Shown here: positions 1 through 64,000 of the stretch, piece by piece
Numbering within the stretch: position 1 is the first letter of the stretch
Layout: the number at the start of each line of letters is the position of its first letter
Source: Fimbriimonadaceae bacterium
GTDB taxonomy: Bacteria > Armatimonadota > Fimbriimonadia > Fimbriimonadales > Fimbriimonadaceae
Reading direction: 5' to 3'
DNA length: 64,000 nucleotides
Assembly: GCA_019454125.1 (NCBI GenBank)
Contig: CP075365.1
Coordinates: 1,916,218 to 1,980,217, forward strand
Program-made: the position numbers and the translations under genes
The notes under the pieces: generated by a model
What the model was told of the DNA's origin: nothing
Seen by the model: only the letters and a program-made list of their open reading frames with translations
Databases searched by the model: none

Positions 1-1
1 G

Positions 2-1561
2 CACCCTTCGCTCGACCACTTCCACGACCCGTCGCTCCTGCCGGACTACGAGGCGGCGGTGGGCGAGATCCTGGGCGCGAGGGAGCGCGGTGAGACCATC
101 TATGTCCACGGGGACTACGACGCCGACGGCGTCACAAGCGCGGCCCTTTTCACCCGGTTCTTGAAGCGTATCGGCTGTGAGGTCGTGCCGCACGTGCCGC
201 ACCGCTTGCGGGAAGGTTACGGCATCCACATGGACGCGGTCGGTTGGGCGCACGAGAAAGGCGCCAAGCTCTTCCTGACCTGCGACTGCGGCGTCGCCGC
301 CCATGAGCAAGTCCGGGCCGCACGCGACTTTTGCATGCGCGTCGTCGTGACGGACCACCACCAGGTCGGCGACACCCTGCCGGACGCCCAGGCCGTGGTC
401 AACCCCCACCGGCGCGACTCCCGTTATCCCTGGCCCGAGATCAGCGGCGTCGGTGTCGCCCTCAAGCTCTGCGCCGGCATCACCCGCGACCTCAAGTTCC
501 CAGTCGAAAAGTTCTATCGCGCCTACCTGGACCTCGCCGTCCTAGGGACGGTGGCGGACGTGATGCCGCTCCTCGACGAGAACCGAGTGATCGCCCGGTT
601 CGGGCTGGACGAGCTGCGCCAGAGCAAAAAGACGGGAGTGCGCGCCCTGCTCCGCGTCTCAGAGCTCGCCGACCAAGAACTCACGGCGCGCCACATCGGC
701 TTCCAACTAGGCCCGAGGATCAACGCCGTTGGCCGCATCGACGACAGCGCCATCGCGCTGGACCTCCTCCTGACGGAAGACGTGCAAGAGGCCGCAAGGC
801 TCGCACGGATCATGGACCAGACCAACACTGAGCGCCGACTTGAACAAGAGAGGTGCATCGAAGAGGCCGTCCTGATGGTGGAAGAGATGGGTGTCGAATC
901 GCGACACGTGATCTATGTCGCCGATCCCACTTGGCACTCGGGGCTGGTCGGCCTTATCGCGGGCCGGCTTGTCGAGCGCTTCCGAAGGCCCGCCTTCGCC
1001 GCCACCATTGTCGGCGAGGTGGCCAAGGGTTCGGCCCGCTCGATCGACGGCTTCCATCTGAAGGAGGCGCTCGACGCCCATCGGAGCCATATCCTAGGCG
1101 GGGGCGGACATGCGATGGCGGCGGGCTTTAGCCTGGACGTCTCACGTCAAGAGGAGTTCGCGGCCGCGCTCGAGGCCTATGGCGCCGGGTTCCTCACCGC
1201 CGAGCATTTCCGGCGCAAGTTGGTGGCCGATTGCGAGATCGACCCCAAGGAGGCTGGCGCGAAGGCGTTCGAAGCGGTGCGGCCCCTCATGCCGTTCGGC
1301 ACCGCAAACCCGGAGCCGTCTTTCGTCTGTCGCCGGGTGCGCTTCCAAGAGGTCACCGCGACCCGCAAGCCGGAGCACGTGCGGGTCAAGCTCCAGACCA
1401 CTGACGGGCTCCGTCAGGCGATGGCCTTCCACATCGGCGAGCGCGCCACTCAGAAGCACGGCTGCGACGCCGATATCGTCTTTCACATCGAGGAGAACAA
1501 GTACAACGGCCGCACGTCCGTGCGCTGGAAGATCTGTGATCTGCAGGACTGTGCAGACTAG
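2..1561 (+). CDS. recJ: Single-stranded-DNA-specific exonuclease RecJ (5' end cut by window)
   Basis: RecJ degrades single-stranded DNA 5' to 3' in recombinational and mismatch repair in the cytoplasm. The frame is open from base 2, and the residues before the first GTG (position 59) read HPSLDHFHDPSLLPDY, a typical RecJ N-terminal stretch, so the true start lies outside the window. About 519 residues are visible of a usual 560-580. Seen in order: GDYDADGVTS (metal-binding motif I), VTDHHQ (the DHH motif), GPRINAVGRIDD, then the DHHA1 motif GGGGHAMAAGFS and a C-terminal OB-like region. The reading frame is uninterrupted. The stop overlaps the end of the convergent HtrA-like gene by 4 bases. 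Confidence 0.95.
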   Translation, partial: HPSLDHFHDPSLLPDYEAAVGEILGARERGETIYVHGDYDADGVTSAALFTRFLKRIGCEVVPHVPHRLREGYGIHMDAVGWAHEKGAKLFLTCDCGVAAHEQVRAARDFCMRVVVTDHHQVGDTLPDAQAVVNPHRRDSRYPWPEISGVGVALKLCAGITRDLKFPVEKFYRAYLDLAVLGTVADVMPLLDENRVIARFGLDELRQSKKTGVRALLRVSELADQELTARHIGFQLGPRINAVGRIDDSAIALDLLLTEDVQEAARLARIMDQTNTERRLEQERCIEEAVLMVEEMGVESRHVIYVADPTWHSGLVGLIAGRLVERFRRPAFAATIVGEVAKGSARSIDGFHLKEALDAHRSHILGGGGHAMAAGFSLDVSRQEEFAAALEAYGAGFLTAEHFRRKLVADCEIDPKEAGAKAFEAVRPLMPFGTANPEPSFVCRRVRFQEVTATRKPEHVRVKLQTTDGLRQAMAFHIGERATQKHGCDADIVFHIEENKYNGRTSVRWKICDLQDCAD

Positions 1562-2580
1562 AGTTGGCCGTCTTGGGAGCCGACGACGGCCTCAAGGCTG
1601 AGACGGCTCTGCCCTCTCACGACTTGCAGCTTAAGGCTGTCCCCGATCTCGAGATCGAAGAGGATGCTTGCGAGCCCGGCCGGGTCGCGAACGGTCTTGC
1701 CGTTCGCCTCGACGATCAGGTCGCCCGGGAGGATCCCCGCTTTCGCCGCACCCGATCCCGGCGTCACCGACTCGACCTGCGCGCCCGGCTTATAGGCCGA
1801 GGCGGTGAAGAGAAGGCCGACACTGGGATGGTGGACGACGTGTCCTGGCGACTGGAAGCCTTCCACCACGCGGCGCAGCACCTTCGGCGAGAGCGTATAG
1901 GCGACGGTCATGCCCTGCGGGCCGAACCGGGCGATCTCGCTCTGCACGTTCCTGTCGGCAATGTTCTTCGCCCGCGCGGGAGCTGCGTCCATTCCTTCTG
2001 CACGTGGGGCGGCCGTCTCGGGCGCCAAAGTCGCGCCAAGCACTCCCACGAGCCTTCCGTCTTCGTCGAAGACCACGGCCCCGCCAACTGGGGCCAGGCC
2101 AGATTCCAGCCTGACTTCCGAGAGCGGCGCGAAGCGCCGGGTCTCGGCGAGCACCCCAATCCGCGAACTCGAGACGAGCTGGCCGTGCATCGGCCCCGCA
2201 GACGTGGCCGCGATGATCTTGGCCCCGGGAAGCGTGCCAAAGGCGACCTCGACGCCGCGGCCCATGCCCGGGTAGCGGGTATCGATCTGGATGAGGCAAA
2301 GCTGGGTCGCGACGTCCGTCTTCAAGATGCGCCCCGAAAGAAGCGCCCCGTCCATGGTCTGCGCGGTCACCGGCCCCGAGGCGGACAGCCCACCAAGGGC
2401 CAGGAAGAGCCCTTCCGGCGAGATCTGGACCGCCGTGCCTGCGGCGAGCGAACCGCCCGTAATCCTGATGACGGTGGGCTTCACCCGCGCCCAAAGCGGG
2501 TCTTCCAGCGCGGCCGCTTGCTGGCCGGGGCCGGCGACGGCCCCCGCTAGACTAATAACCGCCAAGCAAGTCTTGACCAT
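1558..2580 (-). CDS. HtrA/DegP-fold PDZ protein lacking the catalytic triad
   Basis: A 340-residue exported protein: signal peptide (residues 1 to about 25), trypsin-like HtrA fold (about 30-210), and one PDZ domain (about 245-335, with SVTPGSGAAKAGILPGDLI and VEANGKTV). The protease landmarks can be aligned but all three catalytic residues appear lost. The His region reads LFLALGGLSAS instead of a TNAHVV-type motif. The Asp region reads TQLCLIQI instead of TDLALLKI. The GNSGGP loop reads GLAPVGGAVV, with no Ser. It is therefore probably a non-proteolytic PDZ sensor or chaperone in the periplasm. It is the last gene of an operon after the sigma and anti-sigma genes; its ATG lies 29 bases inside the anti-sigma gene. 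The fold is confident; the role is inferred. Confidence 0.8.
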   Translation of the reverse strand: MVKTCLAVISLAGAVAGPGQQAAALEDPLWARVKPTVIRITGGSLAAGTAVQISPEGLFLALGGLSASGPVTAQTMDGALLSGRILKTDVATQLCLIQIDTRYPGMGRGVEVAFGTLPGAKIIAATSAGPMHGQLVSSSRIGVLAETRRFAPLSEVRLESGLAPVGGAVVFDEDGRLVGVLGATLAPETAAPRAEGMDAAPARAKNIADRNVQSEIARFGPQGMTVAYTLSPKVLRRVVEGFQSPGHVVHHPSVGLLFTASAYKPGAQVESVTPGSGAAKAGILPGDLIVEANGKTVRDPAGLASILFDLEIGDSLKLQVVRGQSRLSLEAVVGSQDGQL

Positions 2581-3325
2581 GCGAAACCTCTGTGGCGACG
2601 CGGGCCCCGGTGGCCGGGTTCGGCGTGGTCGTCACGATCACGACCGACTCGTCCGCGCTCGGCTTCTCTTCCGGCACAACCGCCTTTCGCGCCTCGCCCG
2701 TGAAATCGTACTTCATCGTCAATGAATCGAGCTCGGCATCGCGCGGCCCGGCGAAGGCCAACATCCCCGTCGCGGGCTCGGCCTGCCCCGTGGGTTCCGG
2801 CCGGTTCCGATGGACGGCGCGGCGCGTCTTGGCCGGCGCCTCTCGCTTCACAGCTTGGGGCCGTGACGTCTCGGGCGTGGCTGGCTCAGGAACCGAGGCG
2901 ACTCCGGGAGCGGAAGAGACGCGCTCCATGGCCATCGTCTCCGGCTCGGCGGGACGAAGGGTCCCCGAAGCCGCGCTGACCTGAGGCGCCTCGTCGTTAA
3001 GAGCGACCTGGCCCGGGCTTGACGCCTCCGGTCGGTTCGCAGGATCTGCTTTGATCAAGGCGAAGAGCCCGAAAGCAGCGGCCGCGACCGGGCCAAGGAC
3101 GAGCCACGGCACAAACCGGCGCCGGGTCCGCTCCTTCGGCAAGCCCCGCTCCAAGATCGCGCGTCGCAGGTGGTCGACGCTCACTTGGCACTCGGGCACC
3201 TCGCGCAGGGCGCGGAGGTCGTCCTTCAGGCGGGAGAGGTCTTGCAGCTCGGCCTGCTCGGCAGGCGTGAGGCGGCCCGTGGGCTCCCCGTCAAAGGCGG
3301 CGGCGAATAAGCGGTCCTTGTTCAA
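2552..3325 (-). CDS. Membrane-anchored anti-sigma factor (putative)
   Basis: A 257-residue protein with a charged cytoplasmic N-terminal domain (1 to about 68), one membrane segment (about 70-91, WLVLGPVAAAAFGLFALI) and a long Pro/Ala/Glu-rich periplasmic part. This is the layout of anti-sigma factors that hold an ECF sigma factor at the membrane. Sequence similarity to known families is not obvious and I see no HxxxCxxC zinc motif, so the call rests on layout and position. The start is TTG, overlapping the sigma-factor stop as TTGA, which implies translational coupling. It runs 29 bases into the downstream PDZ protein gene. Confidence 0.7.
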   Translation of the reverse strand: MNKDRLFAAAFDGEPTGRLTPAEQAELQDLSRLKDDLRALREVPECQVSVDHLRRAILERGLPKERTRRRFVPWLVLGPVAAAAFGLFALIKADPANRPEASSPGQVALNDEAPQVSAASGTLRPAEPETMAMERVSSAPGVASVPEPATPETSRPQAVKREAPAKTRRAVHRNRPEPTGQAEPATGMLAFAGPRDAELDSLTMKYDFTGEARKAVVPEEKPSADESVVIVTTTPNPATGARVATEVSHGQDLLGGY

Positions 3326-3966
3326 TTCCCCACCTCCTCGTCGAGGAGGGCGGCGACCCGTTCGCGAAGGGCGCGGCGCGCCCGGAGAACGCGGAGCTTA
3401 GCCCCGCCGACGGTACACCCTAGAAGGGCAGACATATCCTTGTAGTCCAATTCCTCAATATCTCGGAGCACGACAACCTGGCGGTGGTGTTCCGGCAGGG
3501 ACACCAGGGCCTTTCGCACCGCTTCCAGCCGCCGCTCCTTTTCAAGGTTCTCCACCGGGTCGTCGGTCGCACCGACCGTCATCCAGGTGAGGGCGCCCCC
3601 AGCCTCCTGGGCTTCCAGGTTCGCCCGGCGGTTGGCCATACGAGCACGGTCGGTCGCCAAGTTGGTGGCGATGCGGAGGAGCCAGGTCGTGAACTTGGCC
3701 TGGTCACGGTACCGGTCCAAGTTCTGGTACGCCCGGACAAAGACCTCTTGGACCACGTCCTCGGCGTCGTCCCGGCGGTGGGACATCTGGTAGGCGAACC
3801 GGTATACGAGGGCCCGGTGGCGCTCAAAGAGCCGTTCAAAAGCGGCAAAGTCGCCTTTCCGCGCCTGCTCTACCAGAGCCTCGTCGCTATCGCGGTCGAG
3901 TCGTGATTCAACGACGTCTTGCGCTCGGGCTCCCAAATCTAACCTCAATACGCCCCTCAGAGCCAT
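3322..3966 (-). CDS. ECF-type RNA polymerase sigma factor (sigma-70 family, RpoE-like)
   Basis: A 214-residue sigma factor with region 2 at about 32-105 (YRFAYQMSHRRDDAEDVVQE, then FVRAYQNLDRYRDQAKFTTW) and region 4 at about 150-205 (LPEHHRQVVVLRDIEELDYK, then a helix-turn-helix). It lacks regions 1 and 3, as expected for the ECF group. It should direct RNA polymerase to envelope-stress type promoters and be held inactive by the membrane protein encoded immediately downstream (overlap TTGA). The start is ATG at 3966. The third gene of the operon is a PDZ protein, a grouping known from RpoE-RseA-DegS/MucD systems. The target regulon cannot be read from the window. Confidence 0.93.
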   Translation of the reverse strand: MALRGVLRLDLGARAQDVVESRLDRDSDEALVEQARKGDFAAFERLFERHRALVYRFAYQMSHRRDDAEDVVQEVFVRAYQNLDRYRDQAKFTTWLLRIATNLATDRARMANRRANLEAQEAGGALTWMTVGATDDPVENLEKERRLEAVRKALVSLPEHHRQVVVLRDIEELDYKDMSALLGCTVGGAKLRVLRARRALRERVAALLDEEVGN

Positions 3967-4032
3967 GTTACACCCCTCAGACGCGCGGTTTTCCCCAATG
4001 TTTCAGGCCATTTGGGCCGCGAGGCCGGGGCG

Positions 4033-4072
4033 GGCCCTTGGGGGAGGGTCTGCCCCTCCCCCAGTAGGGGCC
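4033..4072 (-). terminator. Strong hairpin downstream of the PEP-CTERM gene
   Basis: A 9-bp perfect stem (4040-4048 with 4054-4062, GGGGGAGGG/CCCTCCCCC) is extended by GGCCC/GGGCC pairs at 4033-4037 and 4068-4072. It sits 2 bases past the PEP-CTERM stop and before the sigma-factor start. On the minus strand there is no U tract after the hairpin; on the plus strand TTTT follows at 4073. It likely limits read-through into the sigma operon. Confidence 0.5.
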
Positions 4073-4074
4073 TT

Positions 4075-4722
4075 TTACTTTCGCTTACGACGCAACAAGC
4101 CGGCCAAGCCGAGGCCCAGCAGGCCAAGGGTCGCCGGTTCCGGCACCGTCTCGACTTCGAGCTCGTTGATCACGAAGTTCGGGTTCGTCGGCGAAATGCC
4201 GGGGTCGTTGAACACGTTGCCGCCGAGCACGTCCAGCCGAATGCCGGTGATGTCCCCTACGGGAAGGCTCAGCGTGAATGCGATGCTGCCGCTCTCCGCG
4301 GGCTCCGTGCCGAAGATCGGGTCCAAGACCAGCCAGTTCCCGCCCATTTCGCCGTCGTTCTGCTCGCCGTTGGCGAAAGTCGAGCGGTCGTCGGTGGTCA
4401 CCGACCACTGGAAACGATTTGTGAGCTGGCGCAAATCGACCAGGTGGCTGAAGTGCAGCGTGACCCGGATCTGCGGGGCAGTCAAGTCCCGGACGGTCTC
4501 GAAGACGGACGTCTGCAGAACGCCCTCGTCCGAGAGTCCATGGACAACGGCCCAGCCATTCTCCGGGCCGAGGTCGCCATCGATCATCTCCGAGGCGTTC
4601 CAGACACGGTCGAGCGAGTAGCTCTTGGTGGCAGTCGCGTTCTGAAGTTCAACGTTCAACGCGCTGGCAAAGCCCGGCGCGACAGCAAGGGTGGCGCAGA
4701 GCGCCATGACCTGTATTCTCAT
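4075..4722 (-). CDS. PEP-CTERM sorting domain protein
   Basis: A 215-residue exported protein. The signal peptide is residues 1 to about 21 (MALCATLAVAPGFASA). The body is beta-rich and without Cys. The C-terminal sorting tail starts VPEPATLGLLGLGLAGLL and ends RRKRK, a classic PEP-CTERM signal recognised by an exosortase. The body has no family I recognise; the proline, hydrophobic helix and basic tail are clear. The ATG is preceded by GAGAGG at about 8 bases. No exosortase gene is in the window. It is followed by a strong hairpin, so it is probably transcribed alone. Confidence 0.9.
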   Translation of the reverse strand: MRIQVMALCATLAVAPGFASALNVELQNATATKSYSLDRVWNASEMIDGDLGPENGWAVVHGLSDEGVLQTSVFETVRDLTAPQIRVTLHFSHLVDLRQLTNRFQWSVTTDDRSTFANGEQNDGEMGGNWLVLDPIFGTEPAESGSIAFTLSLPVGDITGIRLDVLGGNVFNDPGISPTNPNFVINELEVETVPEPATLGLLGLGLAGLLRRKRK

Positions 4723-4828
4723 TTTTTTGACCTCTCAAGTGCAATGGCCCCAATCGGGCCGTAATCGGCTCGCTACTTTCGAGCCGACAAGCGTGACATT
4801 GGCTCTTCCAAACGGGCTAAGGGCAATC

Positions 4829-5581
4829 TCACGCGGGTATCCCAACCGTATAGCAATCCCCGGCGTTGGCCACGATGGACTCGATCTCGTCCATCGAAAC
4901 GGCGCCGAGAACCTCCCGGACGGCGAGGACCGCTCCACCGGAATCGAACATGCGCTCTAACTCGTCGGACTCGCTTTCGCTCGCCCCGAGCCGAAGTAGT
5001 CCTTCCGCAAGCGGCTTCCCTGCCGAATCGCGCCGACCTTCCCCGGCCGCAAGGACCTCGGTCGTCAATGGACCGTCGCCGGCGAGCACGAAGTGCTGCA
5101 CGACGACTACCGAGAACGGACGCTCGTACTCCCTGTCAAGATCCCGAAGCGTTTCCCCGCCGCCGCGTAACGGGTCGACGGAGCCATGCTCGCGGAATTG
5201 GAGGGCGTCCGCGCGCTCTCCCTCGCCGAACGACTCTCCCGAGAGAGGACTGGTGAAGTCCTCGGCCGCTTCCTGCGACTCGTCCATCTCATCCAGGCTT
5301 GAGACGCTGTCGTCCCAAGTGCTCGTCGCGATCCCTCCGCCAATCCGGCTTTCGACCAGACCCGGGAGTCCTTCCGCTTGGAGGCGGCCGACGGTGGTCC
5401 GGAGCTCCTCCGGATGGTCCTCGTCCGCCTCGATCTCGGCCACCGCCTTGTTGGCCGTGCCCTCTTCCCCGGGCAAGACCAGGCTTAGATCCTCGCTCGG
5501 GACGCCGAGGTTCAAGAGTTCAGCGAACACATGCTCGGCGACGGCGGGATCCTGGTAAGCGGCAAAGATCGTTCTTGGCAT
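4829..5581 (-). CDS. Hypothetical protein with stress-protein-like N-terminal domain
   Basis: A 250-residue acidic protein. The N-terminal 45 residues (PRTIFAAYQDPAVAEHVFAE, then LLNLGVPSEDLSLVL) resemble the general-stress YflT/17M type of domain, in which a short alpha/beta unit precedes a low-complexity region. The middle is Glu/Asp/Ser-rich. The C-terminal part (about 165-245) is a second alpha/beta unit (FSVVVVQHFVLAG, then a leucine-rich helix and AVLAVREVLGAV). The frame is open 55 codons further upstream, but ATG at 5581 is chosen because AGGA stands 6 bases before it and the upstream residues look non-coding. No signal peptide or membrane segment. Function unknown. Confidence 0.65.
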   Translation of the reverse strand: MPRTIFAAYQDPAVAEHVFAELLNLGVPSEDLSLVLPGEEGTANKAVAEIEADEDHPEELRTTVGRLQAEGLPGLVESRIGGGIATSTWDDSVSSLDEMDESQEAAEDFTSPLSGESFGEGERADALQFREHGSVDPLRGGGETLRDLDREYERPFSVVVVQHFVLAGDGPLTTEVLAAGEGRRDSAGKPLAEGLLRLGASESESDELERMFDSGGAVLAVREVLGAVSMDEIESIVANAGDCYTVGIPA

Positions 5582-5773
5582 TTCGGTTCCTACTATCGGA
5601 GAACGAAAAAACAGCCGCCAGTGGGGGGCCACCGGCCGTTTGTCCAGGCCATTCCGGCACACGCGACTTGCGGCCACCAGAACGGGACTGCAAGTCGGGC
5701 CTACTGACGCCGTGGGCACCCTGAATCCAGGGCATGGCACGGGCAAAGGCTGCTGGGATAGTAGACTAAGGGT

Positions 5774-5923
5774 GTGAAGCGACCGACGAAAGAAGAGATT
5801 CGGGCTGCCGTGGAGAAGCTCAAGGGAACGCAGCCGGGCACGGGGCCAGCACCCGAGACCCCGGTGGCCAAACCACTCACCGAAAAGAAATCAAGCCAGC
5901 GGATTAGGAAGCAAGGGGTCTAA
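5774..5923 (+). CDS. Small basic protein, 49 residues
   Basis: A short GTG-started frame (VKRPTKEEIRAAVEKLKGTQ at the N-terminus) with a helical first half, a Pro-rich middle (GTGPAPETPVAKP) and a Lys/Arg-rich end. It ends 3 bases before the ATG of a second Lys-rich mini-gene, which suggests one transcript. It is too short for similarity to decide; support comes from amino-acid composition, tandem arrangement and the lack of a competing gene. No family recognised. Confidence 0.5.
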   Translation: MKRPTKEEIRAAVEKLKGTQPGTGPAPETPVAKPLTEKKSSQRIRKQGV

Positions 5924-5926
5924 GCT

Positions 5927-6055
5927 ATGGGCGACAAGAAGCCTAAGAAGAACTCCTCCGGCAACAGTGACGCCCACAAGGCCAAGCTTGCCAGGGACGA
6001 GGCCAACCGACCGATCCTACCCCCCAAAACGGGACAGAAGGACAAGAAAAAGTAA
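5927..6055 (+). CDS. Small lysine-rich protein, 42 residues
   Basis: ATG start with GGGG about 9 bases upstream, within the end of the preceding mini-gene. The sequence starts MGDKKPKKNSSGNSDAHKAK and ends QKDKKK, so over a quarter is lysine and it is predicted disordered. Such peptides can bind nucleic acid or ribosomes, but nothing in the sequence shows this. Coupled to the preceding ORF. The 297 bases that follow (6056-6352) hold no gene I can support. Confidence 0.5.
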   Translation: MGDKKPKKNSSGNSDAHKAKLARDEANRPILPPKTGQKDKKK

Positions 6056-6352
6056 GGTCCGCACCCTAGCCATCGGCGCGGTGAGAAGATCCGGTCGGTG
6101 GCAGCCATCCCCTCACGGGGCGGTTGTATCGCTTACCTGTCGCAGCCGACTGTGAGATCTAGCGGAGCCTAAGGGCTGGAGTCATCGGCTCTCGCCAAGT
6201 CAAAACCGCGGTCTTCAAAGACCACTACCTCTACCACTAAGAATCGCAAGGACGCAACGTCCATTCCCAACCTTTCCGGGAAGGATTCAGAGCGGCAAGG
6301 TTCGTTTTGAACGACCGCTACAAGGGCCCCTAATGAGTATGCTTGCCCAGCC

Positions 6353-7699
6353 ATGGAAAAGGTCATACGGAGTCTGTTTACGTCGGTCGCCCTCTTAACG
6401 ATTTCCGCCGCGTCGCCTTCCCAGACGAGCCCTCGACAGGCTCCCGCCAGCGTCCTTTTCACGGACGTCCGCGTCTTCGACGGCAAGGCCGACCGCCTTA
6501 GCGGGCCGACGAACGTTCTGGTCGTCGGCAACAAGATCGCGAGCATCGGCGCAGGCGCGGGACCGGGCGACGGCACCGTCGTGATCGCGGGAGCGGGCAA
6601 GACCCTGATGCCAGGCCTGATCGACGCCCACGTCCACATGATGTTCTCCATGGTGCCACAGATGGCGCTGGCTACGACCGACCTCGCTTATGCCGGCATC
6701 GCCGCGGCGCAGGGGTCCGAGGAGATGCTCATGCGCGGCTTCACGAGCGTGCGGGACTTGGGCGGCCCGGTCTTTGGACTGAAGAAGGCGATCGACCAAG
6801 GCTTGGCTATCGGACCCCGGATCTACCCCTCTGGCGCGTTCATCTCTCAGACTGGCGGGCACGGGGACTTCCGCTTGCCAGTCGAGATGCCCGCGGAAAC
6901 GGGCGTCATGAGCTATGCGGAACGGGTCGGCGCCACCGCGATCGCCGACGACGAAGGCACCGTCCGGAAGCGCGCCCGGGAGTTGCTCGCCCTCGGGGCT
7001 TCGCAACTCAAAGTGATGGCGGGCGGAGGCGTGTCCTCGAACTATGACCCGCTCGATGTGACTCAGTACACCGAGGCTGAACTGAGGGCGGCGGTCGAAG
7101 CGGCTGAGAACTGGGGCACATACGTGACGGTGCACGCATACACCCCTAGGTCGGTGAGGCAGGCGATCGCCGCCGGCGTGAAGTGCATCGACCACGGGCA
7201 ACTGCTCGACGAGCCGACTGTCAAGCTCATGGCCGAGAAGGGCGTCTGGTGGAGCTTGCAACCGTTCACGGACGACCGGCCGAGCGGCTTTGCCGAGGGA
7301 TCGGAAAACCGGAGGAAACAACTTGAGGTCGCAACGGGGACCGACGCGGCCTACCGGCTTGCCAAGAAGCACGGGGTCAAAACGGCCTGGGGCACGGACA
7401 ACCTCTTCAGCGCGGTCAACTCCCGGCTCCAGAGCAACATGCTCGCGCAGATGACGCGCTGGTTCACGCCAGCCGAGACCCTGCGAATGGCCACGTCGGT
7501 CAATGCCGAGCTCCTCGCCCTGTCAGGACCGCGCAATCCCTACCCCGGCAAGCTGGGCGTCGTCGAAGAGGGCGCGCTGGCCGACCTGATCCTTGTGGAC
7601 GGCGACCCGCTCGCTAACTTTGACCTGGTCAAAGACCCGGCCAAGAACTTCATCGTGATCATGAAGGATGGCCGGATCTTCAAGAATGCGCTGCGCTGA
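6353..7699 (+). CDS. Exported metal-dependent amidohydrolase (imidazolonepropionase-like)
   Basis: A 448-residue amidohydrolase-superfamily enzyme with a signal peptide (1 to about 22) ending near SAASPS. Metal-site motifs in order: DAHVHM (the HxH pair, about residue 93), QLKVMAGGGV (candidate metal-bridging Lys, about 221), TVHAYT (His, about 259), CIDHGQ (His, about 281) and AWGTDN (Asp, about 345). This is the subtype III binuclear arrangement seen in Xaa-Pro and other secreted dipeptidases and in imidazolonepropionase-like hydrolases. The substrate cannot be read; a periplasmic peptide or amide is likely. The stop is 21 bases from the convergent Ntn-hydrolase stop. Confidence 0.88.
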   Translation: MEKVIRSLFTSVALLTISAASPSQTSPRQAPASVLFTDVRVFDGKADRLSGPTNVLVVGNKIASIGAGAGPGDGTVVIAGAGKTLMPGLIDAHVHMMFSMVPQMALATTDLAYAGIAAAQGSEEMLMRGFTSVRDLGGPVFGLKKAIDQGLAIGPRIYPSGAFISQTGGHGDFRLPVEMPAETGVMSYAERVGATAIADDEGTVRKRARELLALGASQLKVMAGGGVSSNYDPLDVTQYTEAELRAAVEAAENWGTYVTVHAYTPRSVRQAIAAGVKCIDHGQLLDEPTVKLMAEKGVWWSLQPFTDDRPSGFAEGSENRRKQLEVATGTDAAYRLAKKHGVKTAWGTDNLFSAVNSRLQSNMLAQMTRWFTPAETLRMATSVNAELLALSGPRNPYPGKLGVVEEGALADLILVDGDPLANFDLVKDPAKNFIVIMKDGRIFKNALR

Positions 7700-7720
7700 A
7701 GTGGCTCACTCGATGGCAGC

Positions 7721-8764
7721 TTAGTCCACAAGGCCCGCGAACACGAACGGCTTCGTCTCGCGGAACTCCGTAGTGACCTCTCCCGACAGCGTGTAGTTGG
7801 CGCCAAGGAGGATGCGGCGGTGCGGGGTGCCGGGTTTAAGGTCCAGCTTCTTGAGATCGACCCACACCGTGCTTGGCGAGAAGGCCGACTCGAAGTAATA
7901 GATTAGGTTCTTCTGGTCGGACACGACGCGCCATTGGGTGGTGCTGAGATTGATCGTGCCCGTGACGCCGACAGGCACGGAGCAGTTGCGTACAACGCTC
8001 AGGGTCATCGCCGCGCCAAGCCTCGGATCGGCGGTCTTGGGCAGGACGCCGAGGTAGTAAGAGGCACGCGCGAACCGGTCGGTCGCCCGGCTCGTGCCGG
8101 GGAGCATGGCCTTCCCGTCCACTTCCTTCCAATACTGCGCAATGGCCAGCTGGTCGGCGTAGTCCGGCTCGTTCGTCATGACCACGTAATCTGGGTCATG
8201 GTGGATGGTGAGCTTGCCGTTGACGTACTCCAGGATCGCATTGTCCCCGGAAGAGTCGGAGAGCGAAAGGTGGACCGTTGTGATGCGTTGAGTCCCTGGA
8301 ATCTCTGCGGTCACAACGTCGAAGTCGCCTTTGCGGAGGGCATCGACCGCCTCTTTGACCGTCGCAAAGTTGTCAAGGGCATATTGGGCCCAGAGCGAGA
8401 CAGCGAGCCCTTTCCTCTTCTGGTCGAAGTCGGGAAACTCGGATGTCGCCAGCCAAAGAATGTTTCCGACGAGGCCCTTCTCATTCATGCCGTCGGTTGT
8501 GGCGAACTCGAAGGAACTCAGGACGACGCTGCCGTACTTGGACTTCCAGCGAAGGGAGTTCGGTCCGACCCGCCCCTCGCGTTCGACGCCTGCCGGCATG
8601 AGCCAGAGGTTGGCCGGAATGTCGTCGCGAAAATCCATCGAGCGACCGGTGAGGACGAGGCCGTCCGCACCCTTGTAAACGAGACGCGTGCACGCGTCTC
8701 CGTTCAACGGAGCGATGGCAAAGCCGATGGCGAGAAGAAGCGAAAGCTGAACGTGTTGTTTCAT
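7721..8764 (-). CDS. Exported linear amide C-N hydrolase, choloylglycine hydrolase family
   Basis: A 347-residue N-terminal-nucleophile hydrolase related to penicillin V acylase and bile-salt hydrolase. The signal peptide ends GDA and the next residue is Cys25 (CTRLVYKG), which becomes the free N-terminal nucleophile after cleavage. The family's Arg/Asp motif follows as TGRSMDF. A long central domain contains TNEPDYADQL, the usual substrate-loop region. It cleaves linear amide bonds; the natural substrate (N-acyl homoserine lactone, penicillin V, conjugated amide) cannot be chosen from sequence. ATG at 8764 is preferred over an in-frame ATG 14 codons upstream because it places the signal peptide correctly. 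A GGAGG lies 13 bases upstream, in the end of the barrel gene. Confidence 0.85.
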   Translation of the reverse strand: MKQHVQLSLLLAIGFAIAPLNGDACTRLVYKGADGLVLTGRSMDFRDDIPANLWLMPAGVEREGRVGPNSLRWKSKYGSVVLSSFEFATTDGMNEKGLVGNILWLATSEFPDFDQKRKGLAVSLWAQYALDNFATVKEAVDALRKGDFDVVTAEIPGTQRITTVHLSLSDSSGDNAILEYVNGKLTIHHDPDYVVMTNEPDYADQLAIAQYWKEVDGKAMLPGTSRATDRFARASYYLGVLPKTADPRLGAAMTLSVVRNCSVPVGVTGTINLSTTQWRVVSDQKNLIYYFESAFSPSTVWVDLKKLDLKPGTPHRRILLGANYTLSGEVTTEFRETKPFVFAGLVD

Positions 8765-8771
8765 GATCGAT

Positions 8772-9587
8772 TCAGAACCTCCAGGTCGCACCAAAGAGCA
8801 GGCCACTCAGCCGAGCGTCCACTCGCGTGCCTCCACTGCGATAGTCCACGGCCAGCTCGCGATACCCCGCGGAGACGAAGAAGTCTCGGCTGACCCGGTA
8901 GTTGACAGTCCCGACGAACTGGCTGGTCTCGTCCGAGCCGAGGTCAAATAGGCCGAGATCGCCGTAAAGCAGGATCGTCCAGTCGTCGCTGAGACGGAAG
9001 TTGGCCCTTGCGGCGAGGACGAAGTCCGTGAACGAGCGCTGTGGCGAGAGTTGCACGCCTCCAGCCGGCACTTCGACGTTCGCCTTGATCCACCAGGTGC
9101 GGAATCCGCCTAGTACGTCGAAGGTCACCTTTTCCTGAGACGCGACCCGAGCGCCCCCCAGCAACGTGAGCGAGGTCTGGCGAAGACCGCCGCTCGCAGG
9201 CACGCCCGGCGGGATAAGCCCCTCTCGCGAGGAATCGGCGTAGCTCATGTCACCCATCAGCACCAAACGCCCCTTGCGAGCATAGGCCGTAAGGAAAAAC
9301 GCGAAGTCGAGGTCTTCAAAGACTTCTGAGAACGACTTTTCAGTCTTCACATTCGGCGCGCCGCGGAAAGGGCGCACTGAGCCGCTGAAGCCGGCCGTCC
9401 AAATGTATGGCGTCACTTGAACGACCCATCGCTCCGACGAATCCCGAGACCGAGGCGTAAACTCTTGGTCTTGCCCTTCTTGGCGCGGTGTGTCGGGCCC
9501 GAGCTCCGAAGCAGGCGGTGGGGAAAACTCAACGGCAAAAGCGAAGCTAGAGAACACTAACGAGAGGATCAAGGAAATCGGTCTCAT
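8772..9587 (-). CDS. Outer-membrane beta-barrel protein
   Basis: A 271-residue exported protein with signal peptide MRPISLILSLVFSSFAFA. From about residue 55 it is built of alternating amphipathic strands (VVQVTPYIWTAGFSG, FAFFLTAYARKGRLVLMGDM and so on). It ends with a C-terminal aromatic strand, GLLFGATWRF, the BAM-recognised signature of outer-membrane barrels. Family and cargo are unknown. It ends 7 bases before the Ntn hydrolase ATG, so the two are co-transcribed. The barrel may pass substrate to, or export product from, a periplasmic amide hydrolase (inference). Confidence 0.8.
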   Translation of the reverse strand: MRPISLILSLVFSSFAFAVEFSPPPASELGPDTPRQEGQDQEFTPRSRDSSERWVVQVTPYIWTAGFSGSVRPFRGAPNVKTEKSFSEVFEDLDFAFFLTAYARKGRLVLMGDMSYADSSREGLIPPGVPASGGLRQTSLTLLGGARVASQEKVTFDVLGGFRTWWIKANVEVPAGGVQLSPQRSFTDFVLAARANFRLSDDWTILLYGDLGLFDLGSDETSQFVGTVNYRVSRDFFVSAGYRELAVDYRSGGTRVDARLSGLLFGATWRF

Positions 9588-9731
9588 AGGCGGTCAATTT
9601 TACCTACGAGCCAAAATTTCATGCCTCAGCACGCGCCGCATAAAGCCACACCCTATGCGCGTCAAAAAGCCTGAAAGTTGATCCTGAATGTATGTTAAGG
9701 ATCGTGGGCCGAAACGGAGTTCGGGACAGGT

Positions 9732-10070
9732 TTGCTCAAGGAGTGCTCCACTGGACGTATTGAACGAATCCATGAAACCGTCGTATCGCAGGGCGCTCAG
9801 CCGTCCACCGCTGACGCCGAACTGCGAGTCTACGGCACGCGCCGCGCCAAAACGGGTCGGACCGCTTGCGCAGGGCGGGTTGGTGGCATGATCCTGGCCG
9901 TCGCAGACATCAGCTTCCGCAACGCCGCCATCGGTAACTCGGTCAACGCGTATTACCTTCAGCCGGACCCGCTCAACGCCGGCCAAGGCCAGCTGACCGC
10001 CGTCCCCGAGCCGGCCACCATGCTTGCCGTGGGACTGGGACTTGCCGCCATGGTGCGACGCCGACGCTGA
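9732..10070 (+). pseudogene. Remnant of a PEP-CTERM protein gene
   Basis: The last 60 or so codons are clearly a PEP-CTERM protein end: ILAVADISFRNAAIGNSVNA, a short linker with NAGQGQLTAVPEPATMLAVG, then a hydrophobic helix and RRRR. The upstream 50 codons are Arg/Thr-rich, have no signal peptide and do not look like a protein body. I read this as a 5'-truncated or frameshifted remnant, not a working exosortase substrate. A hairpin terminator follows. No signal peptide is visible in any frame of 9600-9760. Confidence 0.6.
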
Positions 10071-10097
10071 GCCCTAGACGACAATCCTCTCCCGGAG

Positions 10098-10131
10098 CCT
10101 GGCCCTGTTTAGGGCCGGGCCTGCCTGTTTT
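10098..10131 (+). terminator. Rho-independent terminator, possibly bidirectional
   Basis: The stem CCTGGCCCT (10098-10106), loop GTTT, and AGGGCCGGG (10111-10119) give 9 pairs with one G-U, followed by CCTGCCTGTTTT. It lies between the plus-strand PEP-CTERM remnant and the end of the minus-strand glutaminase-like gene, so it could serve both. Confidence 0.65.
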
Positions 10132-10161
10132 GATTCCTCGGCAGCCCCCGCCACCCGCCGA

Positions 10162-11208
10162 TTAAGGGTTCGTCGGTTGTGGGGTCGGGGGGTTAAGGGC
10201 GGGGGTGGGTTCTTCAGTGAGTCGGTCGGGCTTGCGGTCGACGTCGCACTGGAAGAGGTGGAGGCCGAGGCGTCGGGTGAGCGACTCGCACACCTTCTGG
10301 CCGCGGACACTGCTCCCGGAGGAGTCTAGGCGCGGCGAGTAGACCGCGATCCCGAGGACTCCGGGCACGACCGCCATGAAGCCTCCCGAGACCCCGCTCT
10401 TGGCGGGCACGCCGACTCGGTACGCCCACTGGCCCGACTCCTCGAAGAGCCCGCACGTGAACATGACCGTGAGCACGTCGCGCAGGGTGGCGGGGTCAAG
10501 AGCCCTCTCGAACGTCCGAGGGTTCAGCCCGCCGTTGGCGAGGGTGGCGGCCATCGTGGCGAGGTCGACCGCGTCGACGAGGACGGAGCAGGACTGGAAA
10601 TAGAGGTCGAGCGCCTCGTCGAGCGTGCCCGCGAGCCTCCCGAAGTTCCGCATGAGGTAGGCGATCGAACGGTTCCGGTCGGCCGTGGTCCGCTCGGACA
10701 TGTAGACCTGCATATCGACGTCGGGGCGGGTGCCGACGTACCGGCCGAGGTCGTCGAGCACGCGGTTGAGCCGGTCGGTCGGGTCGCCGCCGGGGAGCAT
10801 CGAGGCGATGGCGATGGCCCCGGCGTTGACCAGGGGGTTCATCGGGCGGTTGGTGCCCTTCTCGAGGACGATCGCGTTGAACGGGTTACCGGTCGGCTCG
10901 ACCCCGACCTGTTCGAGCACGGCCTGCTTGCCGAGTCTGGCGAGGGCGATCCCATAGGTGAAGGGGGTGACGAGGGACTGCATCGTGAACCGGGCGCTGG
11001 CGTCCCCGATGCTGAAGACCTCGCCTTGCACAGTCACGACGGCAATGCCGAAGAGATCGGGGTCGACGCGCTCGAGTTCGGGGATGTAGTCGGCGACCTT
11101 GCCAGACCGCAAAGAGCCGAACTGGGCGTGGAGCTCGTTCATGACCGCCAGGACGGCGATGCTCTCCCGGCTCGTCGAAAGGGACAGGTTGGTGGGTCCG
11201 TGGTTCAT
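10162..11208 (-). CDS. Glutaminase-family protein with altered active site (probable pseudoenzyme)
   Basis: A 348-residue paralog of the intact glutaminase two genes upstream. Conserved family blocks are present: [58 protein letters not shown]. The catalytic Ser-x-x-Lys dyad is SVSK in the neighbour but reads SLVT here (FTMQSLVTPFTY), so the general-base Lys is Thr. The catalytic Tyr in CGMYDYAGQ is Phe (CGLFEESGQ). Both changes should abolish or cripple hydrolysis while the substrate pocket stays recognisable. A Pro-rich tail (EEPTPALNPPTPQPTNP) is unusual. The ATG overlaps the amt stop (ATGA). Likely a glutamine or glutamate-binding regulator; this is inference. Confidence 0.85.
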   Translation of the reverse strand: MNHGPTNLSLSTSRESIAVLAVMNELHAQFGSLRSGKVADYIPELERVDPDLFGIAVVTVQGEVFSIGDASARFTMQSLVTPFTYGIALARLGKQAVLEQVGVEPTGNPFNAIVLEKGTNRPMNPLVNAGAIAIASMLPGGDPTDRLNRVLDDLGRYVGTRPDVDMQVYMSERTTADRNRSIAYLMRNFGRLAGTLDEALDLYFQSCSVLVDAVDLATMAATLANGGLNPRTFERALDPATLRDVLTVMFTCGLFEESGQWAYRVGVPAKSGVSGGFMAVVPGVLGIAVYSPRLDSSGSSVRGQKVCESLTRRLGLHLFQCDVDRKPDRLTEEPTPALNPPTPQPTNP

Positions 11209-12473
11209 GACGCTTCCTGAACGATCGCTCGTGCGCCGACGGCTTCTCCGTGCTGACTGAGGTCGAGTCCGGTGAGTTCTTGCTCCTCGCTGACCCGGAT
11301 GCCGACCGTCGCCTGCAGCACCTTGAGGATGGCGAACGTGCCGAGGGCGGCGAACCCGGCGACGGCGACCACGGCGACGAGCTGGCGTCCGAAGACGCCG
11401 GGGTTCCCCGCGAGCAGGCCGGCCGTCGTGCTCCCGGGCACGGCGGTGGTGGCGAAGACGGCGGTGAGGACGGCCCCGACGATCCCGCCGATGCCGTGGA
11501 CGCCGAAGACGTCAAGCGCGTCGTCCACCCGCCCGCGGATGACGACCTCGGTGAAGTAGAAACAGCAGAGAGAGGTGAGGGCCCCGATGAGCAGGGCAGC
11601 AGAGGGGGTCACGTACCCGGCTCCGGGGGTGATGGCGACGAGACCAGCGACGGCACCGATGGCCGCGCCGACGACGCTCGGCTTCTTGTGCTTCCACCAG
11701 GCGAGCCCGAGCCAGACAATGGCGGCGGTGGCAGCGGCAACGTTGGTCGTGACGAGCGCGTTGACGGCCTGGGCGTTGACGCCGAGCGCGGAGCCGCCGT
11801 TGAACCCGAACCACCCGAACCAGAGCAGGGCGGCTCCGAGCACGGTCAGGGTCGCGTTGTGGGGCTCCATCTTATCGACCCCAAAACCGGCACGACGGCC
11901 GATGACGAGAGCGCAGACGAGCGCGGAGACGCCGGAGCTGATGTGGACGACCTTCCCTCCGGCGAAATCAAGGACTCCCGAGCCCCCGAAGAGCTCCATG
12001 CTCGCGAGCCACCCGCCCCCCCAGACCCAGTGGGCGATCGGGGCGTAGACGAGGAGCGACCAGAGGACGGTGAACCAGACGAAGGCGGAAAAGCGCTTCC
12101 TCTCGACGAACGCGCCCGAGATCAGGGCGGGCGTGATCGCTGCGAAGGTGAGCTGGAAGAGCATGAAGAGCATCGACTTGCTCCCTTCCGAGGCGGGGAG
12201 CGAAGGGTCGAGCCCATTGAGGGCGAGGAAGTCGGCGCCTCCCACGACACCGCCCACGCTCGTGCCGAAGCTCAGCGTGTACCCGGCGACGACCCAGACA
12301 ACGCTCACGAGGCACAGCGTGAAGAAGCTGTACATGAGCGTCGAGAGCACATTCTTCTCTCGCACGAGGCCCCCGTAGAAGAGGCCGAGGGCGGGGGTCA
12401 TCAACAGCACGAGGGCCGTCGAGACCATCACCCAGAGGGCGTCGGTCGGGTTACTCATGCTGGAGGCTGCCAT
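11205..12473 (-). CDS. amt: Ammonium transporter (Amt/MEP/Rh family)
   Basis: A 422-residue inner-membrane protein with about 11 hydrophobic helices. It carries the Amt landmarks [15 protein letters not shown] near the N-terminus, the pore twin-His in [10 protein letters not shown] and [10 protein letters not shown], and [14 protein letters not shown]. The cytosolic tail ([13 protein letters not shown]) has the conserved segment that normally contacts the PII protein GlnK, yet no glnK lies nearby. ATG at 12473 overlaps the end of the upstream glutaminase by 23 bases; a second ATG at 12458 is possible. It is translationally coupled to the degenerate glutaminase downstream, giving ammonium uptake within a glutamine-metabolism operon. 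Confidence 0.95.
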
Positions 12474-13563
12474 TGGCGTGGGTGGGCTCGAGATCGGAGA
12501 CCGAGCGCGGGGTTGTCACAGGGACTTCGAGCTGGGACTTGATCGGGAGGGGATGTTTTCGCCCAGCCGTCGCGTCCGTGATGATGGGACCGGCCGCGAG
12601 GAACGAGTCGAAGACGTGCATGCCGAAGCCCTGCGAGAGCCCCTCGCACACCTTGATGCCGCGGACGCTGTTCCCCCGCTCGTCGAGCAGAGGGGAGTAG
12701 ACGGCGATGCCGAGCCGGTTCGGGAAGACGGCGAGGATGCACCCAGAAACCCCGCTCTTGGCCGGGAGCCCGACCGTGTAAGCCCACTGCCCCGCGTAGT
12801 CGTACATCCCGCAGGTGTACATGACGGTGAGGATGTCGCGGACGTACTCGCTTTGGACGGCTCGGACGCCGGTGACCGGGTTGACCCCGGAGTTGGCGAG
12901 CGTCGCCGCCATGGTGGCGAGGTCGCGGCAGTTCCCGAGGACGGAGCACTGCTGGAAGTAGAGGTCGAGGATCTGCTGGACGTTCTCGCCGATCATGCCG
13001 AAGTTCAGCATAAGGTAGGCGATCGCGAGGTTGCGGTTGCCGGTCGTCCGCTCGGACATGAAGACGGACATATCGACGTTGACCTCCCGGCCGAAGTACT
13101 TCTCGAAGAGGTCGAGCACCCGGTTGAGCCGGTCCGTCGGGTCGGTGCCCTTGATGAGCCCGGTCGTCGCGATCGCTCCCGCGTTGACGCACGGGTTGTG
13201 CGGTCGGTTGGTCGCGTCGAGCTTGATGATCGAGTTGAAGGCGTCCCCGGTCGGCTCGACGCCGACCTTCGTGAGGACGTGGTCTCGCCCGTGGTCCTCC
13301 AGGGCGAGACCGTAGACGAAGGGCTTGGAGACCGACTGGATGGTGAACCTCCGGTCGAAGTCCCCGATTTCGTAGACCCGCCCATCGACGGTCACGACGC
13401 AGATCCCGAACCAGTCTGGGTTCGCTTTCGCGAGTTCTGGGATGTAATCCGCCACCTGCCCTTCGTCGAGGTTTCGGTAGCGCAAGTGGAGCTCGTTGAG
13501 GGCCGCAAGGATGCGGAACTCGGTCGTGCTCGTGCTGACGGAAATGCTTTCGTGGCTCGTCAT
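12451..13563 (-). CDS. glsA: Glutaminase A (active-site intact)
   Basis: A 370-residue serine-dependent beta-lactamase-fold glutaminase converting L-glutamine to glutamate and ammonia. Landmarks: ADYIPELA, the Ser-x-x-Lys dyad in [47 protein letters not shown], the catalytic Tyr in CGMYDYAGQ and [13 protein letters not shown] at 13563 starts [12 protein letters not shown]; the frame stays open further upstream, but that part is antisense-phase noise over glnN. The C-terminal 45 residues extend past the family core. Located between glnN (35 bases upstream) and amt (overlapping), so it is produced together with the enzyme that runs the opposite reaction. Confidence 0.95.
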
Positions 13564-13598
13564 GGGCGCGTCTCTTTGTGGGCTTGGGGATCGAGGGT

Positions 13599-15767
<2,169 letters not shown>

Positions 15768-15788
15768 GTATTCTCTCCTAGTGCTCGG

Positions 15789-15819
15789 ATCATAAAATCG
15801 GCGACCATTCGCTATACAA
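15789..15819 (-). promoter_or_regulatory. Possible sigma-70-type promoter of glnN
   Basis: On the minus strand TATGAT (15794-15789) is a good -10 hexamer, about 20 bases before the glnN GTG. TTGTAT (15819-15814) could be a -35, but the 19-base spacer is long. No sigma-54 GG-N10-GC element is obvious. Weak support. Confidence 0.3.
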
Positions 15820-15936
15820 GCGCACGCTGAAAACCCTAGTTGGGTATCGGCCGTTTCACATCCGAATGATAGAGGTTACCCGTAGAGAAACCACTATTAA
15901 ACGGGTCTCACCGAGTCGATCGGGCCCTATGGCCCT

Positions 15937-16584
15937 TCATGAATCACCAGTGCGATCGAGAAGCGGCGAGGAGAGAGTCGGGTCGTTCGCGTAGAGTTGA
16001 GTGACGAGGTTGAGGGTCGAGGTCGCCTTCGTCTTGCCAAGGATCGAGCTTCGGTAGACCTCGACGCTCTTGGGTTGGAGACCGAGTTCCTCCGCGATCT
16101 GGGCCGTGCTCAGGCCGCGCACGAGGCCCTGTAGCACCTCGTGTTCGCGAAGGCTCAGGGTCGCGAGCCGGTCGGCAAGCCGCTTGCGGGCCTCGGCGCG
16201 CTCGAGGCGAACCTTGTCGCGCTCGATCGCTGCGCGCACGGCGGTAAGGAGCCGCTCGGAGGGACAGGGCTTCTCGAGGTATTCGACGGCGCCGTGCCTC
16301 ATGGCCGAGACGGCCGAGCCGACTGTCCCGAAAGCGGTGAGTACGACGATCGGCGGCGGGTCGCCCTCCTCGGCCAAGCGTTCGAGCAGGCCGTCACCGC
16401 CGATCCCGGGCATGCGGAGGTCGAGGATAAGGCACCCGGGGACGGCCCACTTGTGCTCGGCGAGGAACTCCTCGGCCGAGCGATAGCCCACGACCGCGAT
16501 GCCCTCGGAGGCGAGGAGGAACTTGAGCGAGTCGAGGACTCCGGGATCGTCGTCGACGATATGGACACAAACCCCTCCCACCAT
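15937..16584 (-). CDS. FixJ-family two-component response regulator
   Basis: A 215-residue regulator. The receiver domain (6 to about 120) has the acidic pair in VDDDPGVL, the phosphoacceptor Asp in ILDLRMPG, the switch Thr in LTAFGT and the Lys in YLEKPC. The LuxR-type helix-turn-helix (about 145-205) reads LSLREHEVLQGLVRGLSTAQ then IAEELGLQPKSVEVYRS. Phosphorylated by the kinase encoded 3 bases upstream, it would bind DNA as a dimer. Same strand as and just upstream of glnN (170 bases), so nitrogen-responsive control of that operon is a reasonable guess. An oxygen or nitrate function, as in FixJ, cannot be assumed. Confidence 0.93.
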   Translation of the reverse strand: MVGGVCVHIVDDDPGVLDSLKFLLASEGIAVVGYRSAEEFLAEHKWAVPGCLILDLRMPGIGGDGLLERLAEEGDPPPIVVLTAFGTVGSAVSAMRHGAVEYLEKPCPSERLLTAVRAAIERDKVRLERAEARKRLADRLATLSLREHEVLQGLVRGLSTAQIAEELGLQPKSVEVYRSSILGKTKATSTLNLVTQLYANDPTLSSPLLDRTGDS

Positions 16585-16587
16585 GCT

Positions 16588-17916
16588 TCAAGCCTCCCTC
16601 GGCAGCCGGACGACAAAGGCTGTGGTCCCGTCGCTCCGACTGACTTCGATCCTACCTCCATGCCCCTCGACGATCTCGCGGGCGATGGCGAGCCCCAGCC
16701 CGAGCCCGCCCGACTTGGTCGACTCCAGCGCTTCGAAAAGGGAGGCAAGCCGAGTCTCGTCGATCCCCGTTCCGTTATCACGGACGGTCGCGAGGACATG
16801 GCCGGTCTCCGCGCGGATCTGGACATGCACGACCCCCGCCCCGCCAAGGTCTTGGCAGGCTTCGATGCCATTGAGGACCAGGTTCACAAAGACTTGCTGG
16901 AGCTGGACCACGTCGCCCCGCACGGTCACCGGCCCCCCGAGGTCCTGGCGGAGGGCGACGCGGCTAGACTCTGCTTCGGGCTGGAGCAACCAGAGTGCGG
17001 CCCGCAGGACGTCGCGCAGGTCGATCCGCTCCGGCGGCCTCGCGGACGGCTTCGAATAGCTGCGGACGCGGTTCACGATCTGCCCTGCGCGCTGGGCTTG
17101 GAGGCTGACGCCTTCGAGGGCTTGGCGGACGATATCCCTGTCCCCCTCGTCCTCAAGGGTCTTGAGCGCCGCGTCGGCGTAGTGAACGATCGCCGCGAGG
17201 GGCTGGTTAAGCTCGTGGGCGAGGCCGACGGCGAGCCGCTCGACCGTGTTCTGACGGGTCAGGAGGCTGAGTTCTTGCCGCAACCGTGTCTCCCGCCGGG
17301 AGACACGCCGCCCGTTCGCGAGCACGAGGAGGGAGAGTGCGAGCCCGAGAGTCGATCCAATGGAGACCGTCGTCGCCCACGCGAAGGACGCGATGACCTG
17401 GCTCTCGGTGCGCTGGGCAACGAGGTTAAGGGAGGCCTGGACCCCCGAGAGGTACTGATTCTTAAGACGGTCGTACTCGGGGCCGAAGACCTGGCGGTAA
17501 GCCTCGCCGGACTTACCCCTTTGCGCGAGGTCGATCGCCCGGCGCTCGAGCGCGACGAGGGCCCGGTTCGCCTCGATAGTGGTCCGGATCTGTTCTCGCT
17601 CCTTCGGCGAGGCCAGCTCGAAGATCCTCGCGATCGACCCGTCGAGTTCGGTTTCCAGCCGGTCGTAGCGGTTCGTCCAGACCGGATCGGAGGTGAGCGC
17701 GGCCATCCGGGCGGTCATTGTCAGGGCCTCGTCGAGGCGCAGAATGTCCTTGGCCGTCCGTTCGAGCTCGACGTCGGTCGTGGCGAGCCGGACGACGGCC
17801 GCATGGTTCGACCACGTAAGGGCGAGGATGCCGATGAGGAGCACGCCGGAGACCAGGGTCGAGAAGAGGAGGAGGCGTCCCTCCCGGTCTTGCAGCCTAG
17901 GGCCCTGGTACTTCAT
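16588..17916 (-). CDS. Membrane sensor histidine kinase (partner of the FixJ-like regulator)
   Basis: A 442-residue kinase. Membrane helix 1 is about residues 13-34; a helical periplasmic domain of about 150 residues follows (heptad-like, resembling four-helix-bundle chemoreceptor sensors); helix 2 is near SFAWATTVSIGSTLGLAL. The dimerisation/H-box is GLAHELNQPLAAIVHYADAA (phosphorylated His). The ATPase blocks are the N-box VFVNLVLNGIEA, the G1-box VRDNGTGID and the G2-box GGLGLGLAIA. There is no PAS or haem domain, unlike FixL, so the signal is extracytoplasmic. ATG at 17916 is preferred; the 46-codon extension upstream (to 18054) has no helix or domain content and a clear start site is lacking for both. 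Confidence 0.9.
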   Translation of the reverse strand: MKYQGPRLQDREGRLLLFSTLVSGVLLIGILALTWSNHAAVVRLATTDVELERTAKDILRLDEALTMTARMAALTSDPVWTNRYDRLETELDGSIARIFELASPKEREQIRTTIEANRALVALERRAIDLAQRGKSGEAYRQVFGPEYDRLKNQYLSGVQASLNLVAQRTESQVIASFAWATTVSIGSTLGLALSLLVLANGRRVSRRETRLRQELSLLTRQNTVERLAVGLAHELNQPLAAIVHYADAALKTLEDEGDRDIVRQALEGVSLQAQRAGQIVNRVRSYSKPSARPPERIDLRDVLRAALWLLQPEAESSRVALRQDLGGPVTVRGDVVQLQQVFVNLVLNGIEACQDLGGAGVVHVQIRAETGHVLATVRDNGTGIDETRLASLFEALESTKSGGLGLGLAIAREIVEGHGGRIEVSRSDGTTAFVVRLPREA

Positions 17917-18086
17917 ACGACACGCCGTCGGGCGGGAGACTACCGCGCCGGGCTCGGAAACACTGAAGATTGTGAACCCAACGATGCCGCTCCGACTCGG
18001 CCGGCATCGAGGCTGGACGGAAAACCGTACGGATTCGTGCGCGAGTTTTGCCAAGGACGGCTGTCCCGGGAAGAAAGATGGCCCCG

Positions 18087-18665
18087 TTAACGCTTAAGCT
18101 TCTGCCTCGGGTTGTGCCGGTAGTAGACGAAGAAGAGGTACCCGTACACCACTGAGAACAGGGCGACTGTCGCCGCCCCGGCGAGGTCTTCGCCATAGAT
18201 CCGCACGAGGCAGTAGTGGACGAGGCCAGCCCACGCCAGCACCGTGGCTTTGCCGAACCAATGGGCGGCCAGGAAACTCCCCTTGAAGGGCGCGCTCGCG
18301 TCCATGTGGAGGCAAGCGCGCCACTCCTCTGCGCCCGGCCCGACAAACGGCGCGATCCGCTCGAACGGCCCGCTCGCGTCGACCGCCAGGCGCTGTGCGT
18401 GTCTGGCGCCGATGATCCCGTACTCGGTGAGCACCGCGAGCAGGACCGAGACGAGCCCGATGACGAGGGCGCTCACGAAGAACGCGTTGGGGTCGACGCT
18501 GTTCCGGGCGTTCGCCAGAAGGAGCACGACGGCCGTCACGAGGAACGAGTTCGCGATGAGGAGCGAGGCGAGGCGGCTCTCGATCTGCCGGTCTTCGTGC
18601 TCGACAGCCCCGCGCCGGAGCCGGAAAGACTCAGCGTTCCTCTCGAAATCCTCGTCGTGCCGCAT
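18087..18665 (-). CDS. Hypothetical membrane protein, 192 residues
   Basis: Four hydrophobic segments: SLLIANSFLVTAVVLLLAN (about 35-53), FFVSALVIGLVSVLLAVLT (about 62-80), a short one near ATVLAWAGLVHYCLV (about 140-155) and ALFSVVYGYLFFVYY (about 167-182). The N-terminus is charged (MRHDEDFERNAESFRLRRGA) and the tail is basic (QKLKR). I do not recognise a family with certainty. It stands 170 bases upstream of the sensor kinase on the same strand, so co-transcription is possible but not shown. Confidence 0.6.
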   Translation of the reverse strand: MRHDEDFERNAESFRLRRGAVEHEDRQIESRLASLLIANSFLVTAVVLLLANARNSVDPNAFFVSALVIGLVSVLLAVLTEYGIIGARHAQRLAVDASGPFERIAPFVGPGAEEWRACLHMDASAPFKGSFLAAHWFGKATVLAWAGLVHYCLVRIYGEDLAGAATVALFSVVYGYLFFVYYRHNPRQKLKR

Positions 18666-18786
18666 CCCGGGAGTGGATTGTGCGACTTCTGGCGACTAAC
18701 GCCGAGGACTCCGGGTCGTGCGGGACTAGACCCGCTCGGCAGCCGAGGCATGAGAAAGCACCGCCCCACGGCCTCGAACCCAGTTT

Positions 18787-18853
18787 TCATGCCTCGGCAC
18801 GCCCCGTGCCGAGGCTATTTTCATGCCTCGGCACGCCCCGTGCCGAGGCTATT
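18787..18853. repeat. Two tandem copies of a 33-bp REP-like palindrome
   Basis: Copies at 18787-18819 and 18821-18853 (period 34). Each reads TCATGCCTCGGCACG, a three-base loop CCC, then CGTGCCGAGGCTATT, so GCCTCGGCACG pairs with CGTGCCGAGGC over 11 bp. The copies are identical. The ends TCAT and TATT are conserved in most copies of the family. Confidence 0.9.
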
Positions 18854-18900
18854 CTCGACCGACTACTCCTGCTCGGCCGTGCTGGACATCGCGAGCGCCG

Positions 18901-18931
18901 GGTGCACAAGACATCACCCCGTCCACGCGCC
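18901..18931 (+). repeat. Island-flanking repeat, left copy
   Basis: GTGCACAAGACATCACCCCG followed by TCCACGCGCC. A near-identical copy (one base different in 30) lies at 26261-26292 in the same orientation, on the other side of the accessory island, and a diverged inverted copy is at 19019-19042. Confidence 0.8.
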
Positions 18932-18950
18932 CGCACACGCATCGGGCCGT

Positions 18951-19004
18951 TCATGCCTCGGCACGCCCCGTGCCGAGGCTATTCTTTCATGCCTCGGCAC
19001 GCCC
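18951..19004. repeat. REP-like palindrome: one full copy plus a half copy
   Basis: The full copy is 18951-18983. A second starts at 18987 (TCATGCCTCGGCACGCCC), but after 19004 the right arm is replaced by TGTATGGTG, so it is a broken element. The intervening sequence is TTT. No coding sequence is credible between 18666 and 19415 apart from these repeats. Confidence 0.85.
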
Positions 19005-19018
19005 TGTATGGTGTCAAG

Positions 19019-19042
19019 GCGCGTGGACGGGGTGACGTCCTG
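19019..19042 (-). repeat. Inverted copy of the island-flanking repeat
   Basis: GCGCGTGGACGGGGTGACGT is the reverse complement of the 18901 element with one mismatch in these 20 bases, so 18905-18931 and 19019-19042 could pair as a long inverted repeat enclosing the REP copies. Confidence 0.7.
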
Positions 19043-19293
19043 CGCAGGCCGCCAGTGGAGGAACCCGAGATTGGGTAGCACCCGTGGGGTCCGAGGGCAC
19101 GCCCCGCCTTTTCCTTGCTTCGTCCACGCGTCCCGACGCACGGTAAACGCACGGTCAACGCACGGATAACGCAAGGGTCACACGCGCGCGGCACGCGTCG
19201 GATCGTCCTCTGCCGAAAGCTCGATGAGGGGCTCACCACCCTGCCGCTGGTCGAGCGCGGGGAGCTGCCACTGGGAGGCCGACGTGCCTCTTT

Positions 19294-19326
19294 TCATGCC
19301 TCGGCACGCCCCGTGCCGAGGCTATT
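19294..19326. repeat. REP-like palindrome, last left-hand copy
   Basis: Full 33-bp copy identical to those at 18787 and 18951, standing 90 bases before the first aldehyde dehydrogenase fragment. Confidence 0.88.
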
Positions 19327-19415
19327 CTTGAGCGGCCGCTCCTGCCCCGCAACGACTAACCCCTGGTGCACCATCTCCCTCGCCTAGCCCCTCGCCCCCA
19401 AGCGATCCCTGCGGC

Positions 19416-19790
19416 GTGGTCACGCCCTCCGGGCAGGCCCTCGCGTTTGACCAGTTTAGCCTCGGCACCGTGCCCCGCACGCCCAAGGAGCAGGTGGACG
19501 CGGCCGTCGCCGCCCACGAGGCGTTCCTCACCTGGCGCGAGCAGAGCTGGGTCAAGCGCGGCGAGGTCATCGACGAGCTCGCCCAGCTCATCAAGCGCGA
19601 CGTCGAGAGCCTGAGCCGCATGGTCACCATCGAGTGCGGAAAGCCCATCAACGAGGGCCGCGCCGACGTGGTCGAGGCGCTGCACATGGCCCAGTACGTG
19701 GCCGGCCTCAGCCGCCTGCCCTATGACCACGTCATCAGCAGCCAGATCGCCGCCAAGGACGCCTACACCGTCCGCAAGCGATCAATCTAG
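19416..19790 (+). pseudogene. Aldehyde dehydrogenase 5' fragment, copy A
   Basis: From about 19465 the translation (GTVPRTPKEQVDAAVAAHEA onwards, through VTIECGKPINEGRADVVEAL, to KDAYTVRK) matches residues about 40-150 of the aldehyde dehydrogenase at 24528-26043. The first 16 or so codons (MVTPSGQALAFDQF) are unrelated to that gene, and the frame stops right after VRK with RSI and TAG. The catalytic Cys and Glu and most of the cofactor site are missing, so it is not an enzyme. It is an open 124-codon frame with few differences, so recent duplication is likely. Its end overlaps the stop of the converging gene by 9 bases. Confidence 0.85.
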
Positions 19791-20573
19791 AGTGGCCAAG
19801 AACTGTTCGTCGACGAACCACTTACCGTTTACGGCAAAAATGGGCTCTTGAAGAGCTTTCGAGTTCTTCCCGACCTTGGCTGACGCTGCTCCGAGCGGCA
19901 AGACGACTTGGCCGACACGACTGTCAATTGTCGCGAGCCCAGACGCGTGGTTTTGATTAACAGGCAGCCGACTCGCGCGCGCCCATTCGACGAGGTCGAG
20001 GCACGGACGCCCGCCAGGCCCCTCGTAACGCTCGACTTTTTCGCCGTGCACGATTCTATCTACTCCTTTGGTCGCTGTCCTCCCGGTCAAGCCTCCGATA
20101 ACGGCTCGAGCCAAGCCTTCGACGAGCTCGCGGTCGGCCGCTTGATCGGAGGCGACGACTGTAAACCCATCTTGCCCCTTTACCCTCCGGTAACTCATAA
20201 AGCAGCTGACCATTTGCCCCTGGGAACGCCAGTGGACGCTGGCCTCGGAGTCTTGATTGAACGCCGCTTCGCCCGTGATTGGATGTCCGCTAATGAACGT
20301 TGCTTTCTGGCCCCGAACACCCGCTCCGATCATAAGGCTCCAATGTGTGTCGGACACCCTTTTGCCATTCGAGAGGTCATAGACCCGTAAGGTTATTTTC
20401 GCGTCGTCTGAACCTCGCCTCCAAGATATGGAGAACGGTTGTTCATCTCCCACGAAGCTCTCTTCGTGGAACCCCTTCAACCTGAGCGGAACTAGCGCCG
20501 AATAGCTGCGCAGGTCTTCTGTCGATATGGCCGACACTGAAATTAAGGCAGCAAGTGTTATGTAGGCAAGCAT
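19782..20573 (-). CDS. Exported protein of a duplicated two-gene unit, copy 1 (X1)
   Basis: A 263-residue protein with an N-terminal signal peptide (MLAYITLAALISVSA). No family is certain. The C-terminal 55 residues (VGQVVLPLGAASAKVG, then EPIFAVNGKWFVDEQFLATL) are almost identical to copy 2 at 22360-23151. They have the look of a copper-amine-oxidase-N-terminal-like beta module, a weak resemblance. The middle is only about half identical between copies. Its ATG is 1 base from the stop of the transglutaminase-like gene upstream, so the pair is an operon. Base composition is clearly less GC-rich than the flanks. Probably secreted with its partner. Confidence 0.7.
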   Translation of the reverse strand: MLAYITLAALISVSAISTEDLRSYSALVPLRLKGFHEESFVGDEQPFSISWRRGSDDAKITLRVYDLSNGKRVSDTHWSLMIGAGVRGQKATFISGHPITGEAAFNQDSEASVHWRSQGQMVSCFMSYRRVKGQDGFTVVASDQAADRELVEGLARAVIGGLTGRTATKGVDRIVHGEKVERYEGPGGRPCLDLVEWARASRLPVNQNHASGLATIDSRVGQVVLPLGAASAKVGKNSKALQEPIFAVNGKWFVDEQFLATLD

Positions 20574-20574
20574 T

Positions 20575-21795
20575 TTATCTTAGCACCTGGATTCGCGCTG
20601 TCGTGGTTGTCCGGGCCACGGTCTCACCTTGAGTTCCACCAGACCCAAAGTATTTATTAACTAAGCCAACGAACGACGATCCTTGGCTCGTTGGTGGACT
20701 GATCGGCTTCTGCCAATAGGAACTATTGGACGGGGTTTGAGGCCAGGACATTGGCGGATTTCGATAATTTGCCCCGTCAAGGCTGAACAGTTGTGCGGCC
20801 GCTGCGTCAAATGCTAAATCGCCTACGACGTTGTGTTGGTGGAAGTTAAAGTCGTATACCTGATAATACGTCAAGAGGGTAGCGTCTCGTCCTGTCCCGC
20901 AAAGCCAGTTCGTCCAAAAACCTACGTTGGGATCAGCCCTTTCCTGAATAGCGAGAAGGGGAACTCCTAAACTGCTAGTGCAGATCTGCAGGTAAAAAGA
21001 GATGTCTTGACAATCACCACTTACAATGAAATTGTAAGGCGTGCGCTCGGCAAAGAGCTGGGTTAGATTGTATCGGTAGGACACTGGGCCTTCATCGGCC
21101 ACAGACGTCACTTCTGAGAATCGAGGAGTACTGTAGTCATAGAAAAAAATGGGATAAAGACCGGGATCACAATGGTACCAGAACAAATAGTATGTGCACT
21201 TGTTCCTTACGTTTGATGCGCCTGCGAAGCCAGTTGCAAACCGGCATGCGTCTTCTAAGACGTTCGTCCAAACCGGCAACTGTCGCCCATACGGCGAGCC
21301 GAGCGGCTTGGCGTCAGTCAGGTAGAGCCTTGTCCCAGCATTGCCAGCTAGGCCGGTGACGGTTGACTGGCAGGAGAACGGGAGGATGAAATCGCCAAGC
21401 GTCACGAAATCAGGGATGCCGCTGAGAGCGAACTCGACCGTCGCCTGTCCGCCTGGCGTGAAGTGCACGTTGAACGTCGACGGCGACGCCATAACCGTGA
21501 AAGTGCCACTAGCCGTGTGGTACGTGCAAGGGTCGATCGTTACGACGGCGTCGTGCTCGGTCGGCCCCGTGTACCCGAAAGTCATCTTCACTGTCTTACC
21601 GCTGCTCCCCCGTATCCAGGAAACGGCTGGCGCACCGCCAATGCCTTCGTGCGCCGGGTACTCAGCCGGAAACAGCCCGGCAGAGGTCAAGCGTTCACTC
21701 GCAAGATAATCGACCAGGAGCAACTCGTACGGAGGCACCTCCCCCCCCCCGCAAGCATAGCGGTAAGGCCCGCTACAGCATTTAGAGCCGCCCAA
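20575..21795 (-). CDS. Transglutaminase-like protein of the duplicated unit, copy 1 (Y1)
   Basis: A 406-residue frame from a TTG at 21795. The N-terminal half is beta-rich (Ig-like), followed by VWTNVLEDACRFATG. The C-terminal half holds a candidate Cys-His-Asp triad: SGDCQDISFYLQI (Cys), FNFHQHNVVGD (His) and LAFDAAAAQL (Asp). All three are conserved in copy 2 (NGDCQDVSFYLQI, FNFHQHN, TYDAACAQV), although the surrounding sequence has diverged. This is the transglutaminase/NlpC-like order, so a secreted cysteine acyltransferase or peptidase is plausible. The better ATG (21800, giving MTWAALNAVAGLTAMLA) is out of frame by the ten-G tract at 21741-21750, so the true N-terminus is uncertain. Confidence 0.65.
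   Translation of the reverse strand: MGGSKCCSGPYRYACGGGEVPPYELLLVDYLASERLTSAGLFPAEYPAHEGIGGAPAVSWIRGSSGKTVKMTFGYTGPTEHDAVVTIDPCTYHTASGTFTVMASPSTFNVHFTPGGQATVEFALSGIPDFVTLGDFILPFSCQSTVTGLAGNAGTRLYLTDAKPLGSPYGRQLPVWTNVLEDACRFATGFAGASNVRNKCTYYLFWYHCDPGLYPIFFYDYSTPRFSEVTSVADEGPVSYRYNLTQLFAERTPYNFIVSGDCQDISFYLQICTSSLGVPLLAIQERADPNVGFWTNWLCGTGRDATLLTYYQVYDFNFHQHNVVGDLAFDAAAAQLFSLDGANYRNPPMSWPQTPSNSSYWQKPISPPTSQGSSFVGLVNKYFGSGGTQGETVARTTTTARIQVLR
21741..21750 (-). repeat. Ten-base homopolymer G tract at the start of Y1
   Basis: Ten consecutive C on the plus strand (G in the gene). The ATG at 21800 is joined to the main frame only if the tract has 8 or 11 G; with 10, only the TTG at 21795 gives the long protein. 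The corresponding tract in copy 2 has 4 G. It could be a phase-variable contingency tract or a homopolymer miscount. Confidence 0.6.
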
Positions 21796-21921
21796 GTCAT
21801 GTAACTAGTATAAGGCACATTTTGGCGATGCGGGACTAAATGCCCAACAGAAGACCACGAACCCCGGACCCGCTCCCTTGCACCCTAAAGCGTACAATCA
21901 AACTCAGGACAAGCAAGAGAC

Positions 21922-22362
21922 ATGAGCGCGACATTGATCCATCCCAACGAGACCGGCGTGCAGGTGCGCGCCCTCATCAACAACGAGTGGGTGACGGCCA
22001 GCGAGACCTTCCAGAGCCTCAACCCCGCCAACCGTGAGCACATCGTCGGCACCGTGCCCCGCACCCCAAGGAACAGGTGGACGCCGCCGTCGCCGCCGCC
22101 CACGAGGCCTTCCTCACCTGGCGCGAGCAGAGCTGGGTCAAGCGCGGCGAGGTCATCGACGAGCTCGCCCAGCTGATCAAGCGCGACGTCGAGAGCCTGA
22201 GCCGCATGGTCACCATCGAGTGCGGCAAACCGATCAACGAGGGCCGCGCCGACGTGGTCGAGGCGCTGCACATGGCCCAGTACGTGGCCGGCCTCAGCCG
22301 CCTGCCCTACGGCCACGTGATCAGCAGCGAGATCGCGCCTACGTCGTGCGAAAGGCGAGCTA
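21922..22362 (+). pseudogene. Aldehyde dehydrogenase 5' fragment, copy B
   Basis: Begins with the authentic ALDH start (MSATLIHPNETGVQVRALIN). Around 22066 one C is missing from CGCACCCCCAAGG, shifting the frame; the match then continues from VDAAVAAAHEAFLTWREQSW to AYVVRK and ends AS, TAG at 22360-22362. A 10-base deletion lies near 22337. It stops at the same ALDH codon as copy A (after VRK) and is likewise followed directly by the 3' end of an X gene. Catalytic half absent. Sequence upstream of the start (21800-21921) is shared with copy C, so its promoter region was duplicated too. Confidence 0.85.
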
Positions 22363-23151
22363 GTTCAGCGTCGCCAAGAACTGTTCGTCGACGAACCACT
22401 TGCCGTTTACGGCAAAGATCGGCTCACGAAGCGTCTGGAGTTTGTTGCCGACCTTCGCGGAGGCGGCTCCAAGCGGAAAGACGACGTGGCCAACACGGCT
22501 GTCAAGCGCTGCAATGCCCGAGACATGGTTTCGACGCAAGACTAAGCGACGAGCATTCGCCCACCCTTCGAGGTCAAGACAAGGAAACCCCGCCGGGCCG
22601 TCGTAGCATTCGACGGTTGCGCCATTGATCGCACGATCCGCTCCCTTCTTCGCGTCTCGACCCGTTAGGCAACCGATCACCGCTCTGGCCACACCTTCAA
22701 CGAGTAAGGCATCGGTAACGGAGTCATCGGAAAGATGAGTCCATTTTCCACGCGAACCTCCGACTCGGTAACGCATTTTAGCGCTAACAAGTAGCTCTCC
22801 AAGTCGCCAGTGAACGGCCGGGACTTGACTTGAGTTAAAGGCGCCTTCGCCTACTACCGCATGCCCACTGAGAAGCGATTTTTTACCGGGCGCTGTTGAA
22901 GCCCCGATCACGCTCACCCAGAACTGATGGTCAACTTCCTGACCCTCTAGCTCGTATACGCTGAGTAACAGCTCTGCCGAATCAGAGGGCCTTTGCCAGA
23001 CAATCCTGGCAGGATTGACTCCAGATTGGCGAGAAACTTTGTACCCGTGTTCGGTGAGCGGCACCGACTTAACGAAGTGGAGCACATCGCCTGTTTGCAC
23101 GTCTGCGTTAGCAGTTTTGACAGACAGTATGAGAAGCAAGCTACTGAGCAT
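22360..23151 (-). CDS. Exported protein of the duplicated unit, copy 2 (X2)
   Basis: A 263-residue protein, exactly the length of copy 1 if the ATG at 23151 is used (a TTG at 23163 adds four residues). Signal peptide MLSSLLLILSVKTANA. The middle has diverged strongly from copy 1, but the following are shared: LVEGVARAVIG, LTGRDAKKGADR, PCLDLEGWA, and the nearly identical C-terminus ending NGKWFVDEQFLATLN. Two Cys (IGCLTG, FPCLDL) flank a conserved EGxARAVIGxLTG helix. It starts close to the Y2 stop, the same order as copy 1. Function unknown; secreted. Confidence 0.7.
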   Translation of the reverse strand: MLSSLLLILSVKTANADVQTGDVLHFVKSVPLTEHGYKVSRQSGVNPARIVWQRPSDSAELLLSVYELEGQEVDHQFWVSVIGASTAPGKKSLLSGHAVVGEGAFNSSQVPAVHWRLGELLVSAKMRYRVGGSRGKWTHLSDDSVTDALLVEGVARAVIGCLTGRDAKKGADRAINGATVECYDGPAGFPCLDLEGWANARRLVLRRNHVSGIAALDSRVGHVVFPLGAASAKVGNKLQTLREPIFAVNGKWFVDEQFLATLN

Positions 23152-23155
23152 GATG

Positions 23156-24404
23156 TTATTCAATGGTCAAAAGTTGACCTTGTTTGAGTGAACGCTGGAC
23201 AATCTCACCCTGAGGATTTTGGGAAAGAACGTAACTGAAAGTAAGGCCGCGATGTAGTGGCCCGATTGGAGGTATCGGAACGACTTCCGTTTGCCAATAA
23301 GAGTGTTGCGGAGGTGTCTCAAGGGGCCAAGCGATCGGCGGATTGTAATAGTTGTTGCCCACTAGATCTATTACTTGCGCACATGCGGCATCGTACGTGT
23401 CGTTGTCAAAGCTGTTATGCTGGTGGAAGTTAAATCCAAAAGACGTATAGTTACCAGGCAATGTCGCGTCGTTGCCAACCCCGCACAGGGGATTCGTTTG
23501 GAATGCCAGGGCTTGAATCGGATAACCCGGAGCAACGGGGAATTCCCTTATCGCCTTGAGTGGAACCCCAAGGGCACTTGTGGCAATCTGAAGGTAAAAG
23601 CTAACGTCTTGGCAGTCGCCGTTGACATAGAAATTGTTGGGCGTGCGACCAGCGAAGAACTCGGTCAAGTAGAATTTAAAATAATGAGCTGCAGCGTTTG
23701 GCCCCTGGGTACGTTCACACCAGTAAGGCTTATCTGGGTCATACACGAAGATAGGATAGTGCCACGGTTCTAAGGGGTCTTCATGGAACCAGAATAGATT
23801 GTAGGTGCAGCGGGCCCTAACGCTCGTTGCACCCGCATAACCCGTTGCAAAGCGGCACGCGTCCTCCAATACGTTTGTCCAAACCGGCAGCTGCCGCCCA
23901 TACGGCGAGCCGAGCGGCTTGGCGTCGGTCAGATAGAGCCTGGTGCCAGCGTTTCCTGCAAGGCCCGTGACGATGGACTGGCAAGAGAACGGGAGGCTGA
24001 AATTGCCAAGCGTCACGAAATCCGGGATTCCACTGAGTGAAAACTGCACGGTCGCCTGCCCGCCAGGCGTGAAGTGCACGTTGAACGTCGACGGCGACGC
24101 TGTAACCGTGAAAGTGCCACTAGCCGTGTGGTACGTGCAAGGGTCGATCGTTACGACGGCGTCGTGCTCGGTGGCCCCGTGCCGAAAGTCATCTTCACTG
24201 TCTTACGCGCTGCTCCCCGTATCAGAGAAACTGGCGGCGCACCGCCAGCCTTCGTGCGCCGGGTACTCAGCCGGAAACAACCCCGGCAGAGGTCAAGCGT
24301 TCACTCGCAAGATAATCGACCAGGAGCACACTCATTGCAGGCACCTCCCCGCAAGCATAGCGGTAAGGCCCGCTACAATTCTCATTTAGAGCCGCCCAAG
24401 TCAT
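23156..24404 (-). pseudogene. Transglutaminase-like protein of the duplicated unit, copy 2 (Y2), 5' part frameshifted as sequenced
   Basis: An uninterrupted 307-codon frame (24079-23156) covers everything from HFTPGGQATVQFSLSG to the stop, with the Cys-His-Asp residues intact (NGDCQDVSF, FNFHQHN, TYDAACAQV). Upstream of about 24168 the DNA still matches copy 1 but with an insertion or deletion every 10-20 bases, so the first 100 or so codons are out of frame. ATG at 24404 corresponds to the ATG at 21800 of copy 1. Either the gene is decaying from its 5' end, or the base calls are wrong in this stretch; in the latter case it is a full gene of about 410 residues. Confidence 0.6.
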
Positions 24405-24527
24405 GTAACTAGTATAAAGGCACATTTTGGCGATGCGGGACTAAATGCCCAACAGAAGACCACGAACCCCAGATACGCTCCCTTGCACCCTAAAGCGTAC
24501 AATCACACTCCAGGACAAGCAAGAGAC

Positions 24528-26043
24528 ATGAGCGCGACATTGATCCATCCCAACGAGACCGGCGTGCAGGTGCGCGCCCTCATCAACAACGAGTGGGTGA
24601 CAGCGAGACCTTCCAGAGCCTCAACCCCGCCAACCGTGAGCACATCGTCGGCACCGTGCCCCGCACCCCCAAGGAACAGGTGGACGCCGCCGTCGCCGCC
24701 GCCCCACAGGCCTTCCTCACCTGGCGCGAGTGGAGCTGGGTCAAGCGCGGCGAGGTCATCGACGGCTCGCCCAGCTCATCAAGCGCGCGACGTCGAGCCT
24801 GAGCCGCATGGTCACCCATCGAGTGCGGAAAGCCCATCAACGAGGGCCGCGCCGACGGTCGGGCGCTGCATGGCCGTCGTGGCCGGCCTCAGCCGCCTGC
24901 CCCTATGGCCACGTCATCAGCAGCGAGATCGCCGCCAAGGACGCCTACATCGTCCGCAAGCCCAAGGGCGTGGTCGGCGTCATCACCCCCTGGAACTTCC
25001 CCTTCGCCATCCCGCTCTGGGGCATCCTGCCGGCCGTGCTGGCGGGCAACACCGTCGTCTTCAAGCCCAGCGAGGAGACCCCCGTCGTCGCCCACCGCCT
25101 GGCCGAGCTCTTCCTTGAGGCGGGCTTCCCGAAGGGCGTCATCAACGTCGTCCACGGCTTCGGTGAGGAGACCGGTGCGGCGCTGGTCGGCAACCCGAAG
25201 GTCGACGTGATGGTCTTCACCGGCAGCCGCGCCGTGGGCAAGCACATCCAGCGCGAGGCCGCCGCCCAGGAGACGCATAAGTTCGTCGCCACCGAGCTCG
25301 GCGGCAAGAACGCGGTCATGGTGCTCGAGGACGCGAACCTCGACATCGCTGTCAACGCCTGCCTCCTCAGCGCCTTCAAGACCAGCGGCCAGCGCTGCGT
25401 CTCCTCGAACCGCCTCATCGTCGACCGCAAGCTCATCGACCCCTTCACCGAGCAGTTCCTGGACAAGGTCAAGCGGATCAAGGTCGGCGACGGCCTCGAA
25501 GAGGACACCTTCATGGGCCCGCTCATCAACCCCGACGGCGTCACGAAGTGGAAGCACCACAACGAGAAGGCGCGCGAGGAAGGCGGCGAGATCCTGCACG
25601 AAGGCAAGGAGATCACCGAGGGCCCGCTGGCCAACGGCAACTTTGTCGAGCCGTTCGTGTACCGGTTCCGGGAGTACAAGGAGGGGACGTACTGCCTGCG
25701 TGAAGAGGCCTTCAGCCCCCACACCTGCATCATCGGCGTCGACGGGCTCGAAGAGGCGGTGCGGGTCTATAACGACACCGACTATGGGTTGGCGATGGCC
25801 GTCATCACCGAGGACTACCGCAAGTGGCGCTGGGTGCGCGACCACGCCGATTTCGGCCTCGGCTACGTCAACCTGCCCAGCATCGGCGCCGAAGTCCACC
25901 TGCCCTTCGGCGGCGTGAAGAACTCCGGCAACGGCCACCCCGCCGCCGAGACCGCCCTCGACTACCTCACCCACCGCGTCGCCTTCACCGTCAACCATGC
26001 CGAAGAGATCGTCATGGCCCAGGGCCTCAGCACGAAGGTCTAA
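24528..26043 (+). CDS. NAD(P)-dependent aldehyde dehydrogenase, copy C (catalytic half intact, 5' third frameshifted as sequenced)
   Basis: Starts MSATLIHPNETGVQVRALIN like copy B. From 24905 to the stop the frame is perfect and typical of the ALDH superfamily: ITPWNFPFAIPLWGILPAVL, KPSEETP, FTGSRAVGKHI (Rossmann loop), ATELGGKNAV (catalytic Glu), SGQRCVSSNR (catalytic Cys), EEAFSPHT, PFGGVKNSGNGHPAAETALD. The last motif recalls ALDH7/aminoadipate-semialdehyde-type enzymes, so an amino-acid-derived semialdehyde is a possible substrate. Between about 24597 and 24905 many single-base and short indels relative to copies A and B break the frame. Full length would be about 505 residues. Confidence 0.75.
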
Positions 26044-26051
26044 CTCCGGAG

Positions 26052-26103
26052 CCCCCTCCTCGTTTTTCAGCGATGCCTCGTGCGCTGGAAAATGAGGAGG
26101 GGG
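26052..26103. repeat. Long hairpin element, family 2, copy 1
   Basis: The left arm CCCCCTCCTCGTTTTTCAGC (26052-26071) pairs with the right arm (26084-26103, GCTGGAAAATGAGGAGGGGG) with one or two mismatches, leaving a 12-base loop. It begins 9 bases after the ALDH stop, so it may also act as a terminator. Confidence 0.75.
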
Positions 26104-26260
26104 TTGGGGGTGGAGATCCCCCCGCCCGCGGGAGAGGCGGTGAGGGTGCAGCGAACGCAAAGCGCCGGGCTATTCCGAGACGAGTGTGAACCAGGGTGGC
26201 TGGGCACGATCACCCCGTCACCCTAGCCACCCGCCGCGCGGAATGTTACTTACGAACCGG

Positions 26261-26292
26261 GGTGCACAAGACATCACCCCGGCCACGCGCCA
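26261..26292 (+). repeat. Island-flanking repeat, right copy
   Basis: GTGCACAAGACATCACCCCG then GCCACGCGCC; matches the copy at 18901-18931 in direct orientation, 7.4 kb away. Confidence 0.8.
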
Positions 26293-26315
26293 GACGCCCT
26301 CAAGCGAAAACGCAG

Positions 26316-26347
26316 AATAGCCTCGGCACGGGGCGTGGCGAGGCATT
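26316..26347. repeat. REP-like palindrome, inverted copy
   Basis: AATAGCCTCGGCACG, GGG, then CGTGGCGAGGCATT: the reverse complement of the left-hand copies, apart from one base in the right arm and a shortened end. Confidence 0.8.
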
Positions 26348-26412
26348 AAAAAAGAGGAGCCAAGATGGCTCGATCCCAAGTCATGAGGAGGGGGTGGGGG
26401 GTGGCGATTCCT

Positions 26413-26444
26413 TCATGCCTCGACACGCCACGTGTCGAGGCTAT
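26413..26444. repeat. REP-like palindrome with compensatory changes
   Basis: TCATGCCTCGACACG, CCA, CGTGTCGAGGCTAT. Relative to the consensus, G to A in the left arm is matched by C to T in the right arm, so pairing is kept. A more degenerate relative is at 26488-26509 (CTCGGCA ... TGCCGAG). Confidence 0.8.
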
Positions 26445-26573
26445 CGCTCCGGCACATTGGCCCCCTTCAAGCCGAAAGATGACAGCAGCCTCGGCAGGGG
26501 CATGCCGAGTAAAAAGAAATGTCGGACTCCTGCAGTCGGGACACATTGAGGCGGGTGGCCAGGCTAACGGTAG

Positions 26574-26624
26574 CCCCCTCCTCGTCTTTGCCCGATGATC
26601 GTGCGGGCGAAAATGAGGAGGGGG
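26574..26624. repeat. Long hairpin element, family 2, copy 2
   Basis: CCCCCTCCTCGTCTTTGCCC (26574-26593) pairs with 26605-26624 (GGGCGAAAATGAGGAGGGGG). The inner stem differs from copy 1 on both arms, yet still pairs. Confidence 0.75.
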
Positions 26625-26929
26625 TTGGGGGTGGAGACAGGGCGGGTCTGGCCGACCGCGCGGCAGGCTGCCCCTCACCCCCTGCCCCCTCTCCCCCGGA
26701 GGGGCGGGGGGGTTCCGGGATCTCCTCCCCGACTGGCGGAAAGGGAATTTAGGATACGTTAGTTATAGAAGCTTTCATATAAACACCAGAAGAATTAGCG
26801 CAATCACGCAAAGTTTTGAAGCAGAAAACGCAGGATTTAGGCCCGTGCGCGCGACGTCTGGACGTTCAACACCCTAGACATCGGTGATCTGTCGATGGGC
26901 GCGCCCAAAGATGGACCGAGAGAGGAACT

Positions 26930-27148
26930 ATGAAGACCATGAACATCCTGACCCTCGTGCTCTTGATCGTCGGGGGCCTGAACTGGGGCCTCGTCGGCGC
27001 CGCGAACTTCGACCTCGTCGCCACCCTTTTCGGTGCCGGCACCGTCCTCGCGAACATCGTCTACATCCTGGTGGGCTTGTCCGCGCTCTACCAGCTGGTG
27101 CTGCTCTTCATGCCCGCCCAGCGGCTGAGCCCGGCGGCCGGGCGGTAA
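26930..27148 (+). CDS. DUF378 family small membrane protein
   Basis: A 72-residue protein with two hydrophobic helices (ILTLVLLIVGGLNWGLVGA and VLANIVYILVGLSALYQLVL). The GGLNWGLVG turn is the DUF378 hallmark (YuzA-like). The family is widespread, found in the cytoplasmic membrane and of unknown function. ATG at 26930 with GAGAGAGG 5-12 bases upstream. It stands alone between the repeat region and a hairpin, and no neighbour is coupled to it. Confidence 0.88.
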   Translation: MKTMNILTLVLLIVGGLNWGLVGAANFDLVATLFGAGTVLANIVYILVGLSALYQLVLLFMPAQRLSPAAGR

Positions 27149-27166
27149 TCCTGCCCCTTCCCCCTC

Positions 27167-27203
27167 CCCCTCGGGACGGACGCCCAGTCCGATTCCCGAG
27201 GGG
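27167..27203 (+). terminator. Stem-loop after the DUF378 gene
   Basis: CCCCTCGGGA (27167-27176) pairs with TCCCGAGGGG (27194-27203), and an inner CGGAC/GTCCG extends it, giving a stable hairpin 18 bases after the stop. No immediate U tract; a T6 run occurs 25 bases later. Confidence 0.5.
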
Positions 27204-27334
27204 CAAGGGTCGTGAAGAACGAGGGGATTTTTTCGGGATAGGCCGCTCGCACGCCCTTGGCCCCTCTGCCACGACACCGATGACGTCTTACCACTAGAGC
27301 CGCCCCGGTTCCAGGTCGGCGGTAAAGTGAGGTG

Positions 27335-28840
27335 ATGTCGCAGTTCTTCGGCCTTGCCGCCGCGACGACGGTGCTTGGGATCGCCTTCGTCTTCCCCGCC
27401 AGTTGCGGCCCGTACGACAGCGGTGCCCCCGCAACGGCGAAACCGGCACACCAGCCGGCAGAGATGGCCCGTTCCACCAACGCGGCCCAAAGCGCCACCC
27501 AGCTCTGGCGCGAGAACTGCACCAACTGCCACGGCGAAGACGGGCGCGGAGGCGGGGCTGGCACCCAGACCCTGCTCACCAAGGAGCTCTTCGAGCAGAA
27601 GTACGACCGCCAGTTCTTCGACGCGATCAAGAACGGGGTCCCGGACACGGGGATGACCGCCTTCGGCCCGACCATGTCGGACGAGCAGATCTGGTCGCTG
27701 GTCGTGCACGTGCGCGAACTCCAGAACAGGGCCGTGCGCCAGGACGGTCCGGAGGGCCGCCCTGAGAACGGCGTGGTCAAGACCCAGTACCTGAGCTACA
27801 AGATCGAGGACGTCGTGACGGAGGGGCTGCGGGTGCCCTGGTCCGTGGACTGGCTGCCCGATGGCCGCATGCTGGTGACGAACCGGCCCGGCCATCTCAT
27901 GGTGTGGGCCTCCGGAAAGTTAACCCCCGTCGAAGGCACGCCGCAATCGATCCAGGTGGGACAAGGCGGCATGATGGACGTTGCCGTCCACCCGGACTAC
28001 GCGAAGGACAAGTGGGTGTACCTCGCCGTGACCGACCCGCTCGACGGCGGCCGCAAGTGCTACACGATGATCGTGCGCGGCAAGATCGCCGAAGAATCCG
28101 GTAAGTTCCGCTGGACTGAGAACCAAGTGCTCTGGAGGGCCAAGCCCGAGCACTACACCACGTCCGGCATCCACTTCGGCTGCCGGATCGTCTTCGACGG
28201 CAAGGGGCACATTTTCTTCGCCACCGGCGAACGGGGCACCGGCATGCCCGCCCAAGACCTCGACACCCCATACGGCAAGGTCTTCCGCCTGAACGAGGAC
28301 GGGTCTGTCCCCAAGGACAACCCCTTCGCGGATAAGGAGGGCCCCTATGCGGCGGTCTGGTCATACGGCCACCGCAACCCGCAGGGCCTGGCCATCGACG
28401 CAAACGGCACGCTCTGGGAGACCGAGCACGCCCCGCGCGGCGGGGACGAGCTGAACGAGATTGTCAAGGGCGCGAACTATGGCTGGCCCGTCGTCTCCTT
28501 CGGGATCAACTACAACGACTCCGCGCTGGCCACTCCTTGGCCGAAGGAGGGCCAAGACTTCAAGATGCCCGTCCTGCGCTGGCTTCCTTCCACGGCGGCC
28601 TGCGGCCTCGACGTTGTCCGGCAGGACAAGTTCGCGGCCTGGAAAGGCGACCTTCTCAGCGGGGGCCTTGCCGGGCAAAGCCTCGATCGGGTGCGGGTCA
28701 AGAGCGGCCAGGTCGTGGAACACGAGCTCGTTCTCCACGGCATCGGTCGGATCCGCGACGTCGTCGAGGGGCCCGACGGATTCGTCTACGTCGTGCTCAA
28801 CGATCCCGACAAGGTCGTCCGCCTCGTGCCCGTTCCCTAA
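27335..28840 (+). CDS. PQQ-dependent sugar dehydrogenase with N-terminal cytochrome c domain
   Basis: An exported protein of about 501 residues. Signal peptide (1-25). Cytochrome c domain (about 50-135) with haem motif CTNCHGEDG and a distal Met candidate in TGMTAFGPTM. Then a six-bladed beta-propeller of the soluble glucose/aldose sugar dehydrogenase (GSDH, YliI) type (about 150-500), with WSVDWLPDGRMLVTNRPGHL, GCRIVFDGKGHIFFATGERG, WSYGHRNPQGLAIDANGTLW and EHAPRGGDELN. It would oxidise aldoses in the periplasm and pass electrons to its own haem. The start could be GTG 27332 or ATG 27335; the ATG is used. The Cys of PASCGPY just after the signal could be a lipid anchor, but the lipobox is poor. 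Confidence 0.9.
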   Translation: MSQFFGLAAATTVLGIAFVFPASCGPYDSGAPATAKPAHQPAEMARSTNAAQSATQLWRENCTNCHGEDGRGGGAGTQTLLTKELFEQKYDRQFFDAIKNGVPDTGMTAFGPTMSDEQIWSLVVHVRELQNRAVRQDGPEGRPENGVVKTQYLSYKIEDVVTEGLRVPWSVDWLPDGRMLVTNRPGHLMVWASGKLTPVEGTPQSIQVGQGGMMDVAVHPDYAKDKWVYLAVTDPLDGGRKCYTMIVRGKIAEESGKFRWTENQVLWRAKPEHYTTSGIHFGCRIVFDGKGHIFFATGERGTGMPAQDLDTPYGKVFRLNEDGSVPKDNPFADKEGPYAAVWSYGHRNPQGLAIDANGTLWETEHAPRGGDELNEIVKGANYGWPVVSFGINYNDSALATPWPKEGQDFKMPVLRWLPSTAACGLDVVRQDKFAAWKGDLLSGGLAGQSLDRVRVKSGQVVEHELVLHGIGRIRDVVEGPDGFVYVVLNDPDKVVRLVPVP

Positions 28841-28877
28841 TTCCTTGGGAGGCCGTCACCAGGCCCTAACTCCTAGC

Positions 28878-28903
28878 TTATATAATCTCATCGTTATATA
28901 ATC
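28878..28903 (+). promoter_or_regulatory. Twin TTATATAA palindromes before the ArsR-type gene
   Basis: TTATATAATC occurs at 28878-28887 and 28894-28903. Each contains the 8-base palindrome TTATATAA and also a TATAAT-like -10 hexamer. Two sites 16 bp apart, ending 8 bases before the ATG, fit an autoregulatory operator for a dimeric ArsR protein. The AT richness is striking in this GC-rich context. Confidence 0.5.
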
Positions 28904-28911
28904 GGGATGGA

Positions 28912-29256
28912 ATGCATGCTGGCACGGTCGATCTCGACGCGGCCTTCTCGGCGATGGCCGATCCCACCCGTCGGGCGATCTTGTCGCGACTGGTCAAGGG
29001 GGAAGCCACTGTCCTGGAGCTCGCAAAGCCGTTTGCCATGAGCCAGCCCGCGGTCTCTCGGCACCTGAAGGTGCTCGAGCAGGCGGGACTCATTGTGCGA
29101 AGGATCGAAGGGACGAAGCGGCCCTGCCGCCTGGTTCCGGGCGCCCTTGACGAGATCGAACGGTGGCTCACCCAGCTGCGGGGCGCCTTAGAGGCCAACT
29201 ATTCCCGCCTCGACACCGTTCTCGAAGGCATGCAGACCAGGTCGGACACACCATGA
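28912..29256 (+). CDS. ArsR-family winged-helix transcriptional regulator
   Basis: A 114-residue winged-helix protein: AFSAMADPTRRAILSRLVKG (helix 1-2), then ELAKPFAMSQPAVSRHLKVL (recognition helix) and AGLIVRRIEGTKRPCRL (wing). It lacks the metal-binding ELCVCDL box, as in ArsR proteins paired with AHSA1/START proteins. ATG start overlaps nothing upstream; its stop overlaps the AHSA1 ATG (ATGA). It probably represses its own operon through the two palindromes just upstream. Confidence 0.92.
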   Translation: MHAGTVDLDAAFSAMADPTRRAILSRLVKGEATVLELAKPFAMSQPAVSRHLKVLEQAGLIVRRIEGTKRPCRLVPGALDEIERWLTQLRGALEANYSRLDTVLEGMQTRSDTP

Positions 29257-29729
29257 ACACCCTCACCTTAACTCTCGAAGGCGACACCCACGTCGTCGTG
29301 ACCCGCCGCTTCAACGCCAGTCCCGAGGCGGTCTACCGCGCCCACACCGATTGTTCGATCGTCAAGCAGTGGCTCACCGGGCCGGACGGCTGGACGATGC
29401 CGAACTGCGAGTGCGATCCACGCCCCGGTGGAGCGATCCGTTACGATTGGGCCAACGGAGAGGGCCACAGCTTCTACCTGACCGGCGAGTTCTTGGAGGT
29501 CGAGCCCGGGAGGCGACTGGTCCACGTCGAGCGCATGTTCCTTCCTGACCCGACGCCGGACAACCACGTCGAGACGGTTTTCGCGCAGGACGGGGAGGGG
29601 ACGCTCATGACGATGCGCATGACGTTGCCGGACAAGGAGACCCGCGAGATGATGCTCGCGACCGGCATGGAAGAGGGCATGGAGGCCAGCTACAAGCGCC
29701 TCGACGAGATGACGGGCGTCCCGGCCTGA
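29253..29729 (+). CDS. SRPBCC/AHSA1 (START-like) family protein
   Basis: A 158-residue helix-grip protein: RRFNASPEAVYRAHTDCSIV at the N-terminus, KQWLTGPDGWTMPNCECD, PGGAIRYDW, GEFLEVEPGRRLVHVERMF, TLMTMRMTLPDKETREMMLA and the final helix GMEEGMEASYKRLDEM. These are the AHSA1 signatures; the fold binds small hydrophobic ligands in a cavity. ATG 29253 overlaps the regulator stop by 4 bases, the common ArsR-AHSA1 pairing, in which the START protein may supply or remove the inducer. Ligand unknown. Confidence 0.9.
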   Translation: MNTLTLTLEGDTHVVVTRRFNASPEAVYRAHTDCSIVKQWLTGPDGWTMPNCECDPRPGGAIRYDWANGEGHSFYLTGEFLEVEPGRRLVHVERMFLPDPTPDNHVETVFAQDGEGTLMTMRMTLPDKETREMMLATGMEEGMEASYKRLDEMTGVPA

Positions 29730-29763
29730 CCCCTCAGTGGGGCCGTTGCAGCACAATGGCCCC

Positions 29764-30123
29764 ATGGAGATTCTTGTCCTGGTCGTGACCGGCTTGGCCG
29801 CGGGCGTGCTCGGAGGCCTGTTCGGGATTGGCGGCGGGGTCGTCATCGTCCCAGCGCTCGTCTTCTTCCTCGGCTTTAGCCAGCACAAGGCGCAAGGCAC
29901 GTCTCTGGTCGCGTTGCTCGCGCCCGTCGGCGCCCTCGCAGTTTGGAACTACTGGCGCGAGGGCCAGGCAGACATCGCAAAAGGCGCGGTCATCGCGGTC
30001 GCGTTCCTCGCCGGGGGCTGGCTTGGTTCCAAGCTGGCCCTCGGTCTGGACGAGACGACGATGAAGCGCGCCTTTTCTGTCTTTCTGGTCGTCCTGGGCG
30101 TTTACAGTTTCTTCCGGGCTTAG
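29764..30123 (+). CDS. Half-length TauE/SafE-type membrane protein
   Basis: A 119-residue protein with four hydrophobic segments. The family motif GVLGGLFGIGGGVVIVPALV is at residues 17-36, and the TSLVALLAPVG segment follows. Full TauE/SafE permeases have about 250 residues with two such repeats; only one is present here, so a homodimer would be needed to build a permease (anion or sulfite export type). The ATG at 29764 is preferred to the GTG-region extension. The final codon overlaps the stop of the converging gene (TTAG shared). Confidence 0.8.
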   Translation: MEILVLVVTGLAAGVLGGLFGIGGGVVIVPALVFFLGFSQHKAQGTSLVALLAPVGALAVWNYWREGQADIAKGAVIAVAFLAGGWLGSKLALGLDETTMKRAFSVFLVVLGVYSFFRA

Positions 30124-30740
30124 GCGTGGGCCGGCTGGCCGTACTTCTCGTAGAGGCCCGAGAGGGCTCCCCAGAGAGCGCACGCGGTCATCGAGCACGC
30201 CTCGACCGCCTTGATCTGCTGCTCCGGAGCGAGGTGCTCGATGCGCTCGATAAGCAGCGCCGGCTCCTGGTCGTCGTCCTTGTGGACGTCGAAGTACTCG
30301 TGGCCGCGCACATCGATGTTGTAATGCTCGCGAAGACCCTCCAGCTTGGAGGTCGAGGTCTTCGGCTGCTGCGCCTCGAAGGCGTAGAGCGAGCCGAGCG
30401 AAGCAGCCGGGTTGCTCGTGCTGGTCTCAGCTTCAGAGATCAAAGCCTTGACACCCGGGACCTCGGGCTCGCCGATCTCGGTGCCGAGCGCTTGCGCGAA
30501 GTTCTGCCACAGCTCCACGTGGTGGCGCTCAGACTCGGCGATTTCAAAGTCGCCGTGCGCCTGCCATTGACGCGGCACCACTTGGACGAACGCCCCCCAC
30601 TCGCGGGCGTAAGCCTTGATCGCTTCTACCGGAAGGGTGCCCTCGCTCCAAGCTTTGTAGAAGGGATGCTGGAGAAGGTCGTGGCGGGCCACGATATCGT
30701 CAAGTCGATCTCGGACGTTCATCGTTTGTTCGGTACTCAT
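30120..30740 (-). CDS. Haem-oxygenase-fold (PqqC/CADD-like) iron-containing redox protein
   Basis: A 206-residue all-helical protein. LLQHPFYKAWSEGTLPVEAI and YAREWGAFVQVVPRQW match the first helices of the PqqC/TenA/CADD superfamily. Potential metal ligands are a Glu near FEIAESERHH and a His in GHEYFDVHKDDDQEP (His-x6-Asp-like). Members act as di-iron oxidases or thiaminase-like enzymes; the substrate cannot be told. ATG at 30740 is used, with an alternative at 30722. Convergent with, and overlapping by 3-4 bases, the TauE-like gene. Confidence 0.75.
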   Translation of the reverse strand: MSTEQTMNVRDRLDDIVARHDLLQHPFYKAWSEGTLPVEAIKAYAREWGAFVQVVPRQWQAHGDFEIAESERHHVELWQNFAQALGTEIGEPEVPGVKALISEAETSTSNPAASLGSLYAFEAQQPKTSTSKLEGLREHYNIDVRGHEYFDVHKDDDQEPALLIERIEHLAPEQQIKAVEACSMTACALWGALSGLYEKYGQPAHA

Positions 30741-30870
30741 GCTAGGGTCGATATATACCCCGTGCGGTCTCCATGGAAAGAGACACCGTTGTCCCCGTCC
30801 CGCACGTCAAAATGGACATTACGCCTCGTCTTCCCGATTCTTTCCTCCCCTTGCCGGACAACCGACCAGT

Positions 30871-32340
30871 ATGTTGACCAAGTCCCTCTTTCTCGACGCA
30901 AATCTGTGCCTCTTGCGTGCGTACAATAGGTTCCGCCGCCCTGATGATTCGGCCCCGCTGAGCCGGGCCGACGAGGCCCAGATGGCGGCCGGTCGGGAGA
31001 TCGGAGCGATGGCCCGGACGCTTTGGCCGGACGGGACCTTGATCCAGGCCCAAGGCTACGAGGACCAGGTTGACGCCACCCAGCAGGCGGTGGAGGCGGG
31101 GGCGCCCGTGATCTTTGAGGGGGCCTTCATGGCGGACGGCTTCTTCTGCCGGTGCGACGTCCTCGTCCGAACGCCGGAGGGCTGGGACATCGTCGAAGTG
31201 AAGTCCTCGAAGAGCGCGAAGGACGTCCACGATCTGGACCTGGCCTTCCAGGTGATGGTCCTGCGCGCCTGTGGACTGAGCGTCGCGCGCGCCGCCGTGA
31301 TGCACCTCGATCCCAAGGCAGTGTTCCAGGACCAGCCCCTTTCCCCCGCCGAACTGCTCACCGTCACCGACCGCACAAAGGTCGTCTTCGAGATGGTCGA
31401 TAAAGTCGCGGAGAAGGCGACCGCGGTCGCCGAAGCGCTAAAGTCCGCAATCCCGCCGGAACCCGAGGTCGGCGGCCACTGCGAAAAGCCGAAGTGCGGT
31501 TACGCCCACCTTTGCCGCGACCTCATGCCGATAGACGACATCGCCTTCTTGCCGAACGTGCAAGCGAAGAAGATCATCGAGTTCCGCCGGGACGGCTACC
31601 ATCGGTTCACCGACCTCCCCGAGGACTTGAAACTCGGCGTGAACGCCCGCCGCGCGATCGACGTTGTGCGGTTCAATCGGCCGTACATCTCCGAAAAGCT
31701 GCCGGATTGGCTCAGCCGGATCGAGTTCCCCGTCGCCTTCGTGGACTTCGAGGCGATGATGCCGGGCATCCCCATCCTCCCGGGGACAGGCCCCTATGAG
31801 ACCCTGCCCTTCCAGTGGTCGGCGCACATTCTGGAGCACACCGAAGAGGAAGACCCCCGCCACCTTGAGTTCTTGCACGAGTCCGGCGGCGACCCCCGAG
31901 CGGCATTCGCGGACAGCCTTTGGGATCTCGTGGGCTCTGTCCGAAGCGTCGTCTTCTATTCGAGCTATGAGCGGACCCAAGTCCGAAACCTCACCAAGAA
32001 GGGGTTCGGCCGGGCCGAGCTCGTCGACGTCTTCGAACGCGGTTTCGACCTTTATGAAGCGGTGAAAGACTGCCTCTACTACGCCGAGTTCCGCGGCTCG
32101 AACTCGATAAAGAAGGTGCTGCCGGTCGTCGTGCCCGGGCTCTCCTACGCGGGGCTGGCCATTGCCGACGGCAACACGGCCATGGTCGAATACCACCGAG
32201 CCGCCTTCGGCCGGGTGACCGAGGCTGAACGGAAGGAGATCTATGCGAACCTCCGCGCCTATTGCCGCATGGACACCTGGGCGATGGTCGAGCTCTATCG
32301 AGCCCTGCGCAAGCTCGGTTGCGGCCCCTTAGCGGTTTGA
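30871..32340 (+). CDS. Cas4/RecB-like nuclease fused to DUF2779
   Basis: 489 residues. N-terminal PD-(D/E)xK nuclease (about 1-200): CDVLVRTPEGWDIVEVKSSK supplies the Asp and Glu-x-Lys. The cysteine cluster CEKPKCGYAHLC resembles the iron-sulfur site of Cas4/AddB enzymes. The C-terminal DUF2779 domain (about 290-480) starts with VAFVDFEAMMPGIPILPGTG, a DEDD-exonuclease-like D-x-E, and has PFQWSAHI and later YCRMDTWAMVELYR (Asp). So two nuclease-like modules share one chain. No CRISPR is present. ATG at 30871 is chosen because upstream sequence is not protein-like. Overlaps the converging peptidase gene by 12 bases. Confidence 0.82.
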   Translation: MLTKSLFLDANLCLLRAYNRFRRPDDSAPLSRADEAQMAAGREIGAMARTLWPDGTLIQAQGYEDQVDATQQAVEAGAPVIFEGAFMADGFFCRCDVLVRTPEGWDIVEVKSSKSAKDVHDLDLAFQVMVLRACGLSVARAAVMHLDPKAVFQDQPLSPAELLTVTDRTKVVFEMVDKVAEKATAVAEALKSAIPPEPEVGGHCEKPKCGYAHLCRDLMPIDDIAFLPNVQAKKIIEFRRDGYHRFTDLPEDLKLGVNARRAIDVVRFNRPYISEKLPDWLSRIEFPVAFVDFEAMMPGIPILPGTGPYETLPFQWSAHILEHTEEEDPRHLEFLHESGGDPRAAFADSLWDLVGSVRSVVFYSSYERTQVRNLTKKGFGRAELVDVFERGFDLYEAVKDCLYYAEFRGSNSIKKVLPVVVPGLSYAGLAIADGNTAMVEYHRAAFGRVTEAERKEIYANLRAYCRMDTWAMVELYRALRKLGCGPLAV

Positions 32341-33768
32341 GAAGAAGTCGCGGACGTCGCCGTGCAACCGCACCAGGGACGGCTCGTGGGTGTACATCAT
32401 GTGCCCGGCTTCGTACTCGTGGATCCGGAAATTGTTGCGGACCGACGGGTCGAGCCCCATGTGGGAGATCGTGTACTCCGTCGCGAAGAAAGGCGTCGCG
32501 AGATCATAGTAGCCGCTCGCCACGAACACCTTCATGTGCGGGTTCTTCGCTAGCGCGGCCCGAAGGGCCTCGCTGGTGTCCGGATGGCCATCCCCGGCCG
32601 AACCCCAGTCCCACGACTTCTTGATCCCTCGGAAGATTTCGTACTCCAGGTCGCTCTCATAGCCCAGAGTGCCGCGCACGTAGTCGCTGAAAGTCGCTAC
32701 ATAAGGCGGCATCAGGGCCGACATGCTGGGGTCGTGCTCGGGCCTTTGCGCATGGCCCTTGCCGAAGTCGTCGACGCCCTTCACGCGCGCGTCCAAGCGT
32801 CCCACAGTGCGGCGCTCCGTCCGCAAAAGCTCCTTGCAGAAGTCGTGGATGTTGATGCGCAAATCGACGGACTCGATGAAGGCGGGCGAAAGGCCGGTGA
32901 AGTTGCTCAAGTGGGTCGCGATGGACGCGCGGGTGTCGTGGTCCAGCCGGTCTCCCTGCGCCAGGGCCGACCAATAGCGCCCGACCGCAAAGCTCCGCGC
33001 CTCGGTCACCACGTGCTTCAGGTCGTTCATCGGCTCCTCGAGCTTGCCGTGGTAACAGGCGGCCGCGGCGTAGGTCGGCAGGAAGAGCACGTAGGGCAGG
33101 TCGTTGCCCCTGGTGAAGCGCGCCGTCTGGAAGTTGAGGATCGAGCTCACGAGGCAGATGCCGGAGAAGGCCACGCCACGCTCAATGAGGTGCCCCGCCA
33201 AGCCGGCCACGCGCGTGGTGCCATAACTCTCGCCGGCCAGATAGAGCGGCGAAGTCCAGCGGCGGTTACGCGTCAGATAGAGCCGGACGAACTCGCCCAT
33301 GCTCTCGATGTCCCCCTTCAAGCCCCAAAACTTCTCGGCCTCCTCGGGGGTGCGCGCTCGGCTATAGCCGGTGCCGACGGGGTCGACGAACACGAGGTCC
33401 GTAAAGTCGAGCCACGCAGAGTCGTTGTCCTCCAAGCGGTAGGGGGGCTCGGGGAGCCCGCCGTCCTCCGCCATGCGCACACGCTTCGGTCCGAGCGCTC
33501 CCATGTGGAGCCAAATGGCCGGCGAGCCGGGCCCGCCGTTGAACGTGAAGGTCACCGGGCGGTCAGCGCCCGCATCGTCGCGCGTGTACGCCACGAAGAA
33601 GACCTGCGCCACAATCTCGTCCTTCTCGTCGCGTAGAGGCAGTCGGCCGGTGGTGACCGTGTAGGAAGCGCCTTTGATCTGCTGCTTCGTGACGACGGGC
33701 TGCTCTTCGCTCAGCTTCGGCTTCTCGTCCTTCGAGGGGGACTCTTTCGGCTTGGCTTCTTCGCTCAC
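32329..33768 (-). CDS. Serine carboxypeptidase, peptidase family S10
   Basis: A 479-residue alpha/beta hydrolase. TFNGGPGSPAIW (oxyanion region), VFVDPVGTGYSRA, the nucleophile Ser in AGESYGTTR, the Asp in SGYYDLATPF and the His in YEAGHMMY complete the S10 triad. It removes C-terminal residues from peptides. Unusually there is no signal peptide: the N-terminus is a Lys/Glu-rich stretch (MSEEAKPKESPSKDEKPKLS), so it may be cytoplasmic or the true start may differ. The first two-thirds of the usual family length is well preserved. Confidence 0.9.
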   Translation of the reverse strand: MSEEAKPKESPSKDEKPKLSEEQPVVTKQQIKGASYTVTTGRLPLRDEKDEIVAQVFFVAYTRDDAGADRPVTFTFNGGPGSPAIWLHMGALGPKRVRMAEDGGLPEPPYRLEDNDSAWLDFTDLVFVDPVGTGYSRARTPEEAEKFWGLKGDIESMGEFVRLYLTRNRRWTSPLYLAGESYGTTRVAGLAGHLIERGVAFSGICLVSSILNFQTARFTRGNDLPYVLFLPTYAAAACYHGKLEEPMNDLKHVVTEARSFAVGRYWSALAQGDRLDHDTRASIATHLSNFTGLSPAFIESVDLRINIHDFCKELLRTERRTVGRLDARVKGVDDFGKGHAQRPEHDPSMSALMPPYVATFSDYVRGTLGYESDLEYEIFRGIKKSWDWGSAGDGHPDTSEALRAALAKNPHMKVFVASGYYDLATPFFATEYTISHMGLDPSVRNNFRIHEYEAGHMMYTHEPSLVRLHGDVRDFFSNR

Positions 33769-33808
33769 AAGGGCCAGTTTATCCCTGGGGGCAAAACGGG
33801 GGCCGGGT

Positions 33809-33882
33809 GGTGGGCGGTGAGGGATTCGAACCCCCGACCCGCTCGGTGTAAACGAGCCGCTCTACCACTGAGCTAACCGCCC
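33809..33882 (-). tRNA. tRNA-Val, anticodon TAC
   Basis: The minus strand folds as a full cloverleaf. Acceptor GGGCGGT with ACCGCCC, D-arm GCTC-AGTGGTA-GAGC, anticodon stem GCTCG with CGAGC and loop TTTACAC (anticodon TAC, reading GUA). The T-arm contains GGTTCGAATCC, discriminator A. CCA is encoded at 33811-33809. Confidence 0.97.
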
Positions 33883-33967
33883 CTGAAGGCGGGATTGTAC
33901 TGCCAGCGGGGTGGCAAGGAGGGTGGGCCAGGCGCCGCCCTCGGCGGACACCCGGCAAGAGACACGT

Positions 33968-34153
33968 TCAGGCCGCTCGGCGGACGTCTGCGCCTGCGCT
34001 GAGGCCGCCTTCGACGACCTGCAGGACAACGCGACTCGGCAAGGACGACTTTTCTTCTTCAAGTCGCATCGCCGTCCCGGCGCAAAGGGCGTAGAAAACG
34101 CCCGCCACTAAGAGGTATCCGAGCGAGGCAACGGCTACGGTCACGAACTTCAT
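33968..34153 (-). CDS. Small single-span membrane protein, 61 residues
   Basis: ATG start with one hydrophobic helix right at the N-terminus (FVTVAVASLGYLLVAGVFYA), then a charged segment (RLEEEKSSLPSR) and a soluble tail. No clear ribosome site. It lies between the tRNA-Val and the araC-type gene on the minus strand, where no other gene competes. Could be a signal-peptide-bearing fragment. Moderate to low support. Confidence 0.42.
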   Translation of the reverse strand: MKFVTVAVASLGYLLVAGVFYALCAGTAMRLEEEKSSLPSRVVLQVVEGGLSAGADVRRAA

Positions 34154-34209
34154 TATTGGGCGGGTTCCCGGAAACCTGAAGTCCAGAAGACTACTTGCTT
34201 TTTATTGCG

Positions 34210-35424
34210 TTAGTCGCCCCGGCGAATTGCCGAGGGCGGGCTCCCAAAACGTCGTGAGAAAGCCCGGCTAAAGTGGGCAGGGCTGGCGAATCCAACGGCC
34301 TGGGCCACGGCGCCCACGTGCCCTTCCCCTCTCACCAAAAGATCCCGCGCCCTTTCCAGCCTAAGTCCGACCACATACTTGTGGAAGGGCTGTTTCGTCG
34401 CCTGGCGGAACAGATGGCGGAAATGCGAGGTGCTCAACCCCAAGTCTTCGGCGATTTGGTGGTCCTGAAGGTCTTTCGCGAAGTTCCGGTCCACGATGGC
34501 CAGGGCCCGGTCGATCAGGCGGTCGTTGGGGGAGCCTCGACCGATCACGCCCTCGGTCAAGTCGTGCGCCCGCTCGACCGTCCTGCGGCTCAGCAACGCC
34601 TTGTCCTCAAGCTGAAGGAATTCCTTCGCCGCCTCAAGTTGCGCCTTGTGCGTGCTCTTATCCGCGCCGACCTCGAGCATGGCAGCCCCGACCACGGCCA
34701 AAAAGGTCAGCGCAAAACCTCGGGCCTCATCCAGGTCACCCGCCGCTAGGATCGCATTAGACACCTGCTTAATCGCGACCTCGAACTTTGCGCGGTCGCA
34801 AAGGCGTAAAGCCTGCCCAATCTCGTGGAAAGCCACGTCCCCGCCGTGCCCTCGGAAGGGACAGGTTTTCGGGGTTTCGAACTCAAAGAAGACGTCGAAA
34901 AAGACGAAACTTGCGGGACCGTCTGCCTTGCGGAAGACGACCTTGTCGACCTTCGTGCCACTCTCGACTTCGAGCCAAAGACAGTCGACCCGGTTTTCGA
35001 CCCCATCGACGGACACCGACGCGACCGGCTCGATCTCGCTCCCGTCCCCGTTCGGCAGGCTCACGGGATCGGGATCGCTGGCGACCCCATAATGACGCCC
35101 AAAGGTCAGCGGCAACGACGCCGTGAGCTCGCCTTCGTGCATGAAAAGGAGGTGGCCGCCAAGGGCACCGGGGTTATCCTGCGCGCTTTCGCAATAAAGC
35201 GCAAAGATCCCGACAATTCCCACGCGCTTCAGCACACCCTCGTTTTCTGGAACGGGGACCTCGAGCGACCGCGGCAAACCTCTCGCGGGATGGCGTTCGC
35301 CGGAACCCCCATGACTCTGCCATCCATGACCCCCGCGAAATACGATCCCTCCGATATCAAACCCTTGCCAGGCAGGGGCCGATTCGTTACGGGAGAACGT
35401 TCCGAAAACGCGGGAAAAGTTCAC
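34210..35424 (-). CDS. AraC-family transcriptional regulator with unusual N-terminal domain
   Basis: 404 residues. The C-terminal 100 (about 300-400) are the two-HTH AraC domain: DLQDHQIAEDLGLSTSHFRH, FRQATKQPFHKYVV, RDLLVRGEGHVGAVAQAVGF and ASPAHFSRAFSRRFG. The N-terminal 190 residues are beta-rich (a glycan-binding-like jelly roll; SFVFFDVFFEFE) and match no AraC sensor I know. A helical linker follows. GTG start overlaps the stop of the solute-binding protein gene (GTGA), so regulator and transporter component are co-translated. A ligand delivered or bound by the lipoprotein may be its inducer (inference). Confidence 0.85.
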   Translation of the reverse strand: MNFSRVFGTFSRNESAPAWQGFDIGGIVFRGGHGWQSHGGSGERHPARGLPRSLEVPVPENEGVLKRVGIVGIFALYCESAQDNPGALGGHLLFMHEGELTASLPLTFGRHYGVASDPDPVSLPNGDGSEIEPVASVSVDGVENRVDCLWLEVESGTKVDKVVFRKADGPASFVFFDVFFEFETPKTCPFRGHGGDVAFHEIGQALRLCDRAKFEVAIKQVSNAILAAGDLDEARGFALTFLAVVGAAMLEVGADKSTHKAQLEAAKEFLQLEDKALLSRRTVERAHDLTEGVIGRGSPNDRLIDRALAIVDRNFAKDLQDHQIAEDLGLSTSHFRHLFRQATKQPFHKYVVGLRLERARDLLVRGEGHVGAVAQAVGFASPAHFSRAFSRRFGSPPSAIRRGD

Positions 35425-37019
35425 TCGCCTATCGACACCTTTGTGTGCGGAAGGTGGCCGAACAAGCTTTCCCGGAGACCCGCCACTTGGGGCCGGATCA
35501 ACTCGGCGTCACGCTGGAAATAGATCGGGATCCACACCGCATCGTCCAGCACGAGGTCTTCTGCCTGTGCATAAAGCGGTAAGCGCGCGTCCATGTCCTG
35601 TAGCGTGTCGGCTTGCCGACAAAGCTCGTCGAAGGCCGCGTTGCTGTAGCCGATCTTGTTCTCGGGCCCCCAAGTCGCCAGCATATGGCTTAAGAAGTTC
35701 TGGGGATCCAAGTAGTCGGCTGCCCAACGCATGTGGAAGAACCCTTGCTTCTTGGCGTTATATTTTTCGAGGTACGCGCCCCATTCCATGGTTTGGAGCT
35801 TAACGTCGATTCCAAGGTTCTTTTTCAGGTCGCTCGCCACCGCTTCCGCCACAAGTTTGATGTCTGGGCGGTCTTCGCGGAAGGTGAGGGTGAGGGCCGG
35901 GAAACCGATACCTCCAGGGTAACCCGCATCGCCAAGGAGCGCCTTGGCCGAGGCTACGTCGTACTTATGCGCTGCCGCTTCCGGCCGCCCTCCCCCGGGC
36001 ACGCCCGGCGGGACGATACCGTTGGCAACGGAGTTGATGCCCCCCAAGAGCTCGTCCACTATACGCTGTTTGTCGATCGCTTTCGCGACCGCCTGCCGCA
36101 CGCGCTTGTCCTTAAACTCTTTGATCACGTTCTGGTTTAGACCGACGTACCAAATCGCAGGCCTTTGGAAAAGCTTCAGGTCGTTCTTGAACTTTTCGTC
36201 TTTCTGCAAAGGCGCGACATCCTGCCGCTCAAGCATCACGAGGTCAAGCTCGCCGTTCTTATACTTGTTAAGCCGCGTGACCGCGTCCCCGATGACGGGC
36301 CGCTCGATGCTCTCCAGTAACGGCGCACCGCCGTGGTAGTCCTTATTCGCTTCTAAGATTATGCTCTGTTGCGCCAGATACGTCTTAACCTTGAAGGGGC
36401 CCGCGCCAATCATCTGGCTGACTTGGGTGATGGCGGTTTCAGCAGGGACAGATTCCTTCGGGAGGACGGCAGCCGTCAAGAAAGTCAACTTTCCTAAGAA
36501 GTAAGGCGTTGGCTTAACGAGGGTGATTTCAACCGTTTTGTCGTCAACGACCTTAACGCCGGAAATCTCGTTCGCGCTTCCTTCTATCCGCTCCTTAACC
36601 CCTAAGATATCACCCAGGTAGGCGTCCGCGACTGGAGAAGCGAGCTTAGGGTTCGCGGTGCGTTCCAAGCTCCATTTGACGTCTGCGGCCGTGACCGCGC
36701 GCCCGTTGTGGAACTTCGCGTCTCGAAGCGTAAATGTGTAGGTCTTCCCGTCCGGGCTAACCTCCCACTTTTCTGCCAGGTAGCCGGTCGGTTTGCTGTC
36801 TTCGTCCCAACCCACCAAGCCTTCATAGACCTGTTGAAGGAGGTCGATCGTGTCCCCGTCCTGGACCAGGTGCGGGTCCATGGTCGTGGGGTTCGTCACG
36901 ATTGGATAGCGGAAAGCCTTTGAGGGGCCCTTGGAGGCTTGGCCCTCGGAGAACTTTCCGGGCTGGCATCCCACCAGCAACGTAAGAAGTGAAACGGCGA
37001 GGATAGCGGAGACTCGCAT
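35421..37019 (-). CDS. Peptide/nickel-type ABC transporter substrate-binding lipoprotein (family 5)
   Basis: A 532-residue DppA/OppA-like binding protein. The lipoprotein signal ends LTLLVGC (lipid-anchored Cys17). Family features: TMDPHLVQDGDTIDLLQQVY, YEGLVGWDEDSKPTGYLAEK, WEVSPDGKTYTFTLRDAKFH (the classic family-5 signature), NGRAVTAADVKWSLER. It captures peptides or similar solutes in the periplasm. No permease or ATPase gene is nearby, so it either uses a distant transporter or serves as a sensor. Starts 11 bases after recO and overlaps the AraC-type gene by 4. Confidence 0.93.
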   Translation of the reverse strand: MRVSAILAVSLLTLLVGCQPGKFSEGQASKGPSKAFRYPIVTNPTTMDPHLVQDGDTIDLLQQVYEGLVGWDEDSKPTGYLAEKWEVSPDGKTYTFTLRDAKFHNGRAVTAADVKWSLERTANPKLASPVADAYLGDILGVKERIEGSANEISGVKVVDDKTVEITLVKPTPYFLGKLTFLTAAVLPKESVPAETAITQVSQMIGAGPFKVKTYLAQQSIILEANKDYHGGAPLLESIERPVIGDAVTRLNKYKNGELDLVMLERQDVAPLQKDEKFKNDLKLFQRPAIWYVGLNQNVIKEFKDKRVRQAVAKAIDKQRIVDELLGGINSVANGIVPPGVPGGGRPEAAAHKYDVASAKALLGDAGYPGGIGFPALTLTFREDRPDIKLVAEAVASDLKKNLGIDVKLQTMEWGAYLEKYNAKKQGFFHMRWAADYLDPQNFLSHMLATWGPENKIGYSNAAFDELCRQADTLQDMDARLPLYAQAEDLVLDDAVWIPIYFQRDAELIRPQVAGLRESLFGHLPHTKVSIGE

Positions 37020-37029
37020 CCGTTATAAA

Positions 37030-37809
37030 TTATGTACCAGGTGTGTTGCGGGGTTCGGGGCTCTTCGCTTTCGGCGCCTCCCTCGTGCGCAAAAGGCTCC
37101 GCAAAGTCGGTAGTTCGCGTTCGAGGGTGGCCGACCAAAACCAGAGGAGGACGCCCAGACACTCGGCAGCCCGGGCGATCCTGGGCGGCGGTTCGACCTG
37201 GCCGCTCACCTTTTTGAGCGCGATCAGGGCTTCGGCCGAGACCAAGCGGCGGTCCGCGTAGGGCTCCGCAGACTCCGCCCGCACAAAGCCGCCCGCAGAG
37301 GCAGAGACCCAAGCCGGGTTTAAGTCCAGCCCTTCGCCCGTGACGACGCACCGCGTCCAGTCCGTGCCTAGCCCTTCTTCGCGCAAGAGCCAGGCGAGGA
37401 ACCACACCAGCGGCGCCTCCCAAGGTTCCCCGCCCGCGATCGCGGCGAGGGCACCGCCCATCAGGTCGAAGGTGTCCGGGGCAGGACTCTCATAGGGCAG
37501 CGCGGTCGCCACAACCTCAGCGACGGCCAGCCCCGCCATGAGACGGTCGTAGTCGGTCCGTAGCCCGGGATAGGACGTGACCGGGCGCACATGGGTGACA
37601 AACCGCCGCGCGGGGCCAGGCGCCCAGGTCACGAGCGACCGCGCGAGAAGCTCGCTGCTGCCAGCCAAGCGCGAGCCCGATTTCCGCGCGCCTTTCGCAA
37701 CGACATCAAGCTTGCCGAAGGTGCGCGTCAAGAGCACGAGGCGGCGGTCGCTCTCGCCGGCGTCGTGCCGGCGCAAGACGATGGCCTCGTCGGAAACTTC
37801 GCGCGACAA
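37030..37809 (-). CDS. recO: DNA repair protein RecO
   Basis: A 259-residue RecO. The N-terminal OB fold (EAIVLRRHDAGESDRRLVLL, TRTFGKLDVVAKGARKSGSR) and the helical C-terminal domain (DYDRLMAGLAVAEVVATALP, FDLMGGALAAI) are typical. RecO loads RecA onto SSB-covered DNA with RecR and anneals strands. The zinc-finger cysteines of many RecO proteins are absent: a single Cys in CVVTGEGLDLNPAWVSAS stands where the first pair should be. TTG start, 3 bases after the stop of the upstream membrane-protein gene. Confidence 0.9.
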   Translation of the reverse strand: MSREVSDEAIVLRRHDAGESDRRLVLLTRTFGKLDVVAKGARKSGSRLAGSSELLARSLVTWAPGPARRFVTHVRPVTSYPGLRTDYDRLMAGLAVAEVVATALPYESPAPDTFDLMGGALAAIAGGEPWEAPLVWFLAWLLREEGLGTDWTRCVVTGEGLDLNPAWVSASAGGFVRAESAEPYADRRLVSAEALIALKKVSGQVEPPPRIARAAECLGVLLWFWSATLERELPTLRSLLRTREAPKAKSPEPRNTPGT

Positions 37810-37812
37810 CGG

Positions 37813-38595
37813 CTAGCCGGCGGGGCCGCCGCCACCCAGGTTCTGGAAACTTTGGATCCACTCGACCCAGATGAAGAACATGCGGTCGATGACCAACGCA
37901 AAACGCGCCATGACCGTGCTCCCGAAGATCGCGCCAAAGCCGACCATGAGCATCCAGCGCCCAAGCTTGTTAAAGCTGAGAAGGAACTTGCCCTTGAGCT
38001 CGAAGCTAAAGAGGAAGTAGCTGAGAGAGGCGAGCACGGTGACCACAAAGATCAGGTTGCTGAGAGCCTGGCTCGGCCAGAGCGCCCCGTTGATCGCGGC
38101 ACGGGCGGCGGGCTCAAGGCCGGCCGTTCCCGGCTTGGTCCACTGGAAGGGCTGGTCGAGCTGGATGGAGGTCGGAATGATGGGCTGCATGCTGCCCATG
38201 ATCTGGCCGCTATAGGTCTGCCACCAGACCTGGATCTGCTGCCCTGCCCAGAGGCCGAGGATGATCCCGATGGGGACGCGGCTCATCCACCCGTTCTTCT
38301 TGCTGAAGACCCAATAGCCCATGAGGCCGACGGGCAGGAGGATGGCGTAGATCCAATAGGCGGGCTGCTCCAGGGCGCCGGTCGAGGTGTCGATCTGGCC
38401 GACCATTTTCTCCCACCAGAGCGGGAAGAGCGTCTCGCGCCAAAGCGCGACGAGCGAATAGCCTGCAGCAAGGCCAAGGAAGATGTGCTCGAAGAAGCGG
38501 TAAAGCTTGGTCTCCTTATAGAGCACGCTGTACAGGCCGATGGTGGCAATGACGCCGAGCGTCAGTTTTATCAGCGTGTAAGTCCCGATGTTCAA
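37813..38595 (-). CDS. Polytopic membrane protein of the recO-linked cluster
   Basis: A 260-residue protein with about six hydrophobic helices (LGVIATIGLYSVLY; HIFLGLAAGYSLVALW; IYAILLPVGLMGYWVF; VPIGIILGLWAG; LIFVVTVLASLSYFLFSF; FGAIFGSTVMARFALVIDRM). TTG start in a TTGA overlap with the preceding gene. No family recognised with confidence. It is the fourth of a run of overlapping membrane-protein genes, so a multi-subunit membrane complex is likely. Confidence 0.8.
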   Translation of the reverse strand: MNIGTYTLIKLTLGVIATIGLYSVLYKETKLYRFFEHIFLGLAAGYSLVALWRETLFPLWWEKMVGQIDTSTGALEQPAYWIYAILLPVGLMGYWVFSKKNGWMSRVPIGIILGLWAGQQIQVWWQTYSGQIMGSMQPIIPTSIQLDQPFQWTKPGTAGLEPAARAAINGALWPSQALSNLIFVVTVLASLSYFLFSFELKGKFLLSFNKLGRWMLMVGFGAIFGSTVMARFALVIDRMFFIWVEWIQSFQNLGGGGPAG

Positions 38596-39563
38596 CGCTT
38601 TGCCCTCCGCACCTGGATCATGCCGATGTTTCCGACCACGACCGCGGTGATCAGCAACGCGATCGCCACGTGGAACGCAAGATAGTATTTTTGGCCACGT
38701 GCGAAGGTGATGGTGTTTGGCTCTATCGACCTCAGTGACGGGGCGGAGACGTTGCTCTTTTGTGGGAACGGAACGATGATGTTTCCGGTCTCGTCGGGCA
38801 CGTTGAGCCCGTATCGCATCATGTATTCGACGTCGTAGACCCCTTTAAGCCCGATCGCCACCCCGACGACCTGCCCGGACTGCCAAAACGGCAAGACTTG
38901 GGGGCCGGTGACGCCGGTCGTCATCGCGGAGAGTCTCGTCTTTCGGGAAAGGCGCTGGATCGCGATATCGATCGAAGCACTAGCAGTGACGACAACGTAA
39001 AGCCCTGCGTCGCCGATCTTGCGGACCGACCGCAGCACGGGCGACTCGAAGATCGGCCTTTCGACGCCCGCAGGGTCCTTGACCCGCCGCGAGCCGATCG
39101 CCTGGCGAACGTCGAAGGCGACCGCGTTCAGGGTGCCCTCCGCGTTCGGGAAGTAGGAGAGGTCGAGATAGTCCTCCCAACTTCGGTACGGCTCCAGGCC
39201 GATGCGCTGCCGCTCGAGGTTCAGCTGGGAGATGACGTTGCGGAAGACCTGCGGCGCCTGCGGGTCGGCGACGCTATAGATGGCGAACTTCAGCTTGCGC
39301 GCCATGACAATCCGCAGAAGGCCCTCAAGGTGCCCCTGGCTCTCGCCGCGCGTGGATACCGTCCAGTCCGACTGGATGAACACGGTCTTGTTCGGCGGGA
39401 CGTCCATCAGCGCCTTGTACATGTCCTTCGAAGAAGGATCTGGATCGACCGGGATCGTGGCCGGGACGAAGAGCGGAATGCTCACGACGACGACAAGGAT
39501 GGCGTAAAGAATCCGCCGGTCGATTGCCTGTAGCTTTTCCCAAATAGTCCGTTCACCGTTCAT
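38592..39563 (-). CDS. Bitopic membrane protein with large external domain
   Basis: 323 residues. Helix 1 at about 18-38 (ILYAILVVVVSIPLFVPATI), a 230-residue alpha/beta domain, and helix 2 near the C-terminus (AFHVAIALLITAVVVGNIGM). The middle contains VFIQSDWTVSTRGESQGHLE and VVVTASASIDIAIQRL, reminiscent of an alpha/beta binding fold, but no family is assigned. ATGA overlap on both sides within the cluster. Confidence 0.8.
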   Translation of the reverse strand: MNGERTIWEKLQAIDRRILYAILVVVVSIPLFVPATIPVDPDPSSKDMYKALMDVPPNKTVFIQSDWTVSTRGESQGHLEGLLRIVMARKLKFAIYSVADPQAPQVFRNVISQLNLERQRIGLEPYRSWEDYLDLSYFPNAEGTLNAVAFDVRQAIGSRRVKDPAGVERPIFESPVLRSVRKIGDAGLYVVVTASASIDIAIQRLSRKTRLSAMTTGVTGPQVLPFWQSGQVVGVAIGLKGVYDVEYMMRYGLNVPDETGNIIVPFPQKSNVSAPSLRSIEPNTITFARGQKYYLAFHVAIALLITAVVVGNIGMIQVRRAKR

Positions 39564-40507
39564 CCGGAGACCCCTCCTCGCTCAAGTCCGAGCCAAAGCC
39601 GCAGTCCCATCGCGAGCGCGCCAAGCCCGACTCCGAACTCAAGAGCGCGCAAGGCGGGGACCTGCATGAACGACCGCACCCAGTCGGCGACCACGTTCAG
39701 TTTGAAGTTGTTCAAGAAGTGCGCCTCGCCGGTCGTCGCGGAGGCTCCCGGCAGGTTGAGGGCAGTTGCCAGTCCGGTGACGCCCGAGTTCCAGAGCACG
39801 ACGAGCGCGCCCAGCAGGCTGAGCATCAGGATCAGCGCGCTTCCCATCAGCACGGTCGATTCGACCGAGCGGATCCGGAACGCGCGATAGGCCGCAGAGA
39901 GGATGAAGAACGCGATCATGGAGAACATAGCCGCGTCCATCTGTTGCAGGAGCCCGTCGAAGAACAGGTCGAAGGCGAAGTTCACCGGCATCCAGTTCTG
40001 CATGAGGTCGAGCTGTCCTTGCGGATCGCCGAAGCGGCGCGTGATCCAGTCGGCATAGCCGAGGCCCACCATCACGACCATGCTTCCCAGGAGCAGCGCG
40101 CTGAACTCGCGGTCCGGTTGACGCCGGACGATGCGGCCGATATGGACGCGCAGGAGCGAGTAGATCCCGAGGCCGAGCAGGAACGCGGTCAGGATGTTTG
40201 CGACGTCGGCGACCTTTGGCAACGCGTCCGAGAGGAAGAACCCGAACTCCTCACCGGGCCGCGGCAGGTCGCCGGCGGCGCGATTAATCGGTTGCGGCAC
40301 GATCCAGAGCAAGAAGTAGAAGAGCCCGGCCGCGAAGGTGAAGATCCACACCACCCCGCGGCGCGCCTGGGCCGGGAGCTGGGTGCAGGCAATGACCCCC
40401 GCGAAGCCGATCACCAGGGTGACGGCTATCTTCAGCCACATTTCCGGCGAGCCTGGCGTCACGCCCCAGAACGTGATCGGCGGCACTTGGGCGATCAGTT
40501 GGTTCAC
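39560..40507 (-). CDS. Polytopic membrane protein of the recO-linked cluster
   Basis: A 315-residue protein with seven to eight helices (LKIAVTLVIGFAGVIACTQL; GVVWIFTFAAGLFYFLLWIV; ILTAFLLGLGIYSLL; LLLGSMVVMVGLGYADWI; MIAFFILSAAYRAFRI; ALILMLSLLGALVVLWNSGV and others). GTG start overlapping the preceding stop (GTGA). Not recognised; probable partner of the neighbouring membrane proteins. Confidence 0.8.
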   Translation of the reverse strand: MNQLIAQVPPITFWGVTPGSPEMWLKIAVTLVIGFAGVIACTQLPAQARRGVVWIFTFAAGLFYFLLWIVPQPINRAAGDLPRPGEEFGFFLSDALPKVADVANILTAFLLGLGIYSLLRVHIGRIVRRQPDREFSALLLGSMVVMVGLGYADWITRRFGDPQGQLDLMQNWMPVNFAFDLFFDGLLQQMDAAMFSMIAFFILSAAYRAFRIRSVESTVLMGSALILMLSLLGALVVLWNSGVTGLATALNLPGASATTGEAHFLNNFKLNVVADWVRSFMQVPALRALEFGVGLGALAMGLRLWLGLERGGVSG

Positions 40508-41481
40508 TGTCCGCCACCTGTCTCAGGTTTCTGCGGTCGTTCGATCGTGATGTCCTTATCTGTGATGAGTGGGTTGAAAAGTCGATAGACAGAGGTGTCG
40601 GCCCTGGTCTTCAAAGCGGGCTCTTGCTCCAAAAGCCGCTCCGTCGATTCGTAGACGCTCTTTTCTTCGTCGCTCATCTGCTCGAACCGCTCGGGCTCTG
40701 CGTCTGAGAAACCGACCCGCGCCATCGTGGTCTGTTGCGTGCGTTCGATGCTCATCCCGAGGAAGCCGAAGATGACGAAGCACGCGACGAGCAGCTTGCA
40801 CCAGTCTTGGCCGACCAAGCTGCCGACCAAGACCGGGATCCGGCTCAGATAGGCGCTGGCGGCGTAGAACTCGTCGCCAATGAGGACGTAGTCGCAGGCT
40901 GCGATGAAGAACGGGGTTTGCGCGGTCTGGGTCGAACCTGCGACCTGGATCGCGCCGACGCTGTTCGCGGTCTCGGCAAAGATCAGCGACTCAGCGTAGA
41001 ACTCACCGAGCAGGAACGTCGCCGCCGCCTTTTCGCGCAGGATGGTCCCGCTCACGCCGGCCGCGAAGGCGAACTGACGGTCGCTCACGAACCGCACCGA
41101 GTCCACATCGTAGCGTTCGATCAAGCCTTGTTTCTGATATGTTTCGCGGATGATCTCCTGTGCCACCGTGTAGACCGCGGCGTCCGCGATGCAGAGCTTG
41201 ATGGGCGTGGCGAACTGGGCAGCGATCTTTGTGACGTGGGCGAAGACGTTGAGCGCCTGGACCGAGACCGCGTTCAGGGTCCCGATCCCAGGGACCATGA
41301 TGATTGGCCGACCCATCTCCGTGGCACGGCCGATCGAATCGTCGATCGCGTTCAGCCCCGGGATGCGGCGGATAAACAGCTCCTTCTTCCCTTTCTGGGC
41401 GCGGTAAATGTTGAAGAGGATGAAGGTCACCATGACCAACGTGACAACGATGCCGAACCAACCGGTGTCGAGGTATTGCAC
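40504..41481 (-). CDS. DUF6754-like membrane-associated protein
   Basis: 325 residues. N-terminal helix (WFGIVVTLVMVTFILFNIYR), a central soluble domain with DSIGRATEMGRPIIMVPGIG, AVYTVAQEIIRETYQKQGL and CDYVLIGDEFYAASAYLSRI, and a second helix (LLVACFVIFGFLGM). The pattern recalls the DUF6754 family that I remember from Armatimonadota and Chloroflexota; that name is from memory. GTG start immediately after the stop of the 98-residue gene. The acidic tail (QMSDEEKSVYESTERLLEQE) is cytoplasmic. Role unknown; likely the conserved core of the cluster. Confidence 0.72.
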   Translation of the reverse strand: MQYLDTGWFGIVVTLVMVTFILFNIYRAQKGKKELFIRRIPGLNAIDDSIGRATEMGRPIIMVPGIGTLNAVSVQALNVFAHVTKIAAQFATPIKLCIADAAVYTVAQEIIRETYQKQGLIERYDVDSVRFVSDRQFAFAAGVSGTILREKAAATFLLGEFYAESLIFAETANSVGAIQVAGSTQTAQTPFFIAACDYVLIGDEFYAASAYLSRIPVLVGSLVGQDWCKLLVACFVIFGFLGMSIERTQQTTMARVGFSDAEPERFEQMSDEEKSVYESTERLLEQEPALKTRADTSVYRLFNPLITDKDITIERPQKPETGGGQ

Positions 41482-41778
41482 CTAAGCCTCCTGCCCCGCG
41501 AGTTTTTTCTCTTCGATCCGGCTTATCAGCCTTTCAAGGGCTGCGCGGTTGCGCATGAGCCGCGAATAGTCGTTGATGGCGTCGAAGCCCAAAAACGGCA
41601 CAAGGAACGGAGAGAAAGCGATCGTCCCCTGGGCAGCGATGCCCATCACAGGCTTGTGCATCTCCAGGAAAAAGACGGCGGGCACCTCCATGCCTCGCTT
41701 AGCGACTTCATCCGCCACCTTCTCGATCAAGCGGTCCGTCTCCTCCCGCGTGAGGTCTTGTTCCCAGAACGTCTCCAT
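41482..41778 (-). CDS. Small helical protein of the recO-linked cluster, 98 residues
   Basis: Acidic N-terminus (METFWEQDLTREETDRLIEK), a hydrophobic middle (FFLEMHKPVMGIAAQGTIAF; SPFLVPFLGF) and a basic C-terminal helix (ALERLISRIEEKKLAGQEA). The ATG at 41778 is chosen over an ATG 18 codons upstream because GGAAGG stands 4 bases before it. Overlaps the upstream gene by 71 bases and abuts the DUF6754-like gene without a gap. Function unknown. Confidence 0.7.
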   Translation of the reverse strand: METFWEQDLTREETDRLIEKVADEVAKRGMEVPAVFFLEMHKPVMGIAAQGTIAFSPFLVPFLGFDAINDYSRLMRNRAALERLISRIEEKKLAGQEA

Positions 41779-42193
41779 CGGCCTTCCAGAGTTCGCGTAT
41801 TTTGGCCAATACTTGCGCCTCGTTGCTTGCATAGACCAGTTGCACCCCCCGAAAGGCGTCTAACCGGCCCGGCTTTTCTAGCGGGGAAAGCCTGATCCCT
41901 CCCTGCTCAGGGATGAGACGCTTGACGTCGGACCAACGTATCGCGGTAACTGAAAGACCGCACCTTCGGCGCGCTTCGTTCTCGCCAAGGCTAAATTTTA
42001 GGGGCAAAAAAAGTTCGGCCGTGCTAGCCAAGACCACGCCACCGCCGAGAAGGGCCATGAAAGGGGCCACATTCGGGTGGAAGGCCTCGCCTCGGAAGAG
42101 AATGTAGCCGGCGGCGGCCGCGACGAGGGCCACGAGGGAGGCTCGCTGCCGGATGCCCGGCCGTCCCTCCCAAAGGCGCGCTTCCCAGTCCAT
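41708..42193 (-). CDS. Membrane protein with PH-like domain
   Basis: 161 residues. Two close hydrophobic helices (SLVALVAAAAGYILF; FMALLGGGVVLASTAELFL), then a soluble module beginning FSLGENEARRRCGLSVTAIR and WSDVKRLIPEQGGIRLSP, the look of bacterial PH-like domains. First gene of the long minus-strand operon reaching to the AraC-type gene. ATG at 42193 is preferred because the residues upstream are not protein-like. Divergent from the alpha/beta hydrolase with about 55 bases between starts. Confidence 0.65.
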   Translation of the reverse strand: MDWEARLWEGRPGIRQRASLVALVAAAAGYILFRGEAFHPNVAPFMALLGGGVVLASTAELFLPLKFSLGENEARRRCGLSVTAIRWSDVKRLIPEQGGIRLSPLEKPGRLDAFRGVQLVYASNEAQVLAKIRELWKADGDVLGTRPHAGGDGPLDREGGG

Positions 42194-42247
42194 CCGTAGC
42201 CGCCATTCTGAACGGACCCGCGCTGCGTGCCCAGATATCATGGGCGG

Positions 42248-42907
42248 ATGGCGCGTTGGACGGTGCCGGTCCGCGACAGCGAGGTGCCGGTTATGGCGGA
42301 GGGGGACGGGAGCACCGTGGTCGTCCTGGCCCACGGTGCAGGCAGCCACATGGAGCACAAGACCATGGAATGGCTGGCCGGCTTGGTGCGGCAGACTGGA
42401 GCTTCGGTCGCCCGTTTCAACTTCCTGTACCGCGCCTGTGGCCGGCCCCTGCCGGACCGCATGCCTCTGCTCGTCCAGACCTACCGTGCGGTGGTGGACA
42501 GCGTGCGCGGACAGCTCTCACCGAAGAGGCTCGTGGTCGGCGGACACTCGATGGGCGGGCGCGTGGCGTCTGTCATGGAGTCCGAGGCGCGGACCGCCGA
42601 CGGGCTCCTGCTCTTCGCCTACCCCCTCCATCCCCCCGGCCAGCCGGAAAAGCTCCGCGATGCGCACTTGGCGTCGATCCAGACGCCGACCCTACAGTTC
42701 AGCGGAACCCGGGACGAGTTCTGCACGCGAGGACTGATGGAGGCCGTCCACCAGCGCCTCGATGCCCAGACCTGGCGGCTGCACTGGATCGAGGGCGCAG
42801 ACCACAGCTATTCTGTGGGCAGGGCCTCTGGCCGGACGCGAAAGGACGTCGAAGCCGAGATCGTCGAGGCCCTCACCGGCTTTGGATCTGGAGCGGGCCT
42901 CTGGTGA
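42248..42907 (+). CDS. Alpha/beta hydrolase, KANL3/Tex30-like
   Basis: A 219-residue hydrolase: VVVLAHGAGSHMEHKTMEWL (oxyanion region), VARFNFLYRACGRPLPDRMP, nucleophile Ser in VVGGHSMGGRVAS, Asp in FSGTRDEFC, His in EGADHSYSV. The family comprises small intracellular esterase-like proteins of unknown substrate. ATG at 42248 aligns with the family start; an earlier in-frame GTG exists. Its stop is 6 bases from the converging prs stop. Confidence 0.85.
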   Translation: MARWTVPVRDSEVPVMAEGDGSTVVVLAHGAGSHMEHKTMEWLAGLVRQTGASVARFNFLYRACGRPLPDRMPLLVQTYRAVVDSVRGQLSPKRLVVGGHSMGGRVASVMESEARTADGLLLFAYPLHPPGQPEKLRDAHLASIQTPTLQFSGTRDEFCTRGLMEAVHQRLDAQTWRLHWIEGADHSYSVGRASGRTRKDVEAEIVEALTGFGSGAGLW

Positions 42908-42913
42908 CCGCCC

Positions 42914-43924
42914 TTAGCGCCAACCTTCGAAAAGACCGCTGACCGACTCGTTCTTGTGGATGCGCACGATCGCCTCGCCCAGCAGGGGCGAGATCGGCAG
43001 CACGCTGAGTTTGGGGAACATCTTCACGCTGGGGATCGGCACGGTGTCGGTCACGATCACCTTGCTCAGGACGCTGTCCTGCAGGCTCTGGGGAGCGTTG
43101 CCGCTCATGATCGCGTGGGTGCCCGTGGCGATGACCTCGGTCGCTCCGCGCTTGCGCAAGGCCTCGGCGCCGCGAATGATGGTCCCGCCCGTGTCGATCA
43201 TGTCGTCGATGATCACGCAGCGCATCCCGTTGACGTCGCCGATGATCTCCATGATGTCCACCTTGTTCGGCTCGGGCCGACGCTTGGCGATGATCGCGAT
43301 GGGCGCGCCCAGAGTCTCGGCGAGCGAGCGGGCGCGTTGCACACCGGCGACGTCCGGGCTCACGACGCAGACGTCGTCCGAGTCGCCATAGCCGTTCTCC
43401 TTCAGCCAGCGGCCCAGCACGGGGCCCGCGTAAAGGTGGTCGACGGGGATGTCGAAGAAGCCCTGGATCTGCTCCGCGTGCAGGTCGACGCAGACCACCC
43501 GGTTTGCCCCCGCCTCCTCGATCAGGTCCGCGACCAGGCGCGCCGTGATCGGTTCGCGCGGTTGCAGCTTCTTGTCCTGGCGGGCGTAGCCGTAGTAAGG
43601 CATGACGACCGTGATGCGGCGCGCGCTGGCCCTTCGGAAGGCGTCCAGCATGATCAAGAGCTCCATCAAGGTGTCGTTGACCGGCGCGCACGTCGGCTGG
43701 AGGATGAAGACATCGTTGCCGCGAGCGCTCTCCTCGACCATAAGCCGGATCTCGCCGTCGCTGAAGCGTGTCAGCGTGAGGCGACCGAGCTCAGTCCCAA
43801 GGTAGGCCGTCAGCCTCGCCCCCAGCTCGGGGTGCGAGTTGCCGCAGAAGATCCTTAGTCCGCTGAGGTCTCGTTCTTTTTCAAGGTTTCCGTTTGTCTC
43901 CGTTGCCGCCACGACGCTACCCAT
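42914..43924 (-). CDS. prs: Ribose-phosphate pyrophosphokinase
   Basis: A 336-residue PRPP synthetase making PRPP from ribose 5-phosphate and ATP for nucleotide, His and Trp synthesis. Motifs: FSDGEIRLMVEESARGNDVF, the catalytic flexible loop region YYGYARQDKKLQPREPITAR, VVCVDLHAEQIQGFF and the PRPP-binding VIIDDMIDTGGTI. ATG at 43924; the first 23 residues (MGSVVAATETNGNLEKERDL) are an extension before the usual LRIFCGNSHPELG start and overlap the end of glmU by 70 bases. glmU-prs adjacency is common in many phyla. Confidence 0.96.
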   Translation of the reverse strand: MGSVVAATETNGNLEKERDLSGLRIFCGNSHPELGARLTAYLGTELGRLTLTRFSDGEIRLMVEESARGNDVFILQPTCAPVNDTLMELLIMLDAFRRASARRITVVMPYYGYARQDKKLQPREPITARLVADLIEEAGANRVVCVDLHAEQIQGFFDIPVDHLYAGPVLGRWLKENGYGDSDDVCVVSPDVAGVQRARSLAETLGAPIAIIAKRRPEPNKVDIMEIIGDVNGMRCVIIDDMIDTGGTIIRGAEALRKRGATEVIATGTHAIMSGNAPQSLQDSVLSKVIVTDTVPIPSVKMFPKLSVLPISPLLGEAIVRIHKNESVSGLFEGWR

Positions 43925-45333
43925 TGCTCCTTTGTTACCTGCCTTGCCCGACCGACCGCCATCGCGTCGTCCGGAACATCTTCTGTCACCACGCTGCCCG
44001 CCGCGACCATGGCGCCGTCGCCGATGGTGCGCGGGGCCACGATCGTGGAGTTGCTGCCAATAAACGTGTCCGCGCCGATCTCCGTGCGGTGCTTGGCAAA
44101 TCCGTCATAGTTGCAGGTGATCGTGCCCGCGCCGACGTTCGTGCGCGCCCCGACGCTGGCGTCGCCGATATAGGTCAGGTGCGAGACCGCCGCGTCCTCG
44201 CCGATCTGGCCGTTCTTGATCTCGACGAAGTTGCCGATCTTCACCCGGGCGCCGAGCCGCGTGCCCGGCCGGAGGTTGCTGAAGGGGCCGCAGCGGGCGC
44301 CGTCGGCCATTTCCGCCTGGTCCACATGGCTCATGAAGACCTGGCAACCGTCCCCAATGGCGGAATCCTTGACCCAGGCGTTCGGCCCGATCGTGCAACC
44401 GGACCCGATGCGCGTGTCCCCGTCGATCACCGTCATGGGGTGCACCAGCGTGTCCGGGCCGATCTGGACCCCCGCTCCGATGTAGGTGCTGCTCGGGTCG
44501 ACGATGGTGACCCCGTTCAGGGCGTGCCGCCGCAGCACCCGGAGCCGCATGATGCGGGAGGCCTCGGCGAGCTGCCAACGATCGTTCACGCCCATAAACT
44601 CGTCCGGGTCGTCAAAGCAGGTGGCGACCACCTTGCCGCCCTCCCCGCGGATCGCGGCGATCACGTCGGTCAGGTAGTACTCGCCCTGCGCGTTACCCTT
44701 TTGAAGGTTCGGCAAGTGGCGGAGAAGGGTCGCGCAGTCGAAGCAGTAGACGGCCGCGTTGACTTCCTTGATCTCAAGCTCTTCTGCCGTCGCGTCTTTC
44801 GCCTCGACGATCCCGCTAACGTGGCCTTCTTCGTCCCGCACCACGCGTCCATAGGAACCCGGTTCAAACGTGACGAATGAAGCGACGGCGGCTTGCGCAC
44901 CCTCGTCCGTAAAGGTCTTGACGAGTTCCGCGAGGGTCTCGCCGGAAAGAAGCGGAGTGTCACCCGGCGTGACCAGCACCGGGCCGTCGTGGCCCTTCAG
45001 CAGGTCGACCGCCATCATGGCGGCGTGGCCCGTGCCCAACTGCTCGCGCTGCTCGACGAACTGGTGCGTCCCGTCCTGCAGGGTCGCCACCACGGTCTCG
45101 GCGTCGTGACCGACCACAACGATCGGCTTCTCGACCCCCGCCTGGCGCACGGCCTGCGAGACAAGCTCGATCATGGACGCCCCGGCGACCTCGTGCAAAA
45201 CCTTCGCCCGTTCGCCGCGCATCCGCGTGCCCTTTCCAGCGGCCAGGATCAGTCCAGCAAGCATGGTGCGCGGCATCGTCGGAAGCGAGACGATACCATG
45301 GGTCGTCTGCTCCCTCGTCTCCGCCTTCGCCAT
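43855..45333 (-). CDS. glmU: Bifunctional GlcNAc-1-P uridyltransferase / GlcN-1-P acetyltransferase
   Basis: A 492-residue two-domain enzyme making UDP-GlcNAc for peptidoglycan. The N-terminal pyrophosphorylase starts LILAAGKGTRMRGERAKVLH; GTGHAAMMAVDLL and GEYYLTDVIAAIRGEGG follow. The C-terminal left-handed beta-helix carries the isoleucine-patch hexapeptides (IGAGVQIGPDTLVHP, GRHTEIGADTFIGSNSTIVA-like region) and AGTITCNYDG FAKH. A 19-residue lead precedes MPRTMLAGL; ATG 45333 is used because no better ribosome site is seen, and ATG 45276 is possible. Runs 70 bases into prs. Confidence 0.95.
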   Translation of the reverse strand: MAKAETREQTTHGIVSLPTMPRTMLAGLILAAGKGTRMRGERAKVLHEVAGASMIELVSQAVRQAGVEKPIVVVGHDAETVVATLQDGTHQFVEQREQLGTGHAAMMAVDLLKGHDGPVLVTPGDTPLLSGETLAELVKTFTDEGAQAAVASFVTFEPGSYGRVVRDEEGHVSGIVEAKDATAEELEIKEVNAAVYCFDCATLLRHLPNLQKGNAQGEYYLTDVIAAIRGEGGKVVATCFDDPDEFMGVNDRWQLAEASRIMRLRVLRRHALNGVTIVDPSSTYIGAGVQIGPDTLVHPMTVIDGDTRIGSGCTIGPNAWVKDSAIGDGCQVFMSHVDQAEMADGARCGPFSNLRPGTRLGARVKIGNFVEIKNGQIGEDAAVSHLTYIGDASVGARTNVGAGTITCNYDGFAKHRTEIGADTFIGSNSTIVAPRTIGDGAMVAAGSVVTEDVPDDAMAVGRARQVTKEQWVASWRQRRQTETLKKNETSAD

Positions 45334-45395
45334 CCGAGACCATTATCCCAATGTTAAGCAAGGTTGCGCCAGCCGCCCGATGAAAATCGGACCCC

Positions 45396-46007
45396 TTAGC
45401 GCCGGCGCCTCTTCAAGAGGGCTAAGCCCGCCGCCAAGGCAAGCACCGTCGTCGGCTCCGGAACCGCTTGGAAGTTATCCGCATACTGGCGAAGAAGCCC
45501 ACCGATCGAGGGTTCAAACCGCCGCGTGATCCGCGCTCCCACCTCGTAGACGCCAGTCGTCCCCGGCGTAAAAATGGCCGCCACGGAGTTGCGCACAATC
45601 TGGTTCCCGCCGATTTGCTCGACGGCGATAGCCGAGAGTTCGGTGCCGTTCACGATGATCGAGAACCGGCCGCCTTGGGCGTTCGGACCACCGGTATTCT
45701 CGACCGCAAAGTCGAATCCAAGCGAGTACTGAACGCCGCCCGTCAGGTTCAGGTTCTGGACGAGCTCGATGCCCGCCTCGGTCCCGGTGAACTGGGTGTT
45801 GCCCACGATGTACCGCGCGGCGAGGCTCGCCCCGCCGCCCGTGACATCAAAGCTGGTCACCTGGCCTGGGGCACCGCCGCCACTCGGGGTGTTGCGCTGG
45901 GTCCAGCCATTGAAGTTCCCGGTCTCAAAGCCGGGGTTGACGAAGAGGTTCTGCGCGCGCGCAGAAGCGAGGAGCGCCATCGTGCAAAGGATAAAGGGGG
46001 TACGCAT
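45396..46007 (-). CDS. PEP-CTERM sorting domain protein
   Basis: A 203-residue exported protein: signal peptide MRTPFILCTMALLASARA. The beta-sandwich (NLFVNPGFETGNFNGWTQRN) is typical of DUF642/CBM-like jelly-roll surface proteins. The C-terminal sorting tail starts AVPEPTTVLALAAGLALLKR and ends with RRRR. It would be processed by an exosortase and displayed outside. Single gene between glmU and smc; no terminator is obvious. Confidence 0.9.
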   Translation of the reverse strand: MRTPFILCTMALLASARAQNLFVNPGFETGNFNGWTQRNTPSGGGAPGQVTSFDVTGGGASLAARYIVGNTQFTGTEAGIELVQNLNLTGGVQYSLGFDFAVENTGGPNAQGGRFSIIVNGTELSAIAVEQIGGNQIVRNSVAAIFTPGTTGVYEVGARITRRFEPSIGGLLRQYADNFQAVPEPTTVLALAAGLALLKRRRR

Positions 46008-46065
46008 GGTGTTCGTCCGTCCTGTGAGCCTTGATTATAGACGGTTTATATGTGGCTTGCAATCT

Positions 46066-49000
46066 TTACGCGACCGAGGCTTTTGGAGGGGCTTTGAAGG
46101 GCACGACGGTCGAGACGCCGGGCTCCTGCATCGTCACGCCGAACCAGACGTCCGCGCTTTCGATCGTCATCGGGTTGTGCGTGATGAGGAGGAACTGGGT
46201 GCCGCCGGAGAACTCGCGAAGCAGGCTCACGAAGCGCTCCACGTTCCGGCCGTCGAGCGGAGCATCGACCTCGTCGAGGACCACAAGCGGGCTGGGCCGC
46301 ACCCGGAGCAGGGCGAAGAGGAACGCGAGCGCCGCCATCGCCCTCTCGCCCCCGCTGAGCAGGGCGAGGCGCTGGCGCTTCTTGCCCGGGACCGTCACCT
46401 CGATCTCCACGCCCTCTTCTCCGTCGGCTTCCTCGTCCGAAACGAGGCGAAGCTCGGCCTGCCCGCCGCCGAAGAGCTTGACGAAGGTGGTGGCGAACTC
46501 CTCGCGGACCCGGTCGAACGCCTCGCGAAACTTCTCGGCGGTCAGCCGGTCCAACTCGCGTACGGCGGCCAAGATCTCGGCACGGCCCTGCTCAATGTCG
46601 GCTGTCTGAGCGGTGAGTTCTCCGTGCCGCTCGGAAAGCCGCTCATAGGCTTCGATCGCCCCCAGGTTGACGTCGCCCATGGCGCGGATCTCCCGGCGGA
46701 GGGTGGCCACAGTCGAGGAGGCCTCGGCAGGCAGCTCCGTCTCGCAGGCCAGCCGGTCCGCCTCGGCCTCATCAATCCCGTATTCGGAGAGCAACCTCTC
46801 TAGGGACGCCTGCCGACGGGCTTCGGCACGGGCGCGCGCCACCTCGTGCTCGTTCGCTTTCCGCTCCGCTTCCGACGCCGTGTGCCGGGCCTTGAAGGCC
46901 GCTTCCCGCTCTTGGCCTGCTTCGTCCAGGGCGGCCGTGCGCATCTTTTCGCGCTCTTCGGTCTGGGCCTGGAGCCGGGCCGCTTCCTCCTCCGCCCGCT
47001 GTCGAGTCGCTTCGGCCTCTTTGATGGTGGCTTCCTGGCGCTCGCGCTGGGGGCCGAGGTCGTCCCGCCGTTTCTCGCGCGCGGACTCTGACTCTTTGAT
47101 CCGGATGAGACGCCGTTTGGCTTCGGCCAAGCGGGCCTCTGCCTGGCCCAGGTGGTCGCGGTGCTCCTTAAGCCGCTCGTTCGTGAGGCGAAGCTCCTCG
47201 GAGTGCGAAGCGACCGCCTTCCAAGCCTCGTCCCGCCGGGCCTCGGCCGCGGGCAGGTCGACCTCGACCGCTTCGAGCAGGGTCGCTGCACGCAGGGAGT
47301 CCCGCTCTGTCGCCAACCGGTCCCGGTCGCGCTCGCAGCCGTTCAGCTCGTGCCGGACGCTCGCTAGCCATGCCCGCGCGTCTTCGCGCGATGCAGAGTC
47401 CGCCTCGCGCCTCCGCGCCACCTCCGCCAGTTGCGCCTCGATCCGCTCGGCCTCTTCGGCGAGCCGCTGCTCTTCGGCGCGTAGGGCCTCCGCTTCCGCC
47501 TCGGCCCCGTCGATCTGGTCCAGCGTCTCGTCGAGCTCGGCGCGACGCTGGACGAGGCCCGTCACGGTCCTGAGCGCGCGACCGCCCGTGACCGCCCCGC
47601 TGGCATGGACGACCTCGCCATCCAAGGTCACCAGCCGCGACCAGCCCTTCGTCCGAGCCAGGCGCAACGCGTCGGCCAGGGTCTCGACCACGGTCACGTT
47701 GCCCAGCAGCGAGTCGACCACGGCGCGGACGCTCGCCTCGCAGGCCACGAGTTCCGAAGCCCGGCCGACGACGCCGGGCCCGGTCGGCCCCGTACCGCGG
47801 TCCGCACGCGGCCGCACCAAATCCAGCGGCTGGAACGTCGCCCGCCCGAGGCGATCCCGCTTCAGCGCCTCGATCGCCGCTTTCGCGTCCTTTTCGCCCG
47901 GCGTGATGAGGTCGTTGGCGGCCGCCCCAAGCGCGGTATCAATCGCGAGGGCGTTGGCCGGTTCGGTCCGAAGGGCCTCGCCGACCGGCCGGTAGCGGTC
48001 CGGGAGCGCGCCCTGCCGAACCAAGTCCAGCACCGCCCGGGAGCCCTGCGAAAGGCCCTCGTGGGCTGCAATGGTGGATTCAATGCCCCGACGGCGGCCC
48101 TCGAGCGCGGCGCTTTCAGCGAGGACGTCGCGGAGCCGCTTTGCCAGTTCGGCGAGTTGCTCGCCCAGGGCGGCCCGCTCTTCCTTGAGGGCATGGGCCT
48201 CGCTCTCCGCCTCCTGGATCGTGGCTTCGGCCTCGGAAAGGCTCCGCTCCGCTTCTGCCAAGGCTTGCCGCAGATCCGGGAGCGACTGGTCCACTCCCTC
48301 CAGTTCCCGCTCGACCTCTTCCGCGCGGGCGTCTCGGTGGGCGCGCTCTACCTCGGCTCGGCGACGCACCTCGGCCGCTTCGCGGGCTTCGGCCAGGGCC
48401 TTCTCGGCCTGGCGAAGGGCCTCGGCGAGGGCCTTGCCCTGAGCGTCGTTCCCCTTCGCCTGACCCTCGCACTCACGGACGGCGGCGCTCCGCGCCTCGA
48501 CCTCAGAGAGGGCGGCCGCCACGTCTTCTTCTGCCTGGCGCTCGCGCTCCGTGTGGGCCGCGCCCTCCTCTTCCAGGTTCGCCTCCAGCGCGTGCAAGCC
48601 TTCGATGCGGGACCGGGCGACGTTGATCGCCGCCTCCGCCTGCTCGCGCTCGACGGAGGCGCGCCGCAACGCTTCTCGATCCGCTTCCAGCTGCCTTCCC
48701 AGCTGCTCTGCCCGGGTCGCGGCCTCTACTGCCCGCTCGTCGCAGTCCGCTGCGAGGCCGCCTTCTTTGTCCGCCATCGCACGGGCTTCCGCCGCGGCCT
48801 CCATCGCCGCCGAGACGTCCTTGCCGAGGCTCGAGAACTCGCGGGCGAGCAGGCCCGACTCCACCTCGCGGAGGGCGTTCGCCACTTCCCGGTACCGCCG
48901 GGCGACCTCGGCCTCGCGCGCCAACGGTTTCATCTGCGACTCAAGCTCCGAGACCACGTCGTGCACGCGGGCAAGGTGGGCCTCCGAAGAATCGAGCCGA

Positions 49001-49536
49001 CGCTGGGCCTCGACCCGGCGGGCCCGGTAACGGTGGACGCCAGCGGCCTCGTCGATCCAGGCACGGCGCTGGGTGGGCGAGGCCCCCAGGGCCTGGTCGA
49101 TCTCGCTTTGGCCGACAATGGCGTAGCCCGCCCTGCCCAGCCCGGAGTCGGCGAGAAGGTCGTGGAGGTCTTTCATCCGGCATGAACGCCGGTTGATCGC
49201 ATAGTCGCCGTCGCCGCCCCGCGTGATGCGGCGGGTGACGGCCACTTCAGCCGACTCGATCGGCAACTGCCCGTCCTCGTTGTCGAAGACGAGCGTCACC
49301 TCGGCGTAGCCCACCGGCTTCCGCTGGCTGGAACCGGCGAAGATCACTTCCTTCCCGGTTTGGGCGCGCAAGGAACGCGCGTTCGTCTCGCCAAGCCCCC
49401 ACAGCACGGCGTCGACAATGTTCGACTTCCCGCACCCGTTCGGGCCGACGACGGCGATGACGTCGCCGTCCAACTCGAATTCCGTGCGGTCTGCGAACGT
49501 CTTAAACCCGACGATCTTGACTCGTTTAAGCCTCAT
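46066..49536 (-). CDS. smc: Chromosome segregation ATPase SMC
   Basis: A 1156-residue condensin subunit. Walker A GPNGCGKSNIVDAVLWGLGE at about residue 32; long coiled coil to about 500; hinge about 510-650 (GALPDRYRPVGEALRTEP; VVETLADALRLARTKGWSRL; GEVVHASGAVTGG); second coiled coil; C-terminal head with signature LSGGERAMAALAFLFALLRV and Walker B LVVLDEVDAPLD. Ala/Glu/Arg-rich coils read without a break. ScpA and ScpB are not in the window. ATG at 49536. Confidence 0.97.
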   Translation of the reverse strand: MRLKRVKIVGFKTFADRTEFELDGDVIAVVGPNGCGKSNIVDAVLWGLGETNARSLRAQTGKEVIFAGSSQRKPVGYAEVTLVFDNEDGQLPIESAEVAVTRRITRGGDGDYAINRRSCRMKDLHDLLADSGLGRAGYAIVGQSEIDQALGASPTQRRAWIDEAAGVHRYRARRVEAQRRLDSSEAHLARVHDVVSELESQMKPLAREAEVARRYREVANALREVESGLLAREFSSLGKDVSAAMEAAAEARAMADKEGGLAADCDERAVEAATRAEQLGRQLEADREALRRASVEREQAEAAINVARSRIEGLHALEANLEEEGAAHTERERQAEEDVAAALSEVEARSAAVRECEGQAKGNDAQGKALAEALRQAEKALAEAREAAEVRRRAEVERAHRDARAEEVERELEGVDQSLPDLRQALAEAERSLSEAEATIQEAESEAHALKEERAALGEQLAELAKRLRDVLAESAALEGRRRGIESTIAAHEGLSQGSRAVLDLVRQGALPDRYRPVGEALRTEPANALAIDTALGAAANDLITPGEKDAKAAIEALKRDRLGRATFQPLDLVRPRADRGTGPTGPGVVGRASELVACEASVRAVVDSLLGNVTVVETLADALRLARTKGWSRLVTLDGEVVHASGAVTGGRALRTVTGLVQRRAELDETLDQIDGAEAEAEALRAEEQRLAEEAERIEAQLAEVARRREADSASREDARAWLASVRHELNGCERDRDRLATERDSLRAATLLEAVEVDLPAAEARRDEAWKAVASHSEELRLTNERLKEHRDHLGQAEARLAEAKRRLIRIKESESAREKRRDDLGPQRERQEATIKEAEATRQRAEEEAARLQAQTEEREKMRTAALDEAGQEREAAFKARHTASEAERKANEHEVARARAEARRQASLERLLSEYGIDEAEADRLACETELPAEASSTVATLRREIRAMGDVNLGAIEAYERLSERHGELTAQTADIEQGRAEILAAVRELDRLTAEKFREAFDRVREEFATTFVKLFGGGQAELRLVSDEEADGEEGVEIEVTVPGKKRQRLALLSGGERAMAALAFLFALLRVRPSPLVVLDEVDAPLDGRNVERFVSLLREFSGGTQFLLITHNPMTIESADVWFGVTMQEPGVSTVVPFKAPPKASVA

Positions 49537-49696
49537 CTGCGGCTAATTCGGTTTGAAGACGTTCGACCCCCGGCGATCGGACGATAAACTTTTCCACACC
49601 CTCCCCGTGCAACCCTCTGCCACCCAAACTCATATGGCTTTTGGGACTCAGAAGTCCCGGCTCGCCCCGCCCAGACCCTAGACAATTCGCGGACAG

Positions 49697-50290
49697 ATGG
49701 ATCAAGAAGAGATGCGCCTCGTTCTCGCCCGGGCCGAAGAACTGCAGAAGCAGTCACAAGAAGAAGTCGATTTCGGCCGGGATCTCGGCGAGATCGTCCA
49801 GGCCGCGGAAGAGGCCGGGCTCGACCGCGAGGCGGTCCTCCGGGCCCTCCAAGAACGCCAGGCGATCCAGAGGCCGCTCAAGGTGGACGACCTCGTCTTC
49901 GCCCGCTCGGCCGATGGCTTCAGCTATCCGGCACGGGTGCGCTCCGTCGAACCTTATTCCGTCACCGTCAAGTTCTTGAACGGAGGCGAGAGCACTCTCC
50001 AACCCGAAGAGGTCCGCCGGTTTAGCGTCACCCCCGGGATGACCTTGAACGTCCCCTGGCCGCACTGGGGATGGTGGAACGCCACCGTGGTCTCCTACGA
50101 CGCGGAGAACGGCAAGCTCTTGATGAGCGACGGCTGGACCAACAACCAGCCGTTCCACATCTCCGACGTGCGGCTCCCTCGGACCGATACCACCTGGACC
50201 CGGCAGGCTTTCACCTGGGCGCACATGGCGGCCGTCGGTTTGGCCGGCACGGGCCTCGGCATGCTCGTGATGAAGCTGCTTTCCCGATAG
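49697..50290 (+). CDS. Hypothetical protein with Tudor/agenet-like domain and C-terminal membrane helix
   Basis: 197 residues. The helical N-terminus (MDQEEMRLVLARAEELQKQS, then an EEAGLDREAVLRALQERQA segment) resembles the short conserved region often found at the start of zinc-free regulator proteins. Residues about 58-150 form two SH3-like repeats (LVFARSADGFSYPARVRSVE; TLNVPWPHWGWWNATVVSYD). The C-terminal helix AAVGLAGTGLGMLVMKLL would anchor it. No family certain. Stop is 4 bases from the converging hydrolase stop. Confidence 0.72.
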   Translation: MDQEEMRLVLARAEELQKQSQEEVDFGRDLGEIVQAAEEAGLDREAVLRALQERQAIQRPLKVDDLVFARSADGFSYPARVRSVEPYSVTVKFLNGGESTLQPEEVRRFSVTPGMTLNVPWPHWGWWNATVVSYDAENGKLLMSDGWTNNQPFHISDVRLPRTDTTWTRQAFTWAHMAAVGLAGTGLGMLVMKLLSR

Positions 50291-50293
50291 GCT

Positions 50294-51007
50294 TTACACA
50301 GGGAACGTTCGCTCTTCGCCGCCGATCTTCTCCCGCAGGAAGCGCAGCGTCATCTCCCATGCTTGGGCCGCCGCTCTTTCGTCGTAGACCTCCGGGCGGT
50401 CATCGTTAAAGAAGGCGTGCTTGACCCCTGGGAAGGTATGCAGGAACCGCGCCTTGCCATGCTCGGCGAGCGTGGCGTCAAGCCCCGCGAGCGCGCTTTC
50501 CTCGACGAACTCGTCGTGCTCCGCAAAGAGCCCGAGCACCGGCGCGACCAGCTTGCTATAGTCCGGGTCCACATTGGGATGGACCCCGTAAAAGTCGACG
50601 CAGGCCCGGATGCGGTCGTCCACCGTCGCGGCATAGAGGGCAAGCTGGCCGCCCATGCAGAAGCCCACCACCCCGACGATGTCGCCCGTCGTCGAACCAC
50701 GGGCGAGAAGGGCGTCGATCGCCCTTTTCACGACGGCGGAGGCCTCCTCCATCTTCAGCGCCATCATCATCGTCGCCGCGTCGTCCGGATCGGTCGTGAC
50801 CTTGCCGTGAAAGAAGTCCGGCGCGAGGGCCGTGAAGCCGGCCGCCGCGAAGCGGTCCGCCACGTTCTTGATGTGGTCCACCAGGCCCCACCACTCCTGG
50901 ATGACGATCACGCCCGGGCCGCCGCCCTCAGCCTCGCTCAGATAACCGGAATAGGTCTGCCCGTTCCCTTCGAACTCGATCATTTCGCCTTGCATAGTGA
51001 TTGGCAT
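50294..51007 (-). CDS. Dienelactone hydrolase family protein
   Basis: A 237-residue alpha/beta hydrolase. VIVIQEWWGLVDHIKNVADR holds the Glu of the family, GVVGFCMGGQLALYAA the nucleophile Cys, LGLFAEHDEFV the Asp and FPGVKHAFFNDDRPE the His. This is the DLH Cys-His-Asp triad. Substrate may be a dienelactone or another small ester; chlorocatechol genes are absent, so a housekeeping esterase role is likelier. ATG at 51007 is used; a 34-codon in-frame extension upstream is not protein-like and overlaps the divergent gene. Confidence 0.88.
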   Translation of the reverse strand: MPITMQGEMIEFEGNGQTYSGYLSEAEGGGPGVIVIQEWWGLVDHIKNVADRFAAAGFTALAPDFFHGKVTTDPDDAATMMMALKMEEASAVVKRAIDALLARGSTTGDIVGVVGFCMGGQLALYAATVDDRIRACVDFYGVHPNVDPDYSKLVAPVLGLFAEHDEFVEESALAGLDATLAEHGKARFLHTFPGVKHAFFNDDRPEVYDERAAAQAWEMTLRFLREKIGGEERTFPV

Positions 51008-51057
51008 GGTACCGCCGGCTGCCACGCTCCGTGGACGGCACGATCGGCGGCCAAAAT

Positions 51058-52890
51058 GTGGCGGTGCGTCCCTACCGACTGCTCGTCCTCTTCTTGTTGC
51101 TGACGGCATTCGGCTGCCAAGGGCCCACGCCCGAGCTGCCTTCGGAGCCCCCGGCCGCGGTCGGCAACGGCAGGATCGCGTTCCTCCTGGACGACCTCGG
51201 GCTTCCCTTCCAGGCGTATGTCGCCGGGGTCTGGGACGACGGCCCCCCTGAAAAGTTGAAACCGCTCGACTTCCAGTGGCCGAAGCCCGTGGTCCAGGGC
51301 AGACTGCTCGGTCGCGAAGACCTCGCCTCGCGAGACCGGCAGTGGGTCGGGGCCGGCGAGGTCCGCACCAAGTTCCGCACCCGCTCGGGGATCACGGGCG
51401 AGACAACCTTCGCCCTGGCCGCCGACGGCGCGTCCGCCCGCGTGGAGTGGAGCCTCAGGCGGGACGGGCCTTTAAAGGTCTCCCTGGCAAAGGCCGACTT
51501 GACAGACCTCGCCGAACACGGCCTTGCCGCCACTCCGGGGCCGCTTGAAAGGGACGAGGAGAAATCACTGGGCGCGCTCGTCCGGTCGGCGCGGGCCTCG
51601 TCGCGCGGGACCCTGAGCTTTCCACCCAGGCTGGCGGGGGTCGTTCCAGAGCTCCCTAAGATAGTGATCGACGGGCCTGCCGACGACCAGGTCGCCGTCG
51701 ACAGCTTCGTCCGTTCCCTCGCCACCCTTTCGCCGCTCGTGCCGGGCGAGCCTGTCGGCCCCTTTGGCCTGACCAGCGATCGATATGGGGGCCGACAGTT
51801 TTGGGACGCTGACGCTTTCATCCTGCCGGGCGCGCTCTTCCTGCTGCCCGACCTCGCCCGGCAGGTCACGGCGTACCGGGTCGAGCGAATGGGGCAGGCC
51901 GAGAAGAACTTCGACGAATGGCTGCGCACCCGGAACCTCCACGGAAAGCCGGGCCTGGCCGAGCGCTTCCAACCTGCAAGAGCGGCCCGGGGGCTGATGT
52001 TCCCCTGGGAATCCGGCCGTAAGGGAGACGAACAAGCGCCTGGCGACGCCAGGAACCAACACCACCTTACTGGAACTGTAGGCTTTTGGCTCTGGCAAGC
52101 AAGCGCGCTGGGCTATGTCGAAGCCACCGAAGCCGAGCGGGCTGTGCGCGGTGCGGCCGAGTTTTACCGGCAGCGTGCCGTGATGCAAGGGGAAAGCTTC
52201 GGCATCCTGGGCACCATGTCTCCTGATGAATTCGCCAAGGCGGCCGACAACGACCTCTATACGAACCTTGTCGCCCACTGGTGCCTGCGCCAGGCGTTTC
52301 CCGAGTTCGCGTTCCAGCCCGTTTTGCCCGCGAAAGGCGGGGTCTTCCTCACCTATGACGGCGATAAGGTGACGACCTACAAACAGGCGGCCGCGATCCT
52401 TGCGGTCTGGCCCCTGCAAAACCCGGCGGCGGAGGCCCAGGCCGTTCCCATGCTGGACCGGTTTGCTGGCAAATCCACCCCGAACGGGCCCGCGATGAGC
52501 CGCTCGGTGGAGGCGATCGCCCGCGCCCGGTTCGGCGACCCAGATTGGGCGTACCAGGAGTGGCGCTACGGATGGCAACCCTACACCCAGAACAGCCTCC
52601 TCCTCTTCAGCGAGGCGCCGAACGGCAAGAACACCGTCTTTCTCACCGGTGCGGCAGGATGTTTGAACACCGTACTGTACGGGTTTCTTGGCTTGCGCAT
52701 CGACGACCAGCCCCTCGCGGGGGCTGCCTGGACAAGGCAGTTGCGCAACGGCATGGTCTTGAGCTGTAAGCCGCGGCTTCCCCGGGCCTGGTCTCTGGTC
52801 ACGGTGAGCCCCTTCTGGCTGGACGGCAAGCGATACGAACTAAAGGCCGACCACGCCGGCGCCACTCTGGACAAGCTCGGCGAACCCTAG
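51058..52890 (+). CDS. GH65-like glycoside hydrolase/phosphorylase lipoprotein
   Basis: About 610 residues. Lipoprotein signal (VAVRPYRLLVLFLLLTAFGC, lipobox Cys). The (alpha/alpha)6 part has the GH65 landmarks GGRQFWDADAFILPGALFLL, AYRVERMGQAEKN and GILGTMSPDEFAKAADNDLY (Glu of PDE as general acid), then TNLVAHWCL and YKQAAAILAVWPL. GH65 enzymes cleave alpha-linked disaccharides such as trehalose, maltose or kojibiose, by phosphate or water; which one cannot be told. Start GTG 51058 is chosen for the signal peptide; in-frame TTG 51001 would precede it. Located 59 bases before glgP, so both handle alpha-glucans. Confidence 0.8.
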   Translation: MAVRPYRLLVLFLLLTAFGCQGPTPELPSEPPAAVGNGRIAFLLDDLGLPFQAYVAGVWDDGPPEKLKPLDFQWPKPVVQGRLLGREDLASRDRQWVGAGEVRTKFRTRSGITGETTFALAADGASARVEWSLRRDGPLKVSLAKADLTDLAEHGLAATPGPLERDEEKSLGALVRSARASSRGTLSFPPRLAGVVPELPKIVIDGPADDQVAVDSFVRSLATLSPLVPGEPVGPFGLTSDRYGGRQFWDADAFILPGALFLLPDLARQVTAYRVERMGQAEKNFDEWLRTRNLHGKPGLAERFQPARAARGLMFPWESGRKGDEQAPGDARNQHHLTGTVGFWLWQASALGYVEATEAERAVRGAAEFYRQRAVMQGESFGILGTMSPDEFAKAADNDLYTNLVAHWCLRQAFPEFAFQPVLPAKGGVFLTYDGDKVTTYKQAAAILAVWPLQNPAAEAQAVPMLDRFAGKSTPNGPAMSRSVEAIARARFGDPDWAYQEWRYGWQPYTQNSLLLFSEAPNGKNTVFLTGAAGCLNTVLYGFLGLRIDDQPLAGAAWTRQLRNGMVLSCKPRLPRAWSLVTVSPFWLDGKRYELKADHAGATLDKLGEP

Positions 52891-52949
52891 GCCGGAATTC
52901 GGGGAACAAGCAAAGTTGCGCGGGACTGGCCGATAATGGGTAGGAGCCG

Positions 52950-55520
52950 ATGCGCAGTCTGAAATTCGCCCACTCGTTCGAAGTCGTCAAGAAGCTGCCC
53001 GAACCCCTGCAGCCCCTGCGCAAGATCGCTTACAACTTTTGGTGGACGTGGAACCACGAGGCCCGCTCCCTGCTCCGCGAGATCGGCCCGGAGCTCTGGG
53101 AGACCGTCGAGCACAACCCTGTCGAGCTCATGAACCGCCTAGGCGACGAACAGATCGAGAGGCTCCTGGCCGACGAAATCTTCCTGGCCAAGCTGGGCGT
53201 CATCGAGAAGACCCTCGACGACTACATGTCGGCGGAAACCTGGTTCGACCGCAAGTACCCCGGCCACCGGGAGAACACCCTGGTGGCGTACTTCTCCGCC
53301 GAGTTCGGTCTGAGCGAGGCGCTGCCGATCTATTCCGGCGGCCTCGGAGTGCTGGCCGGCGACCACCTGAAGGCCGCCAGCGACCTGGGCGTGCCGCTGG
53401 TCGGGGTCGGGCTCCTCTATTCGCGGGGCTACTTCCGACAGTCGCTCAGCCCGGACGGCTGGCAACAGGAGCGCTATCCCCAATACGACTTCTTCCGGCT
53501 CCCCCTGACCCTCATGTCCGGCGAGGACGGCCAGCCCCTCCGCATCAAGGTCGAGTTCCCGGAGAACGACGTCCAGTGCCAAGTGTGGAAGGCGCAGGTC
53601 GGCCGGGTGGAGCTGTTCCTGCTCGATTCGAACATCCTGGAGAACGAGGCCGACGCCCAGACCATCACGGACACGCTCTATGGCGGCGACGAGACCATGC
53701 GCATCCGCCAGGAAATGATCCTCGGCTTGGGCGGCTACCGGGCGTTGCTCGCCCTGGGTAAGAAGCCGACGGTCTGCCACATGAACGAGGGCCACGCCGC
53801 TTTCTTGGCCCTCGAACGCATCCGAAAGACCATGGCGGAGGAAAACACCGACTTCCGCACCGCGCGCCAAGCCACGGTAGCCGGCAATGTCTTCACCACC
53901 CACACGCCGGTTCCGGCAGGCTTCGACCTCTTCCCCGTCGACCTGGTCGAGAGATACGTCTCCAAGGCGACCGGCGACCTTGGGGTCCCCTTCCAGAAGA
54001 TCGTCGGCCTCGGCCGCTTTGACCCCGCCGACACGAGCGAGAGGTTCAACATGGCGATCCTCGCGATGGAGAACGCGAACCGCGTGAACGGCGTCTCGAA
54101 GTTGCACGCCTCGGTCTCACGAGGCATGTTCAGCCGCCGCTGGCCGGACTATCCCCTGGAAGAGGTCCCCATCGCCGCCATCACCAACGGCGTCCACACC
54201 ATGACCTGGATGAGCCGGCGCATGACCGAGCTCTTCGACCGGCACCTGGGCACCGACTGGCGCGAAGACCCCTCAGACCCCGAAATCTGGGCGAGGGCCG
54301 CCGAAATCCCCGACGACCAGATTTGGGAGATGCGCGAGAACGAACGCGGCGACTTCGTGCGCTATTGCCGCCGAAGGCTGACCCACACGTTGCGGCTGGC
54401 GGGTTCGCCGCCCCTCGACGCCTCGCACAACGACGTCCTCGACCCGCGCGTGCTCACGATCGGCTTCGCCCGACGCTTCGCGACCTATAAACGGGCGACG
54501 CTGCTTTTGCAGGACCGAGAACGGCTCAAGGCGCTGCTCTTCCACCAAGACCGCCCGATCCAGTTCGTCTTCGCGGGCAAGAGCCACCCCCGGGACGACG
54601 GCGGCAAGAAGCTGATCCAAGACTTGGTCCACTTCATCCGGCACGAAGGGGCGCGCACCCGAATGGTGTTCTTGGAGGACTACGACATGAGCGTCGCAAG
54701 GCGCATGATCCAGGGCGTCGACCTCTGGCTGAACAACCCGCGCCGCCCCCTCGAAGCCAGCGGCACGAGCGGCATGAAGGTCGTGCCGAACGGCGGCCTG
54801 AACGCCTCGGTCCTGGACGGTTGGTGGGCCGAGGGCTACCGACCCGGACTGGGCTGGGCGGTCGGCGACGGCAACGACAACGCCGACGAGGGCTATCAAG
54901 ACTGGCTCGACTCCCGCTCGCTTTACAACCTGCTTGAGACCGAGATCGCCCCGACGTTCTACTACCGCGTGGACGGCGGTGTGCCCTCGAGCTGGGTCGA
55001 GATGATCAAGCGCTCCTGGCGCGACCTTTCACCCTACTTCTCCACCCTGAGGATGGTCCGGGAGTACACGAGCCGGTTCTACGTGCCGTCGGACGAGTCT
55101 TACCAAAGAATGTCTGCGAACGGCCTCAGCCGGGCAAAGGACGCCTTGGCGTGGCGCGACCGGCTACGGTCGGCCTGGAAGGGCGTCCGCATCGTCTCGG
55201 TCACCGATGATGCCAAGCGATCGGTGCCGCTCGGGCAGCGGGTGAAGGTCCGCACCCTCGTGGACCTTGGGCCCTTGAACGTCGAGGAAGTTCGCGTGCA
55301 GGCGGTCGTCGGACAGGTCTCGACCAACCGCGAGCTTTCGAACCTGGAGATCAGCGACCTGGAACCGGCCGGGAAAGAGGGCCAGGCCCACGTCTTCGAG
55401 GGCCAAGTGGCGACGACTGACCCGGGTCACCGGGGGTACGTCGTGCGGGTGGTGCCTTACCACGAAGACCTCGACGTTGCCGCCGAGGTCGGTCTTGTGG
55501 CTTACGAGCCACAGCCCTGA
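52950..55520 (+). CDS. glgP: Alpha-glucan (glycogen/maltodextrin) phosphorylase
   Basis: An 856-residue GT35 phosphorylase of the long bacterial type with an N-terminal DUF3417 domain (IAYNFWWTWNHEARSLLREI). Substrate and phosphate site: VAYFSAEFGLSEALPIYSGG and GLGVLAGDHLKAASDLG. PLP site: EASGTSGMKVVPNGGLNASV (the Lys of GMK). It releases glucose 1-phosphate from alpha-1,4-glucans. ATG at 52950 has TAGGAG 5 bases upstream. Ends 3 bases before the converging ftsZ stop. Likely forms one transcript with the GH65-like gene. Confidence 0.95.
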   Translation: MRSLKFAHSFEVVKKLPEPLQPLRKIAYNFWWTWNHEARSLLREIGPELWETVEHNPVELMNRLGDEQIERLLADEIFLAKLGVIEKTLDDYMSAETWFDRKYPGHRENTLVAYFSAEFGLSEALPIYSGGLGVLAGDHLKAASDLGVPLVGVGLLYSRGYFRQSLSPDGWQQERYPQYDFFRLPLTLMSGEDGQPLRIKVEFPENDVQCQVWKAQVGRVELFLLDSNILENEADAQTITDTLYGGDETMRIRQEMILGLGGYRALLALGKKPTVCHMNEGHAAFLALERIRKTMAEENTDFRTARQATVAGNVFTTHTPVPAGFDLFPVDLVERYVSKATGDLGVPFQKIVGLGRFDPADTSERFNMAILAMENANRVNGVSKLHASVSRGMFSRRWPDYPLEEVPIAAITNGVHTMTWMSRRMTELFDRHLGTDWREDPSDPEIWARAAEIPDDQIWEMRENERGDFVRYCRRRLTHTLRLAGSPPLDASHNDVLDPRVLTIGFARRFATYKRATLLLQDRERLKALLFHQDRPIQFVFAGKSHPRDDGGKKLIQDLVHFIRHEGARTRMVFLEDYDMSVARRMIQGVDLWLNNPRRPLEASGTSGMKVVPNGGLNASVLDGWWAEGYRPGLGWAVGDGNDNADEGYQDWLDSRSLYNLLETEIAPTFYYRVDGGVPSSWVEMIKRSWRDLSPYFSTLRMVREYTSRFYVPSDESYQRMSANGLSRAKDALAWRDRLRSAWKGVRIVSVTDDAKRSVPLGQRVKVRTLVDLGPLNVEEVRVQAVVGQVSTNRELSNLEISDLEPAGKEGQAHVFEGQVATTDPGHRGYVVRVVPYHEDLDVAAEVGLVAYEPQP

Positions 55521-55523
55521 GAA

Positions 55524-56717
55524 CTAGCTGTTCTTCTGGCGGTGCTCGCGCAGGAAGGCGGGGATGTCGATCTCGCTCTCGTCGTAGACGTCCTCGAGCT
55601 TGCCCGTGGAATCACGGAGGCCGCGCTGGGCCCGCTCCCAGATGTCCCGCGGGGAGATGCGCTTGTCGGTGACCTCGGGCCGGCTCGGGGTCTTCGCGAC
55701 CGGCTCGGGCATCTCGACCACGGCCGACTCCGCCTCTTCGCGCGCGGTGTCGACGAACGCCGGGTTCGAAGCGCGGACGGCCGGGTTGAAGCCCGTCGCG
55801 AGGACCGTGATCCTCACTTCGCCTTCAAGCTTGTCGTCCACCACCGTGCCGAAGTAGATGTTCGCGTCCTCCACGTCGCAGAGCGAGTGGATGTAGGCCA
55901 TGGCCTCTGTGACCTCGGCCAGCGTCAGGTCCTCGCTGCTGGAAATATTGACCAGGAGCCCTCGGGCGCCGTGGATGGTCTGCTCGAGGAGGCGGCTGGA
56001 AGTCGCCGTCTGGGCGGCCTGGAGGGCGCGCTGTTCGCCGACGCCATAACCGATGCCCATGAGGGCCGGGCCGGCGCCGGCCATGACGGCCTTCACGTCG
56101 GCAAAGTCCACGTTGATCTGGCCGGGGACGGTGATGATGTCGGAGATGCCTTGAACGCCCTGGCGCAAGACGTCGTCCGCGATGCGGAAAGCGTCGAGCA
56201 GGGTCGTCTTCCGCTCGGCGACGTCCATCAGGCGGTCGTTAGGAATCGTGATGAGGGTGTCCACCCGTCCCATGAGCGAGGTCACGCCCTGGTCGGCGAG
56301 CCGCGTGCGGCGCGGGCCCTCGAAGACGAACGGTCGAGTAATGATGGCGACGGTCAGCGCACCGAGCTCACGGGAGAGGTCGGCCACGACCGGCGCCGCG
56401 CCGGTGCCAGTGCCACCCCCCATGCCGGCGGTGATGAAGACCATGTCCGCGCCCTCGACGAGCTTGCGGATGTCGTTCTTGCTCTCTTCGGCGGCGGCGC
56501 GCCCGACTTCGGGGTCGCCCCCAGCGCCGAGGCCGCGGGTCAAGTTCGTGCCGAGCTGGATCTTCTTGTCGGCCAGGGACTTGTCAAGTACCTGGGTGTC
56601 GGTATTCATGGCGACGAACTCGACGCCCTGGATGCCGGTCTCGACCATGCGGTTGACCGCGTTCGAACCGCCCCCGCCGACGCCAACGACCTTAATTACT
56701 GCCCCGTTGCTGTTCAC
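55524..56717 (-). CDS. ftsZ: Cell division protein FtsZ
   Basis: A 397-residue tubulin homologue: [20 protein letters not shown], the tubulin signature [27 protein letters not shown] and a C-terminal conserved tail ending [14 protein letters not shown], preceded by a variable linker. It forms the division ring. GTG start at 56717 is chosen because GGGAG stands about 10 bases before it and it places [12 protein letters not shown] at the normal N-terminus; the 20-residue upstream extension is not conserved-looking. Starts 14 bases after ftsA. Confidence 0.97.
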
Positions 56718-56731
56718 CGTGTTTCTCCCTT

Positions 56732-57958
56732 TTACTTGCCGAACAAAGCCCGGATCGTCCTGATCTTGTCCTTCCAACTCGCGATGCCGGAAACCGGGGC
56801 CAACTCGTGCTCCTCGCCTTCCAAGCAGTAGCGGGCGAGCCCGACCACCGCGCTCATCGCGGGCGTCTCGATGCTGCGCGCCATTGGGCCGAGCACTTTC
56901 GGCACTCCTAACCGGCCCGAACCGACTCCCAGGACGTCGGCGAAAAGCTGGGGAGCGAGCGGGATTTGCGCCCCACCGCCGGTCAAGACCAACCCAGCCT
57001 CTAACCCGTCATGGCAGCCGCTCCGTTCCAAATGCCGACGCACTAAACTGGCAATTTCACGCAGACGACTCTCGACGATCTCACACAGTACCCGACGCTG
57101 CATCGGCCGAGCCTCGTCCGAGTCCTTTTGCGTGACGTAGACCGCCTCGTTCGCTGGGACTTCTGCCGCAATTGCACTGGCGTGCGCGACCTTCAAGCGC
57201 TCGGCTTCGTCCAGCCCGACCTTCAGCAAATGCGCTAGATCGCTGGTGACGTGCACGCCACCGACTGGGACCACGGCCGAATAGGCGGCCGAGCCGTTCT
57301 TTAGGACGGTGATCCCCGTGGTCTCGCCCCCGATGTCCACCACGACGACGCCCCGACCGGCCTCGTCCCCCTGGAGCGAGCCCAGGGCGGAGGCGATGGG
57401 GTCCGCCACCATCTGCGCGACTTGGCGGCCCGCGACCGTCACCGCCTTGTCCAAAGCTTGGATCGCCGCCGTCCGCGCCGTGACCAGGTGCGTGACGACG
57501 GCCAGCCGGTCTCCGGTCATGCCGATCGGTTTGGCGACGCCCCGATGCGTGCCGACCGTGAACTCGCGCGGGAGCGCCATCACCTGCTCGCGGTCGGGCG
57601 GCAGCACGACCTGGCGACTGTGGTTCACCACGTTCAAAACGTCGTCGCGGCGGACCGCCCGGCCAGGGGGAAAGATGGGGAGGAACCCTTGGCCGTTCAC
57701 GCTCTGCAGGTGCGCCCCGTTCAACGTGACGGCGAGCATATCGACAGGTTTGCCGAGCGTGCGCTCGACCCTGGCGACGACCTCGTCGATGGCCCGGCCC
57801 GCGGCTTCTTGGTCGCTCACCACGCCCTTATCGGTCACCTGGCAGGAAACATCGGCGACCGCGTCGATGCGGACCTCGCCCTGCGCGTTCAGGGCGGCCG
57901 AGATACAGACCGCCTTCGTACTCCCTAGATCAACGGCGAAAACTGAGTTTGAGCTCAT
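56732..57958 (-). CDS. ftsA: Cell division protein FtsA
   Basis: A 408-residue actin-like ATPase: [18 protein letters not shown] (phosphate 1), the SHS2 subdomain [39 protein letters not shown] (phosphate 2) and [18 protein letters not shown]. The C-terminal amphipathic helix [13 protein letters not shown] anchors FtsZ filaments to the membrane. ATG start overlaps the Sbp stop (ATGA). Directly upstream of ftsZ as in most dcw clusters. Confidence 0.95.
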
Positions 57959-58377
57959 GAAGCAAGGCTGCTGCTGGCAGATTCGCCCTCAGCCCGTTGC
58001 CGATTGTGCTCGGATTGCTGTCGCTTTTGCTCGCGATAGTCGTGATAGCGTGTCAAAAGGTAACGGCGTATCAGGCTGAGATTGGTGAAAATCCGCCAAC
58101 CCATAACCAGGACGGCTGCGAAGTAAAGATCGACGCCGACCCGGTCGCCAAACCACGCTAAGAAGAACGCAATGATGATGTTGGCGAAGAAGCCGGAGGC
58201 GAAGACGTCCGTGTGGAACTTGCCCTCGAGGACGCTCCGCGTCCCCCCGAAAACCGAGTCCACCCCCGCAATCACGGCCACGCCCAGGTAGACCCCGAAG
58301 CCAGGGCTGATCGTCCCCCGGGCGAGAAACCCAAGGGCGACTCCAATGGCCAAGGCGAGGAGGGGGATGAGGATCAT
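57955..58377 (-). CDS. sbp: Small basic protein Sbp, DUF1290
   Basis: A 140-residue membrane protein with three or four helices (LIPLLALAIGVALGFLA; FGVYLGVAVIAGVDSVFGG; FFANIIIAFFLAWFGDRVGV; LYFAAVLVMGWRIFTNLSLI) and a charged tail. VDSVFGGTRS and FVSGFF-like FASGFFANI are DUF1290 hallmarks. In Bacillus and actinobacteria the gene sits beside DUF881 and the division genes; its role is unknown. ATGA overlaps at both ends. Confidence 0.85.
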   Translation of the reverse strand: MILIPLLALAIGVALGFLARGTISPGFGVYLGVAVIAGVDSVFGGTRSVLEGKFHTDVFASGFFANIIIAFFLAWFGDRVGVDLYFAAVLVMGWRIFTNLSLIRRYLLTRYHDYREQKRQQSEHNRQRAEGESASSSLAS

Positions 58378-59132
58378 TCCTTGTCTACCGGGACCGTGAT
58401 GTACTTCGTGGTGGTCGAGCCCGAGAACGCGGCGAGCCGCATCCTTTCGACCGGCTGGATCTCAACCATGTTCGGGTCGACCTGCCGAAGCTCGTCCAAG
58501 ACCCCGCCCGGCAGGTTCATCGCGCCGAACAGCGTCTCTGTCTCTCCAATCGCGCGGATGATCACGGGGCTGGCGATCTTGGAGTCGTCCACCAGGATCG
58601 TCGTCCCGACACACCGGAAGTTCGTGCGGGGCCCGACCCGGCGCTTATTGACCGTGATCGCCTCGGCGCCCGCGTTCTTGAGCTCGTTCACCACGCGCAA
58701 CACGTCCGTGTCGTGCACGATCTGACCGCCCAGGTCGATCGCTGCCTCGATCGGCTTCTTGCTGTCGCGCAAGACCACGGAGACCCCGGGCCCTTCGACG
58801 TCGGTGAGGGTCGCGAAGACCTTCATCTCCTGCAAGCTCTTGTTCAACTCTTCGCTCGCGTTGCTGTTCTTGGCGAGCGCGTTCTGAAGCTTTGTGTTCT
58901 CCACGCGAAGCTTGGTGACCTCCAGGCGAAGGTCCTCGTTCTCTTCCGTGAGGTCCAGCGTCCCAATGGCGAAGCGTTGCCGTTGGTCCGGTTCCAGCCG
59001 TTGCACGCGGCCACGCCGGTCTTCGACGGAGATCCACGCCAAGGAGGTCATGAACCCCACGATGAGCGCCATGATGCTCACGGGGAGGACCCAGTGTTGC
59101 GTTTGTTGGGTTTTAGCGAACGGATTGTGCAA
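58374..59132 (-). CDS. DUF881 (YlxW/YlxX-like) division-cluster protein
   Basis: 252 residues. One N-terminal membrane helix (WVLPVSIMALIVGFMTSLAW), a coiled coil (about 55-105, EENEDLRLEVTKLRVENTKL) and the DUF881 domain with GPGVSVVLRDSK, IVHDTDVLRVVNELKNAGAE, AITVNKRRV and RCVGTTILV. Exposed to the periplasm. Members always lie next to DUF1290 and ftsQ/ftsA genes; function unknown. ATGA overlap with Sbp. Confidence 0.9.
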   Translation of the reverse strand: MHNPFAKTQQTQHWVLPVSIMALIVGFMTSLAWISVEDRRGRVQRLEPDQRQRFAIGTLDLTEENEDLRLEVTKLRVENTKLQNALAKNSNASEELNKSLQEMKVFATLTDVEGPGVSVVLRDSKKPIEAAIDLGGQIVHDTDVLRVVNELKNAGAEAITVNKRRVGPRTNFRCVGTTILVDDSKIASPVIIRAIGETETLFGAMNLPGGVLDELRQVDPNMVEIQPVERMRLAAFSGSTTTKYITVPVDKE

Positions 59133-59142
59133 GTTGGCTCTC

Positions 59143-59871
59143 CTAGCCTTTCACGACCGGACTATCAGGGGCAGTAAGGACCAGTCGCCGCGCCTTCTTC
59201 GGCAGATCCGGCCTTTCCTTCAATACGCTCTCCAGACGATCCAGCTTGCGTGCCAGGTCCTCTGCCGACCCCAGGACGACGACGAACCCGTCGCTTGTCT
59301 CAAAGGATAGAACCCCACGGGCGTCTAAAGCAATCAGATCGGCAAGATTGGGCAAACGGTCCGCCAAACCTTTGCAGAGTTCAGCGATCTTGTGGCTTTC
59401 GACCCCGCTGGAAAGGCACAGGTTCGGGACCTCGCTGCCTTCCGGGAGGGCGAGCCTGGGCAGGCCCGCGAACCGCCGCTTACTCTTGAAAAAGACCCCG
59501 TTCCCGTCGAGGTAGACCAGTTGCCCTGAGACCTCCGCCACCGGTGCGCGCAGCACCACCTTCAGGACGCCACGGCCGAAGACGTTCGACTGGAGCTCGG
59601 CTTGGGCCACGTCGCCGATCGCTTCCACCTCGGCCTCGAGCGCCCGGCGGTCCTGCCGGACGAAGGGAACCCCGCGCAGCTTCTGGATCGAGGCGGCGAT
59701 CGCGTCTTCGTCGGCGGGGGCGGCGCCCTCGACCCGCACCCGGCTCAGGCCCGTCGCCGGGCTCGCGAGAAATCCCGCGGCCAGGTTGGCGAACACCAAG
59801 AACCAGAGCACCTCGGAGGGGTACAGCCGGAACCGGGATTTTCGCTTACGCTTTCGAGCGGTTGAGGGCAT
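59143..59871 (-). CDS. ftsQ: Cell division protein FtsQ/DivIB
   Basis: A 242-residue bitopic protein: basic start (PSTARKRKRKSRFRLYPSEV), one helix (VLWFLVFANLAAGFLA), POTRA domain (LSRVRVEGAAPADEDAIAAS, IQKLRGVPFVRQDRRALEAE), a beta domain with LVYLDGNGVFF, and a C-terminal FtsQ domain. It links the divisome to FtsB/FtsL. ATG 59871 overlaps the murC-ddl stop by 26 bases. Confidence 0.88.
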   Translation of the reverse strand: MPSTARKRKRKSRFRLYPSEVLWFLVFANLAAGFLASPATGLSRVRVEGAAPADEDAIAASIQKLRGVPFVRQDRRALEAEVEAIGDVAQAELQSNVFGRGVLKVVLRAPVAEVSGQLVYLDGNGVFFKSKRRFAGLPRLALPEGSEVPNLCLSSGVESHKIAELCKGLADRLPNLADLIALDARGVLSFETSDGFVVVLGSAEDLARKLDRLESVLKERPDLPKKARRLVLTAPDSPVVKG

Positions 59872-62137
59872 CTTGCACGATCCTGACGCAAAGGTCGTCG
59901 AAGTCGATCCCGGCCACCGCCGCGCTCCGCGGGACGAGGCTGGTCTGGGTCATCCCGGGCAGGGTGTTCACTTCCAAGACCACGACCCGTTCGGGGGTCA
60001 CGATCATGTCGGTGCGGGTGCACCCCGCGCACCCAAGGGCATGGTGGGCGCGGAGCGCGTAGTCCTGGCAGAGGGCGGTCTGCTCCGGGGTGAGGCGCGC
60101 CGGGCAGATCTCGTCGGTCGCCCCGGCCGTGTACTTGCTGGCGAAGTCGTACGCCCCGCTCGCGGGCACGATCTCGACAACGGGAAGAGTCTCGGCGCCG
60201 AGCACGGGCACGCTTACCTCGACCCCACGGACCCAATCTTCGACGAGCGCGACCTCGTCGAACTGGAGCGCGTAAGCGACTGCGGCGGCGAGTTCAGACG
60301 CCTCCTCGACGAACCGGAGCCCCACGGTCGAACCCTGCTTGTTCGGCTTCACCACCCACCCCGCGCCCTCCTTGGGCAAAGGCGGCTCGCCATGCTTGTC
60401 CCGGCACACGGCCAGTCCCTCCGGCACGGGCAGTCCGGCGGCGGCCAGCACGGTCTTCGTCCGGTCCTTGTCCAGGGCCACCGCGCTCGCCGCGATCCCC
60501 GAACCCGTGTAGGGCAGGTGCAGCAGCTCGAGCAAGCCTTGGATCGCGCCGTCCTCCGCCCGCGACCCGTGGACGGCAAGGAAGCAGACGTCCGGCCGCG
60601 CGGGGCCGGCGAGCTTCGCCAGGCTCTGCCCACTGAGCAAGAGTTCGCTGACATCGAGCAAGGACGCGGTGTAGCCGCGGCGCCTGAGGGCGGCGGCCAC
60701 CTCTCGGCCGCTGAGCAACGAGATCTCCCGCTCCGCCGAGTCCCCGCCATAAAGCACGGCGACCCGCTCAGGGGAGCCCCTCTCCAGTTCTTTCGCGAAG
60801 TCGGGCGCGAAGGACGCGATGTTCCCCGCGCCCATGCCGACCACGACGTCTCCGGGCCGGGCGACCTTTGCCACTTCCCGCGGCAACAGGTGGCGCTGCG
60901 GCACGTACTGGCAGGGCTTCGTCACTTGCTCCGCAATGCGCCAGGAGCTGACCCCCGGGATCGGCGCCTCGCGCGCCGGATAGATGTCTGTGAGCACCAC
61001 GAAGTCCGCCTGGGAGAGGGCTGCCGCGAACTCGGCGATGAGCGGCGCCGTGCGCGAATACAGGTGCGGTTGATAGACGACGACCAGCCGCGGGCCGCCC
61101 GGTTCCGGCGCTCCCGGGAGCCAACGCTCCCGCACCGCCTGCAGGCTGGCGACGATCTCGGTCGGGTGGTGGGCATAGTCGTCGATCACGACGAGGGGCT
61201 TCGTCGCAATGGTCTGGAGCCGCCGCTCCGCCCCTCGATAAGCCGCGATGCCTTGCGCGGCCCGGGCCGGGTCCGCCCCGAGCCGCTCGCACGCGACCAA
61301 TGCCCCCGTCGCGTTCAGCGCGTTGTGCCGGCCCGGCAACGCGAGTTCGGGCAGGCGGCTGTCCTCGATCGTATAGGCCACGGTTGCGACGCCGTGCTCC
61401 GCCGCCACCGCTTCCGCCACCTCGCGGCTCCCGGGGTCTTCTGCGCAATAGACCAGGGTCCCGCCCGGCACGATGCGGCTGAGAAAGGCCTCCATGCTAC
61501 GGCGCAGCCCCTGCCAGTCGCCGTGGAAATCTACGTGGTCGAGTTCCAAGTTCGTGAGAACGACGATGTAGGGGTCGAAGTCGCGGAGCGAATCGTAGGC
61601 CTCGCACGCTTCGACAACGGCGAGGCCGCCCTGCCCTTCCACGATCGCGCCTCCGAAGTCCGGCACCTCCGCGCCGACCACGATGGTCGGATCCAGGCCG
61701 CTCGCCCGCAAGCCCGCCCCGATCATCCCCGTGGTCGTGGTCTTGCCGTGCGATCCGGTCACCGCGATGGTCCTCTGCCCTTCGAGCAGCCAGCCAAGGA
61801 CCTGCGAGCGCCGGAACAAGGGGTTCCCGAACCCGCGGGCGGCCGCGACCTCGGGCGATTCTTCCAGCGGGATCGCGTCCGTCAAGACAAGCGCGTCGCC
61901 CCGTTCGACAAAGTCTCCAGAGTGGCCGATCCAGATCTCCACGCCGTCCTCGCGGAGGGCCCTCACGACCTCGGAATCGGTCGAGTCGGTGCCGCGGACG
62001 CGGAACCCGCGCCGGGAAAGCATCCGCGCGACGCCGCTCATGCCCGCCCCCCCGATGCCCACCAGGAAGAACGACTTGCGGCCCGCGAGCGAAGCCCGCG
62101 GCGCGAACGCCGTCTCGATCTCCTGCTTCGTCCTCAT
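59846..62137 (-). CDS. murC-ddl: MurC-Ddl fusion: UDP-MurNAc-L-alanine ligase joined to D-alanine-D-alanine ligase
   Basis: One uninterrupted 763-codon frame. Residues about 1-455 are MurC: FLVGIGGAGMSGVARMLSRR, ATP loop AVTGSHGKTTTTGMIGAGLR, LELDHVDFHGDWQGL, DDYAHHPTEI. From about 462 the D-Ala-D-Ala ligase begins (VAVLYGGDSAEREISLLSGR) and continues VHGSRAEDGAIQGLLELLHL, the ATP-grasp GWVVKPNKQGSTVGL and LEVNTLPGMTQTSLVPRSA. The two successive cytoplasmic steps (adding L-Ala, joining D-Ala-D-Ala) share a chain. ATG 62137 overlaps the murG stop (ATGA). No murB is present between it and ftsQ. Confidence 0.93.
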   Translation of the reverse strand: MRTKQEIETAFAPRASLAGRKSFFLVGIGGAGMSGVARMLSRRGFRVRGTDSTDSEVVRALREDGVEIWIGHSGDFVERGDALVLTDAIPLEESPEVAAARGFGNPLFRRSQVLGWLLEGQRTIAVTGSHGKTTTTGMIGAGLRASGLDPTIVVGAEVPDFGGAIVEGQGGLAVVEACEAYDSLRDFDPYIVVLTNLELDHVDFHGDWQGLRRSMEAFLSRIVPGGTLVYCAEDPGSREVAEAVAAEHGVATVAYTIEDSRLPELALPGRHNALNATGALVACERLGADPARAAQGIAAYRGAERRLQTIATKPLVVIDDYAHHPTEIVASLQAVRERWLPGAPEPGGPRLVVVYQPHLYSRTAPLIAEFAAALSQADFVVLTDIYPAREAPIPGVSSWRIAEQVTKPCQYVPQRHLLPREVAKVARPGDVVVGMGAGNIASFAPDFAKELERGSPERVAVLYGGDSAEREISLLSGREVAAALRRRGYTASLLDVSELLLSGQSLAKLAGPARPDVCFLAVHGSRAEDGAIQGLLELLHLPYTGSGIAASAVALDKDRTKTVLAAAGLPVPEGLAVCRDKHGEPPLPKEGAGWVVKPNKQGSTVGLRFVEEASELAAAVAYALQFDEVALVEDWVRGVEVSVPVLGAETLPVVEIVPASGAYDFASKYTAGATDEICPARLTPEQTALCQDYALRAHHALGCAGCTRTDMIVTPERVVVLEVNTLPGMTQTSLVPRSAAVAGIDFDDLCVRIVQDALNRSKA

Positions 62138-63231
62138 GGAGCCGCTCCTGCCTCCCAAACAATGTCCAGGATTTGCTCGGTGGCATCGGGGACGTCCCAC
62201 TCCGCCAGCGCCCGTTCGGCCGCCAGCACGCGCTCCCGGTCGTGGATCCAGGAGTAAAGCCGGATCTCTAAGCTCGACGCGGAGAGGTTGTCCTGGGTGA
62301 GCACGTCCGCCGCTCCCATGGCCGCGAACTCCTCTGCGTTCTTCCGCTGGTGGTCGCCAAAGGCCCTCGGATAGGGCACGAGGATCGCCGGCTTGCGGAA
62401 GGCGGCCAGTTCGCTCAGCGTGCCCGCCCCGGCGCGGCACACCGCCACCGCACTGGAAAAGTAGGCGCAAGCCATCTCGTCCGCGTCCAGGTACGCCTTC
62501 ACCGAATAAGGCGCCTTGACCGGCATTTTGCGGAGGGTTTCCATCGTGGACTCGAAGTGGGAAAGGCCGGTGAGGTGCAGCCACTGCAGCTCGTCCTTCG
62601 CGATCCGCACCGCTGCCGCGAGGGACACATCGTTGAGGGCGAGGCTCCCCTGCGAACCGCCCATGACGAGCACGATCGGCGCGGCTGATTCCAGCGAGTG
62701 CGTCGTCGGAAGTCGGCCCTGGGCGGAATCCCGCAGCTCGCGGCGGATCGGCATTCCGGTCCGCACCGTCCGGCCCTGTGGGAAAAACTTCGCGGCCCCG
62801 TCAAAGACGAGGCAGACCCGGTGGGCCGAAGGCGCGGCGAGCCGCAAGGTGCGGCCGGGAACGCTGTTCTGCTCGTGCAGCACCAGCGGGACGCCCAGCC
62901 GCTTGGCCGCGCTGAGCACCGGCGCGGACGAATATCCGCCCGTGGCGAAGACGCAGTCCGGCCTCTCTCGCTCGAGCGCACGCGCGCACTTCCCGCTCGC
63001 GCGCAGGAGCCGCACGATCGAACGCCAGCCTCGAAGCCGCGTCAGCGAGTAGACCGGTTCGCTCGCGAACCCCTCGAACGGCAGGCCGACCTTGGCGCAC
63101 TGGGCGCCTTCGATCCCACGGTGCGAACCGAAGTAGCGGACGCTCGCGCCCCGGTCCTGTGCCGCTCGCGCGACTTCAAGCGCCGGAAACACGTGGCCGC
63201 CGGTGCCACCGCCGGTCATGACCAGCTTCAA
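62134..63231 (-). CDS. murG: Lipid II synthase MurG
   Basis: A 365-residue GT28 glycosyltransferase adding GlcNAc from UDP-GlcNAc to lipid I at the inner face of the membrane. Features: MTGGGTGGHVFPALEVARAA (G-loop), LHEQNSVPGRTLRLAA, LVMGGSQGSLALNDV, CRAGAGTLSELAAFRKPAIL and VPYPRAFGDHQRKNAEEF. ATG 63231 lies 56 bases inside ftsW; its stop overlaps murC-ddl by 4 bases. Confidence 0.96.
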   Translation of the reverse strand: MKLVMTGGGTGGHVFPALEVARAAQDRGASVRYFGSHRGIEGAQCAKVGLPFEGFASEPVYSLTRLRGWRSIVRLLRASGKCARALERERPDCVFATGGYSSAPVLSAAKRLGVPLVLHEQNSVPGRTLRLAAPSAHRVCLVFDGAAKFFPQGRTVRTGMPIRRELRDSAQGRLPTTHSLESAAPIVLVMGGSQGSLALNDVSLAAAVRIAKDELQWLHLTGLSHFESTMETLRKMPVKAPYSVKAYLDADEMACAYFSSAVAVCRAGAGTLSELAAFRKPAILVPYPRAFGDHQRKNAEEFAAMGAADVLTQDNLSASSLEIRLYSWIHDRERVLAAERALAEWDVPDATEQILDIVWEAGAAP

Positions 63232-64000
63232 GCTCGGCCCCTTGAGCCTTCGCCATGAACTGGGACTGGCAGAGCCCGAGCGCGGCCCACAAGGCGATGA
63301 GGCTGGAGCCGCCCGCGCTCACGAACGGAAGCGGAACCCCAATCGGGGGCAAGAAGCCATTGGCCATCATGACATTTGTGCAAGTTTGAACCCCAATCCA
63401 TGTAGCAACCCCCGCGACCACGAGCTTTCCAAACTGAGTCTGGACGCGCATCGCCGCTCGAAAGAGCATGGCCGTAAGGCCACCCAAGACAGCGAGGACG
63501 GCCAGCGACCCGACCAGCCCCGTCTCCTCGGAGATCGTGGTCATCACGAAGTCGGTGGTCGGCGCGGGCAGCGTGTGCTTGGCGCGTCCCTCGCCAAGAC
63601 CGACCCCTGTCAGGCCCCCGCGGAGCATCGCCTTTTCGGACTGCGTGGTCTGGTAACCGATCGAATCGATGTTGCCCTTCTCCCACCGCGAACCATGGTT
63701 CACGATGCGGTCCATACGGTACGGCTCGGTCATGACCATGTAGCCCACGACCACCGTGGAAACCGCCCCCAGGGCCAGGAGGGAGGACGCCCTGACCCCT
63801 GCCAGGATCATCATGCCAAGCGTCACGGCGGCGATGACCATGGCGGTCGCCAAGTCCGGCTCGGCCTCGATCAGGAGCACATAGGCCCCTATGGCAAGAA
63901 GGGGCCAGGCCCGCAAAAGGCGCGGCATCCAGACCCGATCCAGAGCCTCGTACCAGGCCAACCGCTTTCTCGGGGGCCGTGGGCTGGGCTTGCGGTCCGC
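63176..64000 (-). CDS. ftsW: Peptidoglycan glycosyltransferase FtsW (5' end cut by window)
   Basis: 275 visible codons of a SEDS protein. Visible helices include LLAIGAYVLLIEAEPDLATA, the large periplasmic loop (SRWEKGNIDSIGYQTTQSEK, GLTGVGLGEGRAKHTLPAPT, DFVMTTISEETGLVGSLAVL) and the last-helix hallmark IGVPLPFVSAGGSSLIALW. The frame continues to the window edge (ADRKPSPRPPRKR before the visible LAWYEALD), so the N-terminal helices lie outside. It polymerises lipid II at the septum. Its 3' end overlaps murG by 56 bases. Confidence 0.93.
   Translation of the reverse strand, partial: ADRKPSPRPPRKRLAWYEALDRVWMPRLLRAWPLLAIGAYVLLIEAEPDLATAMVIAAVTLGMMILAGVRASSLLALGAVSTVVVGYMVMTEPYRMDRIVNHGSRWEKGNIDSIGYQTTQSEKAMLRGGLTGVGLGEGRAKHTLPAPTTDFVMTTISEETGLVGSLAVLAVLGGLTAMLFRAAMRVQTQFGKLVVAGVATWIGVQTCTNVMMANGFLPPIGVPLPFVSAGGSSLIALWAALGLCQSQFMAKAQGAELEAGHDRRWHRRPRVSGA

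Follow-up and report, generated by a model that had tools for sequence, protein, structure and literature searches.

A dispersed palindrome of a Fimbriimonadaceae genome as a probable REP element of a RAYT unit

The palindromes clustered in a 64,000-nucleotide stretch of a Fimbriimonadaceae genome (the window; positions 1916218–1980217 of an assembly searched as one contig of 2,652,248 bases) are very probably REP elements, that is, ends of a RAYT (TnpA-REP) unit that fold into hairpins and are not autonomous. Two features of a REP in the broad sense were found: a dispersed hairpin palindrome in the range of 20–50 nt and a RAYT gene lying between two inverted copies of it. An earlier reading based on the sequence of the window alone had called the palindromes REP-like. 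This interpretation is supported, as the element is neither confined to the window nor paired at chance level, and the support rests on cross-species evidence.

Copies in the window and across the genome

Four full copies lie on the plus strand at 18787–18819 (core 18791–18815), 18821–18853 (core 18825–18849), 18951–18983 (core 18955–18979), and 19294–19326 (core 19298–19322). They all have the form TCAT-GCCTCGGCACG-CCC-CGTGCCGAGGC-TATT, with a TCAT foot and a CCC loop, and their 25-bp cores are identical. A half copy on the same strand (18987–19006) retains the tag and the 5' arm only. To the right, an inverted copy on the minus strand (26316–26348) carries a one-base arm mismatch that leaves one stem position unpaired, and the plus-strand copy at 26413–26445 shows a compensated replacement of one stem pair, A-T instead of G-C, and one changed loop base. 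Finally, a decayed relative on the minus strand (26488–26511) keeps a 7-bp stem and is matched weakly by the element covariance model (E 0.106). The start positions of these copies and their kinds (full, half, inverted, compensated, or degenerate) had been given in the sequence-only reading and were confirmed. When up to three mismatches are allowed, the palindrome occurs six times in the window, compared with a mean of 0.01 and a maximum of 1 in 100 dinucleotide shuffles. Additionally, the fold of the element is very stable under DNA folding parameters.

The covariance model, built from 26 copies and run against the whole genome, detects 29 copies at 10 places, together with some weak relatives; the element therefore occurs well beyond the window. 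Apart from the six copies inside the window, there are seven at genome positions 1373469–1376489, five each at 914780–915204 and 2261843–2262436, two at 1715787–1716199, and single copies at 261454, 1685709, 1759402, and 1897962. The alignment behind the model (A1) omits three of the 29 copies, namely the tandem duplicates at L017 4241 and 5191 and the copy at L017 5348, which has two inner-type feet. Copies are present singly, in outward-facing pairs, and in longer tandem units. At L017, the tandem units are 1107 bp long and the members of the outward-facing pairs are 157 bp apart; at L020, the REP-bearing units measure 97 and 122 bp; and at L019, L023, and L024, solitary copies stand in unrelated contexts. 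The flank of the second window copy (18818–18899) recurs in L017 and L023 over 80–82 bp at 91–94% identity. Based on ORF overlap and codon-position GC, used without a gene caller, two of the 29 copies overlap the 3' ends of gene-like ORFs, one being the RAYT gene itself and the other an ORF in L019, and the L024 copy abuts an ORF end. A clean empty site was not found in the sole same-genus genome, G053. Compared with L024, the homology in G053 begins at the REP edge and has no counterpart on the other side, and no synteny was found across the site at L019 or at the aldehyde dehydrogenase locus.

Two further features of these loci were observed. The 1107-bp units of L017 (2971–5372) each hold, in addition to the outward-facing REP pair, a reading frame ending in VPEPAGFLGASTGALLLARKR, a C-terminal end that resembles a sorting signal. 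Arrays of a 7-bp unit (CGCCAAC) are found at L017 2484–2597 and at L020 about 991–1158.

The stretch between the two REP clusters of the window had been described as an accessory island, a term that is only partly apt. Most of it is the 5' region of an aldehyde dehydrogenase gene repeated three times in tandem (19462–19927, 21172–22505, and 23783–26043), with a divergent gene between the copies. The longest copy starts near 24511, and the full C-terminal part is present only in the last copy, where the frame begun at 24528 has five stops and an open frame runs from 24730. G053 has one aldehyde dehydrogenase copy in a different context. At 19424–19468 (minus strand), a REP inner flank with half a palindrome is joined directly to an aldehyde dehydrogenase copy that is truncated: the segment is 93% identical to the REP flank at L016 2803–2846 and passes into the aldehyde dehydrogenase copy at 19462–19468. 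The REPs thus stand at the edge of a rearrangement, the likely cause of which is described below.

Other repeats and genes accompany this region. Reading frames at 20575–21795 and 23156–24079 (minus strand) encode related proteins with common GDCQD and NFHQHN stretches; neither has a Pfam or NCBIfam match, and they may be secreted transglutaminase-like proteins. A further dispersed repeat, around GTGCACAAGACATCACCCC, lies near the REPs on both sides (18900–18938, 19011–19046, and 26255–26291) and is also present in G053 (L202 17046–17081 and 18158–18194). A second inverted-repeat family, CCCCCTCCTCG...TGAGGAGGGGG, is placed on either side of the right REP cluster (26052–26103 and 26574–26624), with a half copy at 26369–26407.

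RAYT genes and the elements at their ends

A Y1_Tnp search of the genome returned two genes, both outside the window, in agreement with the earlier remark that the window holds no RAYT. The first (L017:5284–5946, genome about 1375783–1376445, minus strand) lies ~540 kb from the window and encodes 220 aa. It scores 100.2 bits against NF047646, the NCBIfam model of the REP-associated tyrosine transposase (cut-off 80), and 42.4 against Y1_Tnp (cut-off 23). With the NCBIfam IS200 transposase model, it reaches 28.2 bits, below the cut-off of 55, and an IS200/IS605 insertion sequence was rejected on this ground. Searched against the PDB, a profile of RAYT relatives has its best match in 4er8, named TnpArep (E 3.4e-9). 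The protein carries the motifs NHLH (HUH), WQ, and YVHQNP (Y-x3-NP); His62, His64, Tyr135, Asn139, and Pro140 are invariant in 16 of 16 RAYTs (alignment A2), of which 11 have HHuH rather than NHuH.

The search for a REP-associated tyrosine transposase that the sequence-only reading had proposed thus led to a gene with the same palindrome, inverted, at both ends (L017 5348 and 5959). The downstream copy (L017 5348) extends into the coding frame of the RAYT and bears an inner-type foot on either side, which suggests joining to the neighboring tandem unit. L025 holds a decayed RAYT gene that has lost an internal segment; it has palindromes at both ends (2295 and 2669), their tags facing outward. 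Beside a REP copy at L016 lies a putative fragment of a RAYT start, an assignment that is our own. The second RAYT (L026 2255–2954; 207 aa) barely passes the NF047646 cut-off, at 81 bits against 80, and has imperfect 54-bp inverted ends of its own, which are unlike the REP of the window.

Of the 26 aligned copies, 19 have TCAT as their outer foot, and in every copy this foot closes with AT. No copy has a GTAG foot on the CAT strand; on the opposite strand one of the 26 does, provided that the first base of the stem is included. Membership of the GTAG superfamily (GTAG or GT[AG]G foot) was rejected for this reason, as was membership of the CGTC superfamily, CGTC being absent from the feet of the 26 copies. 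The tail that follows the stem differs by flank class (TATTC, TGTCC, TCTTT, or TAGTC), and a T run is mostly absent. Upstream elements in the relatives follow the pattern T-[GC]CC-arm-loop-arm-GG[GC], in which the T is outermost, and the downstream elements mirror it. The stem base is CCTC/GAGG in most relatives and thus nearly constant; the stem tip varies between species. The loop has three bases in nine genomes, and the arms are 33–54 nt apart at further RAYT loci within the clade (L062, L063, L068, L072, L170, and L172–L176). Within the three-base-loop group of nine genomes, the loop begins with C on the tagged CAT strand in 29 of the 30 elements whose foot is unambiguous, eight elements with an ambiguous foot side being left out. 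Loop and foot thus share an orientation, and the strands of the element differ, in line with an enzyme that reads one folded strand.

Of 85 genomes of the same family, 34 have a RAYT match at E 1e-10 or better. An unsupervised listing of hairpins at 30 RAYT loci revealed palindromes of a common plan at the ends of many. We then applied a fixed rule (two 11-base arms with at least 10 of 11 positions paired, 2–59 bases apart, and CC/GG near the outer ends) to 27 RAYT loci from 16 genomes, taken from a set of 32 loci; three larger copies of other loci and two loci cut by a contig end were set aside. An element is present upstream of 23 of the 27 genes, downstream of 25, and at both ends of 23. 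In contrast, 5 of 89 control windows of equal size away from RAYT genes satisfy the rule, with the CC/GG requirement applied equally to them. Under this rule, L066 and L168 have no element, and L060 and L176 have one at one end only.

Covariation of enzyme and element, and alternative explanations

The paired changes among copies had been taken earlier to indicate that the hairpin itself is maintained. Across species, the test of covariation is positive. Within the genome, the change amounts to one pair in one copy, and the covariation test is weak: 16 of 500 shuffles equal the single compensated cell. In-genome covariation was therefore dropped as the main proof, and the relatives were examined instead. 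In nine three-base-loop elements, 7 of 11 pairs are changed on both sides, in 19 cells, a number that none of 500 shuffles reaches. The elements of this alignment (A4, one per genome) were chosen for three-base loops and perfect stems, and its 100% pairing is thus partly a matter of construction. The independent evidence for the elements is their position at the ends of RAYT genes.

Moreover, RAYT protein distance correlates with stem-arm distance over the 27 loci (r 0.46; 0 of 5000 permutations as high). The RAYT of L057 (genome G035) is 57% identical to the first RAYT described here, and its 25-base palindrome is identical. A cross-species model built from the nine elements matches 31 of the 85 family genomes, with up to 54 matches in one (G029). 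By this model, the element is carried by 14 of the 17 genomes whose RAYT is close (E 1e-28 or better) and by 17 of the 68 others (p 2.2e-5). The three close-RAYT genomes that the model misses, G011, G012, and G034, all have long-loop elements. Ten of the 85 (G003, G007, G010, G014, G017, G030, G048, G063, G068, and G073) have the element with no RAYT match at E 1e-10, as would follow RAYT gene loss; their elements are possible survivors. In the wider genome collection, the best alignment of the RAYT among the matches listed is to an Armatimonadetes genome (42%), and the next best among them, at about 30%, are to other phyla.

These associations bear on the explanation that survives best beside the REP/RAYT reading, namely purely passive spread, in which longer segments carrying the copies were duplicated and recombined and the RAYT is no longer, or never was, involved. 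The long tandem units of L017 (1107 bp) and L020 (97 and 122 bp) and the REP half fused to the duplicated aldehyde dehydrogenase are what such spread would leave. However, solitary copies stand in unrelated contexts, RAYT and stem vary together, and the catalytic motifs of the RAYT are intact, so we consider passive spread alone improbable, although it deserves some weight.

Much less probable is a role at the RNA level, in which the palindromes would be terminators or stabilizers of mRNA 3' ends that lie beside RAYT genes only incidentally. A permissive terminator scan accepts all but one of the four full copies (18787–19326), the copies of L019 and L024 overlap or abut the 3' ends of gene-like ORFs, and the fold, computed with DNA parameters, is very stable. 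Against this, neither of the two right-cluster copies scores in the scan, a search of Rfam with the element gave no match to a known RNA family, and the finding that 23 of 27 RAYT genes have an element on each side is left unexplained. Since the tails vary by flank class and mostly have no T run, terminator function was rejected as the main explanation. Double-stranded operators of a dimeric regulator are very unlikely, for although a nearly perfect dyad whose changes between species are compensated would also suit a protein dimer site, the two feet differ, foot and loop share an orientation in 29 of 30 elements, the arms are 33–54 nt apart in some relatives, and the elements are placed at both ends of RAYT genes.

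Under the REP/RAYT reading, the RAYT, as an HUH enzyme, would bind the single-stranded hairpin formed from one strand and would recognize it by four features: the CAT foot, how the loop is oriented, a constant CCTC/GAGG base, and the tip that is particular to the species. The tyrosine of the enzyme would cut next to the element, and the end would then be joined to another location. We infer such movement by the RAYT from sequence comparison; the window copies would be its products or would stem from duplication of longer units that contain REPs. The perfect inverted arms would also make rearrangement-prone sites, and rearrangement at them is the likely source of the REP/aldehyde dehydrogenase junction and of the tandem arrays. 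Weighing against the reading are the absent GTAG foot, a copy number (29) that is low for REPs, the ten element-bearing genomes in which no RAYT match was found, the lack of a clean empty site in G053, the choice of hairpins behind the perfect pairing in A4, and the four RAYT loci that have no element, or one at a single end, under the fixed rule.

Relation to known systems and significance

GTAG REP/RAYT systems (REPtrons), whose copies are mostly extragenic, are described from E. coli, Pseudomonas, and Stenotrophomonas (PMC2817692 and PMC8266576). The present system has in common with REPtrons a RAYT matching NF047646 with HUH and Y-x3-NP motifs, a gene placed between two inverted REPs, dispersed copies, inverted pairs, tandem units, and covariation of stem and RAYT. 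It differs in its CAT foot, the near-constant CCTC/GAGG base, the low copy number, and the long-loop forms of relatives.

PMC6006769 describes TnpAY1 subclass 2.6 (RAYT group 5) as flanked by "atypical secondary structures", which are weak and mostly in Bacteroidetes, and reports atypical structures without GT[AG]G for subclass 2.6 and class 3. The motifs listed there for subclass 2.6 (NH[LIV]H, WQ, and YIH[QN]NP; Table 1) resemble NHLH, WQ, and YVHQNP of the first RAYT, and GT[AG]G is likewise absent here. In contrast, the hairpins described here are strong and perfect and HHuH is found in 11 of 16 RAYTs of alignment A2, the comparison being one of motifs only.

According to PMC3733652, REPs fall into a GTAG and a CGTC superfamily, and the CGTC repeats are reported there without an attached RAYT. 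The present element is, like those, a short tagged palindrome without GTAG; unlike those, its foot is CAT and a RAYT is attached. The same text gives GGGGWSAS as the repeat consensus of TIRtrons/TIRYT. The likeness to these lies in a Y1 transposase between inverted repeats that are unlike GTAG REPs, and in the imperfect long ends at L026; GGGGWSAS was not seen in the element family of the window. Collectively, these features place the system among REP/RAYT systems broadly defined, and its element is neither a GTAG nor a CGTC REP. The kind is already known; what sets this variant apart is its tag, its constant base combined with a variable tip, its long-loop forms, and its host group. A narrow literature search, mostly outside subscription papers, found no paper linking Armatimonadetes with RAYTs or REPs.

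Opinion could go either way on whether the variant is a separate Armatimonadota REP/RAYT lineage with a two-part code, in which a lineage-wide part (CAT foot, CCTC/GAGG base, and oriented C-loop) would be combined with a species-specific tip that changes with the RAYT. Such a lineage would include the long-loop forms of 33–54 nt, with short- and long-loop ends serving closely related enzymes.

The experiments on the choice of REPs by RAYTs that these papers describe concern GTAG REPs of Proteobacteria. Here, the host belongs to a little-studied bacterial group, the end signature is unusual, and one bacterial family provides some 27 enzyme/element pairs with constant and variable element parts. 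The series includes enzymes 57% identical with an identical element, as well as related enzymes with short or long loops, and it thus constitutes a natural set for mapping recognition residues.

Follow-up and report, generated by a model that had tools for sequence, protein, structure and literature searches.

A tandem two-gene cassette in a Fimbriimonadaceae genome: an exported transglutaminase-like enzyme candidate, its exported partner and the exchange of their inner block

The locus and its repeated unit

What kind of system places two copies of the same gene pair side by side, alike at their outer ends and strongly diverged in the middle? The question is raised by positions 19782-24404 of the window (the whole analysed stretch of 64,000 nucleotides), which belongs to a 97% complete genome of Fimbriimonadaceae (Armatimonadota) represented by a single contig of 2.65-Mb. 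The minus strand of this region carries two pairs of genes, each with a gene Y upstream of its own gene X, and the initial annotation had their coordinates, order and strand right. It had also described the region as less GC-rich than its surroundings, which is the case (0.52-0.61 across the Y-X region vs ~0.65 in the flanks); the GC3 values in the window are 0.58-0.62 in the Y-X genes and 0.83-0.95 in the flanking genes. The system had been taken to consist of the two Y-X pairs, to which two fragments of an aldehyde dehydrogenase (ALDH) gene and a mosaic inner module have to be added. The features of the locus are as follows.

19478..19779, plus strand: ALDH 5' fragment 1, without the gene start, joined to the X1 3' end
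19782..20573, minus strand: X1, exported partner (HMM match, E 5e-59; fold by homology to X2), with a signal peptide, a Mog1/PsbP/Tsi3-like domain and a C-terminal stalk domain (~residues 190-263)
20575..21800, minus strand: Y1, exported, putative transglutaminase-like protein with an Ig-like N-domain and a catalytic C-domain; triad C262/H319/D330 in the numbering of the ORF 20575-21795, the true start being the ATG at 21800
21801..21921, no strand: intergenic region from which Y1 and ALDH fragment 2 diverge, 96-98% identical with 24405-24527
21922..22345, plus strand: ALDH 5' fragment 2, start codon included, joined to the X2 3' end
22360..23163, minus strand: X2, exported partner with the architecture of X1 (model pLDDT 81.6)
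23156..24404, minus strand: Y2, open over 23156-24079 and broken by small indels over 24080-24404 (signal peptide and Ig-like domain)
24405..24527, no strand: intergenic region from which Y2 and the ALDH gene diverge, seen in the self-comparison of the window and in the three-copy alignment
24528..26043, plus strand: full copy of the ALDH gene, its C-terminal 374 codons intact and 84% identical to those of G001, a genome of the same genus

According to the self-comparison, the repeated unit is 2.6 kb long and comprises a Y-X pair together with the divergent intergenic region and ~420 bp from the start of the ALDH gene. Long blocks of this unit are 95-98% identical, which is far beyond chance, and among the coding parts of the two pairs the Y N-termini are the most alike (DNA identity of 93-97% across most of 21473-21712). 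The two ALDH fragments, 95% identical over 252 bp and recovered also in the three-copy alignment, are each joined to the 3' end of an X gene (X1 or X2), in both cases at one and the same codon region of ALDH. They are separated by 8 synonymous and 4 nonsynonymous differences (dN/dS 0.13) and, since these differences are mostly synonymous, the fragments probably descend from functional alleles and not from pseudogene drift. An ancestral linkage of the cassette with the ALDH gene was not supported: in G001 and in G008 the ALDH orthologue is located elsewhere without Y-X, so the position of Y-X beside this gene is lineage-specific.

The reading frames of the locus are disrupted at several places. 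A one-base slip in the C10 run at 21741-21750 puts the export signal of Y1, MTWAALNAVAGLTAMLAGGG, which stands before EVPPYELL, out of frame; other slips are found near 22068 and near 22330, and small indels scattered over 24180-24900 break the N-terminus of Y2 and the 5' end of the ALDH gene, the latter having several of them in its first ~370 bp. Because the ALDH gene is otherwise intact, with 84% identity to the G001 orthologue, the indels in the Y2 N-terminus and the ALDH 5' end are probably consensus errors, though gene decay may be behind them instead. The same disruptions, concentrated in 24180-24900 with further slips around 21741-21750, 22068 and 22330, could also betray an assembly chimera in which two strain alleles have been joined into a tandem that is no real double locus, and the chiefly synonymous, allele-like differences between the ALDH fragments fit such an origin. 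However, both units have the junction of the fragment with X at the same ALDH codon region, and tandem or multi-copy Y-X arrays are present in other genomes (G183, G184 and G211). We regard a chimera as highly improbable, and it could account for the arrangement in the window only, not for the pattern seen across the family.

Two exported proteins and their pairing in Armatimonadota

Both Y1 and Y2 retain the motifs GDCQD, FNFHQH and (F/Y)DAA, as the initial annotation had noted, and in an alignment of 59 sequences the triad is invariant wherever it is present (Cys in 57/57, His in 54/54 and Asp in 54/54 homologs). Thirteen members of the family gave no Pfam match at E up to 1, and none of the 13 matched NCBIfam. 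The catalytic half of Y was compared, profile to profile, with 29 genuine PF01841 domains from related genomes. A 38-row Y profile scored 27.2 against PF01841 with Cys, His and Asp all in register; a 59-row profile scored 31.7 (P 3e-4, Prob 38%), which is weak in absolute terms, its best local alignment spanning the Cys half only. The controls for the 59-row profile reached <=18.8 in 100 column shuffles and 17.9 with NlpC/P60, so that the profile check comes out in favour of PF01841 over NlpC/P60 (31.7 vs 17.9). Given the invariant triad and the profile scores above those of the shuffles and of NlpC/P60, Y may be called, as judged from sequence, transglutaminase-like, with a distant similarity to transglutaminases. 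NlpC/P60 was rejected as the family of Y for its lower profile score (17.9-19.7) and a Cys out of register; a LapG-type PF06035 assignment was rejected as well, there being no Pfam match and the family being missing from the 291 Armatimonadota genomes. The order Cys-His-Asp, the Cys at a helix start and the GDC-type motif are common to Y and the PF01841/PF06035 transglutaminases, whereas the lack of a Pfam match in any member, the Ig-like N-domain and the partner X set Y apart from them.

For the Y N-domain the model gives an Ig-like sandwich with good confidence (pLDDT mostly >80), and the catalytic half is at pLDDT ~30-50, mostly <50, its fold not being confidently modelled. The structural matches of the N-domain, including the barrels of transglutaminase 2 and factor XIII, are generic Ig-like ones and were set aside.

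The X2 model is good (pLDDT 81.6) and consists of two recognisable parts. Residues 194-267 match the copper amine oxidase stalk, namely domain D1 of the E. coli amine oxidase, with Z 10.5 and an rmsd of 1.7 over 74 residues; PF07833 (the copper-amine-oxidase N1 stalk) is detected in 5/10 X homologs with a best E of 4.7e-7, X1 alone remaining below the cut-off (E 0.013). The C-terminal domain of X is thus a PF07833 stalk domain. In X the stalk is joined to a Mog1-like domain, and the amine oxidase catalytic domain is absent. For residues 23-170 the fold matches form a coherent group at Z 6.3-7.9, a range (<8) in which a match can reflect a common arrangement: Tsi3 (7.9), Mog1p (7.2), LpqN (6.9) and PsbP (6.7). 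For the nearest of them, Tsi3, the resemblance is at the level of the fold, and several proteins without an immunity role are matched about equally well. Tsi3 confers immunity against a type VI effector, and its published structural neighbours include Mog1p and PsbP (PMC3792639). The kinase-like Foldseek matches of X were spurious (rmsd 8-20 A). No Pfam, NCBIfam or PADLOC family spans the whole of Y or of X; the initial statement that no named family covers the pair therefore stands for the complete proteins and fails for the X C-terminus, which belongs to PF07833.

A hydrophobic N-terminal segment is present in 23/29 full-length Y proteins vs 1/29 internal control segments and in 35/45 full-length X proteins vs 4/45 controls. 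The signal peptides initially ascribed to X are thereby borne out as to its export, but Y carries an export signal too (MTWAALNAVAGLTAMLAGGG in Y1). Many of the Y and X proteins in which no such segment was seen have an uncertain start codon.

A profile search of 291 Armatimonadota genomes found Y in 37 and X in 50. The pair indeed recurs outside the window, X coming directly after Y for 31/35 distinct Y genes with downstream sequence, while in the remaining 4/35 the next gene is an unrecognised ORF of 198-232 aa. The spacing is within -105 to +51 nt in 28/31 pairs, stop and start often overlapping; the longer overlap in the other 3/31 probably results from a mis-set X start. These data support the initial view of an exported two-gene system consisting of a Cys-His-Asp transglutaminase-like protein and a dedicated partner. 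The other neighbours vary from locus to locus and appear unrelated, and the neighbourhood comparison revealed neither linked delivery machinery nor a shared third gene that might be a substrate. In several genomes the GC3 of Y and X is below that of nearby genes. One divergent Y-like protein occurs in G291, a genome from another collection, and is absent from 43 other genomes of the phylum of G291.

Plasmid, phage and viral contig collections gave no Y-X match, and a role as plasmid or phage cargo was rejected; a known defence system was rejected for want of a PADLOC match. A profile search with the Y N-domain led back to Y loci already known and gave nothing else but one short fragment and two marginal matches, and this domain was never found joined to another catalytic fold. 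Among the papers searched, none linked Armatimonadota with a transglutaminase-like protein.

Constant ends, a variable inner block and surplus X genes

Over the family as a whole, it is the catalytic domain of Y that is better conserved (difference in identity, N-domain less catalytic domain, -0.057 on average with sd 0.110 in 950 pairs). Seven lineages are reversed, with N-domains 87-99% identical and catalytic domains 23-64% identical; the Y identities in the N-domain (N) and the catalytic domain (C) are given below.

Window, Y1/Y2: N 0.92, C 0.48
G153: N 0.90, C 0.55
G142: N 0.93, C 0.57
Genus of G183, G184 and G180: N up to 0.99, C 0.23-0.38
G089/G090: N 0.97, C 0.63
G211: N 0.89, C 0.64
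G038: N 0.87, C 0.46

A conserved catalytic domain combined with a diverged N-domain was not found in any Y pair. The divergence around the Y motifs reported in the initial annotation is thus real within the catalytic domain (0.48) and does not extend to the Y N-termini, with their 93-97% DNA identity. The X ends, said to be nearly identical over 55 residues, are so at the very end (21/24 of the last 24 residues), whereas over the final 54 residues X1 and X2 agree at 41/54 positions only.

Synonymous divergence is 0-0.6 over most of the Y N-domain, mostly saturated in the catalytic domain, equally saturated through the first half of the X gene, and back to low values at the X C-terminus in G153, G142, G089/G090 and G211, less sharply so in the window. 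The outer ends, that is the Y N-domain and the X C-domain, are up to 90-100% identical. Because within a single operon dS rises from almost zero to saturation, recombination must act, and protein-level selection alone is insufficient: the Y catalytic domain and the X N-domain are exchanged as one contiguous block. In the sister species G090 and G089, compared at the same locus, Y residues 1-200 have a dS of 0.03-0.07, the X C-terminus with the downstream flank is 91% identical, and the inner block has been replaced. Between G184 and G180 the ~5-kb flanks on each side are 80-84% identical and the cassettes largely non-alignable. The three copies in G153 stand in unrelated flanks, and what they have in common is confined to ~90 bp of upstream sequence, the N-part of Y, and the C-part of X with a further 5-50 bp.

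A non-adaptive mosaic, made of old paralogues whose ends are homogenised by gene conversion while the middles, too diverged to convert, drift apart, would suit the window pair, in which identity declines gradually from the ends to the middle, and several of our comparisons are indeed of paralogues within one genome. Yet the pattern appears also between species at one syntenic locus (G090/G089) and between the genomes G184 and G183, where the N-domain dS is mostly 0; moreover, the triad is under purifying selection in the diverged halves, and several families have the pattern. We therefore consider gene conversion with drift an improbable explanation, if a less remote one than the chimera.

Extra X genes are common and extra Y genes are not: at 10 loci X outnumbers Y (the arrangements being Y-X-X, X-Y-X, X-X or X alone). 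Neighbouring X copies in G156 and G003 have similar C-terminal ends and diverged N-domains. At the site of the G146 pair, with flanks 91-92% identical, G011 has lost Y and kept X; the last ~200 residues of the two X proteins are ~90% identical, and the first ~70 have changed.

Possible function of the pair

Constant delivery part, variable effector, variable cognate partner and orphan immunity genes would together be, by analogy, the anatomy of effector-immunity diversification, and the mosaic inner module shifts the likely function from an enzyme with a helper to an enzyme with its cognate immunity protein or inhibitor. We give about even chances to Y-X being a Sec-exported pair of enzyme and immunity protein that has been diversified through the exchange of cassettes, in the manner of polymorphic toxins or colicins. 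Such a reading draws on the 31/35 pairing, the invariant triad, the mosaic in seven lineages, the surplus X at 10 loci, the syntenic X without Y in G011 and the nearest fold of the X N-domain (Tsi3, Z 7.9, with Mog1/PsbP). Against it stand the Y N-domain that was never seen with a different catalytic fold, unlike in classical polymorphic toxins, the neighbours that differ between loci and include no linked delivery machinery, the Z below 8 of a fold-level Tsi3 resemblance shared with non-immunity proteins, and the searches of plasmid, phage and viral collections and of PADLOC, which gave no match.

For such a pair we infer an enzymatic activity of Y, its inhibition by X, antagonism, a delivery and a target along the following lines. 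Y would be a Sec-exported cysteine enzyme of transglutaminase-like fold, its Ig-like N-domain serving for delivery or localisation and its Cys-His-Asp domain cleaving or modifying some envelope protein or peptide of neighbouring cells. X would be the cognate periplasmic or surface immunity (inhibitor) protein, in which the Mog1/Tsi3-like domain may bind and block the cognate Y catalytic domain and the stalk domain may be the anchor. Strains would swap one contiguous block, the Y 3' half with the X 5' half, by homologous recombination in the constant ends, and displaced X genes would persist as orphan immunity genes. The window would then hold two cassette alleles in tandem upstream of the ALDH gene, each with a captured ALDH 5' fragment.

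The same two proteins could instead serve the cell that makes them. The transglutaminase-like enzyme LapG processes surface proteins, and Y might likewise be a non-antagonistic secreted protease or transamidase for the own cell surface, X being the inhibitor, chaperone or anchor dedicated to it and the inner domains co-diversifying under phage, predator or substrate pressure on the surface. The export of both proteins, the invariant triad and the dedicated partner agree with this, as does the LapG analogy, but the loci have no third gene in common as a possible substrate, PF06035, the LapG family, is absent from the 291 Armatimonadota genomes, and the surplus X genes and the syntenic loss of Y with X kept suit immunity better. 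We hold this alternative to be unlikely, although it deserves more weight than gene conversion.

Returning to the enzyme-immunity reading, the Y-X pairs have two of the traits of polymorphic toxins, namely a constant N-terminus with a hypervariable C-terminal domain (in seven lineages) and a partner directly downstream with surplus or orphan copies, and they lack a further one, the same N-terminus on unrelated toxin folds. In E-group colicins, which are plasmid-borne nucleases with cytoplasmic immunity, one catalytic fold is maintained, and a constant delivery part is combined with a hypervariable catalytic domain and adjacent immunity. Y-X differs from them in being chromosomal and in having an exported partner. 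Since the N-domain is never found with another catalytic fold, Y-X appears by analogy closer to a single enzyme fold of changing specificity, as in the E colicins, than to classical polymorphic toxins.

Myxobacterial SitA/SitI cassettes combine a toxin with a signal sequence, a constant N-terminus and a variable C-terminus with a downstream cognate gene, multiple divergent cassettes occurring per genome (PMC5562445). Y-X shares the signal sequence, the constant N-terminus with a variable C-terminus, the downstream partner gene and the multiple divergent cassettes. The Sit toxins, however, are lipoproteins with unrelated nuclease-type C-domains and are delivered by outer-membrane exchange, whereas the C-domain of Y is always transglutaminase-like and the variable block extends over the 5' half of X as well. 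In the type VI systems of Vibrio cholerae, effector modules are replaced by recombination and old immunity genes remain as orphan arrays (PMC5361080). Y-X resembles these in module replacement and leftover partner genes; it differs in that no adjacent type VI genes were seen and Y has its own signal peptide.

Somewhat short of an even chance, in our estimation, is the more specific proposal that Y-X constitutes a so far undescribed class of antagonistic or kin-discriminating enzymes, Sec-exported and transglutaminase-like, with Mog1/stalk-type immunity, scattered over Armatimonadota, in which a two-gene unit is exchanged between constant outer domains. Even if there is no toxin system, the family would represent uncharacterised secreted enzymes that have a partner of their own and are strongly diversified by recombination. 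If the proposal is true, this poorly studied phylum has a diversifying antagonism system of its own, built on one catalytic fold whose specificity is changed by swapping a two-gene block. The co-evolution of enzyme and immunity would then be directly testable on many natural alleles with constant ends, and among the genomes analysed there are sister species with different inner blocks at the same site.

Palindromes at the ends of the array

A 25-bp near-perfect palindrome, GCCTCGGCACGCCCCGTGCCGAGGC, occurs in six copies in the window, where none would be expected by chance, and within the window these copies are confined to the areas immediately beyond both ends of the array formed by the Y-X pairs and the aldehyde dehydrogenase sequences:

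18791-18815, palindrome copy
18825-18849, palindrome copy
18955-18979, palindrome copy
19298-19322, palindrome copy
26320-26344, palindrome copy
26417-26441, palindrome copy

Inside the array, small indels (relative to the other copies) are crowded at 24180-24900, across the 5' ends of Y2, the second Y copy, and of the aldehyde dehydrogenase gene; the sequence would be consistent with either a local consensus-quality problem or decay.

Possible cassette movement and relics in other genomes

A Y gene beside a tandem Y-X-Y-X-X array in genome G183 is entered at its 5' end by a transposase-like reading frame, judged by eye (locus L185, G183:C1:72000-85000, at 7071-8759). This suggests that insertion sequences may aid the movement of Y-X cassettes.

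G153 carries a lone Y N-domain fragment (G153:C13:472865-473089), a 112-aa open frame without the catalytic domain, possibly the relic of a fourth cassette in this genome.

In G008 and G132, which represent two genera, the same neighbouring gene lies convergent to X (L017 4154 and L104 4422; 79% DNA identity), and a shared insertion site or vertical inheritance might account for it.
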